From Planctomycetota bacterium (lineage in GTDB: Bacteria > Planctomycetota > Phycisphaerae > Sedimentisphaerales > Anaerobacaceae), in contig JADFMM010000017.1 in the NCBI GenBank assembly GCA_022563885.1, positions 1 through 44,697 on the forward strand: DNA of 44,697 bases, given 5' to 3'. Shown in pieces: positions 1 through 44,697 of the stretch. Each line of letters opens with the position of its first letter. The stretch's first letter is position 1. The translations under genes and the position numbers were made by a program. The notes beneath the pieces were generated by a model. The model was not told where the DNA came from. It saw nothing but the letters and a program-made list of their open reading frames with translations, and searched no databases.

Positions 1-154
1 TTTGAATGCCCAATTGCACCCCATCTTTGATCGCTTCTCAATCGCGAAATCCGCGACGTAGAACAGCTACGCCTGTGGTTTCGCTCAATCGGGCGCGACC
101 CAATATGAGGCACACTTGGACCCCAAATTGTCCAACTTATTTCTTGCCGATCCC
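1..154 (+). repeat. MITE-like palindromic element, copy 1 (left end cut by window)
   Basis: This stretch aligns along its length with 37324-37501 and with the reverse complement of 26470-26636. The right terminal repeat (130-154) reads GTCCAACTTATTTCTTGCCG plus GATCCC, the inverse of the CGGCAAGAAATAA left end seen in copy 3. The centre (about 58-79) is a hairpin, CGTAG-AACAG-CTACG, where the other copies have TGTAGT-CC-ACTACA, so stem bases differ but pairing is kept. The left terminal repeat lies outside the window. It ends only a few bases before the ribosome-binding site of the next gene. Confidence 0.75.
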
Positions 155-172
155 TAAACAGGAGTCTTTGTA

Positions 173-2386
173 ATGCCGAATCGGCAGGGTATCTCGTTTC
201 TACCGACCGGCACCAGCCTGGCGTTGGGGCTGGTCCTGTTGGCGGTGACCGGCGTGTTGTGCTGGCTGGCCTGGCGCCGCACCGGCTATCGCAAGGCGAT
301 CGGTATTCTCGAACTGCTGCGCTTTGCACTGGTCTGTCTGGTGGTGGCGACCCTGTGCCAACCCGAATGGCTGGTGACGCGGCCCGCGGAACAGAGTCCC
401 ACCTTGGTGGTGCTCTGGGACCAATCGAACAGCATGAAAACACGGGATGTGATCGACGATGAAGGCAGCGACGGCCAGCCCAAGAGCCGCGCCGAGACGA
501 TCGAGCCGTTGATGTCGGAGGCGATCTGGAAGTCGGCTGACAATGAATCAAACAGTGAACTGAAGGTGGTGTTCGAGCCATTTTCATCCGAGTTAGACCC
601 CGCGGAAGAAGCCACGGATTTAAATGCAGGGCTGTTGCAGGTCCTGGAAAATCACTCGAACCTACGCGGCGTGGTGCTGCTGTCCGACGGTGATTGGAAT
701 GCCGGTAAGTCACCCGTAGAAGCCGCCACCCGCTTCCGCATGAAGGGGATTCCCGTGTTCCCGGTGGCGGTGGGAAGCAAGGTGCCCTTGCCCGACCTCG
801 AATTGGTCAGCATGAATGCGCCGACCTTCGGCGTGGCGCATAAGGTGCTTCGTATTCCCTTCGTGCTACGCAGCGCCTTGGGCCAGGACCGTGACGTGAG
901 GGTCACGCTGCATGTCAATGAAAAGCCCACTTCCACCAAGCTGGTCCGCGTTCCGGCCATGGGCCAGGCGCAACAGAACATGGTGTGGACGCCGCCGGCG
1001 ACAGGTGATTACACCCTGACCCTGCGTGTGCCGCGGGACCCGCAGGAGTTGATCGCCGAAAACAACGAGATATCCGCGCCGATCTCGGTCCGTCAGGAAC
1101 AACTGAAGGTCCTGGTGATCGAGTCCACTCCCCGCTGGGAGTACCGATACCTGCGCAACGCCTTGGAACGTGATCCGGGTGTCGAACTCACCTGCTTGCT
1201 CTTTCATCCGGAACTGCCCAACGTCGGCGGCGGGCGCGCCTACATAAAACATTTTCCTTCCCCCAGTGAACTGAGCCGTTTTGACCTGGTCTTTCTTGGC
1301 GACGTGGGTGTGGGACCGAAACAGTTGACGATCGACCAAGCGCAGGCGCTGCGTCAGTTGGTCAGCGCCCAGGCCGCGGGTCTGGTCTTCATGCCGGGGC
1401 GTTACGGCTGGCAGGACAGCTTGAATGCAAGTCCGCTTGCCGATCTTTATCCGGTGGTCATGGATCCCGCCCGCGCGACGGGTGTCGGCTCAAGCGCGCC
1501 CGGCCATTTCACGCTCACGCAAGCGGGACAGCGCAGCTTGCTGACGCGTCTGGCCGACACCGACGAGGCAAACGCCAAGGTGTGGCGCACGCTGCCGGGC
1601 TTTCACTGGTACGCAGGCGTCAAACGAGCCAAAGCCGGGTCGGAGGTCCTGGCAGTCCACCACCAGGAAACCACGGCTTTCGGACGCGTCCCCCTGATCG
1701 TCACCAAGACCTACGGCACGGGCAAGGTTCTATTCATGGGCACCGACAGCGCCTGGCGTTGGCGCGAGGGCGTCGAAGATCGCTACCACTATCGTTTCTG
1801 GGGCCAGGTGGCTCGGTGGATGGCCTACCAGCGGCAGATGGCTCGGGGCCAATCCATGCGTCTGTTCTATTCACCCGATCGGCCCCGCGTCGACGATGTC
1901 GTTTCCCTGAATGTCAACGTATTGGATGGTCTCGGCGCTCCCTTGAACCAGGGCACGGTGGTTGTACAGGCGATTTCTCCAGCGGGCAAAACCAAAACGG
2001 TTCGACTTGAACCGGGCGAAAAAGATGCCTGGGGTCTGTTCGTGGGATCCTTGGTTCCGAAAGAACCGGGCACCTACCGCCTGATTGCCAGTTGTGCCGA
2101 AACCGGTGCATCGGTTCAGGCAGACCTCTCCGTGCAGGGTCTGAATCGAGAACGTCAGGGACGTCTGGCCCGGTACGATGTCTTGGAGGAGATCGCCACG
2201 ATTACCCAAGGCAAGCTGGTGCCGGTTTCCGAGCTGCGCAGTCTGTTGGATCACCTGGCGACCCTGCCGGAGCCCGAGCCGACGATCCACCGGATAAGAA
2301 TCTGGTCTCACCCGGTATGGGGGGCGATACTGATTGCGTTGATGGCCGTGTTTTGGGTGGGGAGAAAGATGATTGGTGCTGTTTAA
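173..2386 (+). CDS. Membrane VWA / glutamine-amidotransferase-like protein (BatA-neighbourhood type)
   Basis: 737 residues. Two N-terminal membrane segments (about 15-36 and 44-63) are followed by a von Willebrand A-like region with a MIDAS-type DQSNS at 83-87 and LSDGD at 170-174. A class I glutamine-amidotransferase-like Rossmann region starts near residue 312 (VLVIESTPRWEYRYLRNAL), and one membrane segment lies at the extreme C-terminus (about 712-732). This architecture is common in planctomycete and Bacteroidetes clusters with MoxR ATPase, DUF58 and BatA-like proteins, where it is thought to act in envelope integrity or protein assembly. The start is supported by AGGAG at 160-164, 8 bases before the ATG. 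The MoxR/DUF58 partners would be expected upstream, outside the window. Substrate and partner are unknown; the amidotransferase-like domain is probably non-catalytic. Confidence 0.85.
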   Translation: MPNRQGISFLPTGTSLALGLVLLAVTGVLCWLAWRRTGYRKAIGILELLRFALVCLVVATLCQPEWLVTRPAEQSPTLVVLWDQSNSMKTRDVIDDEGSDGQPKSRAETIEPLMSEAIWKSADNESNSELKVVFEPFSSELDPAEEATDLNAGLLQVLENHSNLRGVVLLSDGDWNAGKSPVEAATRFRMKGIPVFPVAVGSKVPLPDLELVSMNAPTFGVAHKVLRIPFVLRSALGQDRDVRVTLHVNEKPTSTKLVRVPAMGQAQQNMVWTPPATGDYTLTLRVPRDPQELIAENNEISAPISVRQEQLKVLVIESTPRWEYRYLRNALERDPGVELTCLLFHPELPNVGGGRAYIKHFPSPSELSRFDLVFLGDVGVGPKQLTIDQAQALRQLVSAQAAGLVFMPGRYGWQDSLNASPLADLYPVVMDPARATGVGSSAPGHFTLTQAGQRSLLTRLADTDEANAKVWRTLPGFHWYAGVKRAKAGSEVLAVHHQETTAFGRVPLIVTKTYGTGKVLFMGTDSAWRWREGVEDRYHYRFWGQVARWMAYQRQMARGQSMRLFYSPDRPRVDDVVSLNVNVLDGLGAPLNQGTVVVQAISPAGKTKTVRLEPGEKDAWGLFVGSLVPKEPGTYRLIASCAETGASVQADLSVQGLNRERQGRLARYDVLEEIATITQGKLVPVSELRSLLDHLATLPEPEPTIHRIRIWSHPVWGAILIALMAVFWVGRKMIGAV

Positions 2387-2417
2387 GTGGGGTTTGGTAA
2401 CCAGTTGAAAAAACAAG

Positions 2418-2522
2418 AATATCGATTAACGAATAATGAATTTCGAAGGAAAAAGAAGAGCGACTTGGATGGGCTTGCAGTTCCTTCTATATTCGTTAAT
2501 CGGTGTTCGGAGTTCGATATTC
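2418..2522. repeat. Intergenic palindrome family, copy A
   Basis: An imperfect inverted repeat of about 105 bp between two co-directional genes. The left arm has GAATATCGATTAACGAATAA (2418-2437) and TTCGAAGGA; the right arm has ATTCGTTAATCGG and ends CGATATTC (2515-2522). The right arm carries an extra ~14 bases (GTGTTCGGAGTTCG side) that would bulge. Related copies are at 6144-6249, 9749-9860 and, broken, 15920-16049. Its position after a stop codon would suit a terminator, RNA-processing or mRNA-stability element, but there is no U-tract directly after the stem, so the role is unproven. Confidence 0.8.
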
Positions 2523-2570
2523 AAAAAACCATCAAATAGACCTCAGCCACACAAGGACTAGGTAGTACAG

Positions 2571-5500
2571 ATGAGTCAACCACAACCAGAAAACAATTCC
2601 ATTGCATTGCCACCGCGCATGAAGGCGGCATTGGAGCAGTATCGAAAGAGGGTCTGGGTGATCAAGCTCGCCGAGAGCGCTCTGGCGGCGATCTTTGGTC
2701 TCGTGATGTCGTATCTCGTCGTGTTTGTCCTGGACCGCCTTTTCGATACGCCGGCGCTATTACGGGCGGTCATCCTGGCAGTGGGCAGTGTGGGGATGGT
2801 GATTCTGTTTCCGCTGAAATGCCACCACTGGGTCTGGAATTACCGACGCCTGGATCAGGTGGCGCGCCTGGCGCGACACAGATTCCCGCGTTTTGGCGAT
2901 CAGTTGCTGGGCATTGTGGAACTCGCACGAAGCGATTCGCGAGCGGGCAAGAGTCGCGCTCTCGTCCAGGCGGCGATGCGACAGGTCGATGCCGAGTTGG
3001 CCAATCGTGACCTCACGGACGCCGTTCCCAATCCGCGCCACCGTCGCTGGGCCTGGGCCGCCGGCGTTCCCCTGGCCGGGACCGCGTTGCTGATGATGCT
3101 GATCCCGGCGGCGGGCGGCAACGCGTTCAAGCGCTGGCTCATGCCCTGGCGTCCGGCCGAGCGCTACACCTTTGCCCAACTGGCAGGCGGAACGGACCTG
3201 CGCGTGGTCCCCTACGCAGAACCCTTTCAGGTCGAGGCCCGTCTCAAGGAGAATTCGCCGTGGAGGCCCGAGTCCGCCCGGGCCCGCTATGAAAAACAGA
3301 CGCCGATCGTGGCCACGCGCGACGGGGCGATCTACCGATTTGCCATGCCGCCCCAGACCCGCGACGGACACATCACGCTTCGCATCGGCGATGCGCGGCG
3401 ATCCATTCCTGTCGAGCCCAAGATGCGTCCCGCATTGACAGAGCTTCTGGCACACGTTCAACTGCCCAGCTACCTCCAGCGAAACGAAGCGCTCATTGAA
3501 GATGCGCGCGGCGGCACGGTCAGCCTGGTGAAGGGAAGCACCGCGGTCTTCAAGGCCACGGCCACGCGTGATCTCGCTGCAGCGACACTCGACGGTCGCT
3601 CACAGGTGGTAGACGGTCCCCACCTGACCACCGAGAGTGTTACAGTCGAAGCATCGGCCGACTATCGCCTGACATGGCGTGATCACTATGGCCTGGCCCC
3701 GCGAGAAGCGCAGGTGCTGCGCATCGAGGCGCTCGACGATCAGGGCCCGACCGTCAACTTCAATAAACTGAAGAACAACCAGGTCATTCTTTCCCACGAA
3801 GTGCTCGCGTTTGAGATTCAGGCCGGTGACGATTTTGGTGTGAAGCGCATTGGCCTCGAGTGGCGGGGCATCAACGATCCGATTCACAATCCCGAACCGT
3901 CCCGGGGCGAGAAGATCGTGGCAGCCGGTGCCCCCATAAACGAGACGATGACCGTATCCGCGACATTTTCCGCGGATCGCGAAAAAGTGCGTCCCCAGAG
4001 TCTGCGTTTGCGTGCCTTTGCCGAGGACTATCTGCCCGGGCGTGAACGATCGTATTCACCCACCCTCGTGCTCCATGTGCTCACGCCGGCGGAGCACTTC
4101 AGGTGGCTGACCGAACAGATGAGCCAATGGGCGGGCGCGGCCCAGGAGGTGTACGACAAGGAGTTGCAGTTGCACGAGATCAACAAGGAGTTGCGTGACC
4201 TGCCGCCCGAAGCCCTCGACGATCCGGCCCAGCGTAAGAAGATCCAGCAGCAGGCAGCCGCCGAAATGGCGAACGCGGCTCAACTCGACGCCTTGGTCGA
4301 AATGGGCAAGGAATTGGTTGCGGAGGCGACCAAGAACGAGGAATTCGACGCCGATCAACTGGACGCCTGGGCAGAGATGCTCAAGCTATTGGAGGAGATC
4401 GCCGGCAAGCAAATGCCATCCGTGGCTGACTTACTCGAGCAGGCCGCGGCGGCACAGGGACAACCCACCCCGCCCATCACCGAGGCGCCCCTGCCGGGTG
4501 AGCCAGGAGAAGCCAAGCCGAAGGAGACGTCGGATGAGCAGAAGGACATCGAGCCCGAAGACCCAATCGCCGCCCCGCCCGGCGCCGATGATCTCGGCCT
4601 GGAAGGCGCCGACAAGTACGGTCCGGAAGGCCTCAATCCGGAGGGACTCAAAGAGGATCCGAACGATCCCAACCCCGAGGCGGCCGACGTCATGCAGGAC
4701 AAGAGCGAGCAGCCCGAGGGCGAGCCTGGCTACATCCCCGCGAATCCGACGCCGCTCGTGATCGACATCGAGTCGGGTTTCAACACGAGCGAGAAGGCGG
4801 AGGACGCGCCGCAGGTCAAGGGCGGCCTGCTCATCCCCGCGACGATCCTGAAAGGCAGTGGCAAGGACCCGGAGGAGGAAGAAGCCGCAGACGCCGAGGC
4901 CACCACCGCGGAGCTCGTCCTCCAGGCGGTCACGGAGCAGCAGGACCTACTGGACGCCTTTGCCAAGTTGGCCGAGGAGATGAACACCCTGCTCATGGGC
5001 TTTGAAAACAGCACCTTTGTGAAGCGCTTGAAAGCGGCCTCGCGCAAACAAATCGACCTGGCCGTGGAACTGAACGACCTGGACGGCTTCGGCGTGGATG
5101 ACGGTGCCCTGAACGATCACGCGCAGCGTCAGCGCCTGGCCGAACGCGAGAAGGCTGCCTCGGACCGGGTGCTGGTCATTCAGGAAGACATGCACGCCTA
5201 CGCCGAGCGGAAACCCTCTAAGAACTACACGCGCGTACTGGCGGAGATGCAGGAGGCAACCGTGGTCGCGCAGATTCGTGACATGGCCGCGGCCATCAAC
5301 AGAAACGAGGTCGGTCAATCCACGATCGAGGCGGAATTCTGGGCCGACACCCTGGACCGCTGGGCCGAGCAGCTCGTGGATCCGCTCGGCGCGGGTGGGC
5401 CGACACCCGAGGGATTGATCGAGTTACCCAATCTCACGCCCGAGATGATACTCGAGGTGATGCGCATCATTAACGGCGAGATCGAGCTTCGTGAGGAAAC

Positions 5501-6119
5501 ACGTGAACTGCACCAGGCCATCGGCGCCATCGACGAAGAGACCTACCAGCAGCGCGGCGGCAAGCTAAGCATGACGCAGGCGGAACTCGCCGCGAAGTCT
5601 CGCGAACTGGCCGAGCAGATCAAGGCCATGCCCAACGCGCCCGCTCACGCCGATGAGACCCTCGCCCGGGAAATCAAGACGCTTACCGAGAAGGGCGAGC
5701 TTGAAGGCGAAGCCCTCGACAAGCAAATCGAGTGGTTGACCGGCCGGACCGAACTCGGCAAGAAGGTCTTGCAGGGCCAGATGGACAAACTCTCCAAGGC
5801 CGCGACCGTCATGGACGAGGTCGAGGCCCTGCTGGCCCGGCCGGCCACGGGCCCGCCCACGATCGCCGCCATCTTGGAAGTACTCGAAATCCTGCTCGAA
5901 ACGGCGCGTTTGCCCAATGCGCCCATGATCGTGAAGGCGCCGCCGGGCACGGCGTCTGCGTTGATGCTCATGGGTCTCGGAGACGACGGCAGCAAGGCCT
6001 TTATCGAAAACCGCGTTCCCGGACAGGCCACGGGCAAGGCGGGGCGCAAGCTCCCGGAAGAGTTTCGCGCGGGCCTGGACGTATACTTCGATGCGCTGGA
6101 AGGGAAGAAAATTGAGTAG
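2571..6119 (+). CDS. Large membrane-anchored coiled-coil protein (DUF4175-like)
   Basis: 1182 residues. There are two membrane segments near 37-58 and 63-83 and a third near 163-186, followed by a beta-rich region (about 190-520) and a long Glu/Ala/Lys/Gln-rich helical part with predicted coiled coil from about 520 to the end. An acidic, proline-rich linker (about 640-770) separates two helical blocks. The N-terminal layout (paired helices, then 'RFPRFGDQLLGIVELAR', a third helix, Ig-like strands, coiled coil) resembles DUF4175-type proteins that sit beside VWA/BatA genes in planctomycetes. The gene follows the VWA gene on the same strand across palindrome A, so the two are probably co-expressed. 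No catalytic motif is visible; a structural periplasmic scaffold is a guess. Confidence 0.8.
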   Translation: MSQPQPENNSIALPPRMKAALEQYRKRVWVIKLAESALAAIFGLVMSYLVVFVLDRLFDTPALLRAVILAVGSVGMVILFPLKCHHWVWNYRRLDQVARLARHRFPRFGDQLLGIVELARSDSRAGKSRALVQAAMRQVDAELANRDLTDAVPNPRHRRWAWAAGVPLAGTALLMMLIPAAGGNAFKRWLMPWRPAERYTFAQLAGGTDLRVVPYAEPFQVEARLKENSPWRPESARARYEKQTPIVATRDGAIYRFAMPPQTRDGHITLRIGDARRSIPVEPKMRPALTELLAHVQLPSYLQRNEALIEDARGGTVSLVKGSTAVFKATATRDLAAATLDGRSQVVDGPHLTTESVTVEASADYRLTWRDHYGLAPREAQVLRIEALDDQGPTVNFNKLKNNQVILSHEVLAFEIQAGDDFGVKRIGLEWRGINDPIHNPEPSRGEKIVAAGAPINETMTVSATFSADREKVRPQSLRLRAFAEDYLPGRERSYSPTLVLHVLTPAEHFRWLTEQMSQWAGAAQEVYDKELQLHEINKELRDLPPEALDDPAQRKKIQQQAAAEMANAAQLDALVEMGKELVAEATKNEEFDADQLDAWAEMLKLLEEIAGKQMPSVADLLEQAAAAQGQPTPPITEAPLPGEPGEAKPKETSDEQKDIEPEDPIAAPPGADDLGLEGADKYGPEGLNPEGLKEDPNDPNPEAADVMQDKSEQPEGEPGYIPANPTPLVIDIESGFNTSEKAEDAPQVKGGLLIPATILKGSGKDPEEEEAADAEATTAELVLQAVTEQQDLLDAFAKLAEEMNTLLMGFENSTFVKRLKAASRKQIDLAVELNDLDGFGVDDGALNDHAQRQRLAEREKAASDRVLVIQEDMHAYAERKPSKNYTRVLAEMQEATVVAQIRDMAAAINRNEVGQSTIEAEFWADTLDRWAEQLVDPLGAGGPTPEGLIELPNLTPEMILEVMRIINGEIELREETRELHQAIGAIDEETYQQRGGKLSMTQAELAAKSRELAEQIKAMPNAPAHADETLAREIKTLTEKGELEGEALDKQIEWLTGRTELGKKVLQGQMDKLSKAATVMDEVEALLARPATGPPTIAAILEVLEILLETARLPNAPMIVKAPPGTASALMLMGLGDDGSKAFIENRVPGQATGKAGRKLPEEFRAGLDVYFDALEGKKIE

Positions 6120-6143
6120 CCAAGTTGACGACTTTGAATAACA

Positions 6144-6300
6144 AATGTCGATTAACGAATAATGAATTTCGAAGGAAAACAATGAACGGTTTGATTGGGC
6201 TCGCAGTTACTTCGACATTCAAAATTCGGTGTTCGGAGTTCGATATTCAGACCGGCTAGGAATGTCGATTGTCGATCTACGAATGATGACTTTCGAAGTA
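6144..6300. repeat. Intergenic palindrome family, copy B plus a decayed left arm
   Basis: 6144-6249 matches copy A: left arm ATGTCGATTAACGAATAATG, then TTCGAAGGA, and a right arm ending GTTCGATATTC. The right arm has lost its ATTCGTTAATC part and reads TTCGACATTCAAAATTCGG. A second, isolated left-arm-like segment, AATGTCGATTGTCGATCTACG, follows at about 6260-6300, so the element seems to have been partly duplicated. It lies between two co-directional genes. Confidence 0.75.
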
Positions 6301-6363
6301 TTTGGGAATCATGACGGACCCACCTAAGCCCTTTGGTTGGATATTCTAGCAAGGAGACAAACC

Positions 6364-8073
6364 ATGCGCCATGCCAACACTCTACTGATGTGTCTTGCGG
6401 TATCGTTGATGCTCACCGGTGTTGGATTCACTCAGGATCCTGAGCGAGTTCCTCGCGTCCGACAGCGCGGGGCAGAGCTAAAGGCGCGGGCGAATCTGCA
6501 GCGACTGTCAGCGTTCGTCAAACAGAAACTCGATCCACTGATCCAGCACATGAGCGAAAGCCTTGCCCAGCGTTACCCATTGGAGGAAAAAGACGCTAAG
6601 GCACTGCGGCAGTCCATTTTCGAATCGGTCGACATTGCGCTGGACCGCGACGATGCCATGAGGACGCTTGGCATATATGCGCGCATTGGCAACAACAGTG
6701 GCTTGCTTAACTCGGTGTTGGCCTTGCCTGGCTGCAGAGCGGCACTGGCAAGTGTCCTAAAGAAGCAGCAAGTTCAGGACTATTTAGACTTTTTGCAGGC
6801 ACGGGGAGAGCGAGACAAACAGGCGGCGGCGGGGCTGATCGTTGCATGGATCGATCGACAACTCGGCTTGACGGCCGATCAGCGTCAGAAGATGGGCCCA
6901 GTGATTCTCGCCAGGATACAAAAAGACGTATACGAAATGAACTCAATGGACCTGATGGGTGTGGATTCTGAAGAATCGGCACACATGCTGCGCGATTTTC
7001 AGATCGATCGAGTACTCTCCCCATCGCAAGTCACCGTCTGGCAACTCACAACGGCGAAGCCCGGAGAAAAGGACGAGGAGGATTGGCGTCTGAAGGCCCG
7101 GTTTGCAGCGGCCGAAGCGGGTCTCAAAAAAGCGGTCGCGGAGGGCGAGATCACCCGCGAGCAGGCCGGCCAGAGAATCGAAGCCATGAAAAAGAAATTC
7201 TGGGGTGATAAGAAAGACAGAGGCGAAGAACGTGAAGTGCCCGACCGTCGGGAAATTCAATTCCGCGAGGCGGCGGCTAAAATCAACGGGGCCGTCGAGG
7301 CCGGCCATATGACGCGGGAGCAGGCAAACGAAAGATTGGGCGGCCTCAAGCGACGGCTCTGGGCCAAAGACAAAGACGATCGCGACGAAAAGTCGGGTGC
7401 CGAATCTGACGAGCAGGCCAGGCGCATCGCCGAGGCGACACTGGCGGCCCACCGCGAGCAGCTGGGCCCTCTCGACGCCCGTGCATCGAAACGTCTGGCC
7501 TTGGTGTCGAAAGGCGTGGTCGAGCAATACCTCGAATCGCGCGACGTGGATCGAGGCAGAGGTGAATCCAAAAAACGGGATAACGCGTTCGGACAAGCCG
7601 CAGGGAAGATCCAGGCCTTGGTCGCAGCGGGTAGATTGACGCGAGAGCAAGCCGTTCAGAAACTTGAGGCCATGGAGGAAGGATGGGAAGAAAAGAAGAA
7701 CGGACGTCGAGCTCAGGGTGCTGCCGCGTACATTACGAATAACCCGCTGTATCAGCAGACGATCAAGGATTGCCTTTCAGACGATGCCTATTCAGATTAC
7801 CGGACGCGCCAAGTGGAGAGACTGGCCTTCCGACAACAGGCCTTACGTGATTTGGTCGTGGCGGGTCTAGACACTCGCCTGTTACTGAGTCATCAACAGC
7901 GCCAACGATTTGCAGAGACTGCGGCAAAATTGTCCGCACCGAAGAGCGGGAATGTGGCCGGCGGGATCATGCTGGCTCAGGTTGTCAAGCAGATCGATCA
8001 AGGCGATCTGAGTGATTGGCAGCGCGGAGAGTTCAATTCGATCCTGCGTGGGAGAGCAAAATGGAAAAAGTAG
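6364..8073 (+). CDS. Secreted protein with three ITREQA-type repeats (paralogue 1)
   Basis: 569 residues from the ATG at 6364. An upstream in-frame TTG exists (6337), but AAGGAG at 6351-6356 is ideally spaced for the ATG, which opens a clean signal peptide ending near GFTQD. The protein is helical and charged. Three copies of a ~33-residue module, with core (E/A)xG.(I/M/L)TREQA..R(I/L)..(M/L), are encoded near 7108-7200, 7267-7368 and 7588-7680. LTADQR and LSPSQVTVW motifs are of the kind frequent in planctomycete exported proteins. It is clearly paralogous to the next gene (same order of motifs, shared YQQTIKD and RLAFRQQALRDL-type block). Function unknown. Confidence 0.85.
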   Translation: MRHANTLLMCLAVSLMLTGVGFTQDPERVPRVRQRGAELKARANLQRLSAFVKQKLDPLIQHMSESLAQRYPLEEKDAKALRQSIFESVDIALDRDDAMRTLGIYARIGNNSGLLNSVLALPGCRAALASVLKKQQVQDYLDFLQARGERDKQAAAGLIVAWIDRQLGLTADQRQKMGPVILARIQKDVYEMNSMDLMGVDSEESAHMLRDFQIDRVLSPSQVTVWQLTTAKPGEKDEEDWRLKARFAAAEAGLKKAVAEGEITREQAGQRIEAMKKKFWGDKKDRGEEREVPDRREIQFREAAAKINGAVEAGHMTREQANERLGGLKRRLWAKDKDDRDEKSGAESDEQARRIAEATLAAHREQLGPLDARASKRLALVSKGVVEQYLESRDVDRGRGESKKRDNAFGQAAGKIQALVAAGRLTREQAVQKLEAMEEGWEEKKNGRRAQGAAAYITNNPLYQQTIKDCLSDDAYSDYRTRQVERLAFRQQALRDLVVAGLDTRLLLSHQQRQRFAETAAKLSAPKSGNVAGGIMLAQVVKQIDQGDLSDWQRGEFNSILRGRAKWKK

Positions 8074-8127
8074 AAGGAAAACCGACTATAAGCGATTTAA
8101 TGGTAAAGAACCGCAAGGAGCCGAAAA

Positions 8128-9738
8128 ATGCGTAAAAGCAAATCTTTATGGATCTGTATGATCGTGACGTCGATGCTCGCCAGCGTCGGCTTTGCTCAGG
8201 ACCGCAATCGAGATCCCGGCGCTCGCCAGCGAGGCGAGGACGCAGGAAGGGGACGGAAATTATACCTCCGGTGGAAAATGGAAAGACTGCTCCCGCAACT
8301 CGGCGAGCACATCGGCCGGCATTGCGCACTGGACGAGGCGGCAGTGGACAAGTTCCGGGCCACGGTCTTCGAATCGGTCAACACCATGCTCGAGCAGGAC
8401 ACTCCGCGCGGGTGGGGCCTCGAGAACCTGCGTGCCGATGACTTCACACTGGTGGAAACGATGCTGTCGCAGCCCGGCTGGCGCGGGGCCTTCGCCAAGT
8501 GCCTGACAGAGAAGCAGCTTCAGGACTACACGGATTTTACCCACACGCGCAGGCAACTCGACCAGCAGGCGGTTCGCAAGCAGATTGCGGCCTGGCTCGA
8601 CCGGCCACTCAGCTTGACAGCCGATCAACGCGGGAAGGTCGAGCAGGCGATTAGCGCGGCCACAGAAGGAAAACCCATGGCCATCAGCTCGCTGAGTTTT
8701 GCGGACGCCGGTTTTCGAGGGGATTTGATGGACTCCACCTTGCGACTATTCCCGAGGTTTTCTCATATCCAACTGAACGGCATCCTGTCGCCTGCGCAGG
8801 CCACGGTCTGGGCCTTGATGAGACCGAAAAGCAAGGAGCAGGGGAACCCGGCCAGACGCGTTCCTCGAGAACAGGAGGGACGAGATAACAATCGCAGAGA
8901 GCCCGATGTGCGCTTGGCCCGATACCGCAAGGCAGAGGCCGAACTCAACCGGGCCGTAGAGGCCGGACGCATCACCCGTGAACAGGCCAACGAGCGATTG
9001 CTGGGGCTCAGACAACAGATCTGGGCGGCTGACCCGACCGTTCGTGGAGGCGATGACATGTTTGAGTCTGAAGACCAGGCCAGAAGGCTTGCCGAGGCAC
9101 AACTGGCAGCTCACACCGAACAACTCGGTCAGCTCGATGCCCAAGCAGTCAAACGACTGGGACTGGCAGCCAAGGGTGTCGTGGAACGGATTCTGGAATC
9201 ACAGGACAGGGGACAACGAGCAGGGGCAGCCAGCGTCCCTAACGCCGATGTCGAAGGAGCTGCGATCAGGATCCGCGCGGCCGTTGCCGCGGGCAGGATC
9301 ACGCGCGAACAGGCCGCCGAACGACTCGGCGCCATGCGGAAGCGTGGAAGCGAAACTCGCCAACAAATCGCCCCTGTAGACATTACCAGTCACGCGCTCT
9401 ATCAACAGACGATCAAGGACGTGCTCTCTAAAGAGGCCTATGCCAAGTACCGGGCACGGCAGACAGAGAATCTGGCCTTTCGCCAGCAGGCCGCGTGTGA
9501 TCTGTTGGTGGCGAGTCTAGACCTACAGTTGTGGCTCGGCGAGAAACAGCGAAAACGCTTTGAGCAGGCCGCAGCCAAGCTGCCCGCCCCGGCAGCAGAT
9601 GCCACAGCCTCGGCCCCAGCAGAGATGCCTGCCAAACTTCACGATCATTTCTCCCGGACGGAGCCTACGGTTCTTAGCCCATGGCAGGCCGAACAATTCG
9701 AAGCGATCCGCATGGGACGAAATCGTCGGAAAAGATGA
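8128..9738 (+). CDS. Secreted protein with two ITREQA-type repeats (paralogue 2)
   Basis: 536 residues; AAGGAG at 8115-8120 supports the ATG. The signal peptide ends near VGFAQD. It aligns with the preceding protein along its length (QDYxDF, LTADQR, LSPAQATVW, YQQTIKD, NLAFRQQA) but carries only two ITREQA modules, near 8930-9025 and 9260-9350; the module corresponding to the first one in paralogue 1 has no clear counterpart. The 54-bp gap shows a tandem duplication within an operon. No enzymatic motif is seen; a periplasmic or surface structural or sensory role is possible. Confidence 0.85.
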   Translation: MRKSKSLWICMIVTSMLASVGFAQDRNRDPGARQRGEDAGRGRKLYLRWKMERLLPQLGEHIGRHCALDEAAVDKFRATVFESVNTMLEQDTPRGWGLENLRADDFTLVETMLSQPGWRGAFAKCLTEKQLQDYTDFTHTRRQLDQQAVRKQIAAWLDRPLSLTADQRGKVEQAISAATEGKPMAISSLSFADAGFRGDLMDSTLRLFPRFSHIQLNGILSPAQATVWALMRPKSKEQGNPARRVPREQEGRDNNRREPDVRLARYRKAEAELNRAVEAGRITREQANERLLGLRQQIWAADPTVRGGDDMFESEDQARRLAEAQLAAHTEQLGQLDAQAVKRLGLAAKGVVERILESQDRGQRAGAASVPNADVEGAAIRIRAAVAAGRITREQAAERLGAMRKRGSETRQQIAPVDITSHALYQQTIKDVLSKEAYAKYRARQTENLAFRQQAACDLLVASLDLQLWLGEKQRKRFEQAAAKLPAPAADATASAPAEMPAKLHDHFSRTEPTVLSPWQAEQFEAIRMGRNRRKR

Positions 9739-9748
9739 AAAATGGACT

Positions 9749-9860
9749 GAATATCGAATGTCGATTAACGAATAATGAACTTCGAAGGAAGAAGAAGTAC
9801 GATGGGATTGGGCTTGCCGCCCTTCGACATTCGTTAATCGGTGTTCGGTGTTCGATATTC
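9749..9860. repeat. Intergenic palindrome family, copy C
   Basis: The most complete copy: left arm GAATATCGAATGTCGATTAA (9749-9768) then CGAATAATGAACTTCGAAGG; right arm TTCGACATTCGTTAATCGG then GTGTTCGGTGTTCGATATTC ending 9860. Its two arms pair over most of their length around a ~35-base loop. It starts 11 bases after the stop of the preceding gene. Confidence 0.8.
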
Positions 9861-9902
9861 AAAAGAACTATTAAGTCTGGACTGATCCTATGGAAGCTTC
9901 TC

Positions 9903-10979
9903 ATGAGCTTAGAAAATAAGCACATGCACCGCGTCGGCCTAGCAGCTCTCGCGCTGCTAATCGCCTCAGCAGTGCAGTCAACCAATGCCCAGGACTCCGC
10001 CATCCGCTACGGCCGGGGCGTGCCGTCCGCGGTGCGTCTCATCAACAAGCGTGGCTTGGCCTACCTCGCCACTACCCAACAGGAAGACGGCGCCTGGCCG
10101 GGCCAGAGCAACAGCGGTTCGGCGATCACCGGAATCTGTGTCATGGCCTTCATGGCCAGTGGCGAGGACCCCGACTTCGGCCCCTACGCCAAAAACCTTC
10201 GCATGGCCCTGCGCCGGATCATCCTCGATCAGAATGCGCAGACCGGCCACATCACGGGTGGCGGTCACGGTTCCATGTATCACCACGGCTTGGCCATGCT
10301 GGCCCTGTCCGAGGCCTATGGCGTGGTGAATGAACGCCTGCTCTGGCAGGGCAGTGAGGTGTCAATTGAGGACAGACGCACCATCGGCCAGGCCCTGGAG
10401 CTGGCTGTGCGCTGTGCGTTGACCGCACAAAAGAAGAATTCCTTCGGCGCCTGGCGCTACTCGCCGGAGTCGCAGGACGCGGACACGACCGTGTCAGGCA
10501 CGGTTTTGATGGGCCTGCTCGGTGCGCGCAATGCCGGTATCGAGATACCCAATGAAGCCATTGAAAAGGCCCTGAGCTTTTTCAAGCTCAACACCATGCG
10601 CGACGGCAATGTGTCCTATCAGCCCGCCCGGAGTCATGGCGACGGCATGTGCCGGGCGTCCATCGCCACGTTGGTGTATGCAGTCGGAAAACGGAAGGAC
10701 CTGCCGGAGTACAAGGCCGCTGCGGCATTCATCAAGAGGCGCATTGATCAGGATGTCAACCAACACCCATTCTACACCCGGTACTACATGGCCCAGGCCC
10801 TGTTCCATAGCGACCTCGAGGCCTGGAAGGCCTGGAATCGCCGGATCGTTGAGAAGCTTCAAAAAATGCAGCGTGAAGACGGCAGCTTTTCAAGCAGCCA
10901 CGGAGAGGCCTATGGAACGGGAATGTCCGTGCTGGCTCTGGCGCTGAACTACCGCCTGTTGCCCGTTTATGAGAGGTAG
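9903..10979 (+). CDS. Exported half-size squalene-cyclase-like toroid protein 1
   Basis: 358 residues from the ATG at 9903. The frame is open back to 9681, but that extension runs through palindrome C and is not credible. ATG 9924 is an alternative that also gives a signal peptide (ending SAVQSTNAQ). QW-type repeats characteristic of the prenyltransferase/squalene-oxidase alpha-alpha toroid are visible: QQEDGAW near the N-terminus and QREDGSF near the C-terminus. The position of the cyclase DXDD acid is occupied by DADTT, and the protein is about half the 630-700 residues of hopene cyclases, so triterpene cyclisation is unlikely. The next gene starts 2 bases after the stop, indicating tight coupling. 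Confidence 0.85.
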   Translation: MSLENKHMHRVGLAALALLIASAVQSTNAQDSAIRYGRGVPSAVRLINKRGLAYLATTQQEDGAWPGQSNSGSAITGICVMAFMASGEDPDFGPYAKNLRMALRRIILDQNAQTGHITGGGHGSMYHHGLAMLALSEAYGVVNERLLWQGSEVSIEDRRTIGQALELAVRCALTAQKKNSFGAWRYSPESQDADTTVSGTVLMGLLGARNAGIEIPNEAIEKALSFFKLNTMRDGNVSYQPARSHGDGMCRASIATLVYAVGKRKDLPEYKAAAAFIKRRIDQDVNQHPFYTRYYMAQALFHSDLEAWKAWNRRIVEKLQKMQREDGSFSSSHGEAYGTGMSVLALALNYRLLPVYER

Positions 10980-10981
10980 CG

Positions 10982-13900
10982 ATGAGTAAAGTAGCAGGCA
11001 CGCTCCGCCGTGCCGTCCGCCCTGCACCAGTCGTGGTTACGGCACACGGAGTGTGCCTACTACTCGCACTGTCCCTCGCACCGCTGCAGGCTCAGGAAGC
11101 CAAGGCGTTATTGCGCTGGAAGAATGGCGACGTCCTGGCCGGCAAGCTGCTGCAAAGCAAATCCGGACAGATCCACTGGTCATCGCCCCATTTTTCAGAT
11201 GACTTGGTTGTTGATGCCAACGTTTTGCATTCGATCACTTTTCCCGAGCAATCTGTGCACCCCACGGAGGCCTTTCGAGTCGGCACGGTATCGGGCGACG
11301 TGTTCACGGCGGATCTTGTGGGTTCCAGTGACGACGCCTTCCTTTTTTCCAGCAAGCGTCATGGCCGGTTCCAGGTAAAACGGAATGCCGTCTATTCGTT
11401 GAGTCGGGCAGCCAATCCAAATCTTGCCTTTGATGGATCCCAGTTCAGGGAATGGGAACGCTCAAATGATGGCCCGATCAGGGATTTCACCTACAAGGTC
11501 TACAAGGGAGACTGGGAGTGGGGCGCGGCCTTTCCTGACCTGACAAAGCTTACTCCCACTGATGAAGGACGACTCGCGGCCGGTTACCTCGATCTTGGTC
11601 TATCGAGATTCCGAGAAAGATTTGCGATGTCCTTCGCGGGAGACATCGTGATCCCCACGGCCGGTAAGTACCGATTCGACGGTACTATGGACGACCGAGT
11701 ACATTTATGGATCGACGGGAAAAAGATCGGCAACGATGCTGTGATTGCGCACAGACACAAATCTATTGTGGAGCTGGCCGAAGGTTCCCATTCACTGCGA
11801 CTGGATTATATCGACTTCGGCGGAGAAGCTCGATTGAGCTTCTGGATGGTCAACCCGAATGGAGAGTCCAAATCCCTCGCAGCAGCCAACCGGGCGTCCG
11901 GTTGGTGGCGGGGCATCGGGGGTCACCCCCAAACCGATCGCAAGAAGGCCAGCATCTTCGGCGAGGTCGAGCTGCCGAAATACTTTGAGATCGATCTGGA
12001 GATTGCATCTTCAACCGCTCCCCAGTTTGTGTTGGCGATTGGAAAGGACCGACTGAGCGCCGAATCGAACCAGTCGTTGCGCGTGGAGACCTGGGGCGAT
12101 GAACTGGTGGTCGTACAAGACAAAATCTTTGAGCCGGTGATGACGATCGCAAAGGCAATGCGCGAGGTGCGATTGCGACTCGCGTTTGACAGCGACACCG
12201 GCGCGCTGCAGGTTTTCGACGCGAGCGGGAATTCACTTGTCAATGTCAAAGGCGTTCGGGCGACGACGGGAAAATCAGGAATCTACGTTCGCAACCGAGG
12301 CGAAGATCTGACCGTTCGGCGGCTGAGTGTTTATCGCCAGTCAAACGCCGGTGTCAGGCAGAAATCTGATTCCACCAAGTCGCGAGTCCATATGATTGAT
12401 GGGCAAGTCGTTTACGGCCGCCTGTTTGTTACAGAAAGCGGCGCGTACGTTATTGATCAGGATGAAACGCGACGCGAGGTTGCCTTAAGCAAGGTCGATC
12501 GCATCGCCAGGCCCGGCGTAAAACTGGCTGCCACTGCAAACGTGACTGAACTCACCTATGCCGACGGAACGATCGTGCGCGGTCGGGTGGAACAGGCGAA
12601 CTCGGATGAGGTGATGTTGCGAACGGCTTTTTCGGATACGCCAGTGACCTGTGCGCTTGCGGGAGCATCGTCGCTTCGATTCGGCCCGTCTGCGCCTGAG
12701 TCCGAACCGCCAAGTGGCGATATGGACCAGCTCTTTACGGCATCAGGTCGCCTGCGCGGGCGACTTACGTTCGATTTGGCAGGATCACCCCTAAGCTGGA
12801 GGCCGGAAGGTGCCGCAAAGCCCCTGCGACTCGCCAACACTGGCGCAGCCCGCGTCGAACGCAACAGCCAATCGGTCACACAGGGGCCCTCTTTTGATAC
12901 GGACAAATTTCCCTATGTGCTGCACTTGAAGAACGGGGAAGTCATTCCCTGCCAGGTCTCATCCTACGATAAAACCACCCTCGGCTTTCAATCGCCCTTT
13001 ATCAAACAACGGAAGATGGACTCGGCGCACGTCAAGGCGATCGAATTCACGCCGTCAAAGAATCGGGACCCAGAGGACGAATCGTCCAGCGAGATAGACG
13101 ACTGGCTAAAGGAAATCCTGGGTCCGGAACAAAAGACCTCCCTTGGCATCGATCCCGTTAAGCTGGATCGGGCGTTGACCGTTCCGCGTTTCAGGCGCGA
13201 CAACCCGCCCAGCCACATCCTGGTGGCAAAGAACGGAGATATGAAGCGGGGGAGTTTGCTGGGCATCAGCGGGCAGACGATTCAGTTCGAATCGAAGCTG
13301 CGCAAGCTGATCGTTCCAGTTGCCCGCATGGCGCGCGTCGTCAATGTCAGCAAGCAGGAAGAAGAGCTGGACGAATCGTCAGAAAAAACAACTGATCTAA
13401 CCGGCAAAGTCCGAGCCACCTTGGCGGATGGTTCGGTCCTGATATTTGCAGCGACTGAGTCCAGAGATGGCAAGCTGGTCGGCCGTTCATCAATCTACGG
13501 AGAGATGGCCATTCCCATCGAGAGCATTCAGGATCTGAACATTGGGAATTTTGAAAAGGAGAAGTTCAAGTCCCTGTTCGAAGAATGGGTAGTTCACCCA
13601 GCCAGGGAACCGGAATTCGGCAAACCCTCGCCTCCAGCAGATAAACCACCGAATTCAGAGGGACCGGCAGCCTCATCACCTGTCGCTGTCCCCCCCATGC
13701 GTGATCAAGCCTTGGATGTCGACCGCAGCGTTGCCGTCGACACACCCGCCGAGCGAAGCCGTCCCTCAATCTCTATGACAGACCGGAAGGCACCGGATCT
13801 TGGCAAAGTCCACATCGACGCCAGAGACAGAAGCCTCCGGTTCCCGATCTCGATCAATCAGCGCAGCGGGCCCGTTGAATACGCGCTGGTCACCGACCAA

Positions 13901-14374
13901 GGAAAAACGCACGAGAGTGTATTCCGAACCGATACTGAACCCACGCACATCCACCTGGGCCTCTTGTTGTTGGGCGCTACGCCATCGTATGCTCGGGAGT
14001 TGCCGACCGATCCCTCCCGGAAGCTGCCGGGCGAACCCGTGCATATCGAAATCGCCTGGACCGAGGGCGTGGTCGAACGCATCAAGCCCTTGGGAGCTTT
14101 CATTGTCACGACGAACAATGCAGCGACACTGGCACCCGGGCCTTGGGTGTACAACGGATCGGTGCTGACCGGCAATGGCATCGCAGCACAAATGGCAGGA
14201 TCGATTGTCTCGCTTTGGCTCGACCCCGGCGCCCTGATCAACAACCCGCGTCCGGGGCGGGAGAACGACGAACTGCATCACGCCAATCCCCCCGCGTTTC
14301 CGGCGGATCCTACGCGACTTCAGATGGTTGTGCGTTTGGCAAAGGACAGACAACTCACCGCCGGGAGTGACTAG
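10982..14374 (+). CDS. Large exported PA14 / NGD-repeat / YdjY-like protein
   Basis: 1130 residues with a signal peptide ending near LQAQE. In order: two copies of a small beta module opening with (N/S)GD...G (about 42-135); a PA14-like domain (about 150-300; 'AGKYRFDGTMDDRVHLWIDG', EGSHSLRLDY); a concanavalin/DUF1080-like segment (about 310-460); about five further NGD/DG beta modules (about 465-870); a Pro-rich linker; and a C-terminal domain with GPVEYALV, GKTHES and HLGLLLLG typical of YdjY-domain planctomycete proteins. GAGAGG lies just before the ATG. PA14 often binds carbohydrate, so a surface glycan-binding role is plausible; no catalytic residue set is evident. It is probably translationally coupled to the upstream toroid gene. 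Confidence 0.85.
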   Translation: MSKVAGTLRRAVRPAPVVVTAHGVCLLLALSLAPLQAQEAKALLRWKNGDVLAGKLLQSKSGQIHWSSPHFSDDLVVDANVLHSITFPEQSVHPTEAFRVGTVSGDVFTADLVGSSDDAFLFSSKRHGRFQVKRNAVYSLSRAANPNLAFDGSQFREWERSNDGPIRDFTYKVYKGDWEWGAAFPDLTKLTPTDEGRLAAGYLDLGLSRFRERFAMSFAGDIVIPTAGKYRFDGTMDDRVHLWIDGKKIGNDAVIAHRHKSIVELAEGSHSLRLDYIDFGGEARLSFWMVNPNGESKSLAAANRASGWWRGIGGHPQTDRKKASIFGEVELPKYFEIDLEIASSTAPQFVLAIGKDRLSAESNQSLRVETWGDELVVVQDKIFEPVMTIAKAMREVRLRLAFDSDTGALQVFDASGNSLVNVKGVRATTGKSGIYVRNRGEDLTVRRLSVYRQSNAGVRQKSDSTKSRVHMIDGQVVYGRLFVTESGAYVIDQDETRREVALSKVDRIARPGVKLAATANVTELTYADGTIVRGRVEQANSDEVMLRTAFSDTPVTCALAGASSLRFGPSAPESEPPSGDMDQLFTASGRLRGRLTFDLAGSPLSWRPEGAAKPLRLANTGAARVERNSQSVTQGPSFDTDKFPYVLHLKNGEVIPCQVSSYDKTTLGFQSPFIKQRKMDSAHVKAIEFTPSKNRDPEDESSSEIDDWLKEILGPEQKTSLGIDPVKLDRALTVPRFRRDNPPSHILVAKNGDMKRGSLLGISGQTIQFESKLRKLIVPVARMARVVNVSKQEEELDESSEKTTDLTGKVRATLADGSVLIFAATESRDGKLVGRSSIYGEMAIPIESIQDLNIGNFEKEKFKSLFEEWVVHPAREPEFGKPSPPADKPPNSEGPAASSPVAVPPMRDQALDVDRSVAVDTPAERSRPSISMTDRKAPDLGKVHIDARDRSLRFPISINQRSGPVEYALVTDQGKTHESVFRTDTEPTHIHLGLLLLGATPSYARELPTDPSRKLPGEPVHIEIAWTEGVVERIKPLGAFIVTTNNAATLAPGPWVYNGSVLTGNGIAAQMAGSIVSLWLDPGALINNPRPGRENDELHHANPPAFPADPTRLQMVVRLAKDRQLTAGSD

Positions 14375-14389
14375 TGGCGAATGATGTCA

Positions 14390-14527
14390 AATCCGAATAT
14401 CGAAATACGAAACACGAAACAAACCCAAAATCACAATATGCGAATGACAAAAACGGGGAAGCCGACGTTTAGGATTTCAGTCATTCCTATTTCGTGCTTG
14501 TTTCGAGTTTCGATAATCGGATTTCGT
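14390..14527. repeat. Intergenic palindrome, second subfamily (copy D)
   Basis: The left arm (14390-14425) has ATCCGAATATCGAAATACGA followed by AACACGAAAC; the right arm (14487-14527) has TTTCGTGCTTGTTTCGAGTT then TCGATAATCGGATTTCG. The arms are inverted and pair with small bulges around a ~60-base centre. The sequence style (TCGA/CGAA-rich) resembles copies A-C but the arms are different, so this is treated as a sister family. It lies in the 317-bp gap between two co-directional genes; the rest of the gap (14528-14680) shows nothing recognisable. Confidence 0.65.
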
Positions 14528-14691
14528 TTTTAAAACGACTACATTGGACGAAGCCTTCGACACTGACCACGCCCAGACGTCGTGGTTTTGCGAATGTGAC
14601 AAAACAGATACCCATACACTCAAGTTGAATAAAAAGGCAGCCAAAATGAATAGGCCAGGTTTTACATACTTCGTCAATAGAGGAGGACATC

Positions 14692-15909
14692 ATGGTTCAC
14701 CCCAACAGTTCTAGTAACCGGGCCAGACGTCGGAGCGCGACCTTCTTCGTCGCCCTGGTATCGGCATCTTGTGCACTCGCAGCCCAGACAACCTTGCCGG
14801 CTTCGTCGACCATCCGCCTCCGGCTGCCCCCGGACGGGCCGATTCGCGACATCTCTTTTGCGAATGAGGTCGAGCACGCCATCGATCGTGGTTTGGCCTT
14901 TCTTTTGTCCAGCCAAAGTGAGGCGGGTTGGTGGTCCACGGCCGACCACCCCGCATTGACCGGCCTGGCATTGTCTGCGTTTCTTGGACATCCCCAGGAT
15001 CGGTACCGCACCATCCCCTCCCCTGCCCTCAAGAAGGCGTTCCAGTTCATCATCGACAGCGCCAAACCCGACGGCCGGATCTATCGCACCTCACTGACAA
15101 ACTACAATACCGCCATTTCCGCGACGGCCCTGGCGCTGGCCGAGAATCCGGCCTACACGCCCGTCATCCGGCGTGCACGGCGGTGGCTGGCTCGGTCGCA
15201 AGTCGATCTGGGCAGACAGGATGAACTTGACTCGCCCTTCGATGGCGGCGTTGGCTATAACGACAAGTACGAACACTCCGATCTGAGCAACACCCTCATG
15301 GCCCTGGAAGCCCTGTACTACACCCGATCGACGGACCTGGAGGGCTCCGATGAACTCGACTGGGAAGCGGCCATCCATTTCATCCAACACTGTCAGAACC
15401 TCCCCAGCCACAACACTGAATCCTGGGTTTCGAGGGCGTCGCAAGACAAGGGCGGATTCGTGTATTTCCCCGGCGAAAGCAAGGCCGGCAACACAACCGA
15501 CCCTGTCACCGGCCGGGTCGCCCTGCGGAGCTACGGCTCCATCAGCTACGCAGGACTACTGAGCTACGTCTACGCCGACCTGGACCTGGACGATCCGCGC
15601 GTGACTGCCGTCCTTGCGTGGTTAGGGGAGAACTATACGTTAGAGGAAAATCCGGCCATGGGGCTTCAGGGCTATTACTACTACCTGCATCTCATGTCCA
15701 AGGCCCTGGCCACGCTGGGGCTGGATCAACTGAAGTTGAAGGACGGCAGCTCAATCGACTGGCGCCGTGCCTTAGCCATACGACTCATCAACCTCCAACA
15801 GGCCGATGGTTCCTGGGTCAACGCCAACGGCCGCTGGTGGGAAAGTGATCCCATCCTCGTGACCGCCTACGCTGTCATGGCCCTCGAGTTCCTCTATCCT
15901 GGGCTTTAG
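14692..15909 (+). CDS. Exported half-size squalene-cyclase-like toroid protein 2
   Basis: 405 residues; a strong AGGAGG at 14681-14686 lies 5 bases before the ATG. The signal peptide is about 1-31 (ending ASCALAAQ). QW-type repeats are QSEAGWW near residue 78 and QQADGSW near 375, with further helical hairpins between ('NTLMALEALYYT', 'YAGLLSYVYADLDLDD'). Like the first toroid in this run it is about half the size of a hopene cyclase and lacks a clear DXDD, so it is more likely a binding or structural toroid than a cyclase. The two toroids flank the PA14/NGD-repeat gene. Confidence 0.85.
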   Translation: MVHPNSSSNRARRRSATFFVALVSASCALAAQTTLPASSTIRLRLPPDGPIRDISFANEVEHAIDRGLAFLLSSQSEAGWWSTADHPALTGLALSAFLGHPQDRYRTIPSPALKKAFQFIIDSAKPDGRIYRTSLTNYNTAISATALALAENPAYTPVIRRARRWLARSQVDLGRQDELDSPFDGGVGYNDKYEHSDLSNTLMALEALYYTRSTDLEGSDELDWEAAIHFIQHCQNLPSHNTESWVSRASQDKGGFVYFPGESKAGNTTDPVTGRVALRSYGSISYAGLLSYVYADLDLDDPRVTAVLAWLGENYTLEENPAMGLQGYYYYLHLMSKALATLGLDQLKLKDGSSIDWRRALAIRLINLQQADGSWVNANGRWWESDPILVTAYAVMALEFLYPGL

Positions 15910-15919
15910 GAGCATTTGG

Positions 15920-16049
15920 GAAGGAAGAAAACCGATTCGGAACAACGGTTGATTGGGTTCACCTGCAACATTCTTCGTTAATCGATGTTCGGTGTTCGAC
16001 ATGCAAGAAGATTGGGAATATCGAATATCGATCAACGAATAATGATGAA
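15920..16049. repeat. Broken palindrome-family segments (copy E)
   Basis: A right-arm-like part at about 15940-16004 (ATTCTTCGTTAATCGATGTT then CGGTGTTCGACATGC) is followed by a left-arm-like part at about 16015-16047 (GGGAATATCGAATATCGATC then AACGAATAATGATG). The order right-then-left is inverted relative to copies A-C, as if two copies had recombined or one flanked an inserted gene. The second arm runs straight into the C-terminal fragment of a prepilin-like gene. Confidence 0.6.
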
Positions 16050-16175
16050 AAGGTCCATGAAAGAGAAGTGCAAGTGCTCTACGACTACACCAACTTTCAC
16101 GGCAGGTTGGGGAGCAAGGGTTCGGTAAACTATCTCTATGCCGACGGCCATGTCGGCGATCGGGCCGCAGAATAG
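16050..16175 (+). pseudogene. C-terminal remnant of a prepilin-like protein (H-X9-DG motif)
   Basis: The frame ending with TAG at 16173-16175 reads EVQVLYDYTNFHG...GSVNYLYADGHVGDRAAE. The FHG...NYLYADGHV pattern is the H-X9-DG C-terminal motif of planctomycete prepilin-type (DUF1559-like) proteins. There is no N-terminal [14 protein letters not shown] leader; upstream the frame passes into the palindrome-family arm. The ribosome-binding site of the next gene (AGGAG, 16174-16178) overlaps this stop codon, which suggests the two genes were once translationally coupled. Probably non-functional. Confidence 0.65.
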
Positions 16176-16186
16176 GAGCGTCGAAG

Positions 16187-16738
16187 ATGTCGAAAAAGAA
16201 CGTCACACTGGTTTCGTCTATAGCAGCAGTCATTATTCTCATTTCAGTGGTTTCTGCGATCACCCTTCGCGGTGACAAAGGGCCGGATTTTACCGGGAAG
16301 AGCCCGGAGGAGATCAAGGCGTACTTCAACACCGAGGCATTTGCGCGTTTGAGTGAAAAGGATCAGCGTGCCGTCAAGAAGAGAGCCTTTGGCTCCTTCA
16401 AAGGGCAGGAGCAGCAGAAGTTTGTCGACCAGGCCAAGACCTACGCCAAGTTGCCACCCAAACAGAAAATCAGATTCCTGGATGAGATGATCGGTAAATA
16501 TGTACGCGGCGCCGAACAAAAGCGAAAGAACTCGGGTGTCGCGTCACGGTCGGGGTCCGGAGCCAAGGGCGGCAGCGTCAAAAAGACCAAAGCCCGTGGT
16601 AGTGGGAAGCCGTCCGCATCGGAAGGCTATCGTGCTGCGACCGAAAAGATGGATCCCTTAAGCCGTGCCCACGTCCTCGAACTCAAGGAGGCCATTACCG
16701 CACGCATGGATGAACGGGGCGTTCAGTGGGGGAAGTAG
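16187..16738 (+). CDS. Small membrane-anchored protein of unknown function
   Basis: 183 residues. One N-terminal membrane segment (about 6-26, 'VTLVSSIAAVIILISVVSAI') is followed by a charged helical domain (DKGPDFTGKSPEEIKAYF...) and a basic, Gly/Ser/Lys-rich linker (about 110-145). AGGAG overlaps the stop of the preceding prepilin remnant, 8 bases before the ATG. No family was recognised. It lies in the envelope-gene run, 54 bp before the beta-propeller gene, and is probably a periplasm-facing single-pass protein. Confidence 0.75.
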   Translation: MSKKNVTLVSSIAAVIILISVVSAITLRGDKGPDFTGKSPEEIKAYFNTEAFARLSEKDQRAVKKRAFGSFKGQEQQKFVDQAKTYAKLPPKQKIRFLDEMIGKYVRGAEQKRKNSGVASRSGSGAKGGSVKKTKARGSGKPSASEGYRAATEKMDPLSRAHVLELKEAITARMDERGVQWGK

Positions 16739-16792
16739 AACTGACAACAGCAACCGAGAGTCAGATTTTGAAGAATACCTCGGAGATAAAAA

Positions 16793-18322
16793 GTGACACT
16801 ATCAATCAATCCCAACAAAATAAACTCTCTTGCCTTGCGGGTATGGATTCTGTTCTCCACGATGCTCCCGCTTTCTCCGGGGATGGCCTTCGCCCAGGAG
16901 ACTGCTCTACAGGCATCCGATGCCAAGAATGTCCAAGTTGATGCGGGTCACTGGAATCAGTTCAGAGGCCCCAGTGGGGACGGCAAGGCCAGGGGAGCCG
17001 ATCTCCCGCTTGAATTCAGTGAAACGAAAAACATCCGTTGGAAAACGGCGATTCACGGTAAGGGGTGGTCCTCGCCGGTGGTTTGGGGGAGGCAGATTTG
17101 GCTGACAAGCGGCCGCGAGGACGGATCCGAGCTCTTCGCCCTCTGTGTGGACCTGGATAGCGGGAAGATCATTCACGATCTCAAGGTATTTGACGTGGCT
17201 CGGCCTCAGTCGGAGTGGTCGGACCTGAACAGTCACGCAACGCCCACTCCGGTGGTTGAGGAGGGGCGCGTCTACGTTCACTTTGGCACCTACGGCACGG
17301 CCTGCTTGGACACGAAAACGGGCCGAACGCTTTGGGAACGTCGCGATCTAAACTGCGATCATCGCGTGCGCCCTGCCTCGTCGCCGATCATTGAGGGAGA
17401 TTCCATCTTTCTCCATTTCGATGGGGTCGATGCCCAGTTTGTCGTCGCCCTCGACAAGAGAAATGGCAAGACTCAGTGGCTAACAAATCGGGATGTCCAG
17501 TCGGATCTCGCCGAAACGCTCCGGGCACAGGGTGTCACTGACGTGGAGAAGACCCTCAAAGCAAAGCCGAATGACAACCGCAAGGCCTACGCGACCCCAA
17601 CCGTCATCGCGTATCAGGGGCGGCGTCAGCTCATTAGCCCCGGGGCCGAAGTCACCTTCTCCTATGATCCAGCCAACGGCGAGGAACTCTGGCGTGTTCG
17701 TCATCCTGGTTGGGGCTGGAACGTAGCGTGCCGTCCCGTTTTCGAGAATGGCTTGGTGTATCTGACCACGGGTGTATCCAGGCATTTACTGGCCGTGCGC
17801 CCCTCGGGCAGCGGCGACATCACGGAGACGCACATCGCCTGGAGTACGAAACGGAGCACCCCTTCCATCCCGTCGCCCCTCATCGTCGATGATCTGTTGT
17901 TTATGGTCAGTAACGAAGGGTTTGCATCCTGTTTGGAAGCAGAGACTGGAAAAGTGCTTTGGAAAGAACGACTCCGTAGCGGTGGCGAACACTGGGCCTG
18001 CCCGGTATTCGCTGACGGCAAGCTCTACTTCTGTGGCAAGAGAGGCGTCGTGTCAGTCGTCCGTGCGGCCAGAGAATTTCAATTGCTCGGCGAGAACCGA
18101 TTAGAGGCCAGCTTCATCGCCTCCCCCGCCATCGTGGAGGACAATCTCATTCTGCGATCCCTCACCCATCTCTACTGCGTCGCCGAGGGCTACCAGAGAA
18201 GTCCGGAGCAGGTGGCGGCGGACAGACACAACCCCACGCCGCAGGAAGCAAAGGCAAAGCCCGTTGTAGCCGGGAAAGGTGATGGAGACCCCTTCTCCTT
18301 CTTCACAGGCCAGGTCGACTAA
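16793..18322 (+). CDS. Exported PQQ-type beta-propeller protein
   Basis: 509 residues starting at GTG (16793), with CGGAG 7 bases upstream. The signal peptide ends near GMAFAQE. The opening motif WNQFRGPSGDGKA and repeated blades of the form (I)RWKT...GWSSPVVWG, GRTLWERR, NGEELWRVRHPGW, TGKVLWKERL are those of the planctomycete 'PQQ-binding-like beta-propeller' family related to BamB. No Cys or Asp set typical of quinoprotein dehydrogenases is seen, so it is more likely a scaffold or ligand-binding propeller. Its final codons (GTC GAC TAA) lie inside a 12-bp direct repeat described separately. Confidence 0.88.
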   Translation: MTLSINPNKINSLALRVWILFSTMLPLSPGMAFAQETALQASDAKNVQVDAGHWNQFRGPSGDGKARGADLPLEFSETKNIRWKTAIHGKGWSSPVVWGRQIWLTSGREDGSELFALCVDLDSGKIIHDLKVFDVARPQSEWSDLNSHATPTPVVEEGRVYVHFGTYGTACLDTKTGRTLWERRDLNCDHRVRPASSPIIEGDSIFLHFDGVDAQFVVALDKRNGKTQWLTNRDVQSDLAETLRAQGVTDVEKTLKAKPNDNRKAYATPTVIAYQGRRQLISPGAEVTFSYDPANGEELWRVRHPGWGWNVACRPVFENGLVYLTTGVSRHLLAVRPSGSGDITETHIAWSTKRSTPSIPSPLIVDDLLFMVSNEGFASCLEAETGKVLWKERLRSGGEHWACPVFADGKLYFCGKRGVVSVVRAAREFQLLGENRLEASFIASPAIVEDNLILRSLTHLYCVAEGYQRSPEQVAADRHNPTPQEAKAKPVVAGKGDGDPFSFFTGQVD

Positions 18323-18501
18323 TGCGGCCTGGTTACAAGAGTGTGCACATGGGTAACAGTCCGTTTGATCTGTTTTCGTGCTCGTGCTCAGCGAAGCGGT
18401 ACTCGTAATCGTAATCGAGAACGCCGAGAAGCCGATTACGAGTACGAATGCGATTCCTACGTCGAGTCGTGTAACCCAGAATTGAACCAGTCGACTAATG
18501 C
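18314..18501. mobile_element. Palindromic insertion flanked by 12-bp direct repeats
   Basis: GTCGACTAATGC occurs at 18314-18325 and again at 18490-18501. Between them lie 164 bp with inverted structure: near the ends CTGGTTACAAGAG pairs with the inverse of GTGTAACCCAG, and inside GTACTCGTAATCG (18399-18411) pairs perfectly with CGATTACGAGTAC (18433-18445). A direct repeat bracketing a palindromic core is what a small transposable element with a target duplication leaves. The element sits exactly between two convergent genes, and the duplicated 12 bp contains the stop codons of both. It could also serve as a bidirectional terminator. Confidence 0.55.
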
Positions 18502-19472
18502 CGTTCGACTCTGGCGGCGACATAGATGCCGACAAGAATCAGTGCGGCACCGGCGACCTGTACGGCCGTGAGCGTCTCATTGAATAGGACGTGAGCCAGC
18601 AGCGTCGAGCAGACCGGTTCAGCCAACAAGGCAACAGCGATCATCGAAGCGCTGAAGAAACGCAGCGCCCAGTTGTAAGTGGTGTGGCCGAGTATCTGGC
18701 TGACCAGCGCCAAGCCGATAAGGTACAACCAGATCGACGTTGAAAACCCGACGACCTGCTGCCCCGTGCCGATTGCCGCCAAGGACAGATACCCCGCGGC
18801 GGACCCATAACAGACCGTCACATAAACGCCCAGCGAATGTCGGCAGCGGAAGTTTCGGCCGATGAGCAAGTAGACAGCCAAGCCCACCGCGCCGATCGTC
18901 GCCAACACACCGCCGAGCAGATCGTTGGATGAATCCCCATCGCCTTCAAGCCCCCAGCCGATCGCCACCGCGCCAATGACCGATATCCCTATGCCAAGGA
19001 GTGTCGCTGGCGCCAACCGCTCGCGAGTCATGAACGGGGTAAGCAGCCCGACCCATAGCGGCGCGGTGTTGACCATCACGACGCTGATGGCCACGGACGT
19101 CAACTCCAGCGAATACACCCACGTGGCGAAGTGAACCGCAAGAAACAACCCGGAAGTCGCCGCCAATGCCAGATCCCGATACGTCAGTGCCCGCAACTCG
19201 GGGCGATGTTTGATCAATGTGGGGATCAGCACCGCGACAAACGCGATGCCCATACGGTACGCGGCGATGGTCAACGAGGCCGCTTCCTGCTGGGCGTATC
19301 GGACAAGGATCGCCCCGGTCGACACAGCCAGCGCTCCCACGGTCAACGCGATGTAGGCGTGAAGCCCAGGTTTTCCATGATCGTCGGCCGTGGTAGATTT
19401 ACAGCTATGCAATCGTTTCGGGCGCTGTGCCATTGTTGACCCCATCGAAGCAGGAGATAGTTTCCAAATCAT
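18495..19472 (-). CDS. EamA-family (DMT) membrane transporter
   Basis: 325 residues with about ten membrane helices in two homologous halves, the EamA arrangement (for example AYIALTVGALAVSTGAILVR, VALLIPTL-type helices, and GAALILVGIYVAA at the end). The family exports small metabolites such as amino acids or nucleosides; the substrate cannot be told. The N-terminal ~40 residues before the first helix are polar; internal ATGs at about 19445 and 19430 are alternative starts, and none has a strong ribosome-binding site. The gene converges with the beta-propeller gene and does not belong to that run. Confidence 0.88.
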   Translation of the reverse strand: MIWKLSPASMGSTMAQRPKRLHSCKSTTADDHGKPGLHAYIALTVGALAVSTGAILVRYAQQEAASLTIAAYRMGIAFVAVLIPTLIKHRPELRALTYRDLALAATSGLFLAVHFATWVYSLELTSVAISVVMVNTAPLWVGLLTPFMTRERLAPATLLGIGISVIGAVAIGWGLEGDGDSSNDLLGGVLATIGAVGLAVYLLIGRNFRCRHSLGVYVTVCYGSAAGYLSLAAIGTGQQVVGFSTSIWLYLIGLALVSQILGHTTYNWALRFFSASMIAVALLAEPVCSTLLAHVLFNETLTAVQVAGAALILVGIYVAARVERH

Positions 19473-20311
19473 TCCGTATCACGGACTATTCATTCTTCCT
19501 AATAAGCTGATCGCTGAAAGCTTTTCAATTCCTTTTCCCGTACGGTGCAACGATTACTCTCCCATAACTCCTTGTGTGTAAAGGGCGTGGGGCCCTAGCG
19601 GACGAAAAGGATTGCCTGCCGGATGACATCTCGTAGCGTGCCCGCACGATGAAAGAGAGATTTTACCTCCGCTCATCACCTCTCTGGCCTACTGCATCGA
19701 CAAAGATCTCAACAAACCGATTGATATCCTTACATGGATCAGCATCGGGGACAACAAGCTAGCCAATGTGGAGCCATGTATGAAGGTTTCAAAGAGCCAC
19801 CTTGCGGTAATCTTCGGTCTTTCCGTTGGTCCCATGCGCGGTTGACAAGGACAAGGAGAACCTTCCAACCCAAAACGACGAAAAAGCAAAGGAATAGGAT
19901 AGAAGATGACAAAATGGTGCAGCAAGGTCGAGATAAATTGCCAACTACAGCCGGTCGCCAGAATTGCTCGGGAGATTTAAGGCAATGTTGACCGACCGCA
20001 ACGCGTTCGAATCAGACGAGGTGCGTGAGCTAGATGCCCGCGAAAAGGCCGAAGCCCATAGACTTGCCGAGGCCGGTGGTATGGCGACGAAGGGGGCCTG
20101 AAGGAGGGCCAACGCGCCATTTCCGGGACGAGTGCCATCGTGGTAGTACGCCCCCTGACATGCATCCAAGTTTTCAAACTTCAATGCGGCATCTGCACCG
20201 CCTGCGGGCGGATGTTTTAAATCGCTAAATCACAGACCCGATCTTGCCTATTAACTAGCAGACTTTGGCAACTGTTAAGGCGCGACCCTCTGGCTGGCAG
20301 TCAGCCCTGGC
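19473..20311. other. Decayed intergenic stretch, no intact gene
   Basis: About 840 bp upstream of the EamA gene. Short open frames occur on both strands, but none has a convincing ribosome-binding site plus recognisable product. The only recognisable trace is the possible transposase-like fragment at 19675-19845. The stretch leads directly into gene remnants at 20312 and 20613, so it looks like a graveyard of inserted DNA. Confidence 0.6.
19675..19845 (+). pseudogene. Possible transposase N-terminal remnant
   Basis: The frame reads ITSLAYCIDKDLNKPIDIL, which resembles from memory the N-terminal block of DDE transposases found in planctomycetes (SLAYxxDKDLxxAIDYL). After that the similarity stops and the frame ends with TGA. 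No inverted ends or catalytic core are present. This rests on a short motif only. Confidence 0.3.
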
Positions 20312-20545
20312 GCGACCAATCAGCACTACGATCCTTCGGCAGTCAGTACATTCCTGCAGGTAGCAGACTACTACCTAGTCGCCCAGTCGCATGCGAGGAA
20401 ACATATCGTGGTTACGCATGAGGTGCCGTCGGGCTCAAGCCGAAAAATAAAGATCCCCGATATCTGTATCGGCATCGAAATCAAGTGCATGACCCCCTAC
20501 GAAATGCCGCGCCGTGAAAGTGCACGTTTTGTCCTGGGGAAATAG
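20312..20545 (+). pseudogene. C-terminal remnant of a DUF4411 PIN-like toxin
   Basis: The frame ending with TAG at 20543-20545 gives YDPSAVSTFLQVADYYLVAQ, then KHIVVTHEVPS, KIKIPDICIGIEIKCMTPYE and RRESARFVLG. This is the characteristic C-terminal half of DUF4411 proteins, PIN-domain-like toxins usually paired with an XRE/ImmA-type partner. The N-terminal half with the first acidic residues is missing, and no partner gene is visible upstream. It is therefore a dead toxin-antitoxin remnant. Confidence 0.8.
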
Positions 20546-20612
20546 CGCATGGCCGACAATGAAAAGTGCAAAGAACTAGACCCCTTTGAGTCCCCCCTTT
20601 GAGTCCCAGTGA

Positions 20613-20837
20613 TACAAGTACATCTTTTACCAAGGCGTATGGGATCACGATGGCTTCTACGACCTGCAAACAGATCCCCATGAACGACACAACCTAATCA
20701 ATGTCCCTGCTTACCTGGACAGCATCTCAGCGTTAAAGAAACAACTCTTTGACGAACTCGAAGACAGTGGGGGATTGAACATTCCGGTGCGTCGCCCCCA
20801 AGGCGATCGCCTTGATCAACGAAAGAACAAACGATAA
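20613..20837 (+). pseudogene. C-terminal remnant of a sulfatase
   Basis: After an in-frame TGA (20610-20612) the frame gives YKYIFYQGVWDHDGFYDLQT, then DPHERHNLINVP, KKQLFDELEDSGGLNIPVRR and a TAA at 20835-20837. 'YDL..DP.E..NL' followed by a helical tail is the standard C-terminal end of S1-family sulfatases. The catalytic N-terminal part is absent. A short tandem duplication (CCCCTTTGAGTC twice, 20581-20605) immediately precedes it and may mark the breakpoint. Confidence 0.75.
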
Positions 20838-20932
20838 CGTGCCATTTGTTTGGGCCCGTAGGGTGCAATGATGTGCGTCACGGGGTACAACAACCCTAAG
20901 GCCGAAGTGGTAGCCCCAGGGCTGTTTTCCCA

Positions 20933-20962
20933 TTGACCTGCCTTGCTTCTGGGGGGTATAAT
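20933..20962 (+). promoter_or_regulatory. Near-consensus sigma-70 promoter
   Basis: TTGACC (20933-20938), an 18-bp spacer and a perfect TATAAT (20957-20962). Transcription would begin around 20969-20970, essentially at the ATG of the oxidoreductase gene, predicting a leaderless or nearly leaderless mRNA. No purine-rich ribosome-binding site lies between the -10 box and the ATG. Confidence 0.7.
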
Positions 20963-20969
20963 CAGTCCC

Positions 20970-22325
20970 ATGGTTGATACATTAAATCGCCTATCAGGCA
21001 GCCGCCGGTCGTTTCTCAAGTCAACCGTGGTTGCCGCGAGTGCGTCCGCGTTCGGTGTGCCGACCCTCCTGCGTGCTCGCAACTTGAACGAGAAGCTCAA
21101 TCTCGCCATCATTGGTACCGGCGGACGTGGCGGCGCGAACTTGCGTTCGGTCGAATCGGAGAACATCGTCGCCCTGTGTGATGTGAATGAAAACAATCTC
21201 AACCTCGCCACGTCGCGTCACCCCAGCGCCAGGCACACGACGGACTTTCGTAAGTTGTACGATCATGCCGGAGAATTCGATGCCGTAGTGATCAGTACCT
21301 GCGAACACACGCATGCCTTCGCCACGCTGCCGGCGCTGCAATTGGGCAAGCATGTTTATTGCGAAAAGCCTCTGACTCACAGTATTTGGGAAGCCCGCAA
21401 GATTCGTGAAGCTGCCGCCGCAGCGAACGTGGCGACACAACAAGGAACGCAGATTCATGCCGGCGATAACTATCGACGTGTCGTGGAACTCATTCGAGGC
21501 GGCGCGATTGGGTCCGTCTCGGAGGCGCATGTGTGGGTCAATCGCGCGTGGGGTCGGCAATCGGCCGAGGACGCCACGGCCAACCACGATATTGTTTCGG
21601 TGCGTGAACGCCCAGAGGAGAAACATGCCATCCCGAGTGGTTTGAATTGGGATCTCTGGTTAGGTCCGGCACCCAAACGCCCTTTCAACAACGTCTACGT
21701 TCCGGGCCCCAAATGGTACCGCTGGTGGGATTTCGGGAATGGCACCATGTCGGATCTCGGCAGCCACTGGATCGATCTTCCGTTCTGGGCTTTAGATTTG
21801 GACCACCCGCAGACCATCCACGCCAAAGGCCCAGCCGCCCACGCCGAGATCGCTCCCGCTTCAATGGAAGTCACCTATGAATACGGCGCCCGTGGCGATC
21901 GAGCGCCGGTCGAACTGACTTGGTATCAAGGCTCGCACAAGCCGCAGATTTGGCGAGATGGCGGGATTCCAAAATGGAAGAGCGGCATCTTGTTTGTCGG
22001 CGATAGAGGCATGTTGTTGTCTGACTATGGAAAACACGCCCTACTGCCCGAAGACGAGTTCGTGGATTTCAAACGGCCGGAGCCGACGATCGCCAAGTCG
22101 CTGGGGCACCACGCCGAGTGGATTCATGCCTGCAAAACGGGCGCTGCGACCACGTGCAATTTCGAATACGCCGGCTGGTTGACCGAAGCGAACCATTTGG
22201 GAAATGTCGCCTACCGCGTCGGAAAGAAACTCACATGGGACCACAGGCAACTTCGCGCGACAAACGCGCCGGAGGCGGACGCGTTGATTCATCGCGAATA
22301 CCGGAAGGGTTGGAAACTCACGTAG
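20970..22325 (+). CDS. Tat-exported Gfo/Idh/MocA-family oxidoreductase
   Basis: 451 residues from ATG 20970. The frame also opens at a TTG (20943), but that codon lies inside the promoter. A twin-arginine signal (SRRSFLKST, residues 11-19) precedes the Rossmann fold with [11 protein letters not shown] (about 45-55) and the EKPLTHS motif (about 131-137) that places the catalytic lysine. The C-terminal half is the Gfo/Idh/MocA alpha-beta domain. Family members oxidise or reduce sugars using tightly bound NAD(P). Exported planctomycete versions commonly neighbour DUF1080 proteins, as here. Substrate unknown; a 3-keto-sugar route is plausible. Confidence 0.9.
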
Positions 22326-22388
22326 CGCGGCCCGCCAACGTCGCCACAGGCGACCACTGCAAATAACTGTTCATCGAAGGAGTACAAC

Positions 22389-23123
22389 ATGTTGCGGCAC
22401 ACCTACATGACCCTAATCGCCTTGACGATCCTTTATGTATTTGTCGGGACCGCGGAAAGCCAGGAGGTCAATAATACCCTCACGCCCGAGGAAAAAGCGG
22501 CCGGCTGGCAACTCCTGTTCAACGGCGAGGACCTGAAGGGCTGGCATAACTTCAAAAGCCAGAAGGTCCGTGCCGGCTGGCAGGTACGGAATGGCACCCT
22601 CGCTTGCGTAGATCCTCATAATGCCGGTGACCTGTGCACAGACGGTCAATATGACTGGTTCGAACTGAATATCGAATACAACATCTCCTCCGGCGGCAAC
22701 AGCGGCATCATGTATCATGTCACGGATCAGGGCCGGAGAGCCTGGCAAACAGGACCGGAATTTCAGTTGGAAGACAATGAAAAGGCCGCTGACAAGGTGC
22801 GTTGTGGCTGGCTCTATGGCCTGTACCAACCGCCTGTAGACCCCAGCACCGGCAAAACCCTGGACGCCACCAAGCCGGTCGGTCAGTGGAATCATATCCG
22901 TTTGATCATCACCCCGGAAAAATGTGCCCACATTATCAATGGCGTGACTTACTTCGAATATGTCCTGGGCAGCGAAGACTTCAACAATCGCGTCAAAAAC
23001 AGCAAGTTCGGTCGTATGCCGCTGTTCGCCAAATTCGATAAAGGGTACCTAACACTCCAGGGGGACCACGGTCAGGTTTCTTTCCGTAACATAAAAATTC
23101 GCCCGATTCCCGTCGACAAGTAG
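22389..23123 (+). CDS. Secreted DUF1080 protein (3-keto-disaccharide hydrolase family)
   Basis: 244 residues; AAGGAG at 22377-22382 precedes the ATG by 6 bases. The signal peptide ends near GTAESQE. The domain begins AAGWQLLFNGEDLKGW and continues through GGNSGIMYHV, GPEFQLEDN and GQWNHIRLII to VSFRNIKIRPI, all hallmark stretches of DUF1080, a concanavalin-like fold now assigned to 3-keto-glycoside hydrolysis. It lies 63 bp after the exported Gfo/Idh/MocA oxidoreductase, probably in one operon: the oxidoreductase could generate or reduce the 3-keto sugar that this protein handles. Confidence 0.9.
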   Translation: MLRHTYMTLIALTILYVFVGTAESQEVNNTLTPEEKAAGWQLLFNGEDLKGWHNFKSQKVRAGWQVRNGTLACVDPHNAGDLCTDGQYDWFELNIEYNISSGGNSGIMYHVTDQGRRAWQTGPEFQLEDNEKAADKVRCGWLYGLYQPPVDPSTGKTLDATKPVGQWNHIRLIITPEKCAHIINGVTYFEYVLGSEDFNNRVKNSKFGRMPLFAKFDKGYLTLQGDHGQVSFRNIKIRPIPVDK

Positions 23124-23191
23124 CCAATACAAGACCGAACAGGCAGGGCTTCTCGACGGTTTTGACACTCAGAGAAGTATTGAATCCGATG

Positions 23192-23226
23192 GCGAAAAAC
23201 CAAGGGTGCAGAACCTCTTCCGCACC
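23192..23226 (-). terminator. Intrinsic terminator of the LamG gene
   Basis: Read on the minus strand: GGTGCGGAA-GAGG-TTCTGCACC forms a 9-bp stem (one G-T pair) with a 4-base loop, followed by CTTGGTTTTT. It lies about 46 bp beyond the stop codon of the minus-strand LamG gene. Confidence 0.65.
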
Positions 23227-23271
23227 GACACAATTGGATTCATCGGTCCTTGCAGCGGCTCATGGGCTGGC

Positions 23272-25590
23272 TCACATGCCCGCAAGCAGGGCTACCTCTT
23301 CTGAGGACAGTGCTCGACCGTAAATATAAACAGCGTCGATCAACCCCTGATAAAAGCGGGCCGTTTCGTCGATGTTACCGATCGTGACAGGTGCGGTATT
23401 CGCCGTTCCGGGCAGAACAATACCTGCCCCGCCTCCACCGGATGGCACGCCATTGATATAATAGGCATGACTGCCTGCCACGACCATGGCCGCCACGTGG
23501 CTCCATTCGTTCAGTGGGATCCTACCCGTACTGGCGGTGCCAACACCGGCCGTACTGAAGTGAAGATTGCCATCCCTTACCGTATATAGGCTATAGGTTC
23601 GCGGATTTCCCTTGGCCATGATCCCTCCCCAGCCCTGACCTCGCAAGCTGTATCGCTCCGGGTTAATCCAGAGGGCGACGGTTACTTCATTATTGACGGT
23701 CAGACCCTCGTGATGCGGGATCTCTACATAGTCGTCGATCCCATCAAACTGCAGGGCCATGTCTACCTGCCCGGGAACCCATGCCGGCTCCCCTACAAAC
23801 GTGGCGTTGTGACCATTGCCGGACGCATCATCGGCCTGGACGCCGGTACCTTCGTCAAAGGGGTAGTGGGCTAATAGGTTGGCTGCCATCAATTCGTCGA
23901 TTCCAGGGGACAGCCGGATGTCGTCGATGTAGAGTATTCCAGCTCCACTGCCTTCGACACCAATGGAGAATTCTCTAACACTGGTGAGGTTGCCACCCAC
24001 CGTGGACAGGTCTATGCTCCAGACGTGCCAGGCGACATTGCCAAGATGGGCCGCCTCACCGTCATAGAGCACCTTGGTACTGCCGATCTTGCAGTACAAC
24101 TGTCCGCTCAGGCCTTCGCTGCCGCCGAACCAGATAAAAAGCGTTTCAAGACCACCGGCTGTCCAATCCTGTGCCGAGCCAAACTGACGCACGACTTCAG
24201 AGAAACTCGGTGAACTTATCTTGCCGTCGATATCAGCAAAACCGCCATCGTTGTCAATGAAGATGGGCATGGACTGTTTACCACGGTTAACGTTGGAGGT
24301 TTCCACAAACGGAGATTTGATGTGTCCGGTGGTCGAACCACCCAGGGATGCATCACCGGCATACCCGTCCATCCAGGTCAGATAGATTTCTTCGTTCACC
24401 TCGCCAGAATAGGATTCAAAATCATCCACCACTGAAAACACGGGGGTCGTAAAGGTCCATACATCCCCGGCATGGGCAGCGGGCACGGCCATTTCGTTTA
24501 CTTCAGTCACGGACCAGGTGTAGGTCATCATGTAATCAAGCCCGTCAGCGATGGTTGTGGCGTTGCGGGTCGTATCGATGAGGGCCATGTTCTCGGCATC
24601 GCTTCCGAGGTAGACTTCATGAGACACAGCCTCTCTCCCCGAGCGCCAACTTAACGGAATATCTACACTCACAGTCGTCGCTCCGTCTGCGGGGTGGGGC
24701 TCGCGTGGCAAAACGGGAATGGACATAAAGCGTACTTCAGACAGGCCGCTCTGCCCGGTAAAGCCATGGGCGCTGACCACCGAGAGCCTCACCCGCTTGG
24801 CCATGATCCCACCCATGTCAATGGTAGCATTGACCGTGTTCGTGGGCAGGCCCGAGGCCCGGGGTACGTCTATTACACCGCCCAAGGGGGTCCAGGTCTC
24901 ACCGTCGATTGAGTGTTCGATGGTCATCTCCTTGACACCGAAGCCAATAAAGGCCTCGACGGCCTGGTTGGAGTTCCACACCAGCATTTCGTGGAGCTTG
25001 TAGGCCCTATCAAACTCGTACTGAATCCAGCTCCCATGGGTGAGGGTGAGCCACATGTTCGTGGCCACGGAAGAATGCTGATCCAGTTCGTCTAACCCGG
25101 AGCCGTCAATGGTTTTCTCCGGACCCATGCCGGGATTAGCACCGGAGGCCGTGGCGGTGATGGCCTCAATGGGAATCGCAAGAGGCTCCACCGTGAAGCT
25201 CCAGATATCGCCCGTGAAAACCGTGTCGTCGGGGGCAGCATTGACCTCGTCTACACGCCAATAATAGGTCTGCCCAAAACCCAACGTTTCGCCCATAGCA
25301 TAGCGGCTAAGGAGTTGACGGCCCCGGTAAACGCCAGCCGGATCAACGGTTGCAGTAGCACTATTGACATCGTCGAAAGAGCTTCCAAAGTACACATCAT
25401 GTTGATCGGCAAAACCTCCCGGCTGCCAACCGAGACCCGTGTCCCATGGCACATCTGTTGCTTCATCTTCCGGGCTGGGATCAAAAGCAGTCTCAAATCC
25501 ACCCACCAAACTTTGGATCTCTTTCTGTTTCAGGGCTCTGCTGTAAATCTTGATTTCGTCCAGCAGCCCCTCGAAATAGCCATAGACCAT
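23272..25590 (-). CDS. LamG / discoidin surface protein, C-terminal part (frameshifted gene)
   Basis: Open for 772 residues, but its apparent start (MVYGYFEGLLDEIKIYSRAL) is the last strand of a LamG domain whose beginning lies in another frame upstream (to 26213). The order is: end of LamG 1; fibronectin-like module with DVYFGSSFDDVN and YYWRVDEVNAAPDDT; F5/8-type C (discoidin) domain (ITATASGANPG, KTIDGSGLDELDQHSS, GLSEVRF); second fibronectin-like module; a jelly-roll-like domain (VVDDFESYSGE...DDIRLSPG); and LamG 2 to the C-terminus. All are carbohydrate- or matrix-binding folds. Without the frameshift the whole protein would be about 980 residues. It lacks any enzyme domain. Confidence 0.75.
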   Translation of the reverse strand: MVYGYFEGLLDEIKIYSRALKQKEIQSLVGGFETAFDPSPEDEATDVPWDTGLGWQPGGFADQHDVYFGSSFDDVNSATATVDPAGVYRGRQLLSRYAMGETLGFGQTYYWRVDEVNAAPDDTVFTGDIWSFTVEPLAIPIEAITATASGANPGMGPEKTIDGSGLDELDQHSSVATNMWLTLTHGSWIQYEFDRAYKLHEMLVWNSNQAVEAFIGFGVKEMTIEHSIDGETWTPLGGVIDVPRASGLPTNTVNATIDMGGIMAKRVRLSVVSAHGFTGQSGLSEVRFMSIPVLPREPHPADGATTVSVDIPLSWRSGREAVSHEVYLGSDAENMALIDTTRNATTIADGLDYMMTYTWSVTEVNEMAVPAAHAGDVWTFTTPVFSVVDDFESYSGEVNEEIYLTWMDGYAGDASLGGSTTGHIKSPFVETSNVNRGKQSMPIFIDNDGGFADIDGKISSPSFSEVVRQFGSAQDWTAGGLETLFIWFGGSEGLSGQLYCKIGSTKVLYDGEAAHLGNVAWHVWSIDLSTVGGNLTSVREFSIGVEGSGAGILYIDDIRLSPGIDELMAANLLAHYPFDEGTGVQADDASGNGHNATFVGEPAWVPGQVDMALQFDGIDDYVEIPHHEGLTVNNEVTVALWINPERYSLRGQGWGGIMAKGNPRTYSLYTVRDGNLHFSTAGVGTASTGRIPLNEWSHVAAMVVAGSHAYYINGVPSGGGGAGIVLPGTANTAPVTIGNIDETARFYQGLIDAVYIYGRALSSEEVALLAGM

Positions 25591-26213
25591 CCCGCCCAGT
25601 CGAATGGGTGCATTGACTGTCCCCTGGGAGACGCCAGTCCCGTATTCACCGCCCGACCGTTGAGGTAGATAGTCGGCTGCTTATTGTCATAGACAATCAT
25701 GATGTGATTCCAGTCGTCGCCTATTTCGGCTGCGTACCCGGCAATGACGGGCATATAGCCGCTGCCGTGTTCGTAGACTGAAATACCGTTCGTTCCGAGA
25801 GACAATCCGGCTCCACCGTTTGTTTCGCCTCCATGCTGGGGATCGAACACGTATCTTTGACCACTGACTCCCCCAACACCAGAGATGGATTCCGGATCCA
25901 CTTCGTGCGTCACCGGCGTCATCATCCACCCTCCGAAGCTAAAGGTATCCGATGGTCTGTTCCTACTCCCGACAGTGACGACGTCGTCGGTGCCGTCAAA
26001 GCCGAGAGCATACCCTTCCATTCCGGGTTGCAGGTACAACGTGCCATTGTATGTGCCGTTGTTCTGATTATCGCTGCTGTCGTACAATGTCCCGCTTGCT
26101 TCCTCGAATTTCCACCAGCCCACAAGCTCGGGATCGGCGGTATGACCCACGCTCGTCAGAAGCAGCCCCAGCCCAATAACAAAAGGAACAAAGGAAGCAA
26201 CATTTCCACCCAT
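25530..26213 (-). CDS. LamG / discoidin surface protein, N-terminal part (frameshifted gene)
   Basis: 227 residues. Start supported by GGAGGAG 5 bases before the ATG. Signal peptide MGGNVASF...SVGHTA, then the first LamG domain (PELVGWWKFEEASGTLYDSS, ALGFDGTDDVVTVG, IYLNGRAVNTG). Near 25630-25640 the reading frame is lost: the adjacent frame reads TGVSQGTVNAPIRLGGMVYG, which is the expected continuation, so one base seems missing in or near the GGG of the 'AAT ACG GGA' codons. The last ~25 residues of this frame are therefore spurious. It is either a real mutation, a slippage site or an assembly error. Confidence 0.75.
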   Translation of the reverse strand: MGGNVASFVPFVIGLGLLLTSVGHTADPELVGWWKFEEASGTLYDSSDNQNNGTYNGTLYLQPGMEGYALGFDGTDDVVTVGSRNRPSDTFSFGGWMMTPVTHEVDPESISGVGGVSGQRYVFDPQHGGETNGGAGLSLGTNGISVYEHGSGYMPVIAGYAAEIGDDWNHIMIVYDNKQPTIYLNGRAVNTGLASPRGQSMHPFDWAGWSMAISRGCWTKSRFTAEP

Positions 26214-26469
26214 GACACTCCTCCTTCAAAAAAGTCGACATCAAATGCCGACAAGCGTGCCTACAACCATTTGTTATACGCACCGTTTCTAGCCTTATTT
26301 GGGCCCAATAAGCCATTCTTCCGCCGCGTAGACTCTGGGAATCATGCATCGGCACCTCTGCCTGTCCTACGCAAAAACTCGAACCTGTTTAGTTTCAGTG
26401 GCTTAGGTAAACTCTCTGAATATCGATTTTGGCTTAATATTACGGGAATATCCAGGAGCAAACAACATT

Positions 26470-26636
26470 GAAATAAATTGGACATTTTGGGGTTCAAGTG
26501 TGCCGTAGATTTGGTCGCGCCGATTGAGCCAAGCCGGAGGTGTAGTGGGCTACAGTGAGGATTTGGCGATTGAGAAGCGGCCAAAGATGCGGTGCAATTG
26601 GGCATCCAAAAGTCCAAGTTATTTATTGCCGGTTCC
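26470..26636 (-). repeat. MITE-like palindromic element, copy 2
   Basis: The reverse complement is about 95% identical to copy 3 (37324-37501). The end near 26636 has the terminal repeat (GGAACCGGCAATAAATAAC on the minus strand); the other end keeps GAAATAAATTGGAC but has lost the outermost ~11 bases. The central hairpin is TGTAGC-CC-ACTACA. It directly abuts the TAA stop codon (26637-26639) of the prepilin-like gene, where it could also act as a transcription end. Confidence 0.8.
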
Positions 26637-27635
26637 TTACTTCGACCAGGGAATATCTGCCTTAGTGTAATTCTGGCGTATCCACTCGCGATGCCACTTC
26701 AGATTCCACAAATTATGTAGGCGTACTTTTCGAACCGAGCCGTCCAGGAAACAGGTGTTGATCGTTCCATTGTGTCGGTCGATGCAAAACCGCCAGATTT
26801 GACGACCCCCTGCATCGACCGGGATATCGGAAAACAAAACCAAGGGCTTCGGTGGAATGACGTCTGCCTGCCGCGGCAGAGCATGGGCAAAGGCACTATC
26901 GGCGAAGACAGGCACATTCTGTGCACCTTTCACGAAGAATCTCTCCCAAAACCGATCATCTCCCGGATTGAACCTCTGCTCGACCCATCGATTATGTCCA
27001 TAGCTGCCCCAGTATCCCCTTTGTCTGCCGCCCCACTCGGTTTGCTCGTCTGGGCGGCCCCACATGGTATCGACACTGCCGCGCGCCTCGGTGCCGTCCG
27101 TGTCTTGACAGGGCCGCGTCGCCGCCGGACAGAGTCGAATCTTGTCCACATCCAGGTAGTACTTACGTAACACCTCCATCCATTCTCCCTGTCCCCGCGG
27201 GATCGTCCACACTTTATCGTCGTGTTCGGTGGCATACATCATCGCCGAGCTGCCCCACTGGTGGAGGTTTGACTTGCAGGCGGCAGCCTGCGCCTGCTTT
27301 CTTGCGCGCTGTAGCGACGGCATCAATACCGCCATTAGAATAGCGATGATGGCGATGACGACCAAAAGCTCGATGAGTGTGAACGCTCTGCGTTCAGCGG
27401 GTAGAACCCGTCCCAAAACCTCTTTCGACTGCGAACGGCTGCAAAGTCCGTGGATCTGCGTTGTCGGCGAAAAAGGGTCTCGACGTGCTTCAGTATACCT
27501 CCGAGCCTTTTCCGCTGCACGGGCTCCTTCGGTGCCCATCTCTGAATTCATCCACGAACTTTTCGCTCGGTCGCGCCACAGAACAGGCTGTGGGATGGAT
27601 ACTGGTGACGAGAGAGTGATCAGTTGGAGATTCAT
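26637..27635 (-). CDS. Prepilin-type N-terminal cleavage/methylation protein
   Basis: 332 residues if translation starts at the ATG at 27635 (weak AGGA upstream); a GTG at 27674 would add 13. The prepilin leader is [18 protein letters not shown], with the cleavage site before F and conserved Glu at +5, followed by the amphipathic helix [20 protein letters not shown]. The globular part contains [18 protein letters not shown] and ends with the [12 protein letters not shown]...NLKWHREW block of planctomycete pseudopilins. Unusually, about 85 residues precede the leader ([20 protein letters not shown]...), so either the leader is long or the true start is nearer. Likely a type II secretion/pilus-like pseudopilin. 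Confidence 0.85.
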
Positions 27636-27897
27636 AGGATGGATTCCTACTAGCTGTCCTAACTTTTGAGCCACGACGGTTATTCTACTTCAGCCAACTC
27701 GCGGGTCAAGCGAGTTTAGAGAAATGGAACAGCTCACGGCAATGTCCGACCAGCCCGTCGCACCGCCGGCCATAACGTGAAGTCATGCATCCCGCCGCAG
27801 CAACGGCTATTGAAGATGTAAAGGAACCTAGTCGGCCGCCAGTGGCAAAATGTCGCATTGGATTCGCCTTTGAATGGCGTAGAACAAACGCTCACTA

Positions 27898-27937
27898 TTG
27901 TCATTGCGAAGGAGCCTTGGCGACTGCGGCAATCTCG
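27898..27937. repeat. REP-like 'TCATTGCGA...GCAATCTC' repeat
   Basis: TTGTCATTGCGAAGGAGCC then TTGGCGACTGCGGCAATCTCG. The ATTGC...GCAAT ends are inverted. Sequences of this form (TCATTGCGAG...GCAATCTC) recur as dispersed palindromes in many environmental bacterial genomes. Only one copy is seen in this window, so the assignment rests on recall of the pattern. Confidence 0.45.
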
Positions 27938-28054
27938 TCGCTTAGGAAACGGCATGCGGGGTAACCTCTTTGCAGCCGTCGACCTGCTCCCGTGCCGGCC
28001 CTATAAGGTTGTATTGCGTTTCAGTAGCAGTAGAAGAGTACCGTGTCGTTTCCA

Positions 28055-28081
28055 TCCTCCGTAGCAAGCTACTACGTAGGA
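28055..28081. repeat. Hairpin in non-coding gap
   Basis: TCCTCCGTAG (28055-28064) pairs 9 of 10 with CTACGTAGGA (28072-28081) across a 7-base loop. Not followed by a T-tract on either strand, so not a simple terminator. Confidence 0.5.
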
Positions 28082-28184
28082 CGGGTCCACCCTCCGGTGC
28101 AAGCTGTTGCAGAGGGGGGCTTCCTCGCACTGACTGCGGTTTCATGTTGACGCCATTTCTTAAGACCTTGGGAAAGAGTATGGC

Positions 28185-28209
28185 CGGCAGCACATGGCTG
28201 CCGACTTTT
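28185..28209 (+). terminator. Orphan plus-strand intrinsic terminator
   Basis: CGGCAGC (28185-28191), loop ACATG, GCTGCCG (28197-28203), then ACTTTTTT. A textbook rho-independent terminator for plus-strand transcription, yet no plus-strand gene lies upstream in the gap. It may end an unannotated RNA or be left from a lost gene. Confidence 0.6.
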
Positions 28210-28260
28210 TTCATTGCCTTTGGGTGCCACGACCTTGTGGCACATCCAGGCGTGGAGGTA

Positions 28261-31200
28261 TCACGGTGTCTGAGGCATCGGGGTCCCAACTCGGATGTTG
28301 TCGAAGAACATCTTGCCTCTGCCGTTTGTACTGCCGATACCGAGGGTCATGCTCTGAATGCTGGATAGATTCACGGAGCCGAGCTGACTGAGGGGAATCG
28401 CCCATTCGGTCCATGAGGTGATGTGTGTGGCGGCCGGATCTGGATAGTCCACTCGAACGGTTTGGCCTGAGCTGTCCTCGATCACGACATAGAGCGGGGC
28501 TGGATCATTTACCGGCCTGTTGCGAATCACAGTCGGATCTCCGAGGAAGAATAGTGACAGGATTTGCGGATCGCCGCGGACCCAATCGAGGGGCGGATCG
28601 AACGTGCGGGTGGCCTCCGAGACCGGTGCCGTCCCATTGTCGTAGAGCAACGGTAGGGACTGTTTTCCCGCAAAGATCTGATCCGTTTCCGGCAAAAAGG
28701 TGCCGAGGCCGGTGGCATTGCCGACGATCGAGCCATTGAAGGGGTCATCGGCACCGCCGACCCAGTGGGCCGAGATCTCCAGGGATCGTTCGTCCCGGTA
28801 GGATTCCATGTCGTCGACTGAATTGAACGCCGGTGTCTTAAAGTGCCAGAGATTCCCGGCATGGACGGCTGGCGATTCCAGGTCATTGACCTCATTGACC
28901 TGCCAATAGTAGGTCCTGCCGTATTTCAGGTCTTGCCCTGACAAATCGACAAACGCGTCCGATGTCGTGGCAATCAAAGTACTTTCACCGAGGACCTCGT
29001 CCATGGCAGCGCTGAAATAGACCTGATGCGACACCGCTTCACGACCGGGACGCCAGCTGAGGATCGCGCCCAGCGATGCTTCGTTTGTTCCGTCGGCTGG
29101 CTGTGGGCTACGTGCAAAGACCGGCGTGTAGTGGAAACGAACCTCGCTCAGACTCGCTTGCGATGCCGCACCGTGAACACTGTTGATCGTCATCCGAACG
29201 AATTGGGCCGTGGCACCGCCAAAGTCAATGACATTGTTCGCAGCATACCCTTGGGCCCCGGGCGCCTGAGCCAATGGACCCACGCCGTCCAGCACAGTCC
29301 AATCCGACCCGTTCAAAGAGTGTTCTATGACCACGTCCTTAGCGCCGAATCCCAAAATGAATTCAATTACTTGATTCGCATTCCAGACCCATAGTTCATG
29401 CAGCTTGTAGGCCCGGTCGAATTCATATTGAATCGACGCCGGTATGCCGGCACTGAGCCACATGGCGGCCAAATCGGTGTTGTGAAGATCGAATTCGTTC
29501 AGGCCGGAGCCATCAATCGTCTTCTCCGGTCGTGAGAGCGGACTAAGGCTACCGGAGGCCGTGGCGGTGATATGGGTGACAGGATATGAGATGGGTTCGG
29601 TCGTAAAGCTCCAGACATCGCCCGTGAAGACCGTGAAGTCGGGCGGACCATTGACCTCGTCTACGCGCCAATAGTACGTCTTGCTGAAATCAAGCCGTCC
29701 TGGATCGTAGCGTTCGGCACTCAACGTAATACCGCCGATACCTGCAAGGACGTCGTCGACGTTCTCACTGAAGTATAGAATGTGCCCATCGACCGACGCC
29801 GCAGAATCTCCGGGCGTCCAGCTCAGGACCACGTCTCTGGGACTATCTGTCTCATCATCGGCGGGTTGCAGCGCATGGCTCTTTTTTAGCTCCGCGGCCC
29901 TCACATCTTCAACAATTAAGGTGCCGCTAAAGCCATGCACCGTATGCAGAATGACGAATCTCCCGGTCTTATCGGGTGTGAACTCAAAAGTCGTCACGGC
30001 CCGCGGTCTCACATTGCCCTGTTGAAACGGCAAGGGGGCCGATACCCAAGGTTCAATACTGACCCAATGTGGGCTATCAAGGCTAATGTTATGAATCGTG
30101 AGAGGTATACCTTTGACCACCCGAATACTCGGTGGAAAGATGAGCGTTTCAGCGTTGCTGTGAATCAGCGAGACGGCCTGCCGACCCCGTTCTAGGATCT
30201 TTTCATCGACCGCCATGGCATCTTCAACAATCATGATGTCGCCGGTAAAACCGTGGCCGATGTTCTGGATTTGATAGAGTCCAACATCTTGGGGCGTGAA
30301 CTCGACCGTCATGATTTCACCTACACGCACAATGTCGGTCGAAACGATAAAAGGCCGAATGCGCAGACGATTGACGTGTTCACGAGAATTCGTCGTGATC
30401 AGAAGCCGCAAAGGCTGACCCGCAGGTGAGATAATAGGATCGGGGAAGTAATCCGAATAGAGCTGTTGAATGACCGATACGACATTCACGGACTCCTCCA
30501 TCGGCGTTTCGTTAAGAAGAATCGTTACCGTGTTATCGCCGGTGTTCGCCACGGCAAGATCAGGTCGGCCATCGCCATTGAAATCTCCGGAGACGATGGC
30601 ATGCGGCGCCACACCAGCAGGGAAAAACTGCGCTTCGGCGAAGCTGCCCCCGCCATCGTTCAAGAGGATGGCGATGCTATCATTGACGCCATCGGCCACG
30701 GCCAAGTCACTTTTCCCATCGCCGTCAAAATCTTCGATGACGACCGCGAATGAGCCGCCGCCCGCGGGATAGGAGGCGGTGGTAAAAATGCCATTCACAT
30801 CCGCAAAGAGTAAGGTGACCGTCCCATCCAGCAAACAGGCGACCGCGATATCAGAAATGCCGTCCTGATTCAAGTCACCTACGGCGATGTTCTTGGGCGC
30901 CTTGCCAACTGGATTCTCCGATGCAAGAGCAAATCCACCCAATCCATCTCCGGCCAGCACCACCAGGGTATCGCCGAGATCGTTGCCAACCGCTAAGTCG
31001 ATGAAGCCATCACCATCAAAATCGGCTGCCTCTATGGGAACGGGACCATCGCCGGTGTGAAAGTCGCCTGCTTTCACGAAACCGCCGTTGCCGTCACCCA
31101 ACAATACAGTGACGTTGTCGTCATCACGATTGGTGACCGCAAGGTCGGCATGCCCGTCTTCATCGAAATCAGCAATCGCAATCCAGCGCGGACCCCCGCC

Positions 31201-31602
31201 CGTCGCAAAGAACGTGGGGCTGAGGAAGCCACCTGCACCATCGCCGATAAATACGCCGACCGTGTTGGCATCCCGATTAGCGGTGACGGCATCCGGCAAA
31301 CCATCCTCATTGAAGTCGCCAGTGGCAATGGCATGCGGCGCCTTATGCACGTTTGCAATAGTATCCTGCGGTGTGAAGGTGCCGGAGCCATCTCCGAAAA
31401 TAAGCGAAATCGTTGAGCCACGTATATTGGCAACGGCCAGATCACGATTGCCGTCACGGTCCAGGTCAATCAAGATGACGGAGCGTGGACCATTACCGGT
31501 CGGTACGGCCGTGGAGGAAAACTGCAACTTGGGTGTTTGGGCGTAAAGGGGTGCAATTGAAAGCACCAGCAGTACAAGTAGAGCGTCAGTTGAATGTTTC
31601 AC
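28261..31602 (-). CDS. FG-GAP propeller / cupredoxin-like / discoidin surface protein
   Basis: 1113 residues from a GTG at 31602, chosen because AAGGAGG (31616-31610) is 7 bases upstream; the ATG at 31608 would sit against the SD, and longer frames reach 31707. Signal peptide ends near APLYAQT. Seven FG-GAP/VCBS blades (e.g. DFDGDGFIDLAVGN) fill about 25-365, enough for one complete integrin-type propeller with Ca-binding Asp loops. Two cupredoxin-like domains follow (about 370-460 and 465-565), each ending HGF(T/S)G...IVED, but the copper Cys is not visible. Then fibronectin-like, F5/8C discoidin (about 676-825), a second fibronectin-like and a jelly-roll-like domain to the end. Probably a secreted adhesin or glycan-binding protein. 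Confidence 0.88.
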   Translation of the reverse strand: MKHSTDALLVLLVLSIAPLYAQTPKLQFSSTAVPTGNGPRSVILIDLDRDGNRDLAVANIRGSTISLIFGDGSGTFTPQDTIANVHKAPHAIATGDFNEDGLPDAVTANRDANTVGVFIGDGAGGFLSPTFFATGGGPRWIAIADFDEDGHADLAVTNRDDDNVTVLLGDGNGGFVKAGDFHTGDGPVPIEAADFDGDGFIDLAVGNDLGDTLVVLAGDGLGGFALASENPVGKAPKNIAVGDLNQDGISDIAVACLLDGTVTLLFADVNGIFTTASYPAGGGSFAVVIEDFDGDGKSDLAVADGVNDSIAILLNDGGGSFAEAQFFPAGVAPHAIVSGDFNGDGRPDLAVANTGDNTVTILLNETPMEESVNVVSVIQQLYSDYFPDPIISPAGQPLRLLITTNSREHVNRLRIRPFIVSTDIVRVGEIMTVEFTPQDVGLYQIQNIGHGFTGDIMIVEDAMAVDEKILERGRQAVSLIHSNAETLIFPPSIRVVKGIPLTIHNISLDSPHWVSIEPWVSAPLPFQQGNVRPRAVTTFEFTPDKTGRFVILHTVHGFSGTLIVEDVRAAELKKSHALQPADDETDSPRDVVLSWTPGDSAASVDGHILYFSENVDDVLAGIGGITLSAERYDPGRLDFSKTYYWRVDEVNGPPDFTVFTGDVWSFTTEPISYPVTHITATASGSLSPLSRPEKTIDGSGLNEFDLHNTDLAAMWLSAGIPASIQYEFDRAYKLHELWVWNANQVIEFILGFGAKDVVIEHSLNGSDWTVLDGVGPLAQAPGAQGYAANNVIDFGGATAQFVRMTINSVHGAASQASLSEVRFHYTPVFARSPQPADGTNEASLGAILSWRPGREAVSHQVYFSAAMDEVLGESTLIATTSDAFVDLSGQDLKYGRTYYWQVNEVNDLESPAVHAGNLWHFKTPAFNSVDDMESYRDERSLEISAHWVGGADDPFNGSIVGNATGLGTFLPETDQIFAGKQSLPLLYDNGTAPVSEATRTFDPPLDWVRGDPQILSLFFLGDPTVIRNRPVNDPAPLYVVIEDSSGQTVRVDYPDPAATHITSWTEWAIPLSQLGSVNLSSIQSMTLGIGSTNGRGKMFFDNIRVGTPMPQTP

Positions 31603-31801
31603 CAGCATACCTCCTTCATGTGTGATATCCGTTATCGTGTATCGTGTATTTTCAATAAGCGCCGCTAAGGACCTGGCCAAATCGCTATTATATCGTTTTA
31701 CTGCCACGCTTGGTCAGAAAACTCCGTCGTCGGCCCGAGAGCGAGCGTTTTTTCACCTGGCAAAGACGGCGACCTGTCCGCCATAGCCTTGGCGAAGTCA
31801 G

Positions 31802-32659
31802 ATGAACACGAATAGCAAATCAAAACTCCCTCTCAAATGGCACGGGGGCAAATTCTATCTGGCGGACTGGATTATCGATCACATGCCCAAGCACCTGCAC
31901 TATGTCGAGCTCTATGGCGGCGGATTAGCCGTACTGCTGGCTAAGAGTCCCAATGATCCTCGCCACCAATGGGGTGAGAAAGCCCAAGAGCGAGGTATTA
32001 GTGAGGTCGTCAACGATCTCAATCACGAGCTAATGAACTTCTGGCGAGTACTTCAGGATGAAGAGTCATTTGGGCGGTTCCAGCGGATAATCGAGGCGAC
32101 GCCATTCTCAAAGCCCCAGTGGATCGAAGAGGAGACACGCATGGTGCCACGCCACGCTCTGGACGTGGAGGCCGCTGTAGCATTCTTCATACGGTGCAGA
32201 CAGTCAAGAACTGGCGGATTCAAGTCATTTGCCACACTTTCTCAGAACCGGACTAGGCGAGGAATGAATGAGCAGGTCTCTGCATGACTGAATTGCGTTG
32301 ACGGTCTTGCCGACGTACATAAGCGACTCAAACGTGTCGTAGTGCTGTGCGAGGACGCTCTGGAGGTCATTAAGCGGGAGGACGAGGAGAAGACACTCTT
32401 CTACCTTGATCCACCTTACGTGCCCGGCACACGAGCGGTCACGGATGCCTATCAACACGAAATGGACGTGCCGCAGCACGCCGCCTTGTTTAGAGGGGCT
32501 CAAGCAGTGCCGGGGACGCGTCATGCTTTCCGGGTATCCACATAAACTCTACGACCAGACCCTGGCCGGGTGGACTCGTTACGAATTGAAGATTGACAAC
32601 AAGGTAAGCGGTGCCAGTAAGAAGCGGGAAATGATGAGTCGCTTTGGTGCAACTTCTAA
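31802..32659 (+). pseudogene. D12-class DNA adenine methylase, inactivated
   Basis: The N-terminal part (KLPLKWHGGK, VELYGGGLAVLL, EVVNDLNHELMNFW) and the catalytic DPPY (32408-32419, context TLFYLDPPYVPGTR) identify an N6-adenine methylase of the Dam/D12 class. Three lesions are visible: TGA at 32285-32287 where the family has a Trp (SA*LNCVDGL); a +1 shift in the GGGG run at 32495-32498, after which the frame continues GLKQCRGRVMLSGYP; and a -1 shift near 32637, after which it ends SLWCNF-TAA (32657-32659). Such orphan methylases usually travel on phage or mobile DNA. Full length would be about 285 residues. Confidence 0.85.
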
Positions 32660-32852
32660 CGATTGCAGCAAATGGCATAGGGAGGGAGCGGAGCCACCTT
32701 CCGGCCTCCGCAGGGTACGCCACGGGCGACTTAAGGCAGGTTGACAGGTCATGCCGCTGGCGATATGAGAGAAGGCAGAGTCGTCTTCAAGCTTCCAGAA
32801 GCCGTTGGAATCAAACAAGTTCGAATTAATGAAATAGGGCAGGTGAGATCCG

Positions 32853-33134
32853 ATGGAAACGCAGATAGAAGAAGAGAGCATCGCTGATGATACCGGAGAG
32901 GGGACCCCTGTTTGCATCATGTGCTTTCAGCGGGTAGATCCACTAGTTCACTACTGCGCGAATTGCGGTGAGGCCACAGCCAGCTGGACTCCGTACTTGC
33001 CATTTATCAATATACGGTGGCAAGTTAGCTTTTGGGGTCGGGCTTGGAAGCAAGTGTGGTCACGTGATATATCGGTTCCGGGGCGGTTGCTTAGATTGAT
33101 CATGGTAATATGGTTGCCCTTTACGATTCATTAG
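32853..33134 (+). CDS. Small zinc-ribbon protein with C-terminal hydrophobic segment
   Basis: 93 residues; AGGTGAG lies just upstream of the ATG. Two Cys pairs, CIMC (about 21-24) and CANC (about 36-39), form a zinc ribbon. A W-rich segment (ASWTPYLPFINIRWQVSFWG) and the hydrophobic RLLRLIMVIWLPF follow. The pattern, DPLVHYCANCGEA followed by TPYLPFINIR, resembles small planctomycete membrane zinc-ribbon proteins. The hydrophobic segment is cut short by TAG; the same frame beyond it (QSLPFLWISRIGF) is still hydrophobic, so it may be prematurely stopped. Role unknown. Confidence 0.65.
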   Translation: METQIEEESIADDTGEGTPVCIMCFQRVDPLVHYCANCGEATASWTPYLPFINIRWQVSFWGRAWKQVWSRDISVPGRLLRLIMVIWLPFTIH

Positions 33135-33297
33135 CAGTCTTTGCCCTTTTTGTGGATTAGTAGGATTGGTTTTTAGGGATTCCTGTAGGGTCTGGGAGAG
33201 TTGATTCAAAGATATGGGAAGGCATTGACAGAGATGATACGTCCTGCCCTTCTCCCCACCCCCCACTGGCAGCGCAACAGCACCGCTACATGGACAG

Positions 33298-33681
33298 GGC
33301 CGGTCCCTGGCCTACAGTCTTCACGATGGAGAACAATGGGATATCTGGATTTACGACATAGAGCGGGATGTTCCCACCAAGTTGACTTTCGACCCAGCCG
33401 ATGACGACTTCCCCGTATGGAGCCCGAGTGGCGAGAGCGTTGTCTTTGGTTCCAAACGTGACGGATTTGTGAATCTGTACTGGAAGCGCTCCGACGGCAG
33501 TGGTGAGACCCAGCGTTTGCCGGAGAGTCCAAACTGGCAAATCCCGCAGTCCTGGCGCCCGGACGGCCGCCATCTCGCCACCTTTGAAGGGACAGCTAAG
33601 GATGGGGCGAACTTGCGAATTCTAAAGTTGAGAGGGGACGATCTCACGGGCTGGACGGCCGGGGATCTATCGCTAGTATAA
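33298..33681 (+). pseudogene. WD40-like / TolB-type propeller fragment
   Basis: The frame gives GRSLAYSLHDGEQWDIWIYD, then TKLTFDPADDDFPVWSPSGE, VVFGSKRDGFVNLYW and WRPDGRHLATFEG: two to three PD40 (TolB-like) blades, of the kind attached to planctomycete Ser/Thr kinases. No start codon with ribosome-binding site fits the beginning, and the protein stops after about 127 codons with TAA. An internal TTG (33382) would give 99 residues. It is most likely a remnant of a larger propeller gene rather than a free protein. Confidence 0.65.
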
Positions 33682-33821
33682 TCGTGCTACGAATTTATCG
33701 ATCCGTGGTACCCGGAATCCGATCGGATGAGTGATCGTATGGCGCGTCATGGATTGGCCTTTCTCCACAGGAAGTGATTCTGAGTGGCTCCTGCCTGTCT
33801 GCCTACGGGCCGACTTGTTCC

Positions 33822-33885
33822 AGGAACCGCCCGGTGCGGACCCGCACGCCGGGTGGCGTGGGGGCTAATCCCCCCGGCTACGCGA
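33822..33885 (+). ncRNA. Group II intron 3'-end remnant (domain V-VI like), copy 1
   Basis: ACCGCCCGG-TGCG-GACC-CGCA-CG-CCGGGTGGC folds as a 34-nt hairpin with a 2-nt bulge and a GNNN tetraloop, the signature of intron domain V. It is followed by GTGGGGG-CTAAT-CCCCCC, then CGGCTACGCGACTAT, resembling domain VI and the intron end. Similar CGGACCCGCACGCCGGGTGG sequences are known downstream of ltrA-type maturases. No maturase gene is present here, so this is a remnant if the reading is right. Confidence 0.5.
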
Positions 33886-33933
33886 CTATGCCTTTTTTTT
33901 GGCCAGATAAATTCGAAATAAAACGCCGCAGCA

Positions 33934-34188
33934 TTATCGTTTTTTTGTCGCGAAATATACCGACAGAAAAGAGACTAATGAACCCCAAACTACAGCTCCT
34001 ACTATCGCCGTGCCGATAGCTCGCTCCATGTTACCCCCATACTGCTGTGCTTGGCCCCAATGCAGAATTCCCAAAGGAGCACCTACTGCAATGGCCGCAC
34101 CGGAAAGAGCCCCTGCAGAACCGACTATAGTTCTACTAGAACACTCGGAATCTGAAAGCGTGTTGGCACTTTTGCTCGTATCCGCCAT
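33934..34188 (-). CDS. Small two-helix membrane protein
   Basis: 84 residues. Start supported by AAGGAG 9 bases before the ATG. Polar Ser-rich N-terminus, then two hydrophobic helices: about 21-46 (TIVGSAGALSGAAIAVGAPL) and about 57-79 (AIGTAIVGAVVWGSLVSFLS), ending in a basic KKR. No family recognised. It is the last of four minus-strand genes separated by repeat-containing gaps, a layout compatible with cassette genes. Confidence 0.6.
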   Translation of the reverse strand: MADTSKSANTLSDSECSSRTIVGSAGALSGAAIAVGAPLGILHWGQAQQYGGNMERAIGTAIVGAVVWGSLVSFLSVYFATKKR

Positions 34189-34258
34189 ACTTGAGTTCTC
34201 CTTTGGTAGCTTCCTTAAAAACCAATGTGCCCTTGGGGGCGAGATCTTGATTTACATT

Positions 34259-34445
34259 TATTGTATGCCATTAGACGAACGCCATGACGGAATATGACAG
34301 ACAACTGCTAATCAGAACAAGTTATTGTATAGTTTCTCCACAACACCCAAAAGAGACAGCCTCCTCTGGGACATACCAGCCCCTTCTTCACGCCTGTTTT
34401 AAAGAGCCTATTCGTTCACATCCAGTCTAGGGCACTATGCTAACA
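34259..34445 (-). repeat. AACGAATA-type intergenic repeat (possible attC-like), copy 1
   Basis: Read on the minus strand after the protease stop: TGCCCTAGACTGGATGTG, then AACGAATAGGCTC, later GGGTGTTGTGG and CTATACAATAACTTG, and finally GTCTAATGGCATACAATAAA. The block GAACGAATAG...GGGTGTT...ATACAATAACTTG aligns with 35779-35877. TGCCCTAGAC near one end is roughly inverted relative to GTCTAATGGCA near the other. It fills the gap between two unrelated genes. Confidence 0.4.
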
Positions 34446-34453
34446 AGTAATCA

Positions 34454-35377
34454 CTAATCACGTTCTGACCCCAAGAACTCCTTCTCTTGGTTCTGGAGCG
34501 GTGACCAGAAGACAAAGTCTTCGGGATCGTGATTCTTTGCTTGTTCAAGCACTTCTCGAATCCTCGAAACCGGCTCCACAATAGAATAATTCAAGGCCTT
34601 ATCTGTGCCGATAACCAGGCCAAGTAGCTGGAATTTTGGATCATGAAGTGAAGTTTGATTCGTTATCGGGCTGCCGCTGTTACCTCCAAATACTTCCGCA
34701 TCTATCAAGACGCACCTTTCTTCAACGAATTTGAGTGTCACTCCATTGTCCAGCCTCAGGAATTTCTTGCCCGTTCGCATTCCAATTATTCCTGATCTTA
34801 CAAAGGGCCGCTGCCGCAGCATTTCGAATCCGATGTGCATAGGAAAGCCGAAGACCAGGATTGCTCTTGGCGGAGAGGGATCTGCCATTGGCAGTTGAGT
34901 CTCGTCCTCATTCTCCGAACCTGGAAGATCATACCGAAAGAATGTGACTCCCCGGTCCTGAATCCACGGTATTCGCATCGCTGCTACATCAACAGGATGA
35001 GTATCCTCGTCACCCTCGTTTGAGTGAAAAACCCATCGAGACCTGGGGAGTCGGAGAAGAACGATTTCTCTTTCCCCAGTCTCTTCGTTGAGCCACTCAA
35101 CTCTGGCGCTAAGGTCCCCCGGCCAATCAGCTATGTGTCGGGCAGACACGACGAACAACGTGTTTTCCCTTGAAACAAAGAAGGCGGTGCCATGCGAAAC
35201 GAGTTTCTTTTCGAATTCTCCCGGAGATCCTTTTTTGGGAGCGCGCACAGTCCTTTCCAAGCGAATCACGGCCCGACTGATTTGCGAGTAGAGATCTTCC
35301 TCTTCCTTTGCCTCAGCGGGACCGGGGACAAGGCAAAGGCCCAAGAGAAGTGTTAGGAGCAGTTTGTTCATGTTCAT
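34454..35377 (-). CDS. Secreted trypsin-like serine protease
   Basis: 307 residues; signal peptide 1-23 (LLLTLLLGLCLVPGPAEA). A trypsin-like fold is indicated by GTAFFVSRENTLFVVSARHI with catalytic His81, HPVDVAAM with Asp130, and GGNSGSP with Ser234, so the full triad is present. There is no PDZ domain, unlike DegP/HtrA. GAGAGG precedes the first ATG; an ATG two codons later is an alternative. The protein would act in the periplasm or outside the cell. It sits among small unrelated minus-strand genes, which suggests it was acquired as an independent unit. Substrate unknown. Confidence 0.85.
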   Translation of the reverse strand: MNMNKLLLTLLLGLCLVPGPAEAKEEEDLYSQISRAVIRLERTVRAPKKGSPGEFEKKLVSHGTAFFVSRENTLFVVSARHIADWPGDLSARVEWLNEETGEREIVLLRLPRSRWVFHSNEGDEDTHPVDVAAMRIPWIQDRGVTFFRYDLPGSENEDETQLPMADPSPPRAILVFGFPMHIGFEMLRQRPFVRSGIIGMRTGKKFLRLDNGVTLKFVEERCVLIDAEVFGGNSGSPITNQTSLHDPKFQLLGLVIGTDKALNYSIVEPVSRIREVLEQAKNHDPEDFVFWSPLQNQEKEFLGSERD

Positions 35378-35447
35378 TTCAGCCTCTCACCCCGTTGGCC
35401 AGAGCAACTTCCAAACAGCTATCTCGGCATTGGCTCAGCTCAATCAT

Positions 35448-35511
35448 GAGTTGCAGTCGGACGCCTTCGGCGATCCGGTGCGAACTCTTATTCGTTGAAC
35501 TCTTATTCGTT
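35448..35511 (-). repeat. attC-like hairpin with tandem 15-bp repeat
   Basis: On the minus strand two perfect tandem copies of AACGAATAAGAGTTC (35511-35482) lead into a 40-nt hairpin (35487-35448): GAGTT-CGCACCGGA-T-CGCC, loop GAA, then GGCG-T-CCGACTG-CAACTC. The arms pair except for a few extrahelical bases on one side, as in integron attC sites. The stop codon of the zinc-ribbon gene lies in the first 15-mer, preceded by CTAAC, which matches the core of attC R'' sites. A clear matching GTTRRRY core on the other side was not found. Confidence 0.4.
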
Positions 35512-35763
35512 AGTTGCTGTTAAATCGTCATCAAACCCTACACAGTTGTTCCGTTGAAACGTGTTCAGTTTGGTCTTGTCGGCAAAATTCCAAATCAAGT
35601 CGCAATCGCGACAAGCAAGGCCCTGCTTGCCTAGTTTAATACCGCCCGTAATCGTCGGAGCGAGAAACCGCAGGTTGTCCGGCCGAAACACGGGCACTCC
35701 TCTTTGACGGACTAGTCTCCCGGTTACAATGTGCCGACTGCCGCACTTCGGACAAGATTGCAT
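35503..35763 (-). CDS. Small zinc-ribbon protein
   Basis: 86 residues. CPKCGS (Cys4, Cys7) and CRDCDLIW (about Cys51, Cys54) form a typical four-Cys zinc ribbon separated by a basic, hydrophobic loop (RPDNLRFLAPTITGG). The ribosome-binding site is weak (GGTAGGCC region), so the start is less certain. The final codons and stop lie inside the AACGAATAAGAG repeat, as expected if the gene is a cassette ending at its recombination site. Function unknown; such proteins often bind nucleic acid or act as small adaptors. Confidence 0.6.
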   Translation of the reverse strand: MQSCPKCGSRHIVTGRLVRQRGVPVFRPDNLRFLAPTITGGIKLGKQGLACRDCDLIWNFADKTKLNTFQRNNCVGFDDDLTATNE

Positions 35764-35778
35764 AAAACTGGCCTACCA

Positions 35779-35877
35779 AGTTATTGTATGGCTTCCTGAT
35801 AACACCCAAATAGGGATAGCCCTTTCTCAAGAGCTATTCGTTCTCATCCTGGCCAAGGGGCTACGGTAACGATCAAG
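35779..35877 (-). repeat. AACGAATA-type intergenic repeat (possible attC-like), copy 2
   Basis: Minus-strand reading: CGTTACCGTAGCCCCTTGGC, then CAGGATGAGAACGAATAGCTC, TTGAGAAAGGGCTATCC, TTTGGGTGTTATCAGG, CATACAATAACTTGG. It aligns with 34319-34445 (shared GGATG.GAACGAATAG, TTTGGGTGTT, ATACAATAACTTG). It lies immediately upstream of the zinc-ribbon gene. Confidence 0.4.
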
Positions 35878-35907
35878 CAGCCACCAAGCTCTAGCACGTG
35901 GGCTTCT

Positions 35908-35965
35908 CATTCGGGCCCGCATGCTAGGTGGTGTCGGGGGCTAAAGACCCCGGCTAGCCGCCTGG
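35908..35965 (+). ncRNA. Group II intron 3'-end remnant, copy 2
   Basis: GGGCCCGCATGCTAGGTGG then TGTCGGGGGCTAAAGACCCCGGCTAGCCG aligns with 33835-33885 (GGACCCGCACGCCGGGTGG, GTGGGGGCTAATCCCCCCGGCTACGCG). The left half of the domain V stem is degraded, but the GGGGGCT-AAAG-ACCCC hairpin is intact. The flanking minus-strand 74-residue frame ends inside it, as if the insertion had truncated that gene. Confidence 0.45.
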
Positions 35966-36165
35966 GAGTGACCACCTGATAGGGCTTTTAACCATATGTT
36001 TTGACGAAAGTGCGGAACAAACACGTCGCGTGGATGTCGCAACTCATACCCATGTTCAGGGTCAAGTATAACATATGCAAACGAGCGGATACGGTACTTA
36101 TCGCAAAGAATTAATGATTTTTCCAAGATACGATGCACATCAGCTTCTCTTTTCAATTCATTCAA
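35941..36165 (-). CDS. Hypothetical protein, probably truncated at its C-terminus
   Basis: 74 residues; not recognised. The body reads NELKREADVHRILEKSLILC and IRSFAYVILDPEHGYELRHP, looking like a real alpha/beta fragment. The last ~12 residues (SGGHSQAASRGL) are encoded by the intron-like remnant on the opposite strand, so the original C-terminus is gone. No strong ribosome-binding site was seen. Could be a pseudogene. Confidence 0.4.
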   Translation of the reverse strand: MNELKREADVHRILEKSLILCDKYRIRSFAYVILDPEHGYELRHPRDVFVPHFRQNIWLKALSGGHSQAASRGL

Positions 36166-36496
36166 CAGGAAATCTTCATGAAAATTATTCTTACCCCGAG
36201 ATCTCGCACTAGCACGCGGTTGCGACGGGAACAGACGAAGTCATTGGGCAGGTAGGCTTTGTCACGGACTCTAAGAGTATGCCTCAGAGCATAACCCGGT
36301 ATGCTCCAGAATATGCCTTACAGCAGTCTTTACAAGACAACGGTTGGCAACAATCGAAAAACCCAGACAACCAAAAGGGAACTGTAACTTGTGAAAATGA
36401 AAGGGTTTGTCACTCACTGGCAGCAGAAGGCACGAAAGCGGGTGGGGAGACTCAAAATCAGATCGCCAGCTTCGGTGACTGACGTGCACCAGACCC
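36166..36496. other. Gap without recognisable gene
   Basis: About 330 bp between two minus-strand genes. A 67-codon plus-strand frame (36279-36482) lacks a ribosome-binding site and any similarity that I recognise. Nothing else seen. Confidence 0.5.
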
Positions 36497-37210
36497 TTAT
36501 TTGTCGCGCCACATATCCAAGGTCATTTCTTCGGCTTCTACGTATTCAGAGTGCCAGTCGAGGAACAGGACGTTGCAGCCATTGCGGTGCCGCTCACGAG
36601 CGATGCGCCTGCCGCGCGTGATATCCTTGCTGTCCGAAGTGGGCATATGCCCTGGATCGAAGATGTCACAGCGCGCGATCTCCCGACTGTCCTGGTCCTG
36701 GATGATCGGGCGCCAAGAACCTGATTCGTTATCTGCCATGTATATCGTTTGGGAACGCCTCTTGAACACGGAGAGTTTTGTGGGCCTATTCACCGATGAT
36801 CCGCTGTTATCTCTTCTGCTTGAAAAAGTCCAGTCATTGATGACATAGGTGACCGTCTGCCAGGCATTGGCCATGTTGTACAGTCCATTACCCGTTCTGG
36901 GAAAGCTCTTGCACTTGTAGATGTCCACGCTTCTGTAGTCGCCCTGGTTTTCTACATGGCCTACATAGGGTAGAAACTGCACGAACCAGATGGCATCGCC
37001 GCCCCCGGCGCCACGTGGAATGAATGAATCATAATTCTCGGCATAGAGCATTGCGGCCAGGCCGATCTGCTTTTGATTGTTCAGACACGTCGTCGCTTGG
37101 GCCTGTTTCTTGACCCGCTGTAGGGAGGGCATTAAAATCCCCATTAGAACGGCGATGATGGCGATGACGACCAAAAGCTCGATTAATGTGAATCCTCTGC
37201 GCTCATTCAT
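36497..37210 (-). CDS. Prepilin-type N-terminal cleavage/methylation protein
   Basis: 237 residues; CAGGAG lies 8 bases before the ATG. A very short leader, MNERR, precedes [20 protein letters not shown] (cleavage at G|F, Glu at +5), then LMPSLQRVKKQAQATTCLNN, the canonical pseudopilin N-terminus. The globular domain carries KQIGLAAMLYAENYDSF and ends with NVLFLDWHSEYVEAEEMTLD, the variant of the H-X9-DG C-terminal block in which the DG becomes DW. It is probably a type II-secretion-like pseudopilin, related to the protein encoded at 26637-27635. Confidence 0.9.
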   Translation of the reverse strand: MNERRGFTLIELLVVIAIIAVLMGILMPSLQRVKKQAQATTCLNNQKQIGLAAMLYAENYDSFIPRGAGGGDAIWFVQFLPYVGHVENQGDYRSVDIYKCKSFPRTGNGLYNMANAWQTVTYVINDWTFSSRRDNSGSSVNRPTKLSVFKRRSQTIYMADNESGSWRPIIQDQDSREIARCDIFDPGHMPTSDSKDITRGRRIARERHRNGCNVLFLDWHSEYVEAEEMTLDMWRDK

Positions 37211-37323
37211 CGTGACGCTCCTGTTCCTCAGTTCGTAGAATTAAGGGCACCTGACAGATCGAAAACGACAAATGATATGATAAATGACCGGGAATCCGAT
37301 TTCAACCCATAAAGGTGAGTATA

Positions 37324-37501
37324 GGAACCGGCAAGAAATAACTTGGACTTTTGGACGCCCAATTGCACCGTATCTTTGGCCGCTTCTCAATCACCAAATC
37401 CTCACTGTAGTCCACTACACCTCCGGTTTGGCTCAATCGGCGCGACCAAATCTACGGCACACTTGAACCCCAAAATGTCCAATTTATTTCTTGCCGATCC
37501 C
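37324..37501 (+). repeat. MITE-like palindromic element, copy 3 (complete)
   Basis: 178 bp with 25-bp terminal inverted repeats, CGGCAAGAAATAA(C/A)TTGGAC at the core (left 37324-37348, right 37477-37501). Inside, the arms continue to pair with mismatches: TTTTGG, CCGTA and CCAAA blocks are matched at equivalent distances from both ends, converging on a central TGTAGT-CC-ACTACA. It contains no plausible gene of its own (a short frame is open in this copy but not conserved in copy 1). It lies in the gap between a prepilin-like gene and the VapBC module. Confidence 0.85.
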
Positions 37502-37766
37502 ATATCACCGGAGACAGCGGTTTAAGAAAGAATATCAGCCCAAATTGTCCAATTCATTGCGTGGTTCTTTAACAATGCTGCCATCGCAGCCAGGATTGTG
37601 CCACGGAAGCCGCTGTTTTCTTGCCGGTCCTTATTAGGGACCTGGGCTACGACCACCCGCATTCCTTGCAAGCCAGGCGTCACCTGATCGACCCATACGA
37701 TGTCAGCGGGAAACCCGGTCGAAGGCTAGCCAAGTTGCTTACGGAGAAAACGTCTCAGTTTCCCTG
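37502..37766. other. Gap with a possible extra element end
   Basis: No gene seen. GCCCAAATTGTCCAATTCATT (37539-37559) resembles the right end of the 178-bp element, and TTTTCTTGCCGGTCC occurs again near 37615-37630, as if a further copy had been broken up. The rest is unrecognised. Confidence 0.4.
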
Positions 37767-37796
37767 TTGCATTTCGAAGGTCGGCAAGTATATGAT
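37767..37796 (+). promoter_or_regulatory. Putative vapBC promoter/operator
   Basis: TTGCAT (37767-37772), an 18-bp spacer and TATGAT (37791-37796). The -10 region overlaps an imperfect palindrome, TATGATATAACATA, which would suit autoregulation by the VapB dimer. The antitoxin ATG follows 46 bp later with AGGAG at 37831-37835. Confidence 0.45.
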
Positions 37797-37842
37797 ATAA
37801 CATAATTGAATTTGTGGTAGCGTAATAAATAGGAGAACAAGG

Positions 37843-38073
37843 ATGCCCCAGTTGTCGCTCTATTTGGATGAGAAGACTCTTAAGCTGGTACAGCATGCAG
37901 CCAAGATTAGCCATCTGTCGGTGTCTAAATGGGTAGCCGATCAATTGAGGTCCCGATTGCAGAACGAGTGGCCCGACCAGTACTTTGAACTCTTTGGCTC
38001 GATCACGGACCCCACCTTTGATAGGCCGGGGCCCATGACCCATCAAGACGATGTTGCGCGTGAGCAGTTATGA
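37843..38073 (+). CDS. vapB: VapB-type antitoxin (ribbon-helix-helix)
   Basis: 76 residues; AGGAG 7 bases before the ATG. The N-terminus PQLSLYLDEKTLKLVQHAAK followed by LSVSKWVADQL is a ribbon-helix-helix DNA-binding fold: one strand, then two helices. The C-terminal tail (QYFELFGSITDPTF) would wrap the toxin. The stop codon overlaps the toxin start by 4 bases (ATGA), the standard coupled arrangement. It should neutralise the downstream PIN toxin and repress the operon. The gene name is by type; orthology to any named vapB is not shown. Confidence 0.85.
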   Translation: MPQLSLYLDEKTLKLVQHAAKISHLSVSKWVADQLRSRLQNEWPDQYFELFGSITDPTFDRPGPMTHQDDVAREQL

Positions 38074-38468
38074 GCTACTTTTTGGACACCAATACCTGCA
38101 TCTACTTTCTGAAGGGCCTGCACGCCAACATCCAGAAGAGACTACAGACCAAGAAGCCTCAGGAAATCAAGATACCGGCGATGGTCATGGCGGAACTGCT
38201 CTTTGGCGCCGAGCACAGCAAACGTGTTAAGCAAAACAGGGAGACTGTGACCAACTTTTTGGTTCCATATGAGATTGTCCCCTTCGACGCGACCGCGGCG
38301 GAGATGTACGCCAGGATCCGATCACAGTTGGCCTCTTTGGGAACGCCGATTGGGCCAAATGACTTGATTGTCGCCGCGATCGTCCTGGCCCACCAGGGCA
38401 CGCTTGTGACCAACAACCAACAGGAATTCAAGCGGATCAAAAGACTAAGAGTGACCAATTGGGCTTGA
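38070..38468 (+). CDS. vapC: VapC-type PIN-domain ribonuclease toxin
   Basis: 132 residues, the usual VapC length. PIN-domain acidic residues are present: Asp6 in FLDTNTCIY, Glu42 in MAELLFGAE, Asp98 in GPNDLIVAA; the fourth position is VTNNQQEF, a common VapC variant. The toxin would cleave a specific RNA (often initiator tRNA or rRNA) when free of antitoxin. It overlaps the antitoxin gene by 4 bases. The module looks intact, in contrast to the dead DUF4411 toxin at 20312-20545. Confidence 0.92.
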   Translation: MSYFLDTNTCIYFLKGLHANIQKRLQTKKPQEIKIPAMVMAELLFGAEHSKRVKQNRETVTNFLVPYEIVPFDATAAEMYARIRSQLASLGTPIGPNDLIVAAIVLAHQGTLVTNNQQEFKRIKRLRVTNWA

Positions 38469-38610
38469 CGAGTTGTAGGAGTGCCCAGCGCAGTGAACTT
38501 CAGACCACAAAGCAAGCTTCTATTCGCCTGATACGGCATACGTCTTCGCAGTTGTCGGTGATCGTGGTGAGATGCCGGCGAATGAGAACTCGATTGACAC
38601 GGGAGAAACA

Positions 38611-40143
38611 ATGAGAATTGTCCTCGCCATCCTCTTCCTAGTTCTGACCGCAACGGCCTTTTCCGCGGAGAGACCCAATATCATCCTGATCATGGCCGAC
38701 GACCTGGGCTATGGGGATGTTGGTTGTTACGGGGCCTCTGCCGACACACTGCCGACGCCGAATATCGACAGGCTGGCCGCAGAAGGGCTGAGGTTCACCA
38801 GGGGCTACTGCTCGGCCTCGACCTGTACGCCCACTCGCTACTCGCTCATGACGGGGCAGTATGCCTTTCGGCAGCAGGGGACCGGCATCGGCGGGATCAA
38901 TACCGCCGCCCTCGTCCGGCCCGGGCGGACCACGCTGCCCTCCCTGTTGAAAAGTGCCGGATACGCCACCGCGGTGGTGGGTAAATGGCATTTGGGATTG
39001 GGAGAGAAGGAGCAAGGTCCGCAGTGGAACGGCGAACTGAAGCCCGGGCCCCTGGAGATCGGCTTCGATTACTGCTTTCTGCTGCCCAACACCAACGACC
39101 GTGTCCCCAGTGTCTACGTGGAAAACCATCGTGTTCGCAACTTGGATCCGGCCGATCCCCTGACCGTGAGTAACAAGAACCCCGACGGCCAACCCACGGG
39201 CAAGACCCATCGACACACGCTGCGGATGGACTGGTCGCATGGCCATAGCAGCACCATTCACAATGGCATCAGTCGCATTGGCTTCATGAGCGGCGGCAAG
39301 GCCGCCCTCTGGCGGGACGAGGACTTGGCCGATGACTTCATCCGGCAATCGGTCGCCTGGATCGAAGCGCATCAGAATGAGCGCTTCTTCCTCTTCTTCT
39401 CCTCCCACGACTGTCACGTCCCCCGCATGCCCCATGAACGATTTCAAGGGAAATCCACGCTGGGCTACCGTGGAGACGCCATCGTCCAACTCGACTGGTG
39501 CGTGGGCGAATTGATCAAGACGCTAAAGCGTCACGATCTGGACGAGAAGACCTTGGTCATCTTCTGCAGCGACAACGGCCCGGTGCTGGACGATGGCTAT
39601 CAAGATGGCGCCGAGGAGAAAGTCGGCACCCATCAACCGGCGGGCATGTATCGAGGTGGAAAGTACTCCGTCTACGAGGGAGGGACACGTATCCCCTTCA
39701 TCACCTGGTGGCCGGGACAGATTCGACCCGGCGTCTCCGATGAAATGGTCTGTACCATCGACCTGGCCGCCAGCGTTGCGGCGATGACGGGACAGTCGTT
39801 GCCGCAGGACGCCTGTCCCGATAGCTTCGACGTGTGGGATGCTCTGGTGGGAAAGCGAGGCGCCAGCGGTCGCAGGCAGCTGATTCAGCAGGGCAATAAC
39901 ATGAGAAGATTGGGCTTTATTGATCGAAACTGGAAGCTGATTCGCGCCGGGGATACAGGCAAGGGCAATGCGCGACGAAAGAAGGACCAGGCGGATAGCC
40001 TGGCCCTCTACAACCTTGAAGTCGATCCGGGAGAACAATACAATCTGGTAAAGGTCCATCCGGACAAGGCCAAGGCTTTGAGTGATCAGTTGAACGCGTT
40101 AATTCAAGCGGGACGAAGCCGCGTGACCGCGGTTCTGCCTTGA
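38611..40143 (+). CDS. Secreted S1-family sulfatase 1
   Basis: 510 residues from the ATG at 38611 (GGGAGA 38601-38606 upstream; an in-frame ATG at 38572 lacks both SD and signal). Signal peptide MRIVLAILFLVLTATAFSAE. Metal-binding Asp pair MADD (30-31) and formylglycine motif C72-T-P-T-R76 in TCTPTRYSLMTG are present, followed by VVGKWHLGLG and the FCSDNGPVLDD metal site. The C-terminal YNLEVDPGEQYNL is typical. It is an arylsulfatase-A-like enzyme that needs a formylglycine-generating partner or anSME encoded elsewhere. First of three sulfatases in a row, consistent with polysaccharide desulfation. Confidence 0.93.
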   Translation: MRIVLAILFLVLTATAFSAERPNIILIMADDLGYGDVGCYGASADTLPTPNIDRLAAEGLRFTRGYCSASTCTPTRYSLMTGQYAFRQQGTGIGGINTAALVRPGRTTLPSLLKSAGYATAVVGKWHLGLGEKEQGPQWNGELKPGPLEIGFDYCFLLPNTNDRVPSVYVENHRVRNLDPADPLTVSNKNPDGQPTGKTHRHTLRMDWSHGHSSTIHNGISRIGFMSGGKAALWRDEDLADDFIRQSVAWIEAHQNERFFLFFSSHDCHVPRMPHERFQGKSTLGYRGDAIVQLDWCVGELIKTLKRHDLDEKTLVIFCSDNGPVLDDGYQDGAEEKVGTHQPAGMYRGGKYSVYEGGTRIPFITWWPGQIRPGVSDEMVCTIDLAASVAAMTGQSLPQDACPDSFDVWDALVGKRGASGRRQLIQQGNNMRRLGFIDRNWKLIRAGDTGKGNARRKKDQADSLALYNLEVDPGEQYNLVKVHPDKAKALSDQLNALIQAGRSRVTAVLP

Positions 40144-40199
40144 CAGACCGAAACGCTGCGGAGGTTGTGCTTCGACCTCAATAGGAGCCTTCATACGTC

Positions 40200-40232
40200 A
40201 TGAATCGTCGATGCTTTCTCAGAACAGCGTAA
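40200..40232 (+). other. Ten-codon frame with a twin-arginine start (MNRRCFLRTA)
   Basis: ATG at 40200 with AGGAG at 40183-40187 (12 bases away, long). The peptide MNRRCFLRTA is the usual opening of a Tat signal peptide and ends at TAA (40230). It lies 21 bp before the GTG of the second sulfatase. It is probably the leftover of an earlier Tat-exported gene; a leader peptide is the alternative. Confidence 0.45.
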
Positions 40233-40253
40233 GACGATAGAAAGGGTGATTGG

Positions 40254-41681
40254 GTGAAACTCACGCACAGAGTGGCATGTCTGTCTTTCACGTCTTGGAG
40301 ATTGGTTCTAAGCGTTTTGAACGTCTTAATGCTTGGCGCTGCCATTCAATCTGCACCTGCCGCGGATGGGCATGATAGACCCAACATCATCTTTATCATG
40401 GCCGATGACCTGGGCTTCGCGGATCTGGGGTGTTACGGTCAGCGCGCCATACAGACACCGCACCTGGACGCCCTGGCCGCGGAGGGCTTGCGATTTACCT
40501 CGTGTTACTCCGGTTCGCCGGTGTGCGCACCCGCTCGCAGCGTCTTGATGACCGGCCAACACACGGGACATACCACGGTCCGGGGTAACTTCGGCATAGG
40601 GGGAGTAAAGGGACTGGGTGGGGGCAACGGGCGTGTTCCCCTGTATGACGCGGACGTGACGGTGGCAGAAGTCCTCAAGACCGCCGGCTATGTGACGGGT
40701 ATGACGGGCAAGTGGGGATTGGGTGAACCCGATACGAGCGGCCAGCCGAATAATCAGGGCTTTGACGAATGGTTCGGCTATTTGAATCAGCGCCGGGCAC
40801 ATAGCTACTATGTTGACTTTCTGTGGCTGAATCGAGAACGCTATCCGCTCCCCGGCAACGCGGAGGGGCAGCGACAGCAGTACACGCATGACCTGATCAC
40901 CGACTTCGCCCTGGACTTTGTTACGCGTCATGCCCGGGAACCCTTTTTTCTCTATGTCCCCTACACCATTCCCCACGGTGCCTATGAAGTTCCTGACCTG
41001 GGGTTCTACCGGGACAAGCCTTGGACTAAGAAGGAGAGGACCTACGCGGCCATGGTCAGTCGGATGGATGGGGATATCGGCAGACTCCTGGCGCTCCTAG
41101 ACGAATTGGACCTCAAAGACCGTACGCTTCTCTTCTTTTGTTCCGACAATGGGGCCGCCAACAACTGGCCGGGTGTATTCGACAGCAACGGTCCCCTGCG
41201 TGGCAAAAAACGTGATGTGTACGAGGGCGGCATCCGCGTCCCCATGATCGTCTCGGGTCCGGGCGTGCCGGCCGGACAGGTCAGTGACGTCCCCTGGTCA
41301 TTCGCCGATCTCCTGCCCACGCTGGCGGACCTCGTCGATGCCAACATCCCAGAGGGCGTCGATGGCATGAGCGTGCTGCCGCTGTTACAGGGTGAGGCGC
41401 AGGATCTAAGCAAACGCCTGCTCTATTGGGAGTTCTACGAGGGTGGTTTCAAGCAGGCCGCGCGTCGGGGGCCCTGGAAGGCGGTCCGTCTCGCCCACGA
41501 CAGACCCCTGGAACTCTACGATTTGCGTGTGGACATCGGTGAGCAAGAGAATCTTGCCCGGCGGGAGCCCCAGTTGGTGGCCGAGTTCGAAGCGTCTATG
41601 GAAGCGGCCCATGTGCCTTCCCCGCATTGGCCGGCACCTGTCGATAGGGTCACAACCCAGGAGCCCACTGGTCGCCGATAG
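40254..41681 (+). CDS. Secreted S1-family sulfatase 2
   Basis: 475 residues from GTG 40254, with AAAGGG upstream. A rather long N-terminus contains a hydrophobic stretch (VLSVLNVLMLGAAIQSAPAA) that ends in an AxA-type cleavage site. Metal site MADD (51-52) and formylglycine motif C91-A-P-A-R95 (SPVCAPARSVLMTG) are intact, followed by GMTGKWGLGEP and the FFCSDNGAANNW metal site; the C-terminal LELYDLRVDIGEQENL is standard. The sequence pattern is that of arylsulfatase A / N-acetylgalactosamine-6-sulfatase-like enzymes. The distance of 110 bp from sulfatase 1 allows one operon. Confidence 0.92.
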   Translation: MKLTHRVACLSFTSWRLVLSVLNVLMLGAAIQSAPAADGHDRPNIIFIMADDLGFADLGCYGQRAIQTPHLDALAAEGLRFTSCYSGSPVCAPARSVLMTGQHTGHTTVRGNFGIGGVKGLGGGNGRVPLYDADVTVAEVLKTAGYVTGMTGKWGLGEPDTSGQPNNQGFDEWFGYLNQRRAHSYYVDFLWLNRERYPLPGNAEGQRQQYTHDLITDFALDFVTRHAREPFFLYVPYTIPHGAYEVPDLGFYRDKPWTKKERTYAAMVSRMDGDIGRLLALLDELDLKDRTLLFFCSDNGAANNWPGVFDSNGPLRGKKRDVYEGGIRVPMIVSGPGVPAGQVSDVPWSFADLLPTLADLVDANIPEGVDGMSVLPLLQGEAQDLSKRLLYWEFYEGGFKQAARRGPWKAVRLAHDRPLELYDLRVDIGEQENLARREPQLVAEFEASMEAAHVPSPHWPAPVDRVTTQEPTGRR

Positions 41682-41738
41682 GGCGACGTGGGTCTCGCTC
41701 CATGGTTCCTGAATCAAGATACAAAGGAGAATTTTGCA

Positions 41739-43322
41739 ATGCGCTATACGATCTGTTTGGCTCTGCTATGGGTGTCCGCGATCATGAGTCCGGTCTGGGC
41801 CCAGCGCCCCAACATTCTCTTCGCCATTTCCGATGATCAATCCTTTCCGCATGCGGGGGCCTACGGTTGCACCTGGGTCAACACCCCGGCCTTCGACCGT
41901 GTGGCCCGTGACGGCATCCTGTTCAGCAATGCCTATACACCCAACGCCAAGTGTGCGCCTTCGAGGGCGTGTATCCTGACGGGACGCAACAGTTGGCAGT
42001 TGGAGGCGGCCGGCAACCACATGCCCTACTGGCCCCAGAAGTTCAAGACCTATGCCGAGGCGCTGGGCGAAAACGGCTACCACGTGGGGGCCACGCAGAA
42101 GACCTGGGCGCCCGGTGATCCCGGGACGGTGAACGGCAAGCGACGCGAATTGTGTGGCAAGCGCTATAACACTCACAAGTGTCGTCCGCCCGCCCGTGCC
42201 ATCTCGGGAAACGACTATGCGGAGAACTTCCGTCAGTTCTTGGATGAGCGGCCCGCGGGCAAACCCTTCTGCTTCTGGTATGGCTCCACCGAGCCGCATC
42301 GCGCCTATGAATATGGCGTCGGTGTCAACAAGGGTGGCAAGAAGCTCAGCCAGATCGACAGGGTCTTTCCCATGTGGCCCGACAACGAGGTCACGCGCAA
42401 CGACATGCTCGACTATGCCTTCGAGATCGAGTACTTCGACAGCCACCTCGACAGGATGCTGACGCTGCTGAAGCAGCGGGGCGAGCTAGGGAACACACTG
42501 GTCGTGGTCACCGCGGATAACGGCATGCCTTTCCCGCGCATCAAGGGACAGGAGTATGAGTATTCCAATCACCTCCCGCTGGCCATCATGTGGCCTAAGG
42601 GCATCAAGCGGCCCGGCCGAACCTATGAGGGCTTTGTGAGCTTCATCGACTTTGCCCCCACCTACCTGGAGCTGGCGGGCATAGACTCGCAGGCATCGGG
42701 GATGCAGCCCATCACCGGGCATAGCTTGAGGGACGTCTTCGACGATGCCGTGTCGGTGACCCGCGATCACGTCTTGATCGGCAAGGAAAAGCACGACGTG
42801 GGCCGCCCTGGCGATGTCGGCTATCCCATTCGCGGCATCGTCAAGGGTGACTATCTGCTGATCCATAACTACCGTACCGAACGTTGGCCTGCCGGCAATC
42901 CCGAGACGGGTTATCTGAATTGCGACGGCAGCCCCACCAAGACCGAGATCCTGAACATGAATCGTTCAGGTGACAACACCTGGTATTGGGAAATGTCCTT
43001 CGGCAAACGGTCCCCCAAGGAACTCTATCATCGCATCGAAGATCCCCTCTGCATCAACAATCTGGCCTACGCGCGGGAACATGCCGCCCGAGTGGCTCAT
43101 CTCACACAACAGATGGAAGGGGAGCTGGCCGAACAGAAAGATCCGCGGATGTTGGGCAATGAAGACATATTTGATTCCTATCCCACTTCCAGCAAGCACA
43201 TAGAAAACTACTATGAACGCTACATGGCTGGCGAGAAGGTCAGAGCCGGATGGGTCTCGCCTTCCGACTATGAGCCGCTGACGCCAAAACGGCACGTCGC
43301 GCCTTCATCTGGAGACCCATAG
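41739..43322 (+). CDS. Secreted S1-family sulfatase 3 (heparan N-sulfatase-like)
   Basis: 527 residues from ATG 41739, with AAAGGAGA at 41723-41730; the frame is open to a GTG at 41688, but that lacks a signal. Signal peptide ends SPVWAQ. Metal site [10 protein letters not shown] (Asp32-Asp33) and formylglycine motif C72-A-P-S-R76 are present. The SDDQS...HAGAYG opening, [13 protein letters not shown] and [10 protein letters not shown] are features of sulfamidase/heparan-N-sulfatase-like S1 members rather than the arylsulfatase A type of the two preceding genes, so the three enzymes likely attack different sulfate positions. The gap to sulfatase 2 is 57 bp. Confidence 0.92.
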
Positions 43323-43412
43323 GAAGACGAGCCCTTCGGCAAACTCCGGACAGACGGGCGCAAGACAATTCCCATTTATGCGATCTCGGTCGTCCCAGGA
43401 AGGAACACCTTA

Positions 43413-43700
43413 ATGATGGGTAGGATCATCTCTACCGTGTTGTCGGTTGTTCTTATGCTTACTCAATACGGTCGTGCCGCGGACAATCCCAACATCATCA
43501 TCGTCTACGGTGACCTGGGGTGCTACGGGGAGACACCTGACTCACAAGGTCCAGGAAAAGCCACCAATTTTAGGCAATGTTTCTGTCCAAAAAAAAATGA
43601 ACTTTGCTATAATCGTGCTGGCCTTGGCTATCTTCAGAAGGCCAGATCTTTGCGTGTCGTAGAACACTCAGAAATGAAGAACGTTCAAGAAGAGAGGTGA
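43413..43700 (+). pseudogene. Truncated sulfatase start
   Basis: AGGAAGGA precedes the ATG. A signal peptide (MMGRIISTVLSVVLMLTQYG then RAA) is followed by DNPNIIIVYGDLGCYGETPD, an S1 sulfatase opening. The metal-binding Asp-Asp is missing: the expected VYGDDLGYGDLGCYG has been reduced to VYGDLGCYG. After about residue 50 the sulfatase similarity stops, and the frame runs through the promoter of the next gene to a TGA. The formylglycine motif is absent, so the product cannot be an active sulfatase. Confidence 0.7.
43584..43645 (+). promoter_or_regulatory. Putative promoter and 5' leader hairpin
   Basis: A perfect TATAAT (43608-43613) with a weak -35 (TGTCCA, 43584-43589, 18-bp spacer). Directly downstream, CTGGCCTT (43618-43625) and AAGGCCAG (43638-43645) form a perfect 8-bp inverted repeat that would fold at the start of the mRNA. 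It lies about 95 bp before the ATG of the LamG-like gene. Confidence 0.45.
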
Positions 43701-43704
43701 TGTC

Positions 43705-44697
43705 ATGTCGAAAAAGAGTATCCGTCTGATGGCCGTGGTCTGCCTGCTGGGCTGGGCCACCCTGGACGCTGATTTCGTCGAGGATTTTGAGTCCTATGAG
43801 GTCCATGCCTTCCTGGACAGCCTGCCAAATTGGACCACGGTGGTATTTGGGAATGCGAATACCGAGGTCACCGGGGGAGACTACTTCATTGAAAGCGTTA
43901 ACGGGTCTAACCGACTCCATTCTCCCAGAGGTGGTGCCACCATCGCGGTGGTCAATGCCGATGTCTTGACGCTGGTAGCGGGAGCCGATTTCGAGCTGTC
44001 CGTAGACATGATGTGGATTGGCAATGGCATTGGCAATGGCCTTATCTTCAACTATCAGGATCAGGGCAACTTCTACTATCTGGAGATCATTTCTCCCCAG
44101 AGAGGGGACACCGGCTTCAACCTCAAGAAGCGAGCGGGCGGCTCCTCGCAGACCCTGGTGGGCATAGCCCCGGCGGACCTGGCATTGAACACGGAGTACC
44201 GGCTGCACGTCCAGTATAAGGCCGGGCCCAACACCTTTGAAGTCTCGCTGGAGACGCTGGACGATGGCATTGTCGTACAGGCCTTCGGGGACATCGTGGA
44301 TGACTCGTTTCGGGGTGGTCAGATCGGTGTGTGGTCAAATTCCTCTTTCACCGGTCAATTCGACAACCTCACCCTCGTGAAGGCCTCCGGCATTGCCGAG
44401 GCCCCCAATCCGGCCATCGACGCGCCTGATGTCGCGCGCGACGCCGTCCTCACTTGGAAGCCGGGGCAGTTTGCCAGCACCCACGATGTGTACTTCGGAA
44501 CCCAATTCGACGACGTCAACGATGCCAGCCGCGCCAATCCGCTCGATGTCCTGGTGAGCCAGGGGCAGAGCGACACGAGCTTCGACCCGGCCGGTGTGCT
44601 CGAGTTCGGGCAGACCTACTTTTGGCGGGTAGATGAAGTCAACAGCGCGCCCGACTTTGCCGTCTTCAAGGGCGGAATCTGGAGCTTCACGGCCGAG
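43705..44697 (+). CDS. Secreted LamG-like / fibronectin-like protein (runs off window)
   Basis: 331 codons visible, open to the right edge. AGAGGTGA lies just upstream of the ATG. Signal peptide MSKKSIRLMAVVCLLGWATL then DA. Residues about 25-235 are a concanavalin-like domain (VEDFESYE, GLIFNYQDQGNFYYLEIISP, GGQIGVWSNSSFTGQFDNL). From about 245 the fibronectin-like module follows: LTWKPGQFASTHDVYFGTQF, DDVNDASRANP, FGQTYFWRVDEVNSAPDF. This module is shared with the proteins at 23272-26213 and 28261-31602. More modules would be expected beyond the window. Probably a carbohydrate- or matrix-binding surface protein linked to the sulfatase cluster. Confidence 0.85.
   Translation, partial: MSKKSIRLMAVVCLLGWATLDADFVEDFESYEVHAFLDSLPNWTTVVFGNANTEVTGGDYFIESVNGSNRLHSPRGGATIAVVNADVLTLVAGADFELSVDMMWIGNGIGNGLIFNYQDQGNFYYLEIISPQRGDTGFNLKKRAGGSSQTLVGIAPADLALNTEYRLHVQYKAGPNTFEVSLETLDDGIVVQAFGDIVDDSFRGGQIGVWSNSSFTGQFDNLTLVKASGIAEAPNPAIDAPDVARDAVLTWKPGQFASTHDVYFGTQFDDVNDASRANPLDVLVSQGQSDTSFDPAGVLEFGQTYFWRVDEVNSAPDFAVFKGGIWSFTAE

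Follow-up and report, generated by a model that had tools for sequence, protein, structure and literature searches.

Four small ORFs on the minus strand of a planctomycete contig, all pointing in one direction at 33.9-36.2 kb and separated by gaps of 265, 125 and 177 bp, raise the question of whether they are integron cassettes, and of what the repeats between them are. An integron is a bacterial gene-collecting machine, and attI is its entry site. The 44,697-nt stretch analysed here (the window) belongs to a draft genome (G000, a MAG of 6.5 Mb in 470 contigs), which is compared below with a same-genus congener (G001). The first-pass annotation had proposed a cassette array with four co-oriented genes, related sequences in gaps of 125-265 bp, and a hairpin with extrahelical bases in one gap. 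All of these are present, except that the 74-aa ORF, which has a TTG start and no database or Pfam match, may not be a real gene. The features are collected in Table 1.

Table 1. Features of the array region, in window coordinates
Feature	Position	Strand	Remarks
84-aa protein, two apparent membrane helices	33,934-34,188	minus	probable cassette gene
attI-type site A	34,313-34,353	minus	crossover G 34,318; R box GTTCTGA
leader module upstream of attI-A	34,401-34,475	minus	overlaps protease 3' end; contains GAACGAATAGG
trypsin-like serine protease, signal peptide, 307 aa	34,454-35,377	minus	probable cassette gene
attC-like site, taken as degenerate	35,438-35,515	minus	R'' GTTCAAC 35,494-35,500; R' ATTGAGC 35,438-35,444; L''/L' hairpin between
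possible zinc-ribbon protein, 86 aa	35,503-35,763	minus	probable cassette gene
attI-type site B	35,772-35,812	minus	crossover G 35,777; R box GGTAGGC
leader module upstream of attI-B	35,833-35,892	minus	contains GAACGAATAGC
74-aa ORF, TTG start	35,941-36,165	minus	upstream of attI-B; doubtful gene

The protease has a Trypsin_2 match (E=1.1e-5) slightly short of the curated cut-off, and the 84-aa protein matches no Pfam family above cut-off. The zinc-ribbon protein has a relative in one other of 159 members of the order (38% identity). The zinc-ribbon gene starts 14 nt past the attI-B crossover, and the ATG of the 84-aa gene lies 130 nt past that of attI-A. The cassette-like genes had been said to end in the repeats, and two of them do: the zinc-ribbon stop codon falls within the CTAACGAATAA repeat of the attC-like site, and the final protease codons fall within a repeat module that recurs elsewhere. 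None of the window genes was found as a cassette at another place. The orthologous locus in G001 (C765) lacks 31,755-36,461 and has 488 unrelated bases instead, and an 8-kb DNA search listed none of the four genes among its matches in G001 or G002, so the genes are accessory. A precise cassette insertion in the window was considered and rejected, since the missing segment is the whole of 31,755-36,461 and extends beyond the array alone. This 4.7-kb block also includes a broken-looking D12 adenine methyltransferase gene (31,802-32,545).

The two related gap repeats are attI-type sites of the ~466-aa IntI family, not attC. They have a 34-nt stretch in common (82% identity), and the AACGAATA motif occurs in all three gaps, as GAACGAATAG in two and CTAACGAATAAG in the third. 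A 41-nt attI weight matrix, built only from 19 intI-adjacent sites of other phyla and holding no site from the genus of the window, places site A first (39.4 bits) and site B second (30.4 bits) in the 44.7-kb window, against 5.8 bits for the next-best place and a maximum of 14.8 in 20 shuffles. Leave-one-out scores of the 19 foreign sites themselves range from 6.4 to 40.5. A calibrated sequence-only model (R1) gives the same order, with E=9.9e-8 for site A, E=1.1e-4 for site B and 0.89 for the next. The core (e.g. GAAACTATAGAATAACTTG|TT) is found upstream of related integrases in Desulfobacterota, Riflebacteria and Verrucomicrobia, where the sites adjoin intI with no gene between. The R box of site B has its first T altered with respect to the consensus GTTRRRY. 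A scan for R''/R' pairs with a hairpin found no significant attC beside either site (p about 0.2), and there was no Rfam match. The proposal of an integron cassette array thus holds in that the array appears integron-derived, judging by these sites, by integrases in the genome and by attC-bearing arrays elsewhere; it does not hold for the related gap repeats, which are attI-type.

Further copies of the genomic box, GGTGTTATCAGGAAACTATACAATAACTTG|TTAGGC, were found in G000 by a search with one gap, several of them close to contig ends. G001 also carries the box, and the pattern is absent at up to three mismatches from 59 other relatives searched. Model R1 finds 22 places in G000 at E<=1, of which 18, spread over 17 contigs, reach E<0.1, and about 16 sites in G001 (E<=1). 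It finds none in a third congener and mostly few, weak sites in other family members (89 genomes searched). No site above 17.7 bits occurs in 616 kb of other G000 contigs. Where enough downstream sequence exists, attI is mostly followed by a same-strand ORF, usually starting within ~140 nt. The annotation had suggested looking for the same repeat behind other small genes. Several of the ~18 genomic places lie ahead of small genes with real attC: canonical attC sites follow attI and a gene at C33, C340 and C372 in G000. In G001 such attC sites follow at C345 and C742. At C340 the order is box, DUF4177-like gene, attC, SDR gene, attC. Contig C143 has two attI sites; of the 30 foreign integrase loci at which a site was found, a single one has two. 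At G110:C20, G110:C45 (L243, L244), G097:C231 (L091) and G000:C143 (L090), a gene lies between paired attI-type sites spaced 0.7-1.3 kb apart, so that other genera of the family also have such pairs.

The window encodes no integrase (TIGR02249), as had been reported, and most attI copies have no intI trace in the stretches examined. The integrases sought elsewhere do exist. G001:C451 (L071/L077) encodes a complete ~466-aa IntI (TIGR02249, 371 bits), with the box between intI and the first gene. In G000, C363 holds the last 64 codons of a 466-aa IntI at the contig edge, 94% identical to that of G001, and N-terminal stubs lie beside attI at C340 (64 aa) and C262 (18 aa). The C340 box is divergent from the truncated protein (MRSVPTNFAKNYSILL...), whose full-length relative is the C451 protein; the first 64 residues of the C340 protein have no Pfam family above cut-off. 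The only complete integrase in G000, at C443 (TIGR02249, 332 aa, 432 bits), is of another class and has no box beside it. The contigs of this draft MAG are short, and some integrases may be absent from the assembly. A further intI remnant adjoins attI at G001:C312. The remnants at G000:C262, G000:C340 and G001:C312 have their first ~17 codons (MRSVPT..AKNYSILLV) in common, beyond which the similarity soon fades in two of the three. In the ~466-aa IntI of G001:C451, residues 1-154 form a part of about 150 residues ahead of the TIGR02249 region.

Differences between congeners that start at G|TT in orthologous loci are indirect signs of past recombination at these attI sites, which IntI would join to attC. 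G000:C36 and G001:C84 share 97.7% identity along an alignment of 4,985 bp, which stops 5 bp beyond the attI crossover; C36 is known for only 10 bp beyond the divergence point (contig end). C372 and C121 match up to CTTG|TT, behind which their genes differ. A DUF1348 gene starting at G|TTATGCC lies behind the complete integrase of the other class at G000 C443, and the same gene is the second gene of an attI-headed array in G001 (C345).

The region is very probably a decayed integron-type array whose gap repeats are attI copies, attI having been copied to many loci in the genus. On the minus strand it would read attI B, zinc-ribbon gene, degenerate attC, protease gene, attI A and 84-aa gene. The direct grounds are the attI-type identity of the repeats, their copy number, their position before genes, the G|TT junctions at orthologous loci, and the integrase genes and fragments. 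From these we infer integration in trans, the route by which attI spread and the loss of activity in the window. According to this model, the attI of the ~466-aa integrase family would have been copied to many chromosomal loci in this planctomycete genus, and these copies would receive cassettes, at the G|TT crossover, through the action in trans of an integrase encoded elsewhere; several copies still bear cassettes with normal attC. That such a decentralised integron is at work, with one integrase serving many scattered attI landing pads, each of which heads a small cassette array, is a tentative proposal to which we give slightly less than an even chance. If true, cassettes would be captured and expressed in trans at many chromosomal loci.

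The strongest alternative is that each attI is the remnant of a separate, duplicated complete integron that has since lost its intI, so that any action in trans is over. The intI stubs beside attI at C340, C262 and G001:C312 and the degenerate window sites are what it would predict, while the fact that two congeners have different genes at the same attI points to insertion or exchange later than the loss of the local intI; on balance this alternative is rather unlikely. On the origin of the copies it can be reconciled with the model above; the two differ on present activity. For the window itself, none of the three sites keeps a consensus R box (GGT for GTT at site B, ATT for GTT at the attC-like site, and a poor GTTCTGA at site A), so the array is probably a relic and its genes are probably fixed.

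The gap between the protease and zinc-ribbon genes holds the hairpin, GAGTTcGCAcCGGAtCGCC-gaa-GGCGTCCGacTGCAACTC, with its extrahelical bases. An attC site next to the stop codon had been claimed here; one attC-like site is indeed present, but its crossover G is mutated to A, and no significant attC was found elsewhere in the stretch. Folding of the 63-nt site gives z of about -3.3, and its relaxed attC score is modest (p=0.012 per 140 bp); this score and the lack of an unchanged attC in the window are points against the integron-array reading. The gap aligns at 87.5% identity (112 nt) with C143:2591-2702, which sits behind another small gene in an attI-bearing array, the TAA stop of that gene lying within CTAAC. 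The presumed R' is ATTGAGC in the window, GTTTAAC in C143 and GTTGAAC in C201, and the second R'' of the window (GTTCAAC) is the perfect complement of the C201 R'. Since the relatives in C143 and C201 have an intact GTT at R', the hairpin appears attC-like, and a reading of it with the wrong polarity was dropped. An additional R''-like AACTAAC (35,509-35,515) comes from a 15-bp tandem duplication, and we take the hairpin as a degenerate attC carrying this duplication. The module seems longer than a bare attC, because the similarity to C143 extends ~55 nt beyond the presumed R'. Hairpin-like sequences occur in four of the 19 attI-bearing stretches that were sampled, compared with a single occurrence in the 616 kb of other G000 contigs; a scan of viral contigs for the motif found none. 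This enrichment, together with the occurrence of the 34-nt box in ~18 places of the genome, shows that the repeats are not due to chance.

An ordinary CALIN, in which the gap repeats would be attC and the integrase lost or on another contig, would account for the small co-oriented genes, for the one attC-like hairpin beside a stop codon and for the integrases in the genome. It is very unlikely, since it is largely refuted by the match of the gap repeats to sites of other phyla that adjoin intI with no gene between, and no significant attC lies beside them.

Both attI sites are preceded by a leader module. That of attI-A is 85% identical to a repeat common to C376 (two copies), C177, C143 and others, and that of attI-B is 78% identical to the same repeat over 60 nt. 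The conserved leader (GTAGAGCCTTAGACAGGATGAG) was considered as a mobile attI-bearing cassette, which was rejected because in most copies the similarity continues across the G|TT boundary on the left. At C187 and G001:C88 the leader stands without a strong attI box, and many box copies contain a TATAAT-like stretch, as might be expected if the box were a dispersed repeat of intergenic regions or promoters with no role in recombination. This is hardly probable given the conservation of the box alongside intI across phyla, the exchange of genes at G|TT between orthologous loci and the attC sites behind several box copies.

Other repeats were noted in the window. A REP-like palindromic sequence (GGGGGCTAA...CCCCGGCTA) at 33,834-33,887 and 35,900-35,963, in direct orientation, flanks the array. 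A ~180-bp MITE-like repeat with 55-nt inverted arms lies at 37,323-37,507 and has dozens of copies in G000 and G001 (about 84-97% identity), and a dispersed repeat of ~60 bp at 31,713-31,772 has over 20 copies in G002, a congener.

Integrons have been described from planctomycetes, and attC models are available for this phylum (PMC8352920). According to IntegronFinder 2.0, an integron typically has a single attI close to its integrase; that program does not detect attI sites outside class 1, which are poorly described (PMC9024848). A bacterium with ~18 attI sites instead of one may collect genes at many chromosomal places; cassette capture and expression would then not be bound to one locus. 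A cross-phylum attI consensus for the whole integrase family also makes integrase-less arrays findable. No reports of multiple or orphan attI sites were found in the open literature, which is weak evidence of novelty.

The system has the conserved G|TT crossover at attI and the TIGR02249 integrases in common with sedentary chromosomal integrons, as well as canonical attC behind cassette genes, here at other G000 loci. Those integrons have one attI, whereas about 18 are present here on 17 contigs, most without an adjacent integrase. CALINs, which are clusters of at least two attC without integrase (PMC9024848), are similar in having cassette-like genes distant from any integrase; here, in contrast, attI-type sites head and punctuate the array and the scans found a single degenerate attC-like site. 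Rules of the IntegronFinder type require at least two attC, and would probably be silent on this stretch. In class 1 systems, genes between attI and delta-attI sites recombine (PMC12901181), and a gene between two attI-type sites is the feature held in common with the delta-attI cassettes of mobile integrons. Those are resistance cassettes of class 1/2 integrons with attI in place of attC (PMC12901181), whereas the attI copies here are dispersed through a planctomycete genome. It is these many dispersed attI-headed arrays that are unusual.
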